A stretch of 37,605 bases of DNA, taken from a virus. A program made the translations under genes and the position numbers. The DNA lies in the IMG/VR virus record IMGVR_UViG_3300036850_000020, positions 1 to 37,605 of that record. One strand, written 5' to 3'. The notes beneath the pieces are model-generated. The model made no database searches. It was given only the letters and a program-made list of their open reading frames with translations, and was not told where the DNA came from. Below, in pieces: positions 1 to 37,605 of the stretch (its first letter is position 1; the number at the start of each line of letters is the position of its first letter).

Positions 1-22
1 AGGTTTCGCACACATATAACCG

Positions 23-1528
23 ATGGCTGGTCGGGGTAACGCCGCTCGCCACGCCGAACTCTCGACGGCTGGCCCCTGGTCCCGGTGGCGGAAGATGTTC
101 CGCCACGCCAGGTATATCAAGTTCATCGAGACCTACTGTCGGGCACCGAAGGGCGCGGGCCACGGCAAGCCGATGCGACTCGGCGGGTTCCAGAAGTCAT
201 GGCTCGAGGAGGCACTAGCCGAAGGCATCTCGACAGCGGTCATGCCCACGCCTTCGGGCAACGGCAAGTCGACATTCGGCGGTGCGGTCAGCGTAGCCGC
301 GACATTCATGGACGACGAGTCCGGCGAGCCGCAAGTCCCGATCATCGCTACGACGATTGGGCAGGCTATCCGCAGCGTTTACGGCGTCGCCGCCAGCATG
401 GTCAAGAACGAGCCGGAGCTGGCTCGGCGCTCCGTCACTTTCACCGGCATCGCAACCCCACGGATCTGGGTCCCCTACAACGAGGGACTCCTGTTCCCCA
501 TCAGCAACGACATTGACGGCATCCAGGGCCTCGATCCGAGTCTTGCCATCATCGACGAACTCGGCTTCCAACCAATCGCCGTCTGGTCATCCATGCTGGC
601 CCGCGACGGCAAACGCGAGCGCTCACTGATCTGGGGGACCGGCACCCCTGGGCTGGACCGCGACAACGCGCTATGGGCCATCCGCGAGATGGTCATGGAG
701 GGGCGCAAGCCGCCGAGCATGGCATGGCGGGAATACGCCGCCGATGTCGGCTGTCAAGTCGATGACCGAGTTCAATGGCGACGTGCTAATCCCGCGCTCG
801 TGGCTGGTTTCATGCGCGAGTCGGGCTTGGAGTCCGCACTCGGGATGCCCGAGGCACACTTTCGGATCTTCCGTCTGGGTCAGTGGATCGACGGCGTTGA
901 CGGCTGGCTGGGCAAGGATGGGCGGGCCGTCTGGGAACTCGGCAACAGCGATTACCAACTAGTGCTGGGCGCACCAACATGGGCCGGAGTCGACGTTGGT
1001 ATCAAGCGCGACTCAACAAGCGTCTGCCTCGTGCAATTCAAGACCGATGATCCGACGAAGCTTCATGCAACCTGGCGGATCTGGGTACCGACCATTGATG
1101 AGCCGGTCGACGTGACCGATGTCATGGCCCACCTCCGCGAGATGGACACGCTGTACGACCTCCGCGAGATCAGCTACGACCCGCGCTTCTTTGACGTTCC
1201 TGCCAAGCTGCTGCTCGATGAGGGCCTGAAAGTCCTCGAGGTCCCGCAGTCGCCCGAACGAATGACGCCGATCATCGGCGAGCTCTACACCCGAGTCCGA
1301 GCCATCCAGATCACACACGACGACAACAAGCTGGTAGCCCAGCAGATCCTCAACGCTGTACCTCGGCTGAACGAACGCGGCATGACCCTCAGCAAAGGCA
1401 AGTCGCGAGGCCGGATCGACTCGGCCATCAGTCTCGGACTGGCCGTTGATCGCGCGATCCACCCGTCGCAACCGAAGTTTGTATCCGCCTACGAGACCGA
1501 ACGCCTCACCTTTGCGGGCGCTGCCTGA
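23..1528 (+). CDS. terL: Terminase large subunit (TerL)
   Basis: This 501-residue protein is the ATP-driven DNA packaging motor and headful or cos nuclease that docks on the portal. A Walker A-like motif (PTPSGNGKST, about 75-84) and a Walker B motif (LAIIDE, about 174-179) form the ATPase. GTGTPG near 205 fits the coupling motif. The C-terminal RNase H-like nuclease shows the expected acidic residues at D324 (GVDVG), D386 (SYDP) and D466 (RIDSAIS). Length is typical of the family. The ATG at 23 has no clear Shine-Dalgarno sequence. M25 (position 95) is a possible alternative start, but it would lose little of the conserved region. It heads the late block, with the portal next but one. No small subunit is visible before it unless it lies across the window ends. 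Confidence 0.96.
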   Translation: MAGRGNAARHAELSTAGPWSRWRKMFRHARYIKFIETYCRAPKGAGHGKPMRLGGFQKSWLEEALAEGISTAVMPTPSGNGKSTFGGAVSVAATFMDDESGEPQVPIIATTIGQAIRSVYGVAASMVKNEPELARRSVTFTGIATPRIWVPYNEGLLFPISNDIDGIQGLDPSLAIIDELGFQPIAVWSSMLARDGKRERSLIWGTGTPGLDRDNALWAIREMVMEGRKPPSMAWREYAADVGCQVDDRVQWRRANPALVAGFMRESGLESALGMPEAHFRIFRLGQWIDGVDGWLGKDGRAVWELGNSDYQLVLGAPTWAGVDVGIKRDSTSVCLVQFKTDDPTKLHATWRIWVPTIDEPVDVTDVMAHLREMDTLYDLREISYDPRFFDVPAKLLLDEGLKVLEVPQSPERMTPIIGELYTRVRAIQITHDDNKLVAQQILNAVPRLNERGMTLSKGKSRGRIDSAISLGLAVDRAIHPSQPKFVSAYETERLTFAGAA

Positions 1529-1782
1529 TGGGAGTCCATATGGTCACAGGCCCTCAGCCAACAGAAGCGGCCCGCCGATGGGAGACTCGCGTCCGCCTGT
1601 ACACCGCCCTGACCCGAGCAGTTCGCGGCTTCGATCTGTCGGACGTGATCTTGCTCGTCTCGCTCGCGTTCATCTTCGTAGGACTGGCCCTGCCGTCTGC
1701 CGCGTTCGGCGTCGTGGGCTTTCTGCTTCTCCCGTTGACCCCGATCTGGACGAACGTGCGGCTGCTCATCAGGGGCCGGTAG
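1528..1782 (+). CDS. Small two-helix membrane protein
   Basis: This 84-residue protein starts on the last base of the terminase stop (TGATG). A second in-frame ATG at 1540 is also possible. A basic N-terminal half is followed by two hydrophobic stretches (about 40-57 and 60-72) and a basic end (RLLIRGR), so it is probably a small integral membrane protein. No family was recognised. Its place between terminase and portal suggests it travels with the late genes, but no packaging role can be read from the sequence. Confidence 0.6.
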   Translation: MGVHMVTGPQPTEAARRWETRVRLYTALTRAVRGFDLSDVILLVSLAFIFVGLALPSAAFGVVGFLLLPLTPIWTNVRLLIRGR

Positions 1783-1786
1783 CGTG

Positions 1787-2044
1787 TCAGCGAGCGAGCA
1801 GCCGTCTCCCGCGATCCAGCCAGCTCAGTTGGCCGATGCGCTCATGGAGCTCGTCATCGGTCATGTCGATCGGGGCCTTGCCGCCGTAGGCGTGCCAGTT
1901 GCGGGCGACGTACGCCGCCTCCTCGACCGACGTGTATTCGGCAGCGCCACCGTCCGGGGTGCGGATCAGGGTGCCGTCGCGGTACAGGTGGACGACCGTC
2001 CGAACCTCCACCGTCGCCTCGAACTCGTCGTTGATGCGGACCAT
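1787..2044 (-). CDS. Leftward moron-like small protein
   Basis: This 85-residue protein of unknown function is on the strand opposite the surrounding head genes. The reading begins MVRINDEFEATVEV and contains a beta-rich central stretch (VVHLYRDGTLIRTPDG) and an acidic/aromatic C-terminal half (DMTDDELHERIGQLSWL). Its composition is far more protein-like than the opposing frame. Its stop lies only 4 bases from the stop of the preceding rightward gene. Its ATG lies 17 bases before the portal ATG. A TACGAT box sits 7 bases upstream of the ATG with no Shine-Dalgarno, so the transcript is probably leaderless. This arrangement fits an independently expressed moron. Confidence 0.68.
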   Translation of the reverse strand: MVRINDEFEATVEVRTVVHLYRDGTLIRTPDGGAAEYTSVEEAAYVARNWHAYGGKAPIDMTDDELHERIGQLSWLDRGRRLLAR

Positions 2045-2051
2045 CCAGCGG

Positions 2052-2057
2052 ATCGTA
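2052..2057 (-). promoter_or_regulatory. Putative leaderless -10 box (TACGAT) for the leftward gene
   Basis: TACGAT on the minus strand ends 7 bases before the ATG at 2044. That spacing would start the mRNA at or next to the start codon. There is no clear -35 hexamer. The same geometry is seen at two other genes in this window (8608 and 19848). Confidence 0.45.
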
Positions 2058-2061
2058 GCAC

Positions 2062-3324
2062 ATGGACATCCGCCTAATGGGCATCTTCGCCAAGGCCGCC
2101 ATGAAGGCTGCGGTCGGCTACCCGAACCCCGGCTGGGCTCCGCCTGGCGGCGGGCTCGGATCAACGATCACCGGGGCGTCCGTCAACCACGAGTCGGCGC
2201 TTCTAGGGGTCAACGCCTTCTCGGCCGGCATCCGGCTGATCGGCGAGGACATCGCGTCGATGCCGCTCATCACGTATGAGCGGTTAGACAAGGGTAAGCG
2301 CCGGGCGCCAGACCATCCCTGCTACGGAATGCTTCACGACTCTCCGAACCCCGAGATGACCGCGATGGTCTTCTGGGAGACGGGGGTCGGACACTTGTAC
2401 TCGTGGGGCGACCTGCTCGCTGAGAAAGAACTCAACGGACTCGGCGTTCCGGTCAGGCTGTGGCCGCTCCGTCCAGATCGAATGACCATCGAGGTGAGTC
2501 GCGAGACTGGCAAGCGGGTGTACAAGTACCGGCTGCCGGATGGGTCCGGGGTCATCATCCCCAACAACCGCGTATTCCACGTTCCCGGCTTTGGCTTCGA
2601 TGGCCTCCGTGGATACAGCCGGGTCCGGCTCATGCGGCGGGCGCTCGAGGCGGCGGTCGTCACCGAGGAATACGGGCTCCGTACCTTTGCCAACGATGCT
2701 CGACCGGGCGTGACGATCAAACACAAGGAGCAGCTCTCCAAGATCGCCAAGAAGAACATCGCCGAGAGTTGGGACGAGGCTCACCAGGGGTTGTCGAACG
2801 CCCAACGGACGGCCGTGCTGGATGAGGGTATGGAACTCGACCAGTTGGGTTTCCCGCCGGAGGAGGCGCAATTCCTCGAGTCCCGCCGGTTCTCGATCGA
2901 GGAGATCGCCCGTGGGCTTCGGCTTCCGCCCCATAAGCTCAGCGATATGTCGCGGGCGACATTCTCAAATATCGAGGAGTCGAACATCGATTACGTGGTC
3001 GGAACGCTCGGCCCGCCGACCGTCCGCATCGCCCAACAGGTCAACAAGGACATCATCGGCGATCTGCGGTTCTTCGCCGAACACTTGATGGACGCTCTGC
3101 TCCGTGGCAAGACACTTGATCGATTCAACGCCTACCGGATTGCCTCGAACGGCGCGGCCTGGCTGAACGCCGACGATATCGCGGAGATGGAGAACCGGAA
3201 CTCGCTGCCAGATGGACAGGGTTCGGTCTATCTCGCCCCGCTGAACATGACCCCCGTTGAACTCTTGGCCGATGCCGTCACGGCTTCGGGCGGTTCAACC
3301 AACGGAACGGGAGCAGCCCGATGA
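2062..3324 (+). CDS. Portal protein (HK97 family)
   Basis: This protein forms the dodecameric portal ring through which DNA enters and leaves the head. The 420-residue length, its position after terminase and before protease, and family features support the call. Those features include the N-terminal NHESALLGVNAFSAGIRLIG region, the EEIARGLRLPPHKL motif and the following NIEESNIDYVVGTL segment, typical of HK97-type portals. ATG 2062 was taken as start. ATG 2077 is an equally plausible alternative, and neither has a convincing Shine-Dalgarno. It overlaps the protease gene by ATGA. Confidence 0.95.
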   Translation: MDIRLMGIFAKAAMKAAVGYPNPGWAPPGGGLGSTITGASVNHESALLGVNAFSAGIRLIGEDIASMPLITYERLDKGKRRAPDHPCYGMLHDSPNPEMTAMVFWETGVGHLYSWGDLLAEKELNGLGVPVRLWPLRPDRMTIEVSRETGKRVYKYRLPDGSGVIIPNNRVFHVPGFGFDGLRGYSRVRLMRRALEAAVVTEEYGLRTFANDARPGVTIKHKEQLSKIAKKNIAESWDEAHQGLSNAQRTAVLDEGMELDQLGFPPEEAQFLESRRFSIEEIARGLRLPPHKLSDMSRATFSNIEESNIDYVVGTLGPPTVRIAQQVNKDIIGDLRFFAEHLMDALLRGKTLDRFNAYRIASNGAAWLNADDIAEMENRNSLPDGQGSVYLAPLNMTPVELLADAVTASGGSTNGTGAAR

Positions 3325-4331
3325 CCGAATGGGACGCGACCTATATTTCAAATCTCCCCGATAGCGCATTCGCGTGCATCGATCCCGGTGGCGAAAAAGA
3401 CGACGAGGGCAAGACCGTCCCACGGTCCCTGCGCCACTACCCGCACCACAACGAAGCGGGCAACCTCGACCTTCCGCATCTGCGAAACGCACTCTCACGA
3501 GTGGCTCAGGAAGACACGACATCATGCGGGGTGTCACACCTCCGTGATCATGCCGAGGAGGAAGACGTGGGCAAAGGATCGGGCGTTCCCGACCGCAAGG
3601 CATTCACTCCGTTTGAGTTCAAGCTGTCGGAGACCGGCGATGTCTTGGTCGCTTTCTCCCGGTTCAACGTCATTGACAGCGACGGCGACGTGACGTTCGT
3701 GGGTTCGATGCCTCTCGGGAAGGCGATCCCGATGTCGGCTTACGGCCATACGTCCTGGGATGGCGCATTGCCCACAGGCAAGGGCACCATCGGAGAGAAG
3801 GGCGACCTCGGCATCTTCGATGGGTCGTTCTTCATGGAGACCGACCAGGGCCGCAACGCTTACCACACGACCAAGGCGATGGCCGACCTCCAAGAATGGT
3901 CCTACGGCTACAACGTCATCGACGGTGGCCCGGGCACGTTCGACGGCAAGCGGGTGCGCGAGCTCCGCAAGCTGGACGTGTTCGAGGTGTCACCCGTTCT
4001 CAAAGGTGCCGGTGTCGGCACCGGCACACTCGCGATCAAGAGCGGCCGCCCGGAAGCAGGCGCGTCGTATGCCGAAGTTCTCTCCTGGTATGCGGAGGGA
4101 TTGTCGGATCTCGTCGATCGGACCAAGGATCGATCGGAGTTTCGAGCGAAGGAAGGGCGCGTGCTGTCCAGTGCGAATCTGGCGATGCTCGAGGAACTCG
4201 CCTCGGCATTGGAGGCTCACACGCTGACCGTTCGTGATCTCATCCTCGCCGCGAATCCTCCAAAGAGGGTCGATCCCGTGACGATGGACATCCTGCTGGG
4301 CGAAGCCCGCCTGCTGGGTATCCCCGTCTAA
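3321..4331 (+). CDS. Prohead protease with N-terminal extra domain
   Basis: This 336-residue maturation protease cleaves the capsid delta domain during head assembly. The protease domain (about 90-245) is of the HK97 U35 type, with candidate catalytic His143 (YGHTSW) and Ser194 (EWSYGY). About 80 residues ahead of it form a separate conserved-looking domain (LPDSAFACIDPGG...RSLRHYPHHN...LPHLRNAL), seen attached to phage proteases or free. A strong Shine-Dalgarno-like AGGAGG (3556-3561) precedes an in-frame GTG (3567) exactly at the domain boundary, so a shorter protease-only form is possible. It overlaps the portal gene by 4 bases and is followed by a hairpin before the capsid gene. Confidence 0.93.
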   Translation: MTEWDATYISNLPDSAFACIDPGGEKDDEGKTVPRSLRHYPHHNEAGNLDLPHLRNALSRVAQEDTTSCGVSHLRDHAEEEDVGKGSGVPDRKAFTPFEFKLSETGDVLVAFSRFNVIDSDGDVTFVGSMPLGKAIPMSAYGHTSWDGALPTGKGTIGEKGDLGIFDGSFFMETDQGRNAYHTTKAMADLQEWSYGYNVIDGGPGTFDGKRVRELRKLDVFEVSPVLKGAGVGTGTLAIKSGRPEAGASYAEVLSWYAEGLSDLVDRTKDRSEFRAKEGRVLSSANLAMLEELASALEAHTLTVRDLILAANPPKRVDPVTMDILLGEARLLGIPV

Positions 4332-4352
4332 CCAACCTCCCCTTCGCAATCC

Positions 4353-4376
4353 GAAGCCCGGCACTGGCCGGGCTTC
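4353..4376 (+). terminator. Strong hairpin between protease and capsid genes
   Basis: A perfect 10-bp stem (GAAGCCCGGC / GCCGGGCTTC) with loop ACTG lies 21 bases after the protease stop and just before the capsid gene's ribosome site. Only TTC follows, so it is a weak classical terminator. It may instead attenuate transcription or protect the 5' end of a processed capsid mRNA. Confidence 0.6.
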
Positions 4377-4393
4377 TTCATGTGGAGAACCAA

Positions 4394-5632
4394 ATGGCAA
4401 CTGCTACCGAGCTGGGGACCCAGCTCACCACCAAGCGTCAGGAGCATGGCGCTTGGCTCGCCCAGTTCAAGAAGGGCGACGCCTACGACATGCCCGCCGA
4501 GAAGGTCGCAGAGTTCCACACTCGAAGCGACGAACTCAAGGCGCTTCAGGAGTCGTGGGAAACCGCGCTCCAGGTCGAGAAGTCAGCCGCCGAGAACGAA
4601 GCCAAGCTCGCGCCGCAGGGCACGATCGCGGCCAACAAGGGCGGTGAATCGAACATCGAGCACAAGGAAGTCACCGGTACACTCCAGACCAAGGCGCAGT
4701 TCAATGCCGCCTTCAAGTCGGCGTTCGAGAAGAACGCGGACACACTCAAGACCATCGCGGCCGGTGGCCGAGGCGTGGTCCGGTTCGAGCTGCAGACGGG
4801 TCTCAAGACCCTGCTCCAGACGACCGCCCACGCACCACAGGCCGATCGCCGCGGCACGTTCGAGTCGGCCCTCTTCTTCGGTGACACCGAAGACCTGTTC
4901 CCGCACGGCTCGACGGACTCGAAGTCGATCGAGTATTACATCCAGACGACGGACACCGACAACGCGGCCGCCGTTGCTCAGGGCTCGGCGCCGACCGATT
5001 CGGCATTCGCCTGGACGTTGACGACTGATCCGGTGGAGACCGTCTCGACGTGGATCCCGATGACCCATGAAGCGGTCGCGGACAACCCGCGGCTACAGTC
5101 GACGGTCGAAGGGATGCTGGCTCGCCGACTCCAGAAGAAGTCCAACAACCTCATCCTAGCGGGCGATGGTGTCACCCCGAACCCCACAGGCGTGTTCATC
5201 CGCACCGGCTTCCAGACGCAGGCGCTCGGCGCTGATCCGCGCTTCGACGCGGTTCACAAGGCGATGACCAAGGTCGACGTGACCGGCGACGCCACCACGA
5301 ACGCCATCTTCATGCATCCGACCGACTGGGAAACCCTTCGGCTCACCCGGACGATCGATGGCATCTATATCCTCGGCAATCCTGGTGACGCAGGCGAGCG
5401 TCGTCTGTGGGGCTTGCCGGTCAATCTGACGACAGGCATCGGCTCGGCCGGTACCGCGGGCGTGGGCGACACGACCTACGCCGAAGTCGTCGACCGCGAA
5501 GGGCTGGTCGTGGAGATCAGCACTGAACATTCGACCTACTTCACCGAGCGCAAGGTCGCGCTCCTGCTGTACCGCCGGTTCGCGGTGGCCGACTACCGGC
5601 CGAGCGCGTTCGCGACGGTCACCGGGCTGTAG
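4394..5632 (+). CDS. Major capsid protein (HK97 fold)
   Basis: This 412-residue shell protein follows the protease, as expected. The N-terminal 100 or so residues are charged and helical (delta/scaffold domain). The rest carries HK97-capsid features such as the tail AVADYRPSAFATVTG and the segments FFGDTEDLFPHG, MTHEAVADNP and LAGDGVTPNPTGVF. The ATG at 4394 is preferred because GGAGA lies 5-9 bases upstream. The in-frame GTG at 4382 has no such site. High expression is expected, and the hairpin just upstream may help set the level. Confidence 0.95.
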   Translation: MATATELGTQLTTKRQEHGAWLAQFKKGDAYDMPAEKVAEFHTRSDELKALQESWETALQVEKSAAENEAKLAPQGTIAANKGGESNIEHKEVTGTLQTKAQFNAAFKSAFEKNADTLKTIAAGGRGVVRFELQTGLKTLLQTTAHAPQADRRGTFESALFFGDTEDLFPHGSTDSKSIEYYIQTTDTDNAAAVAQGSAPTDSAFAWTLTTDPVETVSTWIPMTHEAVADNPRLQSTVEGMLARRLQKKSNNLILAGDGVTPNPTGVFIRTGFQTQALGADPRFDAVHKAMTKVDVTGDATTNAIFMHPTDWETLRLTRTIDGIYILGNPGDAGERRLWGLPVNLTTGIGSAGTAGVGDTTYAEVVDREGLVVEISTEHSTYFTERKVALLLYRRFAVADYRPSAFATVTGL

Positions 5633-5660
5633 TCCGCATCTCCCTGAAAGGAGCAGCCCG

Positions 5661-6092
5661 ATGCCTATCAACCCGATCACCCTTTCCGAAGATCAGATCC
5701 TCCGCGCCCTCCTCGTCGTCCGCGGCAAGTACGACTTCGCCGTGGATGCTGGCGCGCAGAGCACCATCGCCATCACATCGGGGACCCCGATCCCTTCGGG
5801 GTCGGTCATCCTCGGCGGCTACGTCGACGTGATAACCGCCTGCACATCAGGCGGTGCGGCCACCATTGCCTGCCAGGTCGAGGTTGCCAACGACATCCTG
5901 ACCGCCGTCGCGGTCGCGTCGTGGACGACCGGCCGAAAGAACGTCCTGCCGTCTCCGACGACGGGCGCCCTCACCGCGAGCACCGCCGTGAAGACGACGG
6001 CCGCCCGCAACATCTCCATCGTCATCGCGGCGGCGGATCTCACGGCCGGCGTGTTCAACGTCGTGCTGTACGTGGTCCCGCCGCTGGCATGA
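5661..6092 (+). CDS. Head decoration-like structural protein
   Basis: This 143-residue protein directly downstream of the capsid gene has one of the best ribosome sites in the window (AAAGGAG, 5646-5652). It is rich in Ala, Thr, Val and Ile with alternating beta-strand patterns (QSTIAITSGTPIPSG, ISIVIAAADLTAG). No specific family is certain. The position and composition suggest a capsid decoration or minor head protein that is made abundantly. Confidence 0.65.
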   Translation: MPINPITLSEDQILRALLVVRGKYDFAVDAGAQSTIAITSGTPIPSGSVILGGYVDVITACTSGGAATIACQVEVANDILTAVAVASWTTGRKNVLPSPTTGALTASTAVKTTAARNISIVIAAADLTAGVFNVVLYVVPPLA

Positions 6093-6100
6093 GGTGAGCC

Positions 6101-6415
6101 ATGATCATCTATCTCAACGCGGACCGAACCGCCATCGTGCCGGAGGGCTCGGCAGACGCCGCCTTCGGCGTTCAGCCCAAAGACATGAAGCGGCTCGGCT
6201 ACGACAAGCTCCCGGTGCAGGGGAACATCAAGCTCCCGGAGTTGCCCGAGCCCGAGACGGCGGAGGACTTCGTTCTCCGCTCGGCGAGCCTGACTGAGGA
6301 ACCGTCTACGGAGCCCGTGACGGAACCCGAGGAGGAAGACGTGGCCGAGGAACCGGAAGCCAAGCAGGCCCCGAAGCCTGCCAACAAGGCGGCCAAGAAA
6401 CCCGCCAACAAGTAG
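6101..6415 (+). CDS. Hypothetical head-region protein with acidic and Lys/Ala-rich tail
   Basis: This 104-residue protein has a folded-looking N-terminal half (IIYLNADRTAIVPEGS). A low-complexity Glu/Pro stretch follows (about 65-90), then an Ala/Lys/Pro/Asn C-terminus (KPANKAAKKPANK), which resembles nucleic-acid-contacting or flexible tails. The function is unknown. It lies among head genes, so a minor structural or assembly role is likely. An in-frame GTG after GAGGAGGAAGAC (6329-6340) mimics a ribosome site but is probably just glutamate codons. Confidence 0.6.
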   Translation: MIIYLNADRTAIVPEGSADAAFGVQPKDMKRLGYDKLPVQGNIKLPELPEPETAEDFVLRSASLTEEPSTEPVTEPEEEDVAEEPEAKQAPKPANKAAKKPANK

Positions 6416-6418
6416 TCC

Positions 6419-6715
6419 GTGACGACGCGGATCGTCTGCGGATTCTGCGGCCATGCGACGGCGGGTAACCCCTGCTCGTCGTGTGGCCGCGATTCTGTTT
6501 TGCCTTGGACGCAGCGCGGCTTGGAGCCGCCCACGTCTGCCTCCGATAGTGGCCGGCCCGCCCTCGACGAAAGGGCGATCCGTCAGCAGTACAGCGCGGC
6601 ATCCGCGGCGGTAGTCGCAGCAGGGCGAAACCCAACGATAGAGGCCATTGCGGAGGAGTTGGATCGCTCACCGCGGACTGTCCGCGAATGGCGCAAGCGG
6701 TTCGGGTTGGAGTAA
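6419..6715 (+). CDS. Zinc-ribbon plus helix-turn-helix protein
   Basis: This 98-residue protein starts at GTG 6419. C7-x2-C10 and C19-x2-C22 form an N-terminal zinc ribbon. A linker is followed by a helix-turn-helix (about 71-95: TIEAIAEELDRSPRTVREWRKRFG) of the type found in transposase-like and terminase small-subunit DNA-binding domains. It lies between head genes, an odd place for a regulator. It may be a displaced DNA-recognition subunit for packaging or a late-gene regulator. The sequence does not decide between these. Confidence 0.7.
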   Translation: MTTRIVCGFCGHATAGNPCSSCGRDSVLPWTQRGLEPPTSASDSGRPALDERAIRQQYSAASAAVVAAGRNPTIEAIAEELDRSPRTVREWRKRFGLE

Positions 6716-6793
6716 GTCGCCGCTTTTCTGCCGCTTCTCCGCCTATAAACCGCCATCCCCCGATCCCACCCTACCGTCTATGAGGCTGCCCTG

Positions 6794-7402
6794 ATGGCAA
6801 CGGCTATCGGTACATACGCGACCACGGCTCTCGCCAAGGAAGCGATGGGCATCACGAACGCGACCGACGACACCCTCATCGGCAAGCTCGTTGATCGGGT
6901 GAACGGCTGGATCGAGTGGCGCGTGGGCCGGGTGCTCGCGCCCATCGCCTCGACTACCTATACCTATGACGGCAACGACACAAACCGGCTGTCCGTTGTG
7001 GCTGGTGTCCGCACTGTCACGGCCTTGACCGTCGCTCCGTCCACCGGGGCTACTGCTGTGGCGGTTCCCGCCGCCGACATCTTCATCCGGCCCGTTACCC
7101 AGGAGCGACTGACGGGCTGGCCGGGTGAGGAGATCTGGATCTCCGACCGGCCCACGGGTTCGGTGTCGATCTTCTCCAAGGGTTTCGGGACAGTCGCCGT
7201 GACCGGGACGTTCGGTTGGGTGGCGATCCCCGATGAGATCACGTCCATTGCCCTGACCTGTGTCGCTGCGGCCTGGGCGCGGCGCAAGGAAGGCAACGTC
7301 GAGATTGTGGAGATCGGGCCTGACGGGGACCGGACGTTCATTGCCTACCTCAGCCGCGAGGAACGGCGAGTGCTTGAGATGTACACGGCCCATCCCCGAT
7401 GA
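6794..7402 (+). CDS. Head-tail connector (adaptor) protein
   Basis: This 202-residue protein begins MATAIGTYATTALAKEAMGI. It has the helical N-terminal half, long central beta region and C-terminal helices (EITSIALTCVAAAWARRKEG) typical of HK97 gp6-like adaptors that sit under the portal. The first gene of the neck block is expected here. GAGG about 8 bases upstream of ATG supports the start. The 78 bases before it hold no gene. They contain TATAAA (6744-6749) without a matching -35 box. Confidence 0.75.
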   Translation: MATAIGTYATTALAKEAMGITNATDDTLIGKLVDRVNGWIEWRVGRVLAPIASTTYTYDGNDTNRLSVVAGVRTVTALTVAPSTGATAVAVPAADIFIRPVTQERLTGWPGEEIWISDRPTGSVSIFSKGFGTVAVTGTFGWVAIPDEITSIALTCVAAAWARRKEGNVEIVEIGPDGDRTFIAYLSREERRVLEMYTAHPR

Positions 7403-7851
7403 CGCTCGACATCGACGCCATCGCGGAGGCGTTGGCGGGCAGGTACTCCGGTCTGACCCCGCCAACCGGCTACACGGCCATCCATGCGGCGACATCGCAT
7501 CCCGCCAACGCTGCCGTTCAGACGCCCTACCTCATCGTGTGGGCTCGGCGGGGCGAACTCGTATACAGCGCCGGTCTTCGCCGTGGCGAGCACGAATTCG
7601 ATGTCGTCCTGTACTTAGACCGAGCGCAACACGATCAACCTCGCGAAATGGAGCGAGCACAGAAGTGGGTCGGCGTGCTGCTCGATGCGACACATGGCGC
7701 TTTGAAGCTCGGTCTGTCGGCGTCGGGTGTGCTCAAGGCGCTACCCATAACATGGGAGATCGACGATCAGAGGTATGCCAACCCAACGTACGACATCGTT
7801 CGGATCAGCGTGACGATCTGGACTGAAGACTCCGTGACGCTCACGCCATGA
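7399..7851 (+). CDS. Neck protein, probably tail terminator or head closure
   Basis: This 150-residue protein overlaps its upstream neighbour by ATGA. The N-terminus (LDIDAIAEALAGRYSGL) resembles the start of phage tail-completion proteins. The later part is a set of beta strands (EHEFDVVLYLDRAQ, TYDIVRISVTIW), as in tail terminator folds. By order (adaptor, this gene, gp10-like) it is a neck component. The exact role is inferred from position. Confidence 0.6.
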   Translation: MTLDIDAIAEALAGRYSGLTPPTGYTAIHAATSHPANAAVQTPYLIVWARRGELVYSAGLRRGEHEFDVVLYLDRAQHDQPREMERAQKWVGVLLDATHGALKLGLSASGVLKALPITWEIDDQRYANPTYDIVRISVTIWTEDSVTLTP

Positions 7852-8291
7852 GCTGGAGCATCGAGACGCGCGGTGTCCGCGAGGTGCAGCAGGCACTCCA
7901 GAAGGCAAGTGGTCCGACCCTCCGAAAGACGCTCCAGAAGGGCACCAACGCAGCTGGCAAGTTCCTTGAGCCGAAGATGCGGACCGAGGCGCCGCGCAGG
8001 ACAGGCAGGCTGCGCCGCTCCATCAAGGCCAGCGTAGCGAAGCGGCAGAAGCCTGCGGCCATCGTCAAGGCGCGTCCGAAGATCGCTCACTATCGCGGGT
8101 TCGTGATCCAGGGAACCAAGCCGCACCGCATCCGCTTCCCGGATCAGAGGGCAGCAGGCGTGCCCAAGTCGATGGGCAACATTCAGCATCCCGGAGCGCG
8201 CGCCAACAACTTCGTCGAACGCGTCGGTGAGCGATACGACGACGAGGCCGTGCGAATAGCCGAAAGAGTCATTGCAGCGGAGTTGCCCTAA
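7848..8291 (+). CDS. HK97 gp10-like neck protein
   Basis: This 147-residue basic protein has the gp10 family pattern: an N-terminal helix with Leu/Gln repeats (VREVQQALQKAS), the segment EAPRRTGRLRRSIKAS, then a glycine/histidine beta region (HYRGFVIQGTKPHRI) and a C-terminal helix. It helps join head and tail. It overlaps the previous gene by 4 bases. Its stop overlaps, tail to tail, the stop of the leftward gene that follows. Confidence 0.82.
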   Translation: MSWSIETRGVREVQQALQKASGPTLRKTLQKGTNAAGKFLEPKMRTEAPRRTGRLRRSIKASVAKRQKPAAIVKARPKIAHYRGFVIQGTKPHRIRFPDQRAAGVPKSMGNIQHPGARANNFVERVGERYDDEAVRIAERVIAAELP

Positions 8292-8608
8292 TGGACGGCC
8301 GCACCTACTGGGTCTGCTATGGGGAACCAGTCAAGAGTCCAGCGATCCGCAAGCAACGGGTAATAGAGACCGGAGCGATCTGTTCTGTGGCGGACAAAGT
8401 CAGGCGCGATGCTCGTTTCGAAGGTGCGGCCATCAGCGGGGCCACCCCTAAGAGTGACCGTATGCGGGTTCTGAAGCACCGTGCGACGAGTGAGCCAGTC
8501 GTACTCCCAGCGTTCGTAGTCCCGGAGTGCGTCCAGGTCTGGCGGGACTGGATGACACATGTTCCCAAACCGCGTCCTCGGACGCCGGTAGACCGTCCAG
8601 TCAGGCAT
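8288..8608 (-). CDS. Leftward moron with LRGGPADG motif
   Basis: This 106-residue small protein is encoded against the direction of the surrounding tail genes. Residues 51-64 (VTLRGGPADGRTFE) carry the LxGGPxDG motif seen in many small proteins of actinobacteriophages, whose function is not known to me. Aromatic-rich flanks (YERWEYDWL, WTLDWFP) support real coding. The opposite frame is much less protein-like. Its 3' end overlaps the gp10-like gene by 4 bases. TATGAT lies exactly 6 bases upstream of the ATG, and no ribosome site is seen, so it probably has its own leaderless promoter. Confidence 0.75.
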   Translation of the reverse strand: MPDWTVYRRPRTRFGNMCHPVPPDLDALRDYERWEYDWLTRRTVLQNPHTVTLRGGPADGRTFETSIAPDFVRHRTDRSGLYYPLLADRWTLDWFPIADPVGAAVH

Positions 8609-8614
8609 GTCCCG

Positions 8615-8620
8615 ATCATA
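8615..8620 (-). promoter_or_regulatory. Putative leaderless -10 box (TATGAT)
   Basis: TATGAT (5 of 6 matches to TATAAT) on the minus strand is followed by 6 bases and then the ATG at 8608. Transcription would start at the start codon. No good -35 hexamer was seen at 16-18 bases. The spacing equals that at the Cro-like gene. Confidence 0.5.
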
Positions 8621-8691
8621 CGCCGCCCCATCAACGCCATCGCAGGCCCACAGACCGCCACGCCACGCGGCGTCTACTGAGGAAGATCACC

Positions 8692-8952
8692 ATGCCAAAG
8701 CCCGAGTTCGATATCAAATCCGCCACCCCCGTCCTGTCCTACACCGGGCCGGGAGTCGTCGCGGGCGTCCCTGCCGACGATCTGTCGGCTAACCAGCTCG
8801 CCCGCATCGCATGGATCCGCAAGGGCGACAAGCGACCCCTGTCCCCCAACGACATGAAGGACTCGGACATCGCCGCTGTCCGTGACGAACTCGCCGCTGG
8901 CGGCAACTATCAGAAGACGAAGCCGGTTGAGCCGGAACAACCAGTGACCTGA
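8692..8952 (+). CDS. Hypothetical tail-region protein
   Basis: This 86-residue protein starts at ATG 8692 after AGGAAG. It is folded-looking with charged helices (PADDLSANQLARIAWIRKGDKRP, split here as two halves around ANQLARIAW) and a Lys/Glu/Pro end. No family was recognised. It lies just before the tail tube gene and is probably structural or an assembly factor. Confidence 0.65.
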   Translation: MPKPEFDIKSATPVLSYTGPGVVAGVPADDLSANQLARIAWIRKGDKRPLSPNDMKDSDIAAVRDELAAGGNYQKTKPVEPEQPVT

Positions 8953-9030
8953 CCGGGTTTCCGGTTCCGCCCCTGCCCGAGTGCGAGTGAAGGCAGGACC
9001 GGCGGTCTCCCTACTCGCGGGAGTACCTAG

Positions 9031-10047
9031 ATGACCGAGCAGGTCTACAACAAGATCCAGTTTGGACGGCAGTCGGCCGTCGGCACTGCCGTCGCGGCCA
9101 CGACCGTCTTCCCGGTCGATACCGGGTTCCTCGGGTTCGAGCTCGACCGCGCGTCCGAATCGCCCGACGAGGATTTCGGCAACTCCGACCGCGAGCAGGC
9201 CGGGCGGGAGTCCACAGGCGTCCGCGGGGCGTCGGCGTCGATGCCGTTCGTCGGGCGGTTCCAGGATCTCTTCCACGCGCTCGAGATGCACGTCGCGGGC
9301 TCGATCACTCCCACGGGTATCGGGCCGTACACCTACGTCTATCCGTTCGATTCCGGCTCGGACACGCTAAAGCCATACACCTTGGAGTACGGCGACATCA
9401 ACTCGACCCAGGACGAACACCGCGGCGTCGGCTGCGTCGTGTCCGACTTCGATTTCGGATTCGACGCGCTCTCATCCCCCGGCAACTCCATGTGGACCGG
9501 CACGCTCGGCCTGCTTGCGCTCGATCGCGACGCCTCGGCGATGACTGCTGCCCAGTCGGCGCCCGCGACCCTCGAAACGATGGAAGGTCACTTGAGCATC
9601 ATCGCTCAGGGATCCACGTCGACCGCGTTCGCCTCACTCTCCGAGCTGTCGGCATCACTCAAGCAGTTCCGCTTCACCTCGAACATCAGCGCCGTCAGGC
9701 GGGCATACGGCGGGACGACGGACATCGCCACCTCATACGGGCGCTCGCAGAAGGGCGAGATCTCATATGAGGCCCTGATCAAGATCGGCTCCACCGCCAA
9801 GACGGACATCGAAGACATCTTCGATGTGTCGGGCGGCCTGCCGACTGAGAAGCGTTGGCGGATCACGATCGACGGTTCGGGCAATAACTCCTGCACGATC
9901 GACTTCCGTACCCGCTACCGGGCCGTCGACCTCGGTGACCACGAGGGCGAGCGGCTCTACCTGGTGAGAGGTGTGTGGGTTCGGGACGCAACACTCGGGA
10001 GCCGCGGGACCATAACTCTGATCAACGATGTGGCCTCGGTCCCATGA
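9031..10047 (+). CDS. Major tail tube protein
   Basis: This 338-residue protein is the expected tail tube subunit. It follows the neck genes and precedes the chaperone pair. It begins with VYNKIQFGRQSAVGTAVAAT, a typical tube-protein start with an insert-rich beta structure, and has many short beta strands and Thr/Ser/Gly turns. GGGAG (9019-9023) is its ribosome site. It lies within a 5-bp hairpin (TACTC / GAGTA, 9012-9025). Confidence 0.85.
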   Translation: MTEQVYNKIQFGRQSAVGTAVAATTVFPVDTGFLGFELDRASESPDEDFGNSDREQAGRESTGVRGASASMPFVGRFQDLFHALEMHVAGSITPTGIGPYTYVYPFDSGSDTLKPYTLEYGDINSTQDEHRGVGCVVSDFDFGFDALSSPGNSMWTGTLGLLALDRDASAMTAAQSAPATLETMEGHLSIIAQGSTSTAFASLSELSASLKQFRFTSNISAVRRAYGGTTDIATSYGRSQKGEISYEALIKIGSTAKTDIEDIFDVSGGLPTEKRWRITIDGSGNNSCTIDFRTRYRAVDLGDHEGERLYLVRGVWVRDATLGSRGTITLINDVASVP

Positions 10048-10502
10048 CCTCCGCGTACACGAACGGGACGGCGAAGTTCATGCGGCGCTTCGCCAACCCC
10101 AACCTTACGGTGGATCTGTCGCTGGGTCCCTGCCAGTGCCCCGAACAACCGCACGACGAGGACATCGCGGTCCTGCGCGCGGAGCTCGGGGCCGGCGAGG
10201 AAGGCCGGGTCGGGGCGTACGGCTGGTCGGCGGCCAACATGCAGTACTTCGACTGGGAGGCCGCGCGCTCGAAACTGATCGAGATCGGCGTCGTGCGTTG
10301 GAACCTCCGCGATGACGACGGGCCGGTGCCCGTCAACGTCACCACGGCGGGGCTCCTCGACGAGGCGACCCGCGATCTCATCTGCAACCGGCTCAACGAA
10401 CTGACCGGCTCGAAGCCGGGTACTGAGGAGCCACCCCCAAACCGGCGCGGCGCTCGCTCGCGGCGTACTTCGCGGACGAGCGCATCCCGGACGACGAGCT
10501 GA
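10044..10502 (+). CDS. Tail assembly chaperone, short form (gpG-like)
   Basis: This 152-residue product of the first frame overlaps the tail tube gene by 4 bases. It is the analogue of lambda gpG and helps the tape measure protein fold and the tube polymerise. The last 20 residues, after the slippery site, are Arg/Ser-rich and unstructured. This suggests that the other frame encodes the functional extension. Confidence 0.8.
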   Translation: MTSAYTNGTAKFMRRFANPNLTVDLSLGPCQCPEQPHDEDIAVLRAELGAGEEGRVGAYGWSAANMQYFDWEAARSKLIEIGVVRWNLRDDDGPVPVNVTTAGLLDEATRDLICNRLNELTGSKPGTEEPPPNRRGARSRRTSRTSASRTTS

Positions 10503-10762
10503 CCTATGACGTGCTCCTGGCCCTGCGCGGGTGGGGCCGCGAGGAGTTCGAGCTGGCCTCGCGGGAGTTTCTCAGCGAGGTCCGTTTCGGGCTGTTCGCA
10601 GAAATGGCCGGCAGATGGCTGCTGGAGGCCAAGTTCAAGGCTTTCCCCGTGGACACCCGGAACATGACTCACCAGGCCGCCGCTGAAGCGATCAAGGGTC
10701 AGCTCGCCGCGCAGTCCGAAGTAAAGCGGCTCCGCGCTGCCCTGGGTCTTGACGATGGCTGA
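10044..10762 (+). CDS. Tail assembly chaperone, frameshifted long form (gpGT-like)
   Basis: A -1 ribosomal frameshift at CCCAAAC (10436-10442) joins residues 1-133 of the first frame to 106 residues of the -1 frame (codon 10442 onward). The product is about 239 residues. The -1 frame is open across the overlap and reads RSLAAYFADERIPDDEL, then GWGREEFELASREFLSEV, a good globular protein. No separate start with a ribosome site is evident (first GTG is 10511). This GT arrangement between tail tube and tape measure is conserved in long-tailed phages. Its end overlaps the tape measure start. Confidence 0.82.
10436..10442 (+). other. Programmed -1 frameshift slippery site
   Basis: C-CCA-AAC read in the first frame fits the X-XXY-YYZ rule exactly (CCC, AAA, C). 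After a one-base slip back, the -1 frame stays open for more than 100 codons, while the zero frame stops at 10500-10502. A GC-rich stretch follows immediately and could form a stimulatory structure. Confidence 0.82.
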
Positions 10763-12515
10763 CCACCCGATCGACATCCTCGTCCGGGCGAAGGATATGG
10801 CGTCCCGGACCATCGGGAATATCGAGAAGCGGGTCGGCTCACTCGGACGGATCGGGTCGAAGGCCGTCTCCAACCTGACGGCCAACTTCGTCCGGTTTGG
10901 CGTCGTGGCCGCTGGTGCGCTGACTGGGGCCGTGGCGTTGGGGGTGCGCTCGCTCGGGGATCTTGCGCGGACGCAGGCTCAGACCAACGCCGTCATCGCG
11001 TCGACCAAGGGCGCCGCCGGCCAATCGAGCGAGGCCATCCGCAAGCACGCCGAGGAACTGGAGGCGTTGTCGACGGTCGACGACCAGGTGATCCAGGACG
11101 GCCAGAACATGCTCCTGACGTTCACCAACATCAAGGGCAAGGTCTTTCCCCAGGCGACGAAGGCGACGTTGAACCTGGCTGTTGCGATGGCGGCTGGCAA
11201 CGCCGAACAGGTCGACATGAAAGCGTCGGCCATCCAGCTGGGCAAGGCACTCAACGATCCGATCAAGGGCGTGACCGCGCTTCGCAAGGTCGGCGTTTCG
11301 TTCACCGAGCAGCAGCAGAAGCAGATCAAGACCCTCGTCAAGTCCGGGAAGCTGTACGAGGCGCAGCAGATCATTCTCAAGGAACTCGAAATCGAGTTCG
11401 GGAATGCCGCGAAAGCGGCTGGGACGGGACCGGAAGCGGTATGGCGCCGGCTACAGGATGCCGGCGAGGACCTGTCGATGGCTCTTGCCAAGCGCGTCCT
11501 ACCGGTCCTGGAACGCGGTGCCAAGTGGCTCACTACGAAGCTCGCGGATCCCGCCGTCATCAAGTTCATGGACGATCTCGGGGCGGGACTCGCGGATGCC
11601 GCAGATGAGGCGCTGCGGTTCATCGAAAAGGTGGACTGGGGGTCGATAGGAGCTGGGCTGAAAGGCGCCGCTGACATCGCGGGTTCCATCGTCGGGATGT
11701 TCATGGGCCTGCCCGACTGGGTGAAGACGGCGGTCATCACCGGCTGGGGCCTGAACAAGCTCACCGGCGGGGCTGTCACTGACCTGATCGGCGTCCTTGG
11801 TTCCGGGCTCATCAAGGGCGTCCTCGGAATGAACGCGGGCGTGGTGAACATCAACGCGGGCGTGGTGAATGGGGCGGGTGGTCTGCCAGGCAAAGGCGGC
11901 GGAAGCCTCATTGGCGGGATCATCCCCGCCGCGGCCATCCTCGGTATCGGCTATCTGATAGGAGAAGGCATCACGACCGCAATGGGTGGTCCAACTGCCG
12001 GGAGGGAGGGGGGCAGGGGCCGGTCCATTGCCGGGACGCCCTTTGTGTTCGGGCAACACACCGGGGCGCAGGTCCGCGAGGAATCAGAGCGGCGGCGAAC
12101 GGGTGGCGCGAACGCCAACGTCACGATGGGCGGCTTCGACCGCCGGCAGATCCGCCAGGACATCAACATCGCCACGGGCGGGTTTGATCGCCGGCTAGGC
12201 GCCGTCGGTCAGGCGATCCAGAAAGAACAGTCGGCAGTCGACAGATTCCGCCAGTCTGCCTCTCCGTCGCTCGTGTCCATGAAGGCGCACCTCGGCAACC
12301 TGGAGAACCTAGAGCGGAACTCGGCAGGCCAGAGCACCACCGACCGGATCGCCATCGTCAACGCGATCAACTCGCTTAGGGCGGTCATAGGCACGCCTCC
12401 CACGGTCAACGTCAATGTGACGGCTTCCGACATCTCCTCAAACAACACACGCCGCGGGCGAACCGTCAAGCCGCACGGGCCGCGCAATACCCTGGTCGGC
12501 ATGGGCGGTCACTGA
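10755..12515 (+). CDS. Tape measure protein
   Basis: This 586-residue protein sets tail length and may reach the cell membrane during infection. Alanine- and glycine-rich helices at the start, hydrophobic glycine/alanine segments (about 48-66 and 325-420), and a long KAxxTLxxLAVAMAAGNAEQVD-type region of the phage tape measure family (split here by positions 135-155) support the call. It is short for a tape measure, which implies a short tail of roughly 90 nm if helical. ATG 10755 is preferred over TTG 10749. The C-terminal peptide RTVKPHGPR recurs in the next gene. Confidence 0.88.
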   Translation: MADHPIDILVRAKDMASRTIGNIEKRVGSLGRIGSKAVSNLTANFVRFGVVAAGALTGAVALGVRSLGDLARTQAQTNAVIASTKGAAGQSSEAIRKHAEELEALSTVDDQVIQDGQNMLLTFTNIKGKVFPQATKATLNLAVAMAAGNAEQVDMKASAIQLGKALNDPIKGVTALRKVGVSFTEQQQKQIKTLVKSGKLYEAQQIILKELEIEFGNAAKAAGTGPEAVWRRLQDAGEDLSMALAKRVLPVLERGAKWLTTKLADPAVIKFMDDLGAGLADAADEALRFIEKVDWGSIGAGLKGAADIAGSIVGMFMGLPDWVKTAVITGWGLNKLTGGAVTDLIGVLGSGLIKGVLGMNAGVVNINAGVVNGAGGLPGKGGGSLIGGIIPAAAILGIGYLIGEGITTAMGGPTAGREGGRGRSIAGTPFVFGQHTGAQVREESERRRTGGANANVTMGGFDRRQIRQDINIATGGFDRRLGAVGQAIQKEQSAVDRFRQSASPSLVSMKAHLGNLENLERNSAGQSTTDRIAIVNAINSLRAVIGTPPTVNVNVTASDISSNNTRRGRTVKPHGPRNTLVGMGGH

Positions 12516-12672
12516 TGACCCTCCTCGATCGCATTCGTGCGTGGTTTCTCCGACTGCGTTCTCATCCCACGGAAACCGATCTTGATCGAGTCCGCTGGTA
12601 TCCGGGAACTGACTGGCCGCGGATTCTTGAGAGCCAGCGAAAGCTGAATCGCCGCACCGTCAAGCCGCACGG
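12462..12672 (+). repeat. 17-bp direct repeat encoding TVKPHG
   Basis: ACCGTCAAGCCGCACGG occurs at 12462-12478 (end of the tape measure gene) and 12656-12672 (end of the small basic gene), 194 bases apart and in the coding frame of each gene. The feature spans both copies. Confidence 0.85.
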
Positions 12673-12709
12673 TCCCCGCCACGCCTTCGGGACTGGTCCG
12701 CTCCCGTGA
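12515..12709 (+). CDS. Small basic protein sharing the tape measure C-terminal peptide
   Basis: This 64-residue Arg-rich protein starts on the tape measure stop (TGATGA). A helical N-terminus (LLDRIRAWFLRLRS) is followed by a short linker and a C-terminal RTVKPHGPR that is identical to the end region of the tape measure protein. No family was recognised. The shared peptide suggests duplication or a common binding partner, such as the tail tip. The following gene overlaps it by GTGA. Confidence 0.6.
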   Translation: MTLLDRIRAWFLRLRSHPTETDLDRVRWYPGTDWPRILESQRKLNRRTVKPHGPRHAFGTGPLP

Positions 12710-14823
12710 CTCTCCTCTGGTACTACTCCGTCGACGCCTCAACGGTGCTGGAGATCACCAATCGCGTTCGGCTGCCCACGAATGACGAAGGCGAAGCGAT
12801 TGGCGTCGGCTCCCACGCCGACGCTGGGTCGGGCTGGGAAGGTGACATCTACATCGACGACCCCACGGGTTCACTGACCGAGATCCTCCAGTTCCGCCGA
12901 ATCTACTGCGTCCAGGACGCCGCTCCAGCCGGGGCTCAGGTCGTCGGCAACTGGTTCGTGTCGAACGTCAAGGTCGTGCGGATGGATCCGTTCTCCGGGG
13001 CTGCTCGCCGTTGGATCGTCACGATGGCCGATGAGAACTCCCTGCTCAACCGGCGCAAGTTCGTCGGCACCGATGCCAACCGGGCCGCAGAGACGGACAT
13101 CGTTCGCCTGCGCTGGTACCTGACCACCACCGAAGGGAATTTGTTCTCGACTGACGAGACATTCATCGACACGACCAACCCCGTGACGATGGACGCCGTG
13201 GACCTCCGCCAGACCGGCGCGGAGGAGATGTTCATGGCGATGTTCCAGCGGTCCAAGAAGCACTACTGGATCAAGTACACGGAGGCGAGCGCGGTCGGCG
13301 GGGCCATTGTCAGCTCGTCCGTCGCCAACCCCACGATCATCACGACGACCTCGGCCCACGGCCTATACACCGGCATGATCGTCACCATCGCCGGCCACTC
13401 GGGGTCCACTCCCTCGATCAACGGCACGCACACCGTCACGGTCATCTCCACGACCACCTTTTCCATCCCGGTCAACGTCACGGTCGGTGGGACCGGCGGA
13501 ACGACGACAGCCAACGGTCGATACGTCATCTGCTACTTCAACATGAACACGTCGTCGCTCTATGCGTCGACGGTCTCCATCTCGAACAACCCTGCCGACA
13601 ACATCATCGGTGCGGCCAACCCGACATCACTCGTCTACCCACTGTCCGGGGATGCCGAGCTCGACCGATCTGGCGGGCGAATGGGCTCGGGGATGCTCGT
13701 CTCGCACATGGGTCCGGGCAAGTTCGCCTACGCTCAGGACACGTCCGTAGGCGATACCTATGCCTACGTCGACCGGGTGTCCCCCGCTCCGCAACTGAAT
13801 ACGGACGCGTCCGCGCTGGCGCAGGCGCAAGCGTCGCTGGCGGAGGTGGCGATCCCAGACGACGAGGTACGAACCACCCTCCGAGTCGAGGCTGCGCGGC
13901 TCAATCTCGTCATGCACGGGATGAAGGTCCCGGTCAAGGCGACTCACTTCCCGAATTACACCGCCGCGTCTGCTCTGCCGGGCTGGGCCACGGGTTTCGT
14001 GGACTGCCGGGTCATGGAGCGGACGGTCAACCAGGTCGGCCCGACAACGTTCGATGTGCCGCTGCGGTTGAGTCCGATGACGGTACCGGCAGAGCCGCAG
14101 ATGTTCACAGACACGCAGCTCGGCTCGTGTGAAGCAGGAACATGGCCGAACGGCGCGCCAGGCGCGGGCCTCACCCTGATCGGCTTTCTCGCTCAGCGCG
14201 GCGGGTCGACCCACGACGCGACGATCGTCCCCATCTCAACGACAGCTCTGGCATCCAACTGCGCTTCGACATGGGACGTAGCCGGAACCGGCTGGACCTA
14301 TATCACCAGCTCGGATGTGCGGAGTGGCGGGGGCGGCTATCCGATCACGATGGCGAAGCGCACATCAACCGCCAGCGATGCGGCCTTCCTTCGCTGGGGC
14401 GGGACCGGCGGCGGCCTCAACGGCACCGCCCGACCTCGAAGCCATCAGATCGCAGTCTCGGGTTTGGCCGGGACGAATACTGCGGCGGTCGTTTCGGTCG
14501 CTCAGACAACCAGCGGTTCGTCGTTCGTCACCGGCAGCTTCGTCGTCACGACGGCCCCGGGCTGGATCTACGCCTGTTTGTCGTACACAAAGGGTGGGCC
14601 GGCCGATAACCCCGATCCTGACTTCAACCTCGTCGCAGTTGCGCCGGCCGAGCACCTGACCTACGGCCTGGCCTACGGCAGCTTCGGGCCTCGATCAGCG
14701 ATGGCCCGTCTGCGGGTCACGACCAACGGCACCTACACCATCTCGTGGGCGCCGACCGGCACCATCGTCAATCCGACGTTCCAGGCGTACGGTTCTATCG
14801 GCGCCTTCTTCCCGGACGCCTGA
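12706..14823 (+). CDS. Distal tail / tail-tip protein with FCCH-like domain
   Basis: This 705-residue protein starts at GTG 12706. The N-terminal 200 residues contain beta-rich segments (LQFRRIYCVQD, VVGNWFVSNVKVVRMDP) of baseplate-hub type. Residues about 205-270 form a Thr/Ser/Gly domain with TTTSAHGLYTGMIVTIAG and NGTHTVTVISTTTFSIP. This pattern is that of the small FCCH-like domain often inserted in phage tail proteins. The C-terminal half is beta-rich. It follows the tape measure, as expected for distal tail or tail-tip protein. Receptor contact is an inference. Confidence 0.72.
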   Translation: MTLLWYYSVDASTVLEITNRVRLPTNDEGEAIGVGSHADAGSGWEGDIYIDDPTGSLTEILQFRRIYCVQDAAPAGAQVVGNWFVSNVKVVRMDPFSGAARRWIVTMADENSLLNRRKFVGTDANRAAETDIVRLRWYLTTTEGNLFSTDETFIDTTNPVTMDAVDLRQTGAEEMFMAMFQRSKKHYWIKYTEASAVGGAIVSSSVANPTIITTTSAHGLYTGMIVTIAGHSGSTPSINGTHTVTVISTTTFSIPVNVTVGGTGGTTTANGRYVICYFNMNTSSLYASTVSISNNPADNIIGAANPTSLVYPLSGDAELDRSGGRMGSGMLVSHMGPGKFAYAQDTSVGDTYAYVDRVSPAPQLNTDASALAQAQASLAEVAIPDDEVRTTLRVEAARLNLVMHGMKVPVKATHFPNYTAASALPGWATGFVDCRVMERTVNQVGPTTFDVPLRLSPMTVPAEPQMFTDTQLGSCEAGTWPNGAPGAGLTLIGFLAQRGGSTHDATIVPISTTALASNCASTWDVAGTGWTYITSSDVRSGGGGYPITMAKRTSTASDAAFLRWGGTGGGLNGTARPRSHQIAVSGLAGTNTAAVVSVAQTTSGSSFVTGSFVVTTAPGWIYACLSYTKGGPADNPDPDFNLVAVAPAEHLTYGLAYGSFGPRSAMARLRVTTNGTYTISWAPTGTIVNPTFQAYGSIGAFFPDA

Positions 14824-15995
14824 TGCCTCAATCACCGCTCCTCGGACAGCCGCTCCAATTGGCTCTGGCCGCGCAGAGCGTCCCCGCGTCGGGCGTCACA
14901 GTCGCCGATACGCCCAACAAGTTCGACGCGGGCGATCTCGAATCCGTCCTCCAGGAACTCGTGGCTGGTGGGCTGACGATCTGGAAGCCGTCTGTCCGGG
15001 TTGCCACGACGGTAGCCGGCACGCTTACGTCAAGCTTCGAGGCCGGCGACACGGTTGACGGGATCGTGCTCGCGGAGTTCGACCGCGTCCTCATCAAGAA
15101 TCAGGCGGCCGGGGCTGAGAACGGGATCTACACGGTCAACACCTCCAGTTCGCCGACGCGCGCCCCTGACATGGACGCCAACGATGAGGTGGTCGGGGCA
15201 GTCGTGTATGTCCGCGAGGGCGCATCCAACGCAGGCTCGATCTGGATCAACACCAATCTGACGGAGCCAACGCTAGGCACGACAGCTCTAACATTCGATG
15301 AGTTCAACGTCGCGCTGTCTGGGTTCCTCGAGGTCATCAATGGCGGCGGCGGCACCGTCCAGGCCCACGGCAATCTTGGCTTGACGGAGACGATCAATCT
15401 CGCGAACGGCAATTACCACTGGGGCACGCTCGATGCCAACTGCACCTTCACGTTCACGGTCACAGCGGACACTGCCGAACGCTGGTTCACCCTCGAACTC
15501 ATCGAGGACGGGACTGGAGGCTGGTCCCCAACCTGGCCGGGATCGGTCGTCTGGGTCGGAGGAAACACGCCGACCCACGACACAACCGCCGGGACGACCA
15601 CGATCTACGTGTTCTTCACCCGTAATGGTGGGACCACATGGATCGGCGGAGAGTTGGGTGGCGGATCGGCTCTAACCGTCGAGAACGAGGGCGTTGCGCT
15701 CGCGACGGCGGCCGAGCGACTCGATTTCGTCGGAGATGGTGTCACCGCGTCGGGTACTGGCACTGAGAAGACGATCACGATCTCGGGGGTTCCCACAGGC
15801 GCGGCGGGTGGCGACCTGTCCGGGACGTACCCGAACCCGTCCGTAGTCGACGACTCACATTCGCATACCGGAGCGACCGCGCCGGGTGGTATCGGGCCGC
15901 TCCTGCTCGAAAGCACGCATGCCACCCCGATTGTCTTCGACGACATCCTCCAAGCCAGTGACGGCTCGGACTTCCTCTATGCCAGCGAACCGTAG
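14823..15995 (+). CDS. Tail fibre protein
   Basis: This 390-residue protein starts at ATG 14823 on the previous stop. Residues 55-145 contain the common fibre module that reads VRVATTVAGTLTSSFEAG, then FDRVLIKNQAAGAENGIYTV and VVYVREGASNAGSIW. A GGDLSGTYPNPSV motif (about 320-332) is also a frequent fibre element. The rest is beta-rich Thr/Gly sequence, suggesting a trimeric fibre that contacts the host surface. Confidence 0.8.
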   Translation: MPQSPLLGQPLQLALAAQSVPASGVTVADTPNKFDAGDLESVLQELVAGGLTIWKPSVRVATTVAGTLTSSFEAGDTVDGIVLAEFDRVLIKNQAAGAENGIYTVNTSSSPTRAPDMDANDEVVGAVVYVREGASNAGSIWINTNLTEPTLGTTALTFDEFNVALSGFLEVINGGGGTVQAHGNLGLTETINLANGNYHWGTLDANCTFTFTVTADTAERWFTLELIEDGTGGWSPTWPGSVVWVGGNTPTHDTTAGTTTIYVFFTRNGGTTWIGGELGGGSALTVENEGVALATAAERLDFVGDGVTASGTGTEKTITISGVPTGAAGGDLSGTYPNPSVVDDSHSHTGATAPGGIGPLLLESTHATPIVFDDILQASDGSDFLYASEP

Positions 15996-16003
15996 GAGAG
16001 ACG

Positions 16004-17011
16004 ATGGCCGCCATTGAGAACGAAAAGATTTACGGACTCAAGATTCGCGAATCGGCCAACGACGGCTCTGACTTCACGAACCCGGACGTGGACTACCGTG
16101 TGGCGTTCCTCGGAGAAGACGGCCTGTGGCACGTCAAAGATTCGGCGGGTGCGGTCACCAACCCGTACAGCGGCGGCGGCACAACATCGAACTTCCCCTG
16201 CCAGGGCCGACTCACCCTGACGACTGCTGTCCCGGTTACGACTGCCGACGTGACCGCAGCCACGTCCGTGTACTTCACCCCATACCAGGGCAATCAGATC
16301 GCCACGTATTCCGGTTCCGCCTGGACGCTCTCGACGTTCACAGAGAAGACGCTCTCTCTCGCGGGCCTGACCGCCGACTCGAACTACGACATCTTCATCG
16401 TAGACTCGACGCTCGCACTAGAGGCGTTGATCTGGACGAACGCGACGACTCGAGCGACCGCGCTGGTTCTCCAAGACGGCATCCTCGTGAAGTCAGGCGC
16501 GACCACGCGGCGCTATCTCGGGACGATCCGGATCACTGGAACCACAGGCCAATGCGAAGACTCGGCCGCGAAGCGGTTCGTATGGAACTACTACAACCGC
16601 CGGCTCCGCTTCATGAAGGTCACCGACGCCACAGACACATGGAACCAAACCGTGACCGCCTGGCGGCAGGCCAACGCATCAACGGCTAATCAGGTCGCCT
16701 ACGTCGATGGCTACAGCGAGGACGTGATCCGAGCCACAACGCTCGGCGCACATGGTGGTGGTTCAGGTATTGCTGGGGCGGTTGGGGTCGGTGTCGATTC
16801 GACGACCGCTAACTCGGCTCAGATTTTCAACGAAGCCAACTCGTCGACCACCACCAACCCGTCTTCTATCGCCCACTATCGCGGCTACCCCGGCGTTGGG
16901 TATCACACCCTCGTCTGGATCGAATACCGCCGGGCAGGGACGGTGGTGTGGCAGGGCGACGCTGGCGTGGTGGATGAGCAGACTGGCTTGATTGCAGAAG
17001 TTTGGGGATGA
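16004..17011 (+). CDS. Tail-associated structural protein
   Basis: This 335-residue protein is preceded by AGGAGAG. It begins AAIENEKIYGLKIRE and contains many beta strands with Thr/Ser/Ala turns (about 65-190). A Gly-rich hinge lies near 249-262 (GGGSGIAGAVGVGVD), followed by a C-terminal WIEYRRAGTVVWQGD. No exact family was recognised. Its place between fibre and BNR_4-like gene suggests a fibre or tail-tip accessory, possibly a trimerising one. Confidence 0.68.
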   Translation: MAAIENEKIYGLKIRESANDGSDFTNPDVDYRVAFLGEDGLWHVKDSAGAVTNPYSGGGTTSNFPCQGRLTLTTAVPVTTADVTAATSVYFTPYQGNQIATYSGSAWTLSTFTEKTLSLAGLTADSNYDIFIVDSTLALEALIWTNATTRATALVLQDGILVKSGATTRRYLGTIRITGTTGQCEDSAAKRFVWNYYNRRLRFMKVTDATDTWNQTVTAWRQANASTANQVAYVDGYSEDVIRATTLGAHGGGSGIAGAVGVGVDSTTANSAQIFNEANSSTTTNPSSIAHYRGYPGVGYHTLVWIEYRRAGTVVWQGDAGVVDEQTGLIAEVWG

Positions 17012-18252
17012 TCGCTCGGCGTTTACTCATGGGCGGCGGCGGCGCCCTCACAGTCCTGTCAGTCGCCGAGTTCGAGGTACTCGCCACGCCCAAGGGTGGT
17101 TGGACGTGGTTTAACGACCCGCGGGCAATCTACTACAACGGCAAAACGTACTTCGGCTACATCGACGGATCAGGTGATCCGTACGCCGCGCAGTATGTTC
17201 ACTCGACCGGGCTGACGAGCACACCAGCTCGCCTTTATCCCGCCGCTTCGCCCTTCCAAGTCGATGACCACGACAACCCCGCGTTCCTGATCCGCGACTC
17301 GGACAAGCGGATCCTGGCGTTTTTCTCGACCCACTTTGGGACCGATCAGTACATCAACATCTCGACCAACCCCGAAGACGCGACTGTCTGGGACGGACCG
17401 ACCAACATCCGCTCGGTCATTGGCGGGAACATCACGACCTATGCCAATCCGGTCCAACTCACGGGAGAAGCGAACGACCCAATTTACTTCTTCTTCCGCG
17501 ACCACTACGACGGGACAAATACCGAGTGGGGGTACTCCAAGTCGACTGACGGCGGGGTGACGTGGGGCTCGAAGGTGTCCGTCGTCCGGCTGAACTACAC
17601 GAAGAACGTCCCCAACGGCGATAGCCGGATCGACTTCGTGGGGAGTCCGCACGCCGACAACTCGGTCGAGCCGATCGAGCACTCGATCTATCACTGGTAC
17701 TACCAGGGCGGGGCATGGTTCAAGAGCGATGGAAGCGCGGCCGGAAGCCTTCCTCTCGCCGCATCCTCGCTCACCAAGGTCTACTCGGGAGCCGGAGCCG
17801 CGGATGATGCCTGGATGTGGGATATCGCTATCGGCGGGGACGGGCGCCCGCGGATCGCCTACGCCACTTTCCCCTCGACCTCGGACCACCGCTACAACTA
17901 CGCCCGCTGGACCGGGACGGGGTGGGTCACCAGTCAGATCGCGGTCGGCGGCAACCACATCTACGGCGACGCGACCCAGGCGTACTACTCAGGCGGAGTC
18001 GTTATCGATCAGTCCAATGTGAACGTGGTCTATGCCTCGATCTACATTTCGGCCGGACGATGGGACATCTTCCGCTACGAGTCATCCGACAACGGCCTGA
18101 CCTGGGTTGGCACCGCGCTCACGTCATCCGGCAAGAACGTCCGACCTGTCTCGGTTCGTAACCACGGCGCCGAACTCCAGGTCCTCTGGATGGACGGTAC
18201 CTACACGACCTACACCAACTATTCCGTTGGGACGACGGGCGCGGGGGTCTAG
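17008..18252 (+). CDS. BNR_4-type beta-propeller tail protein
   Basis: This 414-residue protein overlaps the previous gene by ATGA. The first conserved region (GWTWFNDPRAIYYNGKTYFG, from residue 31), DDHDNPAFLIRDSDKRI (about 86-102) and Asp-box-like segments SKSTDGGVTW and ESSDNGLTW match the BNR_4 family of beta-propellers linked to polysaccharide binding or cleavage. In the tail block it would bind or degrade host glycan. Whether it is catalytic cannot be told. Its last 129 bases are overlapped, on the other strand, by the glycosyltransferase gene. Confidence 0.78.
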   Translation: MIARRLLMGGGGALTVLSVAEFEVLATPKGGWTWFNDPRAIYYNGKTYFGYIDGSGDPYAAQYVHSTGLTSTPARLYPAASPFQVDDHDNPAFLIRDSDKRILAFFSTHFGTDQYINISTNPEDATVWDGPTNIRSVIGGNITTYANPVQLTGEANDPIYFFFRDHYDGTNTEWGYSKSTDGGVTWGSKVSVVRLNYTKNVPNGDSRIDFVGSPHADNSVEPIEHSIYHWYYQGGAWFKSDGSAAGSLPLAASSLTKVYSGAGAADDAWMWDIAIGGDGRPRIAYATFPSTSDHRYNYARWTGTGWVTSQIAVGGNHIYGDATQAYYSGGVVIDQSNVNVVYASIYISAGRWDIFRYESSDNGLTWVGTALTSSGKNVRPVSVRNHGAELQVLWMDGTYTTYTNYSVGTTGAGV

Positions 18253-19149
18253 TAGTCGCTCGCGGACCAGATCCGCGGCCATCCCCACGACGACGAGCCC
18301 CGGAATGGGGATCGTCAGTGACAGCGCGGTCAGGGGCAGCGAGGCAAGGGCAGGCAACGCAAGCACGGCGTAGTACGGCTGGGTGAACGGCCACAGGACA
18401 GGCACGATCAACCACGCCGCTCGTTTCCGTCCAAGGAGGGCGAGACAGACGAGCGCCACGGGGATGAGCAGGGGCACGGCGGTCGCGGAGAAGCCCGAAT
18501 CCGCCTGATCGGCAAACGTCTGCGATACCGTCTCTCGCGCGGCGATGAACGCCGGCCACGCGAGGAACGGCGCGGTTATGAGGAGCAAAACCCCCGACGC
18601 GACCAACGAGCGCCACCGTCCAAGCAGGAGCAGCGGCAGGACGGAGTAGATCCGGGCCGACACAGCGATGGCTTCCCCGGCCATCCCTCCACGAACCATG
18701 AGCGCGAGCGCGAACACGGCGCCGTTCCCTGCGGCCACCCCGAGGACGATCGGCGGGAACAGCAGCCACCACAGCGGGAGGTTCAGGCGGCGGATGGCGT
18801 AGACGGCTGACAGCGCGGATATCCCGACCCACGTGACCGAGATCAGCGCATCGGACATCCAGGCGAAGGGTAGGTACAGGAGCAGGCTCGGCGGCGGGGC
18901 GGCGTACGCGATATTGCCCTGTTGCAACCACGGGTCGCCTCCTGACAGAAGGGCCTGCGCCGCGTGGGCGTAGACGACGGCATCCCAGCCGAATGGCAAG
19001 CCGATGCGGATGGGAACCGCGACGAACCAAGTCGATACGCCCGCGAAGGCAGTGATGAGCACGATCCGCGTGATGCGGAATATCGCCCCTCCGGGGGCGG
19101 CTTCACTGTTTCCGGTGCCTGCCCACACCCTCCAATGCTCACGAGTCAT
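18124..19149 (-). CDS. GT87-like integral membrane glycosyltransferase
   Basis: This 341-residue protein has at least eight hydrophobic segments (from about 28-47 through 281-293). The loop after the first helix contains GWDAVVYAHAAQALLSGGDP (acidic D56, Y60, then GDPW), and AYAAPPPSLLLYLPFAWM follows at 81-98. This is the pattern of polyprenyl-phosphate-sugar-dependent GT87/DUF2029 glycosyltransferases. It probably adds a sugar to a surface glycan outside the membrane. It lies 97 bases behind the repressor stop on the same strand, so it could be co-expressed during lysogeny. The last 42 or so residues overlap the tail gene and look like an extension past an ancestral stop. No good ribosome site or TANNNT box precedes ATG 19149. 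Confidence 0.72.
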   Translation of the reverse strand: MTREHWRVWAGTGNSEAAPGGAIFRITRIVLITAFAGVSTWFVAVPIRIGLPFGWDAVVYAHAAQALLSGGDPWLQQGNIAYAAPPPSLLLYLPFAWMSDALISVTWVGISALSAVYAIRRLNLPLWWLLFPPIVLGVAAGNGAVFALALMVRGGMAGEAIAVSARIYSVLPLLLLGRWRSLVASGVLLLITAPFLAWPAFIAARETVSQTFADQADSGFSATAVPLLIPVALVCLALLGRKRAAWLIVPVLWPFTQPYYAVLALPALASLPLTALSLTIPIPGLVVVGMAADLVRERLLDPRARRPNGIVGVGRVGTVHPEDLEFGAVVTNRDRSDVLAG

Positions 19150-19209
19150 TGCGGTTGCATCCTGCTTGACGGCATCATGGGCGGGTCATCATCCATAGAG
19201 GGGGCCATC

Positions 19210-19422
19210 ATGTCTAGGCGTCCCGTCAATGATCCGGTGCATCCGGTCACTCAGATCGAGGCCGCTTTCTACGAGGCGGTCGAGCAGGCAGCTTATCGGG
19301 CGACTCGGGAGGCTCTGAGAGCGCCCGTGTCACGCCAGCCACAATTGCGTTGTTCGCCAACGCTTCGAGGCGCGCCAGCAAAGCCGTCATCCGTTCGTCG
19401 TTCCGGTCCAGACGACCGATGA
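19210..19422 (+). CDS. Possible small protein overlapping the repressor gene end
   Basis: A 70-residue reading starts at ATG 19210 after AGAGGGGG (19197-19204). Its first 35 residues (VTQIEAAFYEAVEQAAYRAT near the start) look helical and natural. The rest is Arg/Ser/Pro-rich and lies antisense to the repressor gene. It could be a genuine small gene that overlaps the repressor 3' end, or chance. Confidence is low. Confidence 0.3.
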   Translation: MSRRPVNDPVHPVTQIEAAFYEAVEQAAYRATREALRAPVSRQPQLRCSPTLRGAPAKPSSVRRSGPDDR

Positions 19423-19729
19423 GCCGGATGATCGCATCCTCCGTCGATGTCGGAGTCTGCTCCCGCCCTTGGTAGGCATCCCACAAGTCGCGGATCGGGA
19501 TATTCAATATCTTCCCTACCCGCTCAAGGGTCCACGACGAAGGCGTCTGCTGGTTTGTGAACCATAGGTAGAACGTGCCTCGGCTGACCTTCGCCTCACG
19601 CGCCAGGCGGCTCATCGTCATGCCTCGGATGCGCGCCATTCCCGCACGCATGGTCGCTTCGAGTAGCCGACCCGGAGATTCCGGGTCCTGCGCCGCGTAA
19701 AGCTCGTCAACGATCTCGTCGTCGGGCAT
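19247..19729 (-). CDS. HTH repressor (CI-like immunity regulator)
   Basis: This 160-residue protein starts at the ATG at 19729 (complement) after GGTGAG. Longer in-frame starts would read through the promoter and are rejected. An XRE-type helix-turn-helix lies at about 35-85 (MSRLAREAKVSRGTFYLWFTN). A probable coiled coil at 95-130 would give dimers or higher oligomers. The basic C-terminus is RRKRPRSE. There is no LexA-like peptidase domain, so RecA-triggered self-cleavage is unlikely. It is divergent from the Cro-like gene across a palindromic operator region and probably maintains lysogeny. Confidence 0.82.
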   Translation of the reverse strand: MPDDEIVDELYAAQDPESPGRLLEATMRAGMARIRGMTMSRLAREAKVSRGTFYLWFTNQQTPSSWTLERVGKILNIPIRDLWDAYQGREQTPTSTEDAIIRLIGRLDRNDERMTALLARLEALANNAIVAGVTRALSEPPESPDKLPARPPRRKRPRSE

Positions 19730-19755
19730 CCATCTCACCACATGTCGCGCGCGCT

Positions 19756-19771
19756 GTTGACAGTAGTCAAC
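19756..19771. promoter_or_regulatory. Palindromic operator in the immunity switch
   Basis: GTTGAC-AGTA-GTCAAC is a perfect 6-bp inverted repeat with a 4-bp spacer. It overlaps the proposed leftward -10 box (19760-19765), so a protein bound here would block the repressor promoter. It shares the core TTGAC with the nearby -35 repeats. Confidence 0.7.
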
Positions 19772-19789
19772 AACAAGAAGGGTTGTCAA
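19760..19789 (-). promoter_or_regulatory. Leftward (repressor) promoter
   Basis: On the minus strand TTGACA (complement of 19784-19789) is followed, after 18 bases, by TACTGT (complement of 19760-19765). Transcription would start near 19752, giving a leader of about 22 bases with a GGTGAG ribosome site before the repressor ATG. It would also read toward the glycosyltransferase gene. Confidence 0.6.
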
Positions 19790-19818
19790 TACAAATCTTA
19801 GCCGACCGGTATTGACAA
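19783..19818. promoter_or_regulatory. Inverted repeat carrying both -35 boxes
   Basis: TTGTCAAT (19783-19790) and ATTGACAA (19811-19818) are exact inverted copies 20 bases apart. Each contains the TTGACA -35 box of one divergent promoter. A regulator bound across this element could control both directions at once. Confidence 0.62.
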
Positions 19819-19841
19819 GCGCCACCGGACAGGCTGATACT
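19812..19841 (+). promoter_or_regulatory. Rightward (early) promoter, leaderless for the Cro-like gene
   Basis: TTGACA (19812-19817), an 18-base spacer and GATACT (19836-19841) form the promoter. The ATG follows 6 bases later at 19848, so the message would begin at the start codon. Confidence 0.66.
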
Positions 19842-19854
19842 GTCGTCATGACAG
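19840..19854. promoter_or_regulatory. Palindrome over the Cro-like start codon
   Basis: CTGTC-GTCAT-GACAG is a perfect 5-bp inverted repeat with a 5-bp centre. It contains the ATG and would overlap the predicted rightward transcription start. A repressor bound here would block initiation. Confidence 0.55.
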
Positions 19855-20066
19855 ATCGAACGGTTCCCGCGACACCCTGGTATGAACGTGCCGAGGAGCG
19901 GGGGATCAGCATGGAATGGCTCGCCGCGATGACCGGCGTCAGTTGGTCGACGGTCTATGCGTACAAGATGGGCCGTCGAAAGGTGCAGCAGTCCTGGCTC
20001 GACAAGGTAGAACTGCTCATCACCGCGCATGACAATATGCCGGGTTCTGGAGTCAAGGTGTCATGA
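19848..20066 (+). CDS. Cro-like HTH regulator
   Basis: This 72-residue protein is divergent from the repressor. The HTH region (about 23-55: MEWLAAMTGVSWSTVYAYKM, followed by GRRKVQQSWLDKVE) is typical of small Cro/XRE-like DNA-binding proteins. It probably represses the leftward promoter early in infection. ATG 19848 is preferred because it lies 6 bases after a promoter -10 box. The longer TTG 19812 start would begin inside the -35 box. It overlaps the next gene by ATGA, so it leads the early operon. Confidence 0.8.
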   Translation: MTDRTVPATPWYERAEERGISMEWLAAMTGVSWSTVYAYKMGRRKVQQSWLDKVELLITAHDNMPGSGVKVS

Positions 20067-20326
20067 TCCGCGCGACAAATCTCACCTTCTCGGAAGCTGT
20101 CTACTCCGCGAATCACCCTGATAGGGGAGCCCGGACTGGCGGCGCTGGCGTTCTTGTCGAGATTGCTCCTTCTGTCGCGGCCCGCCTCGAGGACCTGCTA
20201 GAGCTCCGCGACCGAGCCCGCGTCCGGGGCTACCGCGACCTGGAGACAGCCTACACCGAGCGCCTCATCGACGAGGTGTGGGATTGCCCTGACGGGCTGA
20301 ACGGACCGGGGGGCCACGCGGCGTGA
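20063..20326 (+). CDS. Early hypothetical protein
   Basis: This 87-residue protein is ATGA-coupled to the Cro-like gene. It is predicted to be mainly helical, with an N-terminal VYSANHPDRGAR segment and a C-terminal charged helix (RVRGYRDLETAYTERLIDEV). No family was recognised. It is probably an early accessory protein. Confidence 0.62.
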   Translation: MIRATNLTFSEAVYSANHPDRGARTGGAGVLVEIAPSVAARLEDLLELRDRARVRGYRDLETAYTERLIDEVWDCPDGLNGPGGHAA

Positions 20327-20592
20327 GCGACAAGTACGAGCTTCCCAAGGTTCGCGTGGAAGTCGGAGAGTCGCGCATCTTCACAAAGCTGTTCGTCGAC
20401 GGCAAGGAGCTGCGCGGCGTCACGCGGGTGTGGTTCGACACCGGAGACATCCAGCGAGACGGACCGTCGCAGTCTTGGCGAAACAGCACCCGCGTCCACG
20501 TCGAGTTTCTCCCGGCTGAACTGATCCTCGAAGGCAGCGCGGACTTGGACCTCCTAGAGGTTCACCCGATGTACGCAGGGGCAAAACGATGA
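20323..20592 (+). CDS. Early hypothetical beta-rich protein
   Basis: This 89-residue protein starts at GTG 20323 (GTGA overlap). Alternating charged and hydrophobic residues (YELPKVRVEVGESRIF, TRVHVEFLPAELILEG) suggest a beta sandwich. No family was recognised. Confidence 0.63.
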   Translation: MSDKYELPKVRVEVGESRIFTKLFVDGKELRGVTRVWFDTGDIQRDGPSQSWRNSTRVHVEFLPAELILEGSADLDLLEVHPMYAGAKR

Positions 20593-20780
20593 CCGGCCTC
20601 GACGGTGTGGACACCGCGACGAACATCGTCCGCTGGATAGAAGCGACGAATCGAAACATCAGCAAGCTCGCGACCATCGCTGAGCTGCAGAACCAGCACC
20701 TAAGCCGAATCCGAACGATGACGGCCATCACGCTCGGCATCGTCATCGGAGCGGCCATATCGCAGGCGATCTTCCGATGA
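20589..20780 (+). CDS. Small membrane protein with coiled-coil start
   Basis: This 63-residue protein has a helical N-terminus (NIVRWIEATNRNISKLATIA) and a C-terminal hydrophobic helix (about 45-61: AITLGIVIGAAISQAI). A single membrane span is likely. It is coupled by ATGA on both sides. Confidence 0.6.
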   Translation: MTGLDGVDTATNIVRWIEATNRNISKLATIAELQNQHLSRIRTMTAITLGIVIGAAISQAIFR

Positions 20781-20893
20781 CCGGCATCGAAGCCTCCCTG
20801 CACGCCTACGTCCAGACCGTCCTACCGGCCATCGCCGGCATGGTCGTGGTCGTCGGCGCGGCCATCGTTGGCCTGCTGGCGGTGAAGCGATGA
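20777..20893 (+). CDS. Tiny single-span membrane protein
   Basis: This 38-residue protein has a 20-residue hydrophobic stretch (AIAGMVVVVGAAIVGLLAV) and ends KR. ATGA overlaps at both ends and the intact frame support translation. The function is unknown. Confidence 0.55.
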   Translation: MTGIEASLHAYVQTVLPAIAGMVVVVGAAIVGLLAVKR

Positions 20894-21111
20894 CGACAGC
20901 CGCCGAACTCCGTGCCGTCCGTATAGCCGACCGAACGAACGCCGCCGTGTCGAAGGCGCGAGACCGGCTCGTCGATGCCATCGCCAGCCGGGACTCGCAG
21001 GCCATCGTCGACGAGATTGGCCGGTACGGCGTGGCCGCATGGGAAGCGGGCTGGGACCAGTGCGCCGCTGACCATCAGGCACTTCTGATGAAAGCCGGGT
21101 TGCTCCGATGA
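20890..21111 (+). CDS. Early hypothetical helical protein
   Basis: This 73-residue protein is rich in Ala, Arg and Asp. It is probably three helices (TTAAELRAVRIADRTNAAVS, then GVAAWEAGWDQCAADHQALL). No family was recognised. ATGA overlaps couple it on both sides. Confidence 0.62.
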   Translation: MTTAAELRAVRIADRTNAAVSKARDRLVDAIASRDSQAIVDEIGRYGVAAWEAGWDQCAADHQALLMKAGLLR

Positions 21112-21230
21112 CCCGCTGCATCGAATCCCCCGCTTGCGCCCGCGCCCGTATTCCGGGGTGGAGCCGGTGCGAAGGCTGCTTGCGCGGGTTGCTGGCGCGG
21201 ATCTTCGGGCCGGCGGAGTGGCGGCTCTAA
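21108..21230 (+). CDS. Tiny Cys-rich protein
   Basis: This 40-residue protein has Cys at 4, 10, 21 and 24 (CIESPAC and CEGC), which may bind one zinc. It has an Arg-rich body and ends PAEWRL. ATGA and TAATG junctions support translation. Confidence 0.5.
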   Translation: MTRCIESPACARARIPGWSRCEGCLRGLLARIFGPAEWRL

Positions 21231-21499
21231 TGGGCACGATCACCACGCGCCGGATCATTGATGAACTGATCGCCGGCCACGGTTGGCAGACACCCGACGA
21301 CCACGACGCGCCGGACAACCCACCCGCCATCCGCATCGTGGAGTACACGACCCCCGAAGGCGCCATCTGTTGGGGCGTCGTCTTCCGGGGCGACTTCGAC
21401 CCGTTCCGGTACGAGAACGAGACGGAGTTCGTCCGCAACCCGCGGTTGATATGGGCGCGGCTCCCCGCCCAGAAATGGGACCGGATGTGGGACCGATGA
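21230..21499 (+). CDS. Early hypothetical protein
   Basis: This 89-residue protein starts on the previous TAA (TAATG). A helical N-terminus (TTRRIIDELIAGHGWQT) is followed by beta strands (IRIVEYTTPEGAICWGVVF) and an Arg/Trp-rich end. No family was recognised, but the composition is clearly protein-like. Confidence 0.64.
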   Translation: MGTITTRRIIDELIAGHGWQTPDDHDAPDNPPAIRIVEYTTPEGAICWGVVFRGDFDPFRYENETEFVRNPRLIWARLPAQKWDRMWDR

Positions 21500-21639
21500 A
21501 GCTCCACGCCCTCCCCCGCCACGCCCACAAGCCGCCGATGGCCCACCGAGCCGAGGTATACGCGCCGGCATGGGAAGCGGCGCTGTTTCCGGTGCTGGTG
21601 ATCCTGGCGGTCTTGTTCTGGTGGATGCCGGTTCGATGA
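21496..21639 (+). CDS. Small single-span membrane protein
   Basis: This 47-residue protein has a basic His-rich N-terminus and one hydrophobic segment (about 29-44: ALFPVLVILAVLFWW). It is coupled by ATGA at both ends. It is probably inserted in the inner membrane with the short end outside. Confidence 0.55.
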   Translation: MKLHALPRHAHKPPMAHRAEVYAPAWEAALFPVLVILAVLFWWMPVR

Positions 21640-21866
21640 CGACAGCAACGGCACTGCGAGCACGCCTGATGAGTGAGTCGTTTGCCATTCGCGACGACAA
21701 GGCCGCCTGCGATGACTGCGACTGGACGTGGGATCAGCCCGCAACCGGCAAGTACGAGGCGACAGCCGGCGGTAGGGCGGCCAAGAAGCATGCCCTGGAC
21801 AACGGTCATATCACCACGATCCGCCGGGTCCAGTTCACGCGACATTTCGGGTTGGTCGACTCGTGA
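21636..21866 (+). CDS. Small CxxC zinc-binding-like protein
   Basis: This 76-residue protein contains CDDCDWTW (about 25-32), followed by a Lys/Ala-rich helix and HALDNGHITT, a partial treble-clef/ribbon-like pattern. The pattern resembles small phage zinc proteins, but the His ligands are a guess. It overlaps both neighbours by 4 bases. Confidence 0.58.
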   Translation: MTTATALRARLMSESFAIRDDKAACDDCDWTWDQPATGKYEATAGGRAAKKHALDNGHITTIRRVQFTRHFGLVDS

Positions 21867-22117
21867 CCGTCATCTGTGGCATCTGCCGCAAGCCCATCAC
21901 CCGCGCCCCGCTCGGCGGCTTCGGCCATGTCGAGAACCCGGGACCAGCGCACCACTATCTCCGTCCGGCTTCCCGGATGACAGCTCACGACTCTGCCGGC
22001 GGAACTGGGACACCGCTGAGTAGCGGGGACGACGGGCTGTCATCCGAGGCGTCCGACGCGGCCCCCCACGTTGTGGCGCCTCCCTCCCGTTCCGTCACCC
22101 CTGCCGGGGCGGGCTAG
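21863..22117 (+). CDS. Zinc-ribbon-start protein with disordered tail
   Basis: This 84-residue protein starts at GTG 21863. CGICRKPI (5-12) and a later GHVENPGPAHH give a short Cys/His cluster. The rest is Ser/Pro/Ala-rich and probably disordered. It is the last gene before the hairpin leader and has no recognised function. Confidence 0.55.
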   Translation: MTVICGICRKPITRAPLGGFGHVENPGPAHHYLRPASRMTAHDSAGGTGTPLSSGDDGLSSEASDAAPHVVAPPSRSVTPAGAG

Positions 22118-22125
22118 GTGGGCTA

Positions 22126-22195
22126 CGCCGGTCGGAGGAATGTGCCCCCTCCGACCGGCGGCAACCAGGGGCACGGGCACAGAGGTAAGGGCACA
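22126..22195 (+). promoter_or_regulatory. Hairpin leader with loop complementary to the ribosome-site region
   Basis: A perfect 13-bp stem (22126-22138 with 22148-22160) has a 9-base loop, AATGTGCCC. The loop's TGTGCCC is complementary to GGGCACA, present downstream at 22175-22181 and 22189-22195. A third GGGCAC lies at 22169-22174. The last copy touches the ATG at 22195 and the middle one abuts the AGAGG ribosome site (22181-22185). A loop-to-downstream pseudoknot could block translation of the next gene. The hairpin could alternatively be a T-less terminator. Confidence 0.55.
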
Positions 22196-22371
22196 TGACT
22201 CCACCGCCGCGCTTCACGGATGAGGGCCGACGACTCGGCGTCGACATGACGTTCGCTCGCATTGAGGACGCTATCCGCACGCTTCGCAAGGACGCGCCGC
22301 TGAATGAAGCCGAGCGGGCGCATTGCCAAGAGTTGGCACGCGAGCTCGATGACTTGGCGGCGAAGTCATGA
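22195..22371 (+). CDS. Small helical protein behind the hairpin leader
   Basis: This 58-residue protein has a charged helical body (VDMTFARIEDAIRTLRKDAP, then EAERAHCQELARELDDLAAK) and is possibly a coiled coil. Its start is placed at ATG 22195, after AGAGG with a 9-base spacer, and it overlaps the next gene by ATGA. No family was recognised. It leads the recombination genes. Confidence 0.62.
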   Translation: MTPPPRFTDEGRRLGVDMTFARIEDAIRTLRKDAPLNEAERAHCQELARELDDLAAKS

Positions 22372-22544
22372 ACGCAGTCCAGTACAACGTCCACTACTCG
22401 GTCCTAGCGGACTCCCGCCTCGAAGCCATTACCAAGGCCACCGAGATGCTGCGGACCGGCGTGAAGGTGCGTGGCGTCGTCGAGGCCGAGCAGTCCACGC
22501 CCGGTTGGTATTCGGTGATCCTGGCCGTCGAGGAAGACGTCTAG
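22368..22544 (+). CDS. Small hypothetical protein upstream of exonuclease
   Basis: This 58-residue protein alternates helices and strands (NAVQYNVHYSVLADSRLEAI, GVKVRGVVEAEQS, WYSVILAVEEDV). It is a compact alpha/beta fold of unknown role. The next gene begins one base after its stop. Confidence 0.62.
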   Translation: MNAVQYNVHYSVLADSRLEAITKATEMLRTGVKVRGVVEAEQSTPGWYSVILAVEEDV

Positions 22545-22545
22545 G

Positions 22546-23487
22546 GTGGCGAACGTCGCCGTAGCTCAGGGTTCGCCTGCCTGGCTGGCCGCTCGCCGCG
22601 CGCTGATTACCGCGACTGACGTTCCGGTGCTGCTCGGCCTATCGCCGTTCAAGTGCGAGGCCGACGTGGCTGACGAGAAGCTGAACGGCACAGTCACGGA
22701 GCCGAACCTGCGAATGCGCGTCGGGAACGCCGTCCAGGACTTGATTGGCGAGGAGTACACGCGCAAGACGAACCGCGCTCTCCGTCGCTTCCGCGGCCTC
22801 GTGACGCACCCTGACATCGAGTGGGCGGGCGCCTCGCCTGACTTCCGGGTGGTGGGTGAACGGCGGCTCATGGAGGCCAAGCGTTCGACGAGTCGGACGC
22901 GGTTCGCGGACGGACTGCCGCAGGACATCGAGGCTCAAGTTGCCTGGCAACTTGGTGTCACGGGATACCCGAAGGCTGACGTGGCGGTGCTCCTCGGCGA
23001 CGACGAACTCGAGGTATTCGAGGTCGACGCCGACGCCAAGCTGTTCGACGACCTCGTTGCGATTGCGACGGACTTCCGCGCTCGCCTCGCGGCTGGTGGG
23101 CCCTTCGCCAAGGACTCGGCGCGGATCAAGCGCGACTACCCGTCCGACAACGGCGCCGAAATCATCGCCGACGCCGATCTGGACGCGACCGTACGTCTCC
23201 TGTGGGACACGCGCGCCCAGCGAAAGGCATTGCAGGCCAACGAGGAGGCGCTCGAGGACGCCGTGAAGCTGCGGATGGGCGAGTTCGCCGTCCTCCGTGG
23301 TCAGGGTTGGCATGTCACCTGGAAGCGAACGAAGGACCGAGAGGAGACGGACTGGCGATCGCTCGCTGACGGCCTCCTCCGACAACTTCCCGAGACGGAG
23401 CGCGACGCGCTCGTCGGGATCCACTCCAGCGTCAGGCAGGGTTTCCGCCCGTTCCGGCTGGTCATGGAGAAAGAGGAGGAGAAGTGA
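22546..23487 (+). CDS. YqaJ-like recombination exonuclease
   Basis: This 313-residue GTG-started protein has the YqaJ/lambda-exonuclease signature. WLAARRALITATDVPVLLGL (13-32) is followed by RVGNAVQDLIGEEY (58-71) and the catalytic ASPDFRVVGERRLMEAK (96-112) with D99, E110 and K112. QVAWQL comes at 131-136. It degrades one DNA strand 5' to 3' and works with the RecT-like annealing protein encoded next. The two genes overlap by 4 bases, as in other phage exonuclease/annealase pairs. Confidence 0.9.
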   Translation: MANVAVAQGSPAWLAARRALITATDVPVLLGLSPFKCEADVADEKLNGTVTEPNLRMRVGNAVQDLIGEEYTRKTNRALRRFRGLVTHPDIEWAGASPDFRVVGERRLMEAKRSTSRTRFADGLPQDIEAQVAWQLGVTGYPKADVAVLLGDDELEVFEVDADAKLFDDLVAIATDFRARLAAGGPFAKDSARIKRDYPSDNGAEIIADADLDATVRLLWDTRAQRKALQANEEALEDAVKLRMGEFAVLRGQGWHVTWKRTKDREETDWRSLADGLLRQLPETERDALVGIHSSVRQGFRPFRLVMEKEEEK

Positions 23488-24257
23488 CTGAAACCGCACT
23501 CGCCACGCAGATCGACACCGGTGCGGCGCTGGCCGAGCAAGTCGTCATCAAGGGCGACCTGTCCAAGCTCACGGAGCAGCAGCGTATGGCCTACTACAGC
23601 GAGGTCTGCCGCTCGCTCGGCCTCAACCCGCTGACCAGGCCGTTCGAGTACATCAACCTCAACGGCAAGCTGACGCTGTACGCCACCCGAGCTGCGGCAG
23701 ATCAGCTTCGCTCGCTGCGCGGCATCACCATCACGTCCCTGGACCCGCGCCAGGTTGGCGACCTGTTCGTGGTGGTTGCCACCGGACGCGACCGTACCGG
23801 ACGGGAGGACTCGTCGACCGGAGCCGTCACCGTGGCCGGGCTCCGTGGCGAGGCGTTGGCGAACGCCATGATGAAGGCCGAGACGAAGGCCAAGCGCCGC
23901 CTGACGCTCTCCCTCGCCGGCTTGGGTATGTCGGACGAAACCGAAGTCGACAGCATTCCCGGAGCAGAGCGGATTGAGACGCCTCAGTTGACGCTCGCCG
24001 AGCGCGCGGCCGCCAAGCGAGAGGAAATCGAGGCACCAGCGGAGCCGGCAGTGGAGGAGCAGCCGGCTCCGCTTCTCGTCACCAAACCGCAGTTCGTCGC
24101 GGCGCTGGACGAGTACGGCATTACCTCGGCCTATGCCAAGGCCGTCCGTGAAGTCATGTTCCCGGACTTGGGCAAAGACCTGACGGACGCGGAGCGCGGC
24201 GAACTCCTGACGCAACTGACGAAGGACATGACACCGCCGGAGCCGGTGCAGGCGTGA
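23484..24257 (+). CDS. RecT-like single-strand annealing protein
   Basis: This 257-residue protein overlaps the exonuclease gene. The N-terminal half has the RecT-family segment LTEQQRMAYYSEVCRSLGLN, then LTRPFEYINLNGKLTLYATR. A helical Lys/Arg-rich region follows (MMKAETKAKRRLTLSLAGLG, about 131-150). It coats single strands and anneals homologous DNA for recombination and concatemer repair. The Pro/Glu-rich linker near 170-195 is flexible, and the C-terminal domain is less conserved. Confidence 0.88.
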   Translation: MTETALATQIDTGAALAEQVVIKGDLSKLTEQQRMAYYSEVCRSLGLNPLTRPFEYINLNGKLTLYATRAAADQLRSLRGITITSLDPRQVGDLFVVVATGRDRTGREDSSTGAVTVAGLRGEALANAMMKAETKAKRRLTLSLAGLGMSDETEVDSIPGAERIETPQLTLAERAAAKREEIEAPAEPAVEEQPAPLLVTKPQFVAALDEYGITSAYAKAVREVMFPDLGKDLTDAERGELLTQLTKDMTPPEPVQA

Positions 24258-24628
24258 CGTTGCGGCGATACGCACCGTTGAAACCGTCCGTCGGCACGGT
24301 GTGGCCGCCTGACGTTCGTAGCGCAATCGAGGCGCGCGACGGTGGGTATTGCGTGGGAGCGCGAGCGGGCTTCCCTGCTCGCGTGCTCCAAGCCTGTCTC
24401 GGGACGCCTGTCGAGATAGACCACGTCCGCTCGGGTGGCATGGGCATGAAGTCCCCCTCCACCGTGGACAACGGCGTATGCCTTGACGCTTGGTGCCATA
24501 GGTGGAAGACAGAGCATGGCCGCGAGGCGAGGCCGCTGCTCATTGAGTACCTGTCTCGTACGACGGGCTGCGCGCATGTGGATCCGGTATTCGGGTGTCC
24601 GTTCTGCGACGCGCGGGCTACCGCATGA
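24254..24628 (+). CDS. HNH-like nuclease
   Basis: This 124-residue protein starts at GTG/ATG-type overlap 24254. The HNH core is seen in VEIDHVRSGGMGMKSPSTVD, NGVCLDAWCHRW and KTEHG (from about residue 55 to 90). C57 or so, the DHV histidine and the later CHRW provide the zinc and catalytic residues. It follows the annealing protein and may process recombination or packaging intermediates. A specific target cannot be read. Confidence 0.7.
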   Translation: MTLRRYAPLKPSVGTVWPPDVRSAIEARDGGYCVGARAGFPARVLQACLGTPVEIDHVRSGGMGMKSPSTVDNGVCLDAWCHRWKTEHGREARPLLIEYLSRTTGCAHVDPVFGCPFCDARATA

Positions 24629-25662
24629 GCAAGATGAGCCTGTCGGTACACCCGCGGTTTCATAAGCCGGAAAAGTCGAAGGCGGAGCCGCCAGCGGTTA
24701 TCACTACGAGCCTCGCCTCTGCGGATCCGGCGATCTGGACGGACACCGGGCTGGCTCTCCCTCCAACACTGTCATTCGAGGATTGGCAGGCCACTGGCGA
24801 GTTCATTGGGCGAGCCGAGCGAAGCGTTCAGTGGTGGGCCGGGGACTGGTGGAACTACGGCGAACGCAAGTACGGCGAGCAGGCATCCCAGGCGGTGCTG
24901 CTTGGCGTTGAACCAGACACCTTGTCGAACATGGCCGCCGTCGCCGAGCGCATTCCATTGCCACGACGTCGTGGCAATCTCTCGTGGGGGCACCACGCGG
25001 AAGTTGCCTATCTGCCGGCGGACGAAGCCGACGCATGGCTCGACCGCGCTGAGGCCGAAACGCTATCTGTCATGGCGCTTCGCAAGGCGAGGAGACGCGC
25101 GCGCATTCTGACGAGCGGGCCAGCAAATCTTCCGGCCGGCAAATACGCGGTGCTCCTGGCCGATCCGCCGTGGCAGTACGACTTCAATACCACGGACTTA
25201 TCACGAGCGATCGAGAACCACTACCCAACGATGACCGCGGACGAGATCGCCTGTCTCGAAGACGCCGAGGGGCGTGCGATTGCCGATCTCCCAAACGATG
25301 ACGCCGTGCTGTTCCTGTGGGCTACTAACCCGAAGGTTGAGGAGGCGATGCGCGTCATCGAGGGGTGGGGCTTCCGATACATCACCAATCTTGTGTGGGT
25401 GAAGGATCGGATCGGCATGGGCTACTGGGCCCGCCAACGCCACGAGCTCCTGCTTGTGGCGACTCGCGGCGACATGTCTCCTCCCCCAGAGCACTTGAGG
25501 CCTGACTCGGTCATTGAGGCACCGCGGACCCGCCATAGCGAGAAGCCTGAAAGCGTCCACGAGTTCATTGAGTCGATCTGGCCGGATGTTCCGAAGGTTG
25601 AAGTGTTCGCCCGTGAGCCTCGCCAGGGCTGGGCCGTGTTCGGCAACCAGGTTGGGCCATGA
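24625..25662 (+). CDS. MT-A70-type adenine methyltransferase with N-terminal phage domain
   Basis: This 345-residue protein starts at ATG 24625 inside the previous stop. Residues 51-153 are a distinct DNA-binding-like region (WWAGDWWNYGERKYGEQASQ, LSWGHHAEVAYLP) that I know from actinobacterial phage and plasmid proteins. The C-terminal half is MT-A70: LADPPWQYDF (DPPW 180-183), then LFLWATNPKVEEAM and LVWVKDRIGMGYWARQRHE. It should transfer methyl from S-adenosylmethionine to the N6 of adenine in DNA, protecting phage DNA or marking it. Confidence 0.88.
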   Translation: MSKMSLSVHPRFHKPEKSKAEPPAVITTSLASADPAIWTDTGLALPPTLSFEDWQATGEFIGRAERSVQWWAGDWWNYGERKYGEQASQAVLLGVEPDTLSNMAAVAERIPLPRRRGNLSWGHHAEVAYLPADEADAWLDRAEAETLSVMALRKARRRARILTSGPANLPAGKYAVLLADPPWQYDFNTTDLSRAIENHYPTMTADEIACLEDAEGRAIADLPNDDAVLFLWATNPKVEEAMRVIEGWGFRYITNLVWVKDRIGMGYWARQRHELLLVATRGDMSPPPEHLRPDSVIEAPRTRHSEKPESVHEFIESIWPDVPKVEVFAREPRQGWAVFGNQVGP

Positions 25663-26330
25663 GCAACTACGACTTCCACGAGCGTCGACGTGCCGCTGAG
25701 GAGAAGCTGCTCGAACGACTCGGTGGCGTGGACCGCATTTGGCGGATTCTCTCCCGTCGTCTGGCTCCCCTCGAAAACGTTCGGCGCGCGGACCTCCACG
25801 ATGATCTGCTCGGCGTTGATTACTGGGCCATCCGTCCAACCGGTTCGCGGCCATTGGGCATCGACATCAAGTGCCGAGAGGAGGACTACAACGACCTCCT
25901 CTTGGAATTCGTGAGCAATAGCGCCACGGGCTCGCCGGGATGGACGATCAACAGGACCAACATCACCGACTTCGTGCTCTATCTGTGGCCCGAGAGCGAC
26001 GTGCTTATCTCTTATCCGCTCCTGCGTGCTGCCACGGTGGAGCATCTCGACGAATGGCGGACTCGGTATCCCGAGAGCTCGAACCATACGACAACGGGTG
26101 GCGACTACCGAACGCGATGGATTGCCGTCCCGGATCCCGTCGTCTACCAGAGCATCGGCTATCGCGTGACGGGACCGGCTCTGACGGTTACAACGGCTGA
26201 GCCCGTTCACGGACCCCGTTGTCCGAAGTGCCAGCTTCCGCCGCTCGCCTCTACGCCCGAGGCGTTCGACCCGAGATACCTAGAGCACCGTTGCGAGAAC
26301 CGCCATAGCTGGCGCGAGAAGGCCGCATGA
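25659..26330 (+). CDS. PD-(D/E)XK-like nuclease with C-terminal zinc knuckle
   Basis: This 223-residue protein is coupled by ATGA to the methylase. D54 (GVDYW) and D69-I-K71 (LGIDIKC) at the end of a beta strand fit a PD-(D/E)XK core (D...DxK). C188-x2-C191 and C212-x3-H216 form a zinc knuckle. It resembles small phage nucleases, but the exact family is not certain. Next to a methylase it could be a restriction-like partner or a resolving nuclease. Confidence 0.6.
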   Translation: MSNYDFHERRRAAEEKLLERLGGVDRIWRILSRRLAPLENVRRADLHDDLLGVDYWAIRPTGSRPLGIDIKCREEDYNDLLLEFVSNSATGSPGWTINRTNITDFVLYLWPESDVLISYPLLRAATVEHLDEWRTRYPESSNHTTTGGDYRTRWIAVPDPVVYQSIGYRVTGPALTVTTAEPVHGPRCPKCQLPPLASTPEAFDPRYLEHRCENRHSWREKAA

Positions 26331-26584
26331 GGCTCCCCGGCGTGTGCCAGGACTGCCGCCAGCCCGTCCATTGGAACGGCTTCCGCTGGATCAACTCGCA
26401 GAGGAACGGCGCTCCTCACAGGCCAGGCGCCGGCCAGCGGCACGTCTGCCGCCGTCGTTGTGGAGCCTGGATGCCACAGGCTGGCGATAGGTGCGGACGG
26501 AAGCCGAACCACCTCGGCTATTGCCGCTCGCGCTACGCCATGGACAACGAGCGGGTCGCTAAGTCTGGACGGCGCGCCGCCTAA
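26327..26584 (+). CDS. Zinc-ribbon-like small protein
   Basis: This 85-residue basic protein has a CQDCRQPVHW motif (8-11), then HVCRRRCGAW, CGRKPNH and YCRSRYA. These are three to four Cys/His pairs likely to bind zinc. It is probably a small DNA- or RNA-binding protein. It overlaps both neighbours. Confidence 0.62.
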   Translation: MRLPGVCQDCRQPVHWNGFRWINSQRNGAPHRPGAGQRHVCRRRCGAWMPQAGDRCGRKPNHLGYCRSRYAMDNERVAKSGRRAA

Positions 26585-27153
26585 TGCCAGCTCTCACCAT
26601 GCGTGGCCGCTACCTCATGCGCGAGTACTGGAGCGACACGGATTTGTTCACGCGGCTCGATGCGGACCAACGCGAGCTCTATCAGGGTTTGTGGATGTTG
26701 GCCGATGACGACGGTTTTTTGCCACGGGACCTGGACGGAATCGGCGCCGCGCTCTATCGATTCATGGACCGCGGGGACAGAATCGCCAAAATCCGCTCTG
26801 GACTGGCACGGCTCAGGGATATCGGCAAGCTAGAAAGCTACCGATGCGGCTGTTTGTACCTCCCGGCAGTGGCTAGGTACCCCCGTGCTGGCAAGAAATC
26901 GACCGAGCACAGCCAGAAACACCAAAACCATTCAAACCGATTTGATGATTCTGACTCCAAACACCAAAAGGATTTGAACCAAACCAAATCCATTCAAACG
27001 GATTTGAATGCCTCTCCCGTCCCTACGTCTTCCCTACCTGACCCGTCGTCGCGCGCGCGCGCGAACGGCGCGCCGCCGCGCTCTGAGTTCCAAGAGAAGG
27101 TGCCGCGGCCGTTCGTCGTAGTTGGCAAGCCGGAGAAAGGCGCGACGGCATGA
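26584..27153 (+). CDS. Replication-initiator-like winged-helix protein
   Basis: This 189-residue protein starts at ATG 26584 (TAATG). The N-terminal 100 residues (REYWSDTDLFTRLDADQREL, followed by YQGLWMLADDDGFLPRDL) match the winged-helix region of phage DnaD/replication-initiator proteins. A Gln/Asn/Ser/Lys-rich middle (about 110-145) is encoded by an AT-rich patch with repeats, then a Pro-rich end. In similar phages the initiator carries its own origin within the gene. It probably recognises that origin and recruits host helicase. Confidence 0.68.
   Translation: MPALTMRGRYLMREYWSDTDLFTRLDADQRELYQGLWMLADDDGFLPRDLDGIGAALYRFMDRGDRIAKIRSGLARLRDIGKLESYRCGCLYLPAVARYPRAGKKSTEHSQKHQNHSNRFDDSDSKHQKDLNQTKSIQTDLNASPVPTSSLPDPSSRARANGAPPRSEFQEKVPRPFVVVGKPEKGATA
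26917..27010. other. Candidate replication origin with iteron-like repeats
   Basis: An AT-rich patch inside the initiator gene carries CATTCAAA-CCGA-TTTGATG (26929-26947) and a perfect palindrome CATTCAAA-CGGA-TTTGAATG (26991-27010), with the same 4-base centre. A further half-site GATTTGAA lies at 26971-26978. AAACACCAAAA is repeated at 26917-26927 and 26959-26969, 42 bases apart. The pattern fits a theta origin bound by the encoded protein. Confidence 0.6.
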
Positions 27154-27338
27154 GGCTGCGAGTCATGGTCAACGGCAAACCCACCTGGACGGAGAACGAT
27201 CCCGGAGCCTACGCACGCCGTCAGGGGCATGGAGGTAGTGCGATGGGTTCGTTCCAAGGCACCGTCGTCGTCGTGCCACGCAAACCCAAGGGCACCGCAG
27301 ACGCGGTAGCGGCGAAGCGGCATGGGAGGAGTTCGTGA
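27150..27338 (+). CDS. Small basic hypothetical protein
   Basis: This 62-residue protein starts at ATG 27150 (ATGA overlap). It is basic, with beta-like RLRVMVNGKPTW and FQGTVVVVPRKPKG. Its end overlaps the next gene's GTG. No family was recognised. Confidence 0.58.
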   Translation: MRLRVMVNGKPTWTENDPGAYARRQGHGGSAMGSFQGTVVVVPRKPKGTADAVAAKRHGRSS

Positions 27339-27550
27339 ACGAGACGCGACCGGAAGACCGGACGATCCGCGTGACGCCGACAGGCATTCTCGCCGGCGCG
27401 TTCATCAAGCTCGTCGAGGACACGAAGGGCGGCACCGCGTGGTGGCAGAACAGCGCGATTCTCTCCGCAACAGGGTTGGCCTATCACCTCCAGGAAATGG
27501 GCTACATGGTTGTGCCTATTCCGGACGACGAACCGGAGCCACCCCGATGA
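27335..27550 (+). CDS. Hypothetical protein
   Basis: This 71-residue protein starts at GTG 27335. Residues 11-60 are a mixed alpha/beta sequence (IRVTPTGILAGAFIKLVEDT, ATGLAYHLQEMGYMVVPIPD) with an acidic/Pro end. The composition strongly suggests real coding. The function is unknown. Confidence 0.65.
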   Translation: MNETRPEDRTIRVTPTGILAGAFIKLVEDTKGGTAWWQNSAILSATGLAYHLQEMGYMVVPIPDDEPEPPR

Positions 27551-27891
27551 CCGAGGGGGAGCGCCAGGAGCACGGCTGGGAGGAGCTGCGACGGTTAGCG
27601 CATGAGGCAATGGGCGACGGCTGGCACAATGCCGGGTTCCTCCGGGCCTTCATCGACGATGACGACGAAGCGGTGTTCAGTCCCGAGGACGCACGGTTCA
27701 TCGAGGCCGCGTCCCCTTCCGTGGTTCTGCGCCTCCTCGACGCCGAGGCCGGATTACGCGAAGCAGCGAAAGCTGCCGCTGATTACATCCGAGACATATC
27801 GGAGCCGGGTGTCCATCCTTACGGTGAAGCCTTAGAACGAGCTCTCCGCGCCGCCCCCCAAGCCGCACAACGGAAGGGGCGGGCGGGGTGA
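27547..27891 (+). CDS. Hypothetical helical protein
   Basis: This 114-residue protein has its start at ATG 27547 (ATGA overlap). Charged helices include GWEELRRLAHEAMGDGWH and VVLRLLDAEAGLREAAKAAA. An acidic DDDDEAVF region lies near 38-44. No family was recognised. It overlaps the following methylase gene. Confidence 0.63.
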   Translation: MTEGERQEHGWEELRRLAHEAMGDGWHNAGFLRAFIDDDDEAVFSPEDARFIEAASPSVVLRLLDAEAGLREAAKAAADYIRDISEPGVHPYGEALERALRAAPQAAQRKGRAG

Positions 27892-28538
27892 GGCCGTACT
27901 ACGCCGATGACCTCGTGACGCTGTATCACGCGGACTTCCGGGATTGGCTGTCTGAGCCTTGGCGGGACGCAACGGACGTGGTTGTCACCGATCCGCCTTA
28001 CGGCATGGCATACCGGCACGGTGCTCGAAAGGGTGGACACCGATACGGCATGGACGAGACGTCGATCGTCGGGGATTACGAGCCGTTTGATCCGTCATTG
28101 GTACTGTCGCTTGGACTTCCAACCGTTCTGTTCGGTGCTAACCACTTCGCCGGACGGCTGCCGTTATCGCGGGGCTGGCTCGTCTGGGATAAGCGGGACG
28201 GGACACCGGCCAATGACCAGTCCGACGCCGAAATGGCCTGGACGAACGTTCTGTCCGTTGTTCGGGTCTTCTCCGCGCGTTGGTCCGGCGCACATCGCAC
28301 CGGACGTGAGCAAGTCGACGGACGGGACCACCCGAATCAGAAGCCGGTTGCGCTAATGGCGTGGGTGCTGCGACTCATGCCGTCTGGCGTCGTCCTAGAC
28401 CCGTTCGCCGGTAGCGGCTCGACGCTTGTCGCGGCGAAGGAGATGGGCCGGCGATCAGTCGGCATCGAAATCGAAGAGCGTTGGTGTGAAGCGGCAGCAC
28501 GCCGCTGCTCACAGGAAGTTCTTGGTCTCCCAGCATGA
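27888..28538 (+). CDS. DNA methyltransferase (DPPY, N6/N4 type)
   Basis: This 216-residue GTG-started protein has the beta-class order DPPY (35-38) first and the S-adenosylmethionine-binding DPFAGSGST (171-179) last, with HPNQKP (148-153) between. It should methylate adenine N6 or cytosine N4 in DNA. The recognition sequence cannot be told. Together with the MT-A70 gene it gives the phage two DNA-modifying enzymes. Its stop overlaps the next start by ATGA. Confidence 0.9.
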   Translation: MRPYYADDLVTLYHADFRDWLSEPWRDATDVVVTDPPYGMAYRHGARKGGHRYGMDETSIVGDYEPFDPSLVLSLGLPTVLFGANHFAGRLPLSRGWLVWDKRDGTPANDQSDAEMAWTNVLSVVRVFSARWSGAHRTGREQVDGRDHPNQKPVALMAWVLRLMPSGVVLDPFAGSGSTLVAAKEMGRRSVGIEIEERWCEAAARRCSQEVLGLPA

Positions 28539-28732
28539 CCCGCTCCCTCACCCTCCTCCTCGTACTCCTGCTCTCCTCAGTCATACCAGGGGAACCGCCG
28601 GAGACTGCCGCCGTTGAGTCAGTTGGGCTATCGTCTCCTGGGGCGTCGGTCGACAACGCGGTAAGCGATTCGGAGGCCGTTGAGGCTAGACGAGGAGGCC
28701 GTGCGACACGGCTGGCGGTCGGCGCCCCATGA
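28535..28732 (+). CDS. Small secreted or membrane-anchored protein
   Basis: This 65-residue protein has an N-terminal hydrophobic segment (about 4-17: SLTLLLVLLLSSVI). A Gly/Pro/Glu stretch and a Gly/Ala/Arg-rich tail follow. It may be a signal peptide or anchor. No lipobox Cys is present. Confidence 0.52.
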   Translation: MTRSLTLLLVLLLSSVIPGEPPETAAVESVGLSSPGASVDNAVSDSEAVEARRGGRATRLAVGAP

Positions 28733-28905
28733 ACCGCTGGTACGCCTATCCGCTCTCCGTCTTTGCCGGAGTCCTGGCGATTGGCTCTGCGGCCGGCCTG
28801 GCTCTGGGTGGTGATCTGCGGGTATCCCTTGGATTGTGGATAGTCCTGGTCGTGACGTTTGCCTGTGGACTATGGGTTGGACGGGAGGAGCACGATGCCT
28901 CGTAA
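28729..28905 (+). CDS. Small two-span membrane protein
   Basis: This 58-residue protein is hydrophobic for most of its length (about 8-27 and 31-51). It has an N-terminal WYAYPLSVF and a hydrophilic end (REEHDAS). The start at ATG 28729 overlaps the previous stop. It may be a small membrane or holin-like protein. Its last codons overlap the next start. Confidence 0.58.
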   Translation: MNRWYAYPLSVFAGVLAIGSAAGLALGGDLRVSLGLWIVLVVTFACGLWVGREEHDAS

Positions 28906-29128
28906 GCCGGAGCCCGATGACTTCTACGGTGGACCGGAGCCGGCAGCCTACCGGAAGCGCGGTGAGGTCTGGCGTGACGAGCCGGAGGCGCTGCCAGAGG
29001 GCCATCCTGTCCGGGAGGCCTGGGTAGCGCGGATTGCCGCTGGATCGACTCCCATCCGGGAATTGGGGCCGGACGGCGAGTTCCAAGGTTGGATCAATCC
29101 TGACCGTCGAAAGGAGCCAGCAGCGTGA
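28895..29128 (+). CDS. Hypothetical protein
   Basis: This 77-residue charged protein starts at ATG 28895 after GGAGGAG. It reads MPRKPEPDDFYGGPEPAAYR and later GSTPIRELGPDGEFQG. It is predicted to be mostly disordered with short helices. No family was recognised. Confidence 0.6.
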   Translation: MPRKPEPDDFYGGPEPAAYRKRGEVWRDEPEALPEGHPVREAWVARIAAGSTPIRELGPDGEFQGWINPDRRKEPAA

Positions 29129-29541
29129 CCACCCCAACAGAACGGGAGGCGGTACCGCTGACGGCGGAACGGTCGTTGAAGGCCGATGCGGCGGCGATTG
29201 TGGCGCGCCATGTTGCCGACGAGACGCGCGGTACGCATCGTGGTCCGCTGCCGGACGAGTCCATCACATACATCTGCGCTGAGTGTGACAACGATTGGCC
29301 CTGCGACACCGTTCTTGTTGGCCAGATCGCCGCAACGCTCGTGTCACCGGCCGAATACAACGCCGTCTGCGATGACCGCGAGACGTGGCGGCGCATTGCC
29401 GGTGAAGCGCAACAGGAAGCCGCCGACGCCGAGCGGGCAGCCCGAACCTCGGAAGGCAAACCCGGTGTAGAGGACTGGCGCAGGGACGTCCCGGGGCCGC
29501 CCGATCCGCCCCGTCGCGATTACCCGGAGCCGATGGCATGA
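29125..29541 (+). CDS. Hypothetical protein with CxxC and AERAAR repeat
   Basis: This 138-residue protein starts at GTG 29125. It contains CAECDNDWPC near 51-60 and a helical region ending DAERAARTS. The latter repeats a DNA element also found three more times in the next gene. A Pro/Arg-rich tail follows. No family was recognised. Confidence 0.62.
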   Translation: MTTPTEREAVPLTAERSLKADAAAIVARHVADETRGTHRGPLPDESITYICAECDNDWPCDTVLVGQIAATLVSPAEYNAVCDDRETWRRIAGEAQQEAADAERAARTSEGKPGVEDWRRDVPGPPDPPRRDYPEPMA

Positions 29542-29987
29542 AGCGATCGACCGACGACGCGACCCGCTTGGCGGGCATCCGAGAGGCCCTGACCGCCGCC
29601 AACGGCGACTGGCAAAACATCGTGGCGCTGTGGTCGATCAACGCGGACCTGACGTGGCTGCTGGAACAGGCCGAGCGGGCAGCCCGAGCCGAGGCGATAG
29701 GCGAGCTGCCGCCGCACGCCCCGACGCCGCGCACCGCCGCTGGCCGTCGCCTTCTGGGAAAGAACGCCGGATCGGACCGTGACCCTGCCACCGTCGAATG
29801 GTTAGCGAACGACATCTGGGCCATCGAAACGGAGGCAATGGCCCTCGACGCCGAGCGGGCAGCCCGAGCCCAAGAAGACGCGGAGGGCGAAACCGAAACG
29901 TGCCCGACGTGTTGGCAGCCCGTGCCCATTCCACAGAGGGGCGACCACGACTACGGCCTTCGTCTTTCGCGGGCAGCCCGAGCCGAG
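29428..29987 (+). repeat. Repeated 19-21 bp element (GCCGAGCGGGCAGCCCGAGCC)
   Basis: Copies lie at 29428-29447, 29670-29690, 29850-29870 and about 29969-29987 (the last is shorter). Each contains the small hairpin CGGGC-A-GCCCG. The copies cross the boundary between two genes, both read as AERAAR. Confidence 0.75.
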
Positions 29988-30281
29988 CTGGGGCTGCGGG
30001 AGGCAGCAGACGGGTTGGACGTGGAGCGGCGCGTCACCGCCGTGTGCGACTTGCTCTGGGGGTACGGCGTCTACATGGCCGACTCAACGCCGTTGGCCCG
30101 AGCCATCGTTACCGCGCTTGCTGTACCCATAGTGGCACTGGAACGCGAAATCCGCGAGGCGCTCCCGGACGCTCATTGCGGCCCCGAATGGCGCAGCCGC
30201 CACGCTCCCGAGTGCCGTCAGGAGGACTACGAGGAGGTCATATTCCGCCTCCGCGCCGCCTTGGAGGCCCACGGTGAGTGA
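29538..30281 (+). CDS. Hypothetical helical protein with repeated AERAARA motif
   Basis: This 247-residue protein is rich in Ala, Arg and Glu. EQAERAARAEAIGE, ALDAERAARAQEDAE and SRAARAEL are copies of a short motif. CPTCWQP (near 121-127) is a possible zinc ligand pair. A C-terminal CGPEWRSRHAPECRQ is another. It may be a helical structural or DNA-associated protein. The end overlaps the next gene. Confidence 0.62.
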   Translation: MKRSTDDATRLAGIREALTAANGDWQNIVALWSINADLTWLLEQAERAARAEAIGELPPHAPTPRTAAGRRLLGKNAGSDRDPATVEWLANDIWAIETEAMALDAERAARAQEDAEGETETCPTCWQPVPIPQRGDHDYGLRLSRAARAELGLREAADGLDVERRVTAVCDLLWGYGVYMADSTPLARAIVTALAVPIVALEREIREALPDAHCGPEWRSRHAPECRQEDYEEVIFRLRAALEAHGE

Positions 30282-30567
30282 CGCAAAGACGGGCTGGGAC
30301 GCGAAATATTGGTGCGGCGTCCATGACACGTCGCACACGGCCCGCGATCTCATCAATGAGCATCTCGCCGCCGCCAACCCGCCTGTAGCCGATCCGGGGC
30401 GGGAGTTGCGAGAGGCGGCGAAAGACGTCGTCATCCAAGAGGGCCGCTACTACGAGCGTGACGGGAGCGGAGAGTCGAAGTTTCTCGCTGTCGTGCCGAA
30501 GGCCGCGCTATCGCGTCTCAGCGCCGCCCTCCGGGGAGGCTCCGGTGGGTCGGAGACGGGACGATGA
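30274..30567 (+). CDS. Hypothetical protein
   Basis: This 97-residue protein starts at GTG 30274. The N-terminal YWCGVHDTSHTARDLINEHL looks folded. A later REAAKDVVIQEGRYYERDGS and a Gly/Ser-rich end follow. The function is unknown. It overlaps both neighbours. Confidence 0.6.
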   Translation: MSDAKTGWDAKYWCGVHDTSHTARDLINEHLAAANPPVADPGRELREAAKDVVIQEGRYYERDGSGESKFLAVVPKAALSRLSAALRGGSGGSETGR

Positions 30568-30923
30568 ATGAACCGACATTCGACTCGAACGGCTACCCGA
30601 CCGAGGAAACGCTGGAACGCATCCGAACGTGGCCGATCAAGCACGAGGATGAGTTCTTGGCGGCGATGGACTTCGCCGGTCGGGCGTGGTCCTACCCGGA
30701 TCGTTGGCAGCGCGAAGACGACTGGCCGGACCCCGACCTGTTCGACCGTCCCTGCACCCGTTACACGTTCAGCACAGGCGGTTGGTCCGGCAACGAGTCC
30801 ATCGTCTCGGCCATCGAGGCGAACATGATCTTGCAGATGGTCGGCGTGTGGTCATGGCGACGCGGCGGTCATTACGAATACCGCTTCCCGGTCCGCCAGC
30901 AGGCACCCGAGGTAGAGCGATGA
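30564..30923 (+). CDS. Conserved phage hypothetical protein
   Basis: This 119-residue protein has the segment GYPTEETLERIRTW (9-22), then YTFSTGGWSGNESIVSAIEA and WSWRRGGHYEYRFPV. I know this pattern from a conserved family found in many phages, function undetermined. ATG 30564 is coupled to the previous stop. Confidence 0.7.
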   Translation: MNEPTFDSNGYPTEETLERIRTWPIKHEDEFLAAMDFAGRAWSYPDRWQREDDWPDPDLFDRPCTRYTFSTGGWSGNESIVSAIEANMILQMVGVWSWRRGGHYEYRFPVRQQAPEVER

Positions 30924-31201
30924 GCGGCGATCAGACGCGTTGCCAGTACGACACACCGCATGGTCGGTGTTCGCGGCGGGCAGCCTCTTGGGTTGATTGG
31001 CAGCAGTTCCCCGACAGCGAGATCGAGGACCGGCGTGTCTGCACTCAGCACCTTGGCGTCCTGACGCGGGACTCGGCACACATTCACCGGATCATTCGCG
31101 CCGCACACACCCAACTCGTCGCTCACGGTCACGTCATTGGCGATCGCCGTTGGGCGGCACGGTTTGCCATTGACGGCCGCTACGTCGAGCCCCAGCCATG
31201 A
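30920..31201 (+). CDS. Cys/His-containing hypothetical protein
   Basis: This 93-residue protein starts at ATG 30920. C8, C17 and C41 and several His residues (HIHRIIRAAHTQL) could bind zinc. The C-terminal half is helical. No family was recognised. Confidence 0.6.
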   Translation: MSGDQTRCQYDTPHGRCSRRAASWVDWQQFPDSEIEDRRVCTQHLGVLTRDSAHIHRIIRAAHTQLVAHGHVIGDRRWAARFAIDGRYVEPQP

Positions 31202-31581
31202 CCACCCCGACCCCGCCAGAGAGCCGGGAAGTGCTGGCGGAAGTCTTGCGAGACGCCCTCAATACCTCGACGCTCATGCATATCACCGGCAAGGCCATAT
31301 CTGTCCAGGACGGCTGCGGAATGTCGGTCGACGGCTCGCTGCTGCGCGACAGCCTCATCGACGCGATCCTGCCGTATCTGCGCCGTGCCGACCGCTCCGG
31401 CACGGACGACGGGCTAGACGTGGAGCGGCTGGCGGAAGCGTTATTCAGGACACAAGAGGAACGCCTACACGGTGGCGCGGATGGCTTAGGACTTGGCACT
31501 CATGAGGCCGACGCTGGTGCCATCGCCGCCGAATACGCCCGCCTCTCCGCCGCCGCCCCGACGCCAGAGGGGATGGAATGA
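31198..31581 (+). CDS. Hypothetical helical protein
   Basis: This 127-residue protein has an N-terminal TTPTPPESREVLAEVLRDAL and a C-terminal helix AGAIAAEYARLSAAAPT. Its composition is protein-like. No family was recognised. It is coupled to both neighbours by 4-base overlaps. Confidence 0.6.
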   Translation: MTTPTPPESREVLAEVLRDALNTSTLMHITGKAISVQDGCGMSVDGSLLRDSLIDAILPYLRRADRSGTDDGLDVERLAEALFRTQEERLHGGADGLGLGTHEADAGAIAAEYARLSAAAPTPEGME

Positions 31582-31901
31582 GCGGACGTCGCGTTCTCAA
31601 GTTCACATTGGCCGTCGAAGCGGTTACGGTCATCGAGACGGCGGATGAGCTGCGGTTCCTAGCCGTTGGCGCGCAGTATGGCAACATCGTTGTGTGGGCC
31701 GAGGCCAGCGTGGGGTCCGGCGTTCGCACCACGCTCCTAGCCGTGATGACGGGTGAAACCGTCCCAGACGACGCGGAATACATCGGCACCGGACAACTCG
31801 GCGGCTGGCGCCACGACGAGCCACCCTACACCGTTGTCCACGTCTACCGCTCCACCCGCTCTACCGATGGAGCCGATACCCCGTCAAGTAACCGGCCGTG
31901 A
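31578..31901 (+). CDS. Small conserved beta-rich phage protein (DUF7352-like)
   Basis: This 107-residue protein reads KFTLAVEAVTVIETAD, then LRFLAVGAQYGNIVVWAEAS and EYIGTGQLG followed by VVHVYRS. The order and motifs resemble a small family common in actinobacteriophages (DUF7352). The function is not known. The match is by memory of the pattern, not by search. Confidence 0.62.
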   Translation: MSGRRVLKFTLAVEAVTVIETADELRFLAVGAQYGNIVVWAEASVGSGVRTTLLAVMTGETVPDDAEYIGTGQLGGWRHDEPPYTVVHVYRSTRSTDGADTPSSNRP

Positions 31902-32044
31902 CCCACCTCGCCGCCGCTCTCCTGGGTTACCTCCTCGGTATCTACTCCCTGGCCGTCCTGCGTCTCCTCCAGGGCTTGGTATGGCGTCGGAACGGCGCTC
32001 GCCCCGGAGATCCGAGCGCGGAGCCGGAAGTGTTGTTCGTCTAA
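31898..32044 (+). CDS. Small membrane protein
   Basis: This 48-residue GTG-started protein has one hydrophobic helix (about 3-27: HLAAALLGYLLGIYSLAVLR). A Pro/Glu-rich end follows. The TAATG junction couples it to the LuxR-like gene. Confidence 0.55.
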   Translation: MTHLAAALLGYLLGIYSLAVLRLLQGLVWRRNGARPGDPSAEPEVLFV

Positions 32045-32250
32045 TGCCAGCCCGCCAGGATCAGCCGACTCAAGCGGAACTGCGCGCGTTGCGGGCGTAC
32101 CTGGAAGCGGGATCAGCAAGGGCGGCGGCACTCGAAATCGGTTGTTCCGAGCAGACGGTCAAGAACCACCTTCACACCCTGCGTCAGAAGTACGGCGTCA
32201 AGCGGACATTCCAGGTCGTCTATCTGCTGCGCGATAAGCTGGCGGCGTGA
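32044..32250 (+). CDS. Small LuxR-type helix-turn-helix protein
   Basis: This 68-residue protein is almost entirely a GerE/LuxR-type HTH (ARAAALEIGCSEQTVKNHLH, then TLRQKYGVKRTFQVVYLLR). It has no sensor domain. A stand-alone HTH of this kind may act as a late-gene or accessory regulator. It lies near the boundary before the lysis region. Confidence 0.78.
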   Translation: MPARQDQPTQAELRALRAYLEAGSARAAALEIGCSEQTVKNHLHTLRQKYGVKRTFQVVYLLRDKLAA

Positions 32251-32281
32251 AGATGGCAGGCCGCATGAATGAGGCGATGGG

Positions 32282-32560
32282 ATGACGGTCACCGTGACGT
32301 GGGAGCTGGTGGTGTTTGTCACGATCATGGTGCTCGGCGTGCTGTCGGGCATTGCCATGTGGCGCACTCCGGCGGTCCCCTGCCGTGATCCGTACCTCGT
32401 GTTCCGGGAGATTGGCCGGGATGAGCGGGCGCGCTACGTCAAGATTTGGCGTGGGTCGTTGTCCGTTCAGCAGCGCGATCTAGGGCGCGCCATGTTGAAG
32501 GTTGGGCGAGAACTGATACGACCAATCCGGGATGCGGCAGAGCGGATGGGCAGGGCTTAG
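32282..32560 (+). CDS. Membrane-anchored hypothetical protein
   Basis: This 92-residue protein has one hydrophobic N-terminal helix (about 8-27: ELVVFVTIMVLGVLSGIAMW). A charged cytoplasmic or external part follows (YLVFREIGRDERARYVKIW). No family was recognised. The 116 bases after it are non-coding, with short partial repeats TCTAG near 32592 and 32617 and no clear promoter. Confidence 0.6.
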   Translation: MTVTVTWELVVFVTIMVLGVLSGIAMWRTPAVPCRDPYLVFREIGRDERARYVKIWRGSLSVQQRDLGRAMLKVGRELIRPIRDAAERMGRA

Positions 32561-32676
32561 CTGCCGACTCTGCCAGAACATTCGTCCCCTTCTAGTACGG
32601 AAGTACCGCGCAATCTTCTAGAACCGCAGCTACCGTAGCCTGCGTGCGCCTGTAGCGTCCTATTTCCCTGTGCGCC

Positions 32677-33096
32677 GTGACCGAGGATGCACGCCCTCTT
32701 GGTCAGCCGACCTTGGACCGCCGGATCGAGCGGCTAGAACGTGAGTTCGCCAAGTTCGAGACGGACGTGGCTCTGATGAAGGCCGAGCAAGGCCACCTCC
32801 GGGAGCTCGTCACGGCCAAGTTCTCAGAGACGGCTCTGTCCCTCGCCCGCATCGAGGGAACCGTGGCATCGGCTCAGACGCTCATACAGACGGCCAGCAC
32901 GGACCCCTCCGCTTCCCCGCTGGGCAGGGCGTTGACGCAGGACATCCTCGCGGTAGCCGTCACGGCGGGTGAAGCCAAGACAATCGCGGAACGGGTGGAC
33001 CGGCGTGTCCTGCTGGCAACTGGCGCCATCGGTGTCATTGCTTGGATCGCGGGCATCGTGGGGCCGGTCTTGGCTCGAACGGTATTCGGGCAGTGA
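32677..33096 (+). CDS. Coiled-coil membrane protein, XhlA-like
   Basis: This 139-residue GTG-started protein has a charged heptad-like coiled coil (about 14-60: RIERLEREFAKFETDVALMK). A C-terminal hydrophobic helix follows (LLATGAIGVIAWIAGIVGPV). This layout resembles XhlA-type lysis accessory proteins. It leads the lysis region. Role inferred. Confidence 0.6.
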   Translation: MTEDARPLGQPTLDRRIERLEREFAKFETDVALMKAEQGHLRELVTAKFSETALSLARIEGTVASAQTLIQTASTDPSASPLGRALTQDILAVAVTAGEAKTIAERVDRRVLLATGAIGVIAWIAGIVGPVLARTVFGQ

Positions 33097-33341
33097 GCCG
33101 GATCGTCACGCCCCTGTCCCGCAGTGCAGCCGAGATCCAGTTCTGCGTCCAGGTGGCGGCCAACTACCGCTTTATGGCTGTGGCGCTGGACAACGCGCCG
33201 GAGCGGAGGCGGCTGCCGCTGACGATACGCCGACTGTCCCGAATCGCTCGCCGTGCGGCGATCGCCGAAGAGATCCATCCCGATTCGCCGGAACGCGGCT
33301 GCGGCATCTGCGGCAATACCACGACGTGTGTGGCCGTCTGA
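33093..33341 (+). CDS. Hypothetical protein with C-terminal Cys motif
   Basis: This 82-residue protein starts at GTG 33093 (GTGA overlap). It is basic and helical (AEIQFCVQVAANYRFMAVAL, RRLSRIARRAAIAEEI) and ends CGICGNTTTC, a possible zinc site. The function is unknown. Confidence 0.58.
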   Translation: MSRIVTPLSRSAAEIQFCVQVAANYRFMAVALDNAPERRRLPLTIRRLSRIARRAAIAEEIHPDSPERGCGICGNTTTCVAV

Positions 33342-34279
33342 TGGCTAAGACCGGCCCCGGCGCCCACAGACATCTCGACTCGCGGGGCAAATGGACAACG
33401 GACCGAGACGATCCACACGTCCATGACGTGGTGACTTATCCCGCTGACACCTTCACGGCTTCGGAGGTAGACCGGCTTCGAGCACTATTGAACGAAGTCA
33501 CACCATCATCCGAGCCGGAACCAACCCCCGAACCCATCCCCTCCCCTACTCCGTCACCCGGCACGCTGACCGATCTACTCGGCTGGCGACTCATCTTCAA
33601 CGACGATTTCGATACCGCTCGAGCTGCCGGCCAGCTTGGCGTCAACGACCCCCGTTATTACGCCTACTGGACGTGGCCGGATAGTTACCGCAAGAACCAC
33701 AACAACACTGGTGGCGGCATCTACACGGCGGCCAACCTGTCCGTCCACGACGGCTATGCCGATGTGCGGTTGAAGGGTCCGACCGTGGCGGGTGGGCCGG
33801 CGTCGGTCGTTGCTTTCGGCCCGCGGCTGGGATCGGTGCTCGGGCAGCTCTACGGGCGTTATCTCATCGACTTCGAGGTCCCAATCAAAGCCGAGGGTTT
33901 CAAGATCGCCTGGCTCCTCTGGCCCCTGTCTGAGACGTGGCCGCGAGACGGCGAGATCGACTTCCCCGAAGGTGGCCTGACGGGCAACATCGACGCCTTC
34001 ATGCATCGCCAGGGTGCTACGTCCGGCTCGGACCAGGATCACTTCGGGTCAGGTGTCCCGGTCTCTCCCGGACGGCATGTCGCGGTCATCGAGTGGCTGT
34101 CCACGGGCTGCCGGTTCATCCTCGATGATCGGGTGCTGGGTACATCTACGTCCCGTATTCCGAACACCCCGATGCGCTGGATCATCCAGTCGGAGACGCG
34201 GCTCGACGAGGTTCGTCCCGCCATAGGGTCCGAGGCGCAGATTCGCATCCATCAGATCGGCGTGTGGGCGAAGGCATGA
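33341..34279 (+). CDS. GH16-like glycoside hydrolase
   Basis: This 312-residue protein starts at ATG 33341. A small N-terminal region is followed by a Pro/Glu/Thr linker (56-74). The C-terminal beta-jelly-roll (about 80-312) carries the GH16 signature E205-I-D207-F-P-E210 (DGEIDFPEGG), where E205 and E210 would be nucleophile and acid/base. It should cut beta-1,3 or 1,4-glycans. No signal peptide is present. In the lysis region it may break down a host wall or capsule polysaccharide, although a virion role is possible. Confidence 0.8.
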   Translation: MAKTGPGAHRHLDSRGKWTTDRDDPHVHDVVTYPADTFTASEVDRLRALLNEVTPSSEPEPTPEPIPSPTPSPGTLTDLLGWRLIFNDDFDTARAAGQLGVNDPRYYAYWTWPDSYRKNHNNTGGGIYTAANLSVHDGYADVRLKGPTVAGGPASVVAFGPRLGSVLGQLYGRYLIDFEVPIKAEGFKIAWLLWPLSETWPRDGEIDFPEGGLTGNIDAFMHRQGATSGSDQDHFGSGVPVSPGRHVAVIEWLSTGCRFILDDRVLGTSTSRIPNTPMRWIIQSETRLDEVRPAIGSEAQIRIHQIGVWAKA

Positions 34280-34359
34280 CCATTCGTGAGCTCGTCTGCT
34301 CCCTGGCTGGCCACGCCAACCCCGGCATCTGCTCGCGCTGTGGAAGGAGGGCCCGATGA
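34276..34359 (+). CDS. Tiny Cys-rich protein
   Basis: This 27-residue protein has C8, C19 and C22 and H13, a plausible zinc knuckle (ELVCSLAGHANPGICSRCGR). ATGA junctions on both sides support translation. Confidence 0.5.
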   Translation: MTIRELVCSLAGHANPGICSRCGRRAR

Positions 34360-34682
34360 GCGGGCTGGCCATCGGTAACTGGGTCAAGCGCAAAGGGGTA
34401 TTACGTCGCCACGTTGACGAGGACGGCAACGAGCGGTGGATCGGCCCGCGCTGGCACCTCGTGGAGTCCGTAGTCGCAGAGGACGCGGTAATTCGTTGCG
34501 GGAAGCGGATGGACAGGGTGAACAAGCGCGGCGTTCCCCTCGAAGTACGAGACGACATGCCGCTGACGCGGATGATCGGGCAGCCGCAGCTTTGTCATGC
34601 GGGTTGCGCTGAGCACGAGGGTGCTTCTGACGAGTTTCGTGAGGACGACGGGTCGACACATGGCGAGGTGGACGTGCCATGA
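34356..34682 (+). CDS. Hypothetical protein
   Basis: This 108-residue protein begins SGLAIGNWVKRKGVLRRHVD. It has beta-like segments (RWIGPRWHLVESVVAEDAV) and a later CHAGCAEHE cluster. No family was recognised. It overlaps both neighbours by ATGA. Confidence 0.6.
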   Translation: MSGLAIGNWVKRKGVLRRHVDEDGNERWIGPRWHLVESVVAEDAVIRCGKRMDRVNKRGVPLEVRDDMPLTRMIGQPQLCHAGCAEHEGASDEFREDDGSTHGEVDVP

Positions 34683-34876
34683 CACATCCGTGTCGTCGTC
34701 ACGATGCGGCCCTCTGGGATGAGGAATCGGACCAGTGGGTCTGCCAGAAGTGTGGCTTTCGTTGGGCCGTTCGCCGGAAGCCGGATGGTCGCCCATTCCC
34801 ACGGCAAGTTCCAGTTGATGCGAAGGGGACGTTGTTGCCGCGCCCGACGATGCCTGATCGATGGATTGGCCGGTGA
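34679..34876 (+). CDS. Zinc-ribbon protein
   Basis: This 65-residue protein contains C5, H8, then C22-x2-C25 (VCQKCGFRW), a one-zinc ribbon. A basic, Pro-rich end follows. Probably a nucleic-acid-binding accessory. It overlaps the next gene's GTG. Confidence 0.58.
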   Translation: MTHPCRRHDAALWDEESDQWVCQKCGFRWAVRRKPDGRPFPRQVPVDAKGTLLPRPTMPDRWIGR

Positions 34877-35784
34877 TCGATGTCTGCCACCCCTCGCCTT
34901 GGAGCTACCAACTCGCTCGAGATGCGACAGGGAGGCTCATCGACAAAAATGGTCCCGTCAACTGCGCCGCCCACGCTTGTGCTGATGGCTTGGAATGCGA
35001 CTCGTGCGGTCGGATCAACGTCACCGGAGCCAAGATCCGTTCACTCACCAACGAGCCACGACCGGATTCGAGCTCTCCCGGACTTCACCACGGCCAGCTT
35101 CGGGATGCCTGCGCGAAGCTCGGTGTCCGGCTGGAGGTCATCTATGGCGCTTCGTGGGACGAGGTTCGGGACGTTCGCAAGTCGGGCCGGACGTATCTTA
35201 TCCAGGTCAACTACCTGCCGATCCGCCTCACCCCGTACTCAGGCCAGCGGAACTTCTACGGCAACCACGAGCTCATGGGCCGGTTCGACCTCATCCACGA
35301 CCCCTTGGCGGATGGGCGGCTGTCGGGTGGTAAACGGGTCTGGCGCTCACCCGGCACGTATCCCGAATCGCTCCTCAAGCAAGCGGCCGGCGCGTTCATC
35401 ACAGCGCGCTATCCGTCGGGCGGTATCAAGTCCCGCCTGGGCTTCGGGCGGGCCAACATCGCTGTCTTCCCCCACACGATGCTCCCGGACACCAGCACGC
35501 CGGTCGTCACGCCTCCGAGTCCTTGGAACGGAAAGGAGCGAAACGTGGCGATCCTGACCGCCTACAAGGGGCATACCTTCCGCCTAGCGAAGGATCAGGC
35601 GTTGTATCGCCATCCGTCGGGGCCGGTCGTCACAGTCATGTCCGCTACCGGTTCGGTTGAGTACATCGGCAAGGCGGGAGCTGGCTGGGTTGCCGTAAGG
35701 GTGGGGACGAAAGCGCTGTACGCGGACGGGATCGTGCGGCCTACCGTCCTGTATTGCCCCAGTGGGGCGGGAGTCTTGGAGTGA
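34873..35784 (+). CDS. C39-like cysteine peptidase / SH3 lysin
   Basis: This 303-residue protein starts at GTG 34873, which gives the GTGA overlap common here (ATG 34861 is less likely). C31 lies in NGPVNCAAHA, H132 in GNHELMG and D143 in LIHDPLAD. This C-H-D order and the HxD spacing fit a papain-like C39-type peptidase used as an endolysin. Residues about 225-300 form an SH3-like domain (GHTFRLAKDQALYRHPSG, VEYIGKAGAGWVAV) for wall binding. An internal ribosome site with an in-frame GTG can make this domain alone. Likely the endolysin. Confidence 0.62.
   Translation: MIDVCHPSPWSYQLARDATGRLIDKNGPVNCAAHACADGLECDSCGRINVTGAKIRSLTNEPRPDSSSPGLHHGQLRDACAKLGVRLEVIYGASWDEVRDVRKSGRTYLIQVNYLPIRLTPYSGQRNFYGNHELMGRFDLIHDPLADGRLSGGKRVWRSPGTYPESLLKQAAGAFITARYPSGGIKSRLGFGRANIAVFPHTMLPDTSTPVVTPPSPWNGKERNVAILTAYKGHTFRLAKDQALYRHPSGPVVTVMSATGSVEYIGKAGAGWVAVRVGTKALYADGIVRPTVLYCPSGAGVLE
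35532..35547 (+). promoter_or_regulatory. Internal ribosome site and start within the lysin gene
   Basis: AAAGGAG (35532-35538), 6 bases, then in-frame GTG (35545). It would produce a 79-residue protein comprising just the SH3-like wall-binding domain. This is among the best ribosome sites in the window. Confidence 0.62.
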
Positions 35785-35930
35785 ACTGGGACAACGGACC
35801 GATCGATGAGGCGAGCGTCATTGTCGAGAAGCCGATCGTTGAGCTCCCCGACGATCAGATCGTCCCCGACACGACCGAACCACTCCCGGACGACCCGGAA
35901 GTGAAGACGGACGAAATCCCCGAGGAGTAG
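35781..35930 (+). CDS. Small acidic protein
   Basis: This 49-residue GTG-started protein is strongly acidic (VELPDDQIVPDTTEPLPDDP). It probably lacks fixed structure. Role unknown; it lies between lysin and holin-like genes. Confidence 0.52.
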   Translation: MNWDNGPIDEASVIVEKPIVELPDDQIVPDTTEPLPDDPEVKTDEIPEE

Positions 35931-35939
35931 GAGGAAGGA

Positions 35940-36188
35940 ATGGCAACAACAGCCAGCGGCAAGCTGCTAGGACGTTCCACATCGCTGTGGGTATCCCTGG
36001 TGGCAGCGGCCCTCAACCTTGCAGTGGTCCTGAACGTGATCACTCTCGATGCCGTCCAGATCGGCTCGGTCAATACGTTCGTATTGGTGCTCATCGGCAT
36101 TTTGGCGAACGAGGAGAACCCGACGACGGCGGGAGCGTTTGAGGCGACGACGAAGACCCCTGACGTGACGATCGAGAAGACCCCGTGA
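35940..36188 (+). CDS. Holin-like small membrane protein
   Basis: This 82-residue protein has two hydrophobic segments (about 15-38 and 43-57) and a charged, disordered end. GGAGGAAGG just upstream is a strong ribosome site. Size, two spans and the place next to the lysin suggest a holin. Confidence 0.66.
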   Translation: MATTASGKLLGRSTSLWVSLVAAALNLAVVLNVITLDAVQIGSVNTFVLVLIGILANEENPTTAGAFEATTKTPDVTIEKTP

Positions 36189-36244
36189 TCCCCGTCCACT
36201 GCGGCTGCGGCAAGCCCGCCACGCCAAAGGAGCCGGGATGGTGA
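36185..36244 (+). CDS. Possible 19-residue Cys-rich peptide
   Basis: A GTG-started reading of 19 residues contains HCGCGKP. GTGA and ATGGTGA junctions with both neighbours fit translational coupling. It may be a real peptide or just a bridge. Low confidence. Confidence 0.3.
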   Translation: MIPVHCGCGKPATPKEPGW

Positions 36245-36489
36245 GCATGACAGCGGACGAGTGGCAAGGCTGGCTAGATCTTCGTGAGGCCCCCGCAATG
36301 GGAACATGGACCATCAACGCGATCTTGTCGTTGCTCATCGCTTGCCTTCTCGCATTGTTTATTGCCAGGACGCCCCCTTACGTCGCTGCATTCATCACCT
36401 TGATCGCCGGGATTAACCTCATCACGTCGGTCGCCTTTGATGAGTACCGCTCTCGCAACGCCGCCTACTGGACGACGACACACCGATGA
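36238..36489 (+). CDS. Small two-span membrane protein
   Basis: This 83-residue protein has two hydrophobic stretches (about 25-43 and 47-65). The N-terminus is charged (MTADEWQGWLDLREA). It may be a second holin or antiholin. It overlaps both neighbours. Confidence 0.6.
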   Translation: MVSMTADEWQGWLDLREAPAMGTWTINAILSLLIACLLALFIARTPPYVAAFITLIAGINLITSVAFDEYRSRNAAYWTTTHR

Positions 36490-36620
36490 GCATTCCAACG
36501 GTGCTTGTCGTTGTTGCCTTGATCCTGGCACTAGTCGACGAGTTTCGAGCACAGGGTCAGAGTCTTACCGGCTGGGCTGTCGTGCTCGTCTGCATTTCCC
36601 TGTTGTGGGGCGTGTTCTAG
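36486..36620 (+). CDS. Small two-span membrane protein
   Basis: This 44-residue protein is mostly hydrophobic (PTVLVVVALILALV, GWAVVLVCISLLWGVF) with a short polar turn. It is the third holin-like gene in a row. ATGA and TAGTG junctions support translation. Confidence 0.56.
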   Translation: MSIPTVLVVVALILALVDEFRAQGQSLTGWAVVLVCISLLWGVF

Positions 36621-37222
36621 TGTCCAAGCGTCCGTACATCGGCCCCTCAGACAGTCAGGCCAACGCGGACGCGCTGGCACGGCGATCTGCGCCATATGCG
36701 GAGCCGAGCGAGCGATCCTTCCGTGACTCATGGGACTGGCATCGACGCGAGCCGTCAGATCTTCGGGAAGCGGTCAGGATGGTCCGTCGAGCCTATGCCG
36801 ATGAGGTGCCGTCCAAGCTGCACGAGGGGCGGAACGGCGGCACGCCGATGCTGGCGGCTGATGGATCACCGAGGTTCGCATCCAAGGCCGAGGGCTACAT
36901 CTTCGGCAGTGCGTCAAGCTCCGATGCACGGCGGGATCCCGAGACGGGCCAGTGGGATGCACTCAGCTACTTCCATTCGCCATTCAGGGCTGCACTCGAC
37001 AATTTGGCCCGTGGCGATGAGGCTTGCCAGAAGCGCGGTCTCATCGTCCAGCACGTCACGATGGGTGGGCAAGGTCCGGCAGAGGCGGCCATCAAGGAAG
37101 GCGTACCGCCCTGGTGCGCCAAGCTCGTTGCTGAGAGTGTCCTGTTTGCGTTCCTCCGCAACCTCACTGACGTAAAGCTGAACATGGGTCGGGCTGTAGC
37201 GCAGGACACGACAGCGGCGTAG
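36620..37222 (+). CDS. Hypothetical protein before the terminal HNH gene
   Basis: This 200-residue protein starts at GTG 36620, on the last base of the previous stop (TAGTG). It is charged and helical at the start (PYIGPSDSQANADALARRSA, SDLREAVRMVRRAY). A glycine-rich middle and a C-terminal VPPWCAKLVAESVLFAFLRN follow. No family was recognised. It does not look like a typical small terminase but holds that genomic position. Confidence 0.62.
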   Translation: MSKRPYIGPSDSQANADALARRSAPYAEPSERSFRDSWDWHRREPSDLREAVRMVRRAYADEVPSKLHEGRNGGTPMLAADGSPRFASKAEGYIFGSASSSDARRDPETGQWDALSYFHSPFRAALDNLARGDEACQKRGLIVQHVTMGGQGPAEAAIKEGVPPWCAKLVAESVLFAFLRNLTDVKLNMGRAVAQDTTAA

Positions 37223-37276
37223 GATGCGCGCAGTCCGCAACTGCTCGGCCAGCCGGATGGCGCCGAGATCGTCACG

Positions 37277-37567
37277 ATGGTTCGGCGTGCCGTGAATCGA
37301 GCGTGTCTCGATTGCGGGACGCCTACCCCCCGCACCCGTTGCCGACCGTGTGAGTTGGCATGGCAGCGACGTCGCAACGCTAGACCCGAACGGCGCATCT
37401 ACAAGGGTGACTGGCCTGCGGAGTCACGCGCCCGTAGGACGGTTCAGGACTGGTGTTCGACGTGCGGTAGCCGGAATGACTTGACTGTTGATCATCCGAC
37501 GCGCTCGGTGTTCTGTCGGTCATGTCACGCGACGTTGGAGAACGCACGACGTCGGATTAGGCGGTAG
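37277..37567 (+). CDS. HNH endonuclease
   Basis: This 96-residue protein has C-x2-C (CLDCGTPT) and CRPC, then the HNH core CSTCGSRNDLTVDH and CRSCHATLEN. It is similar to small phage HNH nucleases that act with terminase. It lies at the window end. If the ends are joined, it is immediately upstream of the large terminase gene, the usual place for a packaging HNH. Confidence 0.82.
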   Translation: MVRRAVNRACLDCGTPTPRTRCRPCELAWQRRRNARPERRIYKGDWPAESRARRTVQDWCSTCGSRNDLTVDHPTRSVFCRSCHATLENARRRIRR

Positions 37568-37605
37568 GGCGGGTCAAATCTCTGGAAGGTCGAATGCCTC
37601 AGTAC

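Follow-up and report, generated by a model that had tools for sequence, protein, structure and literature searches.

Prophages can modify the receptors of their host cells by means of glycosyltransferases, as in the GtrABC clusters of P22 and of the Shigella phages (PMC3688519, PMC11436027). Accessory genes are also located behind the repressor gene cI, i.e., rexAB in lambda and bstA in BTP1, where the cI promoter drives bstA (PMC7067206), and phage TP-J34 carries ltp, a surface lipoprotein gene, in a leftward lysogeny module (PMC3952083). We have analyzed an IMG/VR virus record of 37,605 nucleotides (37.6 kb; referred to as the window), in which the gene for a GT87-like glycosyltransferase (protein P0001) lies behind that of a candidate repressor. 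As in GtrABC, this would be a prophage-borne membrane glycosyltransferase with a presumed lipid-linked sugar donor and a predicted role in receptor modification, but the enzyme is GT87-like rather than GtrC, it is placed behind the repressor and it stands alone. The gtrA and gtrB genes (PF04138, PF00535) were sought in the records G000, G001 and G180, which are possibly fragments, and no match was obtained. Like rexAB, bstA and ltp, the gene appears as an accessory gene in a lysogeny region, but RexAB, which acts in superinfection immunity, BstA, and Ltp, which blocks DNA injection, are not glycosyltransferases. We consider it reasonably probable that a host-derived GT87-like enzyme occupies here a lysogenic-conversion slot behind the repressor, and that it alters the surface glycan and limits re-adsorption.

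The window has a normal siphophage gene order. The plus strand carries the genes for terminase, portal, protease, major head protein, head-tail proteins, tape measure and tail proteins; after the tail module comes a short leftward stretch of two genes, and then the rightward early genes, which include a RecE-like exonuclease, methyltransferases and a replication initiator. RNA families and tRNAs were looked for in the window and none was found. The glycosyltransferase gene (18124-19149, minus strand) starts with ATG and encodes a polytopic membrane protein of 341 aa, and its 3′ end overlaps by 129 bp a convergent gene of the tail module (17002-18252, plus strand). The preliminary description had located this gene on the same strand as, and 97 bases downstream of, a HTH open reading frame, and the gap (19150-19246) indeed measures exactly 97 bases. 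The reading frame is taken as a real gene because P0001 is 46% identical over 270 aa to the product of a Chloroflexota chromosomal gene, and dozens more relatives are found at about 29-48% identity. PADLOC returned nothing for this gene, and a holin or lysis role was ruled out by its GT-C fold and homology.

The assignment to GT87 rests on the family HMM, on profile comparison and on an AlphaFold model. When P0001 was scanned as a single sequence against Pfam, PHROGs and NCBIfam no match was obtained (0 Pfam families; the cut-off of GT87, PF09594, was not reached), which counts against the main reading. At the level of the family the picture was different, since PF09594 was matched by 9 of the 18 members, the best at 2e-8, and hhalign aligned the P0001 family with a GT87 alignment whose lead sequence is itself confirmed by Pfam (PF09594 match of 5e-27) with 98% and 2e-13, an approximate figure because the GT87 alignment was small and two of its rows had poor frames. 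Thus, the GT87/DUF2029 relationship suggested in the preliminary description fails for the single sequence, and the kinship holds at the family or profile level. Neither P0001 nor the family profile matched any PDB entry at the sequence level. The AlphaFold model of P0001 had a pLDDT of 86, with the C-terminal ~35-40 aa predicted to be disordered. When the PDB was searched with this model, PimE, a GT87 enzyme, was the top match (probability 1.00, E 5e-3, TM 0.45-0.47), followed by PIG-U of the GPI transamidase, ArnT and PglB. The TM-score is moderate, and is also counted against the main reading; the model nevertheless supports the GT-C fold that had been proposed. A search of BFVD with the same model revealed no credible viral relative.

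D58 and Y62 of PimE are essential residues (PMC12041525). D56 and Y60 of P0001 align with the Asp and Tyr of GT87, and their spacing is that of the PimE pair (Tyr at +4). Hence P0001 shares with GT87/PimE (PF09594; PDB 9dm5, 9dm7) the GT-C fold and an equally spaced Asp/Tyr pair, and its length is similar (341 residues versus 367-383 in the PimE entries of the PDB). In contrast, P0001 has diverged too far to be detected by the GT87 HMM, and R166 replaces the family lysine, which is present in nearly all homologues; this replacement is another point against the main reading. The presumed equivalence of R166 to K195 of PimE, which binds the donor phosphate, comes from the alignment with GT87 proteins other than PimE. 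PimE is a polyprenyl-phosphate-mannose-dependent mannosyltransferase, whereas P0001 is a phage-encoded, putative glycosyltransferase.

The upstream gene (19247-19729, minus strand; ATG at 19729) encodes a HTH regulator of 160 aa that matches phrog_8 (3.5e-6) and HTH_26 (2.4e-4). The HTH assignment is weak but consistent, and the protein is a candidate lysogeny repressor. A Cro-like HTH gene is divergent from it (19812-20066, plus strand, as listed from a TTG at 19812; the ATG at 19848 is the likelier start). Between both genes lies the densest cluster in the window of the half-site GTCAA/TTGAC (4 within 70 bp). An operator-like palindrome, TGTTGAC-AGTA-GTCAACA (19755-19772), overlaps the -10 region of a possible leftward promoter (TTGACA-18-TACTGT), and an operator-like inverted repeat, TTGTCAATAC-16-GTATTGACAA (19783-19818), overlaps the -35 region of a stronger, rightward promoter-like site (TTGACA-18-GATACT, 10/12; 19812-19841, plus strand). 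Judged from these elements, the operator-like repeats and the divergent Cro-like gene look like a lysogeny switch that is apparently intact. No terminator-like site was seen on the minus strand from the HTH gene to the glycosyltransferase gene, so that read-through across the gap, as envisaged in the preliminary description, is plausible. A weak promoter-like match is present within the gap (19216-19188), just upstream of the glycosyltransferase gene, and the RNA fold of the intergenic stretch was unremarkable (z -0.47).

A second viral contig, IMGVR_UViG_3300036851_000517 (G001, also L002), encodes a glycosyltransferase homologue 36% identical to P0001. Here the tail genes are followed by the convergent glycosyltransferase gene, a HTH gene on the same strand as the latter, and a divergent small HTH gene, and the contig carries a tyrosine integrase (1e-26). 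The HTH regulators of both phages show a faint likeness (27% over 100 aa). The gap between the HTH and glycosyltransferase genes of G001 is about 300 bp, which may hold a separate promoter and counts against the main reading. A 37-aa TM-peptide reading frame with a strong ribosome site (AGGAGGTGA; L002:922-1035) directly precedes and overlaps the TTG (1028) at which the G001 glycosyltransferase gene likely starts, and translational coupling is possible. In addition, a near-identical C-terminal stretch (GAAGGDLSGTYPNPSVVDDSHSHT...) is common to a tail protein of the window (14745-15995) and one of G001 (L002:2566-5634), genomes that are otherwise far apart. A third record, L051, is akin to the window phage (terminase 59%, exonuclease 66%). 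Its slot (L051:8280-9324) carries a leftward gene for a 136-aa HTH-like protein, with a Cro-like gene divergent from it. The HTH-like gene is followed by one for a different protein of 109 aa, which has a single TM segment at its N terminus, belongs to no known family and is a candidate exclusion protein. The Cro-like HTH of L051 was confirmed, and the 136-aa protein was called as HTH by eye (0 Pfam families). In L049 neither a leftward repressor nor a cargo gene was found. Because the content of the slot differs in L051, and because L049 lacks both repressor and cargo, the slot behind the repressor is variable in content and tracks the repressor.

An order in which the cargo lies downstream of the repressor and co-oriented with it is therefore common to the window, G001 and L051, and this was counted in favor of a conversion locus. 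No integrase or resolvase domain was found in the window contig, which counts against it; either part of the genome may be missing from the contig, or the phage may be maintained in another way. A temperate lifestyle would follow from the lysogeny switch and from the relatives. Thus, the lysogenic conversion unit proposed in the preliminary description is borne out in its layout, which recurs in the integrase-bearing G001, in the variable slot and in the lack of a terminator, and it is weakened by the missing integrase. The same absence, together with the weak HTH scores, would suit an explanation in which the HTH protein has no repressor function and makes up, with the glycosyltransferase, a small regulated island that has nothing to do with lysogeny. 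We regard this as improbable, since the regulator has a divergent Cro-like partner, palindromes are found at both promoter candidates, a similar switch is present in L051, and G001 has an integrase. Alternatively, the glycosyltransferase could be expressed during lytic growth from a promoter of its own, so that the altered surface of infected cells spares the virions from being lost on debris or on infected cells. The promoter-like site within the gap and the lack of a detected integrase would fit this alternative, but the gene lies on the strand opposite to the annotated lytic genes and on that of the regulator, and the layout is kept in a phage with an integrase, which makes a lytic role quite unlikely.

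The origin of the two phage enzymes was then traced among cellular genes. The nearest cellular relatives of P0001, L032 and G103:C30, are 46-47% identical to it, have a similar length and share its motifs, and further relatives are encoded in 35 of 177 genomes, all of one Chloroflexota class. Canonical GT87 is also frequent in this class of presumed hosts (found in 56 of the 61 genomes sampled, with up to 21 matches; control genomes, 2 of 14), which presumably employ such enzymes to add sugars to lipid-linked or cell-surface molecules. The cellular copies are found in envelope-glycan neighborhoods, amid GT-C, GT2 and sugar-nucleotide genes, whereas the phage copy is alone; when the sequences were read by eye, the neighbors included other GT-C proteins and UDP-glucose dehydrogenase-like and epimerase-like genes. 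Several cellular relatives adjoin a GT2 gene, and a neighbor in L034 matches phrog_841 (GtrB-like) at 1.5e-20; such GT2 enzymes could make polyprenyl-phosphate sugars. In a Chloroflexota MAG (L005:3528-5407), a tandem duplication of the GT87-like family adjoins a DPM1/GtrB-like GT2. In a maximum-likelihood tree the window enzyme was sister to the chromosomal L032 gene (100/99), and the G001 enzyme fell in a separate clade of 22 rows that otherwise holds cellular genes (94/99). A joint clade of both phage enzymes was rejected by the AU test (dlnL 60, p 5.5e-5), and with it the idea of their descent from one phage gene, so that each phage most probably acquired its enzyme from a cellular lineage of its own. 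No other genes of the window phage or of G001 were found near the cellular loci.

The slot behind the repressor would thus have acquired host GT87-like enzymes at least twice, which is the best reading of these sequences. The host origin of the gene could also mean that it was captured passively and has no function; however, the open frame is intact, the family motifs are kept and two separate captures hit one site, and we give this explanation very little credence. Within phages, no relatives were detected when both phage enzymes and one cellular GT87 were compared by tblastn with 50,697 phage records, nor in PHROGs, searches that very distant members would escape, and the literature searched on GT87 or DUF2029 in phages yielded nothing pertinent. 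A GT87 enzyme in a phage does look unusual, as had been supposed from the sequence.

The host of the window phage is probably a member of the Chloroflexota, judging from the source of the glycosyltransferase gene and from prophage-like portal genes in the same class. The prophage fragments detected there (portal identity up to 39%) do not reveal the repressor slot, being too short or unclear. The product of the convergent tail gene (17002-18252, plus strand) may bear on the receptor. It matches a PL25 ulvan lyase in the PDB (5uam; 1.5e-8, aa 39-244) and, weakly, BNR repeats, and is a candidate glycan-binding or glycan-cleaving (depolymerase) tailspike. The catalytic residues of PL25 are His123, Tyr188 and Arg204 (PMC13193363); in a pairwise alignment H90 and R166 of the tail protein face the catalytic His and Arg, and Pro150 faces Tyr188. 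The AlphaFold model of this protein was poor (pLDDT 34), and the tail protein of G001 had no polysaccharide-lyase match. The PL25-like tail protein suggests a polysaccharide receptor, which fits with, and supports, an enzyme that alters the receptor. The enzyme might instead be active and help the lysogen in another way, i.e., against envelope stress, grazing or phages with other receptors, rather than by exclusion of the same phage. The abundance of GT87 in the presumed host class means that many envelope roles are possible, but the place behind the repressor and the PL25-like tail protein favor receptor modification, and such another benefit seems unlikely.

On the main reading, that of receptor modification, the leftward repressor transcript would run in the lysogen across the 97-bp gap into the glycosyltransferase gene. 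The enzyme, placed in the cytoplasmic membrane, would use a host-made polyprenyl-phosphate sugar in a PimE-like manner, with D56 and Y60 as the catalytic pair, and would add the sugar to a presumptive cell-surface glycan or glycolipid. Progeny and related phages would then cease to recognize the lysogen surface, as is suggested by the resemblance of the phage tail protein to a polysaccharide lyase. This action would be akin to the serotype conversion of the GtrC type, without own GtrA or GtrB. The finding of a different version of the enzyme at the same place in a second virus suggests that such viruses re-decorate their host cell. It may also be, and here our estimate falls slightly short of even, that Chloroflexota phages have repeatedly captured host GT87-like enzymes in one repressor-linked slot, and use them as single-gene surface converters that work on host-made polyprenyl-phosphate sugars. 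A GT87-based counterpart to GtrABC conversion was not described in the literature and collections searched.

Surface remodeling of the serotype-conversion type is known best in phages that infect Gram-negative bacteria. If the main reading is true, such remodeling would extend to phages whose hosts belong to a largely uncultured phylum, and the rule would be to seek the receptor-changing gene directly behind the repressor. The phage enzyme is a short GT87-like protein with which the roles of the many GT87 copies of the host may be probed. Separate captures at one site suggest a strong selection for a change in the host glycan.

Follow-up and report, generated by a model that had tools for sequence, protein, structure and literature searches.

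A putative repressor/Cro-type control region with operator-like palindromes in an uncultured, probably actinobacterial phage

Introduction

Two opposed regulator genes lying 118 bases apart in an uncultured virus raise the question of whether the DNA between them is the control region of an immunity switch, and which of its symmetric elements would act as operators. The window analyzed here is the whole IMG/VR virus record IMGVR_UViG_3300036850_000020 (37,605 bases, 64% G+C). Judging from its sequence, we consider it likely that this region controls a divergent repressor/Cro-type immunity switch, with the operator roles proposed below. The kind of switch is an ordinary one that is already known; the sequence is new.

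Gene layout and the two regulators

Profile searches with Pfam and PHROG placed terminase, portal, protease, major capsid, tape measure, and tail genes in the left part of the contig. To the right of the tail genes lies a leftward pair, consisting of the gene at 18124-19149 and the repressor gene at 19247-19729. The rightward early genes begin with that of a 72-aa Cro-like protein and also encode RecE, an HNH endonuclease, methyltransferases, and a replication-initiation protein. The host is probably an actinobacterium, as suggested by the G+C content and by distant matches to actinophage genes. Among the right-hand genes, 31753-32250 (plus strand) encodes a small protein whose C-terminal part resembles a LysR/GerE-type HTH (Pfam match below threshold); it could be a late regulator. 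The features of the control region and its flanking genes are as follows.

19247-19729, minus strand: repressor-like HTH protein, 160 aa, ATG at 19729 (translation, PHROG, Pfam)
19755-19772, no strand: palindrome A, TGTTGAC-agta-GTCAACA, 7-4-7, centered on the leftward -10 box (shuffles; geometry as in the uncultured relative L004)
19760-19765, minus strand: leftward (repressor) -10 box TACTGT, read as ACAGTA on the plus strand (promoter scan)
19783-19818, no strand: inverted repeat TTGTCAATAC-N16-GTATTGACAA, perfect 10 + 10, with both -35 boxes inside
19784-19789, minus strand: leftward (repressor) -35 box TTGACA, spacer 18
19812-19817, plus strand: rightward -35 box TTGACA, spacer 18
19836-19841, plus strand: rightward -10 box GATACT (promoter scan)
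19840-19854, no strand: palindrome C, CTGTC-gtcat-GACAG, over the predicted start site and start codon (near chance)
19848-20066, plus strand: Cro-like protein, 72 aa, predicted small XRE/Cro-type HTH fold (Pfam, AlphaFold2, Foldseek)
19930-19941, no strand: second TGAC-N4-GTCA palindrome, inside the Cro-like gene, 172 bases from palindrome A

The repressor-like protein matched PHROG_8 (transcriptional regulator, 3.5e-6) and phrog_4268 (repressor, 7.6e-5), and its Pfam matches to TetR_N (7.3e-5) and HTH_26 (2.4e-4) each fell slightly below the curated cut-off. The motif GGTGAG, resembling a ribosome-binding site, lies immediately 5' of its ATG. No homologs of the repressor were found in viral contigs, species genomes, or GenBank phages, and its operator is therefore not footprintable by conservation within its own family. 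Its AlphaFold model was too poor (pLDDT 42) and was discarded, and no solved structure of a close relative was found for either regulator. The Cro-like protein had sub-threshold Pfam matches to HTH_3 (0.0037) and HTH_26 (0.0054) and is predicted to form a small four-helix HTH fold (AlphaFold2 pLDDT 81). Its model resembles XRE controllers, reaching a Foldseek probability of 1.00 against C.Kpn2I, C.BclI, and SinR with E-values that were all at least 0.001. Homologs of this protein could not be confirmed among viral contigs or GenBank phages, the sole weak phage match being to Acetobacter phiAP1 (E 0.06).

Promoters and symmetric elements

In a scan for TTGACA/TATAAT-like promoters, the rightward TTGACA-18-GATACT and the leftward TTGACA-18-TACTGT were the two best sigma-70-type promoters on both strands of the 37.6 kb, the leftward one ranking second. 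Three of the five TTGACA hexamers in the whole window fall inside a single 61-base stretch of the control region. Leftward transcription is predicted to start near 19753, which would give the repressor mRNA a leader of about 24 nt. The rightward start is predicted at 19848, the A of the Cro-like ATG; because the rightward -10 box ends six bases 5' of this A, the Cro-like mRNA is predicted to be leaderless. No RNA hairpin was detected at the Cro start (z +0.8).

A preceding sequence-only reading had described the two -35 boxes as an exact inverted repeat, TTGTCAAT (19783-19790) and ATTGACAA (19811-19818), with 20 bases between the arms. This repeat is present as described and is even longer, with perfect 10-base arms TTGTCAATAC (19783-19792) and GTATTGACAA (19809-19818) separated by 16 bases. 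In dinucleotide shuffles of 19730-19860, the long repeat had P=0.0025. The fair null for symmetry is given by shuffles that keep the two -35 hexamers fixed, and here the 10-base arms had P=0.015. The palindrome reported over the leftward -10 box, GTTGACAGTAGTCAAC at 19756-19771, likewise proved correct: it covers TACTGT and extends to the 7-4-7 form (palindrome A). A palindrome with 7-base arms had P=0.038 in the dinucleotide shuffles of the same region, and one centered on the leftward -10 box had P=0.004 with the hexamers fixed. Both the -35 repeat and palindrome A thus moderately exceed chance, and palindrome A appears to be the best operator candidate.

The palindrome noted at the rightward start (palindrome C) does exist at 19840-19854, overlapping the ATG at 19848 together with two bases at the end of the rightward -10 box, but its significance is near chance: with the -35 hexamers fixed, a 5-arm palindrome around the start codon had P=0.05, and one anywhere in the region had P=0.42. 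Its half-sites are oriented opposite to those on the leftward -10 box. As a candidate operator overlapping a promoter, palindrome A, at the -10 box of the leftward promoter, is accordingly above chance, and the rightward candidate is weak. Palindrome A occurs in a single copy, and the -35 regions fit its two-sided form poorly (7/8 bases on the right, 5/8 on the left). Its half-site geometry, TGAC-N4-GTCA, was observed three times in the window versus 0.72 expected, and the copy at 19930-19941 is a possible extra operator.

It had also been suggested, from the common TTGAC core, that one regulator can bind both -35 regions. This core is weak evidence because TTGACA is the -35 consensus needed by the sigma factor; the four extra bases in each arm (P about 0.015) do favor the suggestion. 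DNA searches of viral contigs for the exact inverted repeat, or for palindrome A plus TTGTCAA, gave 16 and 14 matches, which are apparently unrelated. By eye, two of the seven matches with ORFs listed (L010 and L012) have the repeat 5' of an HTH-like gene, indicating that mirrored TTGACA boxes recur independently. The exact mirrored arms TTGTCAATAC and GTATTGACAA lie at 1304-1335 in L010 and at 2419-2457 in L012. In another apparently unrelated phage (L032), tandem palindromes GTTGACTAATGTCAAC and GTTGACTATTGTCAAC at 7271-7311, upstream of a small rightward gene, might form a GTTGAC-N4-GTCAAC operator pair.

Comparison with related and studied phages

Among the relatives reached via RecE, the uncultured phage L004 (IMGVR_UViG_3300046817_000871) shares 67% identity with the window in RecE and 59% in the terminase, and the two Cro-like proteins are 43% identical over 40 aa. 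A divergent pair occupies the matching position upstream of RecE in L004, its Cro-like gene is again predicted to be leaderless, and it has TGAC-N4-GTCA palindromes with the half-site and spacing of palindrome A. Three of these occur in its 12.9 kb, whereas shuffles gave at most two (0/200 reached three). The two intergenic copies (5022-5033 and 5086-5097) each lie on a TTGACA -35 box, and L004 differs from the window in having its palindromes on both -35 boxes and not on the -10 box. In addition, the L004 repressor is not recognizably homologous to that of the window.

The gene order of repressor, HTH gene, RecE, and RecT is common to the window layout and to Arthrobacter phages of the genera Coralvirus and Kuleanavirus. 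Polka (MH834624), Amelia, Melons, Daob, Marchesin (OR777151), and Cupello carry a leftward integrase and repressor (or, instead of the repressor, an unnamed protein), together with rightward small genes, RecE, and RecT. The islands conserved between the two genera are their TAGACG palindromes, which cover the predicted leftward promoter and also occur in the leader that separates the rightward promoter region from the HTH gene. TAGACG is over-represented about fourfold in the 12.8 kb of Polka and about threefold in that of Marchesin, whose candidate -35 boxes carry this half-site. These phages therefore resemble the window in having palindromes over the predicted leftward promoter and upstream of the rightward HTH gene and a repeated half-site in candidate -35 boxes; they differ in that the half-site is TAGACG and not TTGAC and that an integrase adjoins the repressor. 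No relatedness was detectable between their proteins and those of the window. Taken with L004, the comparison indicates that palindromic operator-like sites across divergent repressor/HTH promoters are usual in the phages of the same layout examined. Outside the switch, Polka (L039) has TAGACG half-sites at 722, 1489-1617, 3666, and 12583, and the cluster at 1571-1617, between leftward genes 29 and 30, may hold further operators of the same repressor.

Several studied systems offer parallels. In the telomere phage PY54, Cro has a single binding site, a 16-bp palindrome adjoining the repressor gene, and the cro mRNA is leaderless (PMC4488713). The PY54 immB region shares with the window divergent repressor and Cro genes, a palindrome by the repressor, and a leaderless cro mRNA (predicted here); unlike the window, it has an unrelated host and unrelated proteins, its cI mRNA is also leaderless, and its prophage is a linear plasmid (PMC4488713). 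Staphylococcus phage Phi11, with three homologous 15-bp operators between cI and cro, resembles the window in its two divergent promoters between these genes and in having several operators (candidates in the window), but the window contains one clear full palindrome versus the three operators of Phi11 (PMC3991615). Mycobacteriophage L5 and other cluster A phages, which like the window have an actinophage repressor system, use a repressor monomer on a 13-bp asymmetric stoperator present in more than 20 copies (PMC9283540). A system of the stoperator type was rejected for the window on a count of the hexamer TGTCAA/TTGACA, which occurs only five times in 37.6 kb, fewer than expected by chance; the clear site in the window is also symmetric.

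Proposed mechanism and alternative explanations

In the reading that we favor, a divergent repressor/Cro-type immunity switch, the leftward promoter would make the repressor from a short-leader mRNA. The rightward promoter would give a leaderless message for the Cro-like protein and would also drive RecE and the other early genes. One HTH protein, or both, would bind palindrome A as a dimer, with half-sites 11 bases (one helical turn) apart in a palindrome of 16-18 bp, and block the leftward -10 box. The binder would most likely be the Cro-like protein shutting the repressor off, or else the repressor limiting its own expression. The repressor would turn the rightward promoter off, probably through the near-operator TGACAAGCGCCA at the rightward -35 box, and the circuit as a whole may be bistable.

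How much of the symmetry belongs to operators is a matter on which explanations diverge. Palindrome A might be the sole operator. In that case the mirroring of the -35 boxes, as well as palindrome C, would simply follow from the back-to-back placement of two strong consensus promoters. We regard this as a serious possibility that falls somewhat short of being probable. The TTGACA consensus accounts for six of the ten arm bases, the other four having P=0.015, palindrome C has P of about 0.05 locally, and the single 16-bp palindrome of PY54 Cro provides a precedent (PMC4488713). However, the -35 boxes of L004 each lie inside a full TGAC-N4-GTCA and the candidate -35 boxes of Marchesin carry TAGACG; phages of this sort therefore do place operators on -35 boxes. 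The opposite extreme is that the two -35 arms constitute one wide composite operator at which a single regulator (a dimer of dimers or a looped complex) switches both promoters. The perfect 10 + 10 arms with 16 bases between them and their shuffle statistics (P=0.0025 in plain shuffles and 0.015 once the boxes are fixed) speak for such an arrangement, which nevertheless seems rather improbable: the arm centers are separated by 26 bp (roughly 2.5 helical turns), whereas HTH dimers usually span one turn, and L004 and the Arthrobacter phages show local palindromes and no single wide repeat.

A different doubt concerns lysogeny itself. The region had been called a lysis-lysogeny switch; the part that stands is the divergent repressor/Cro control region, with two opposed HTH genes and the two best promoters, while the lysogeny part stays conjectural. 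No match to PF00589, PF00239, or PF13614 (integrase, resolvase, and ParA) was found by HMM search of the whole contig, which may be incomplete, and no tyrosine integrase was found in the related fragments L004 and L036. The slot downstream of the repressor, occupied by the integrase in Polka, holds here a 341-aa hydrophobic protein (18124-19149, minus strand) with no Pfam or PHROG match; inspection by eye suggests that it crosses the membrane several times and may be a GT-C type glycosyltransferase. The failure to detect tyrosine or serine recombinase and ParA genes and this exchange in the slot agree with a decayed or non-lysogenic circuit, in which no integration system exists and the HTH proteins merely time early expression. 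We judge such a circuit unlikely, though less so than the wide composite operator. Since the contig may be incomplete, the undetected integrase and ParA are no proof against temperate life, and the intact state of both genes, like the near-consensus sequence of both promoters, speaks against decay. Least probable of all, in our estimate, is an integrase-less actinobacterial phage family that combines TGAC-N4-GTCA operators merged into the -35 or -10 boxes, leaderless Cro mRNA, and non-integrated persistence; one half-site would then serve both the sigma factor and the repressor.

Implications

The general picture of repressor/Cro control is unchanged by this region, which contributes one further example, drawn from a phage lineage that is uncultured and probably actinobacterial. 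Its layout matches that of cultured Arthrobacter phages, whose TAGACG operators are readable by conservation, and its candidate operator TGAC-N4-GTCA is common to a relative and is testable.
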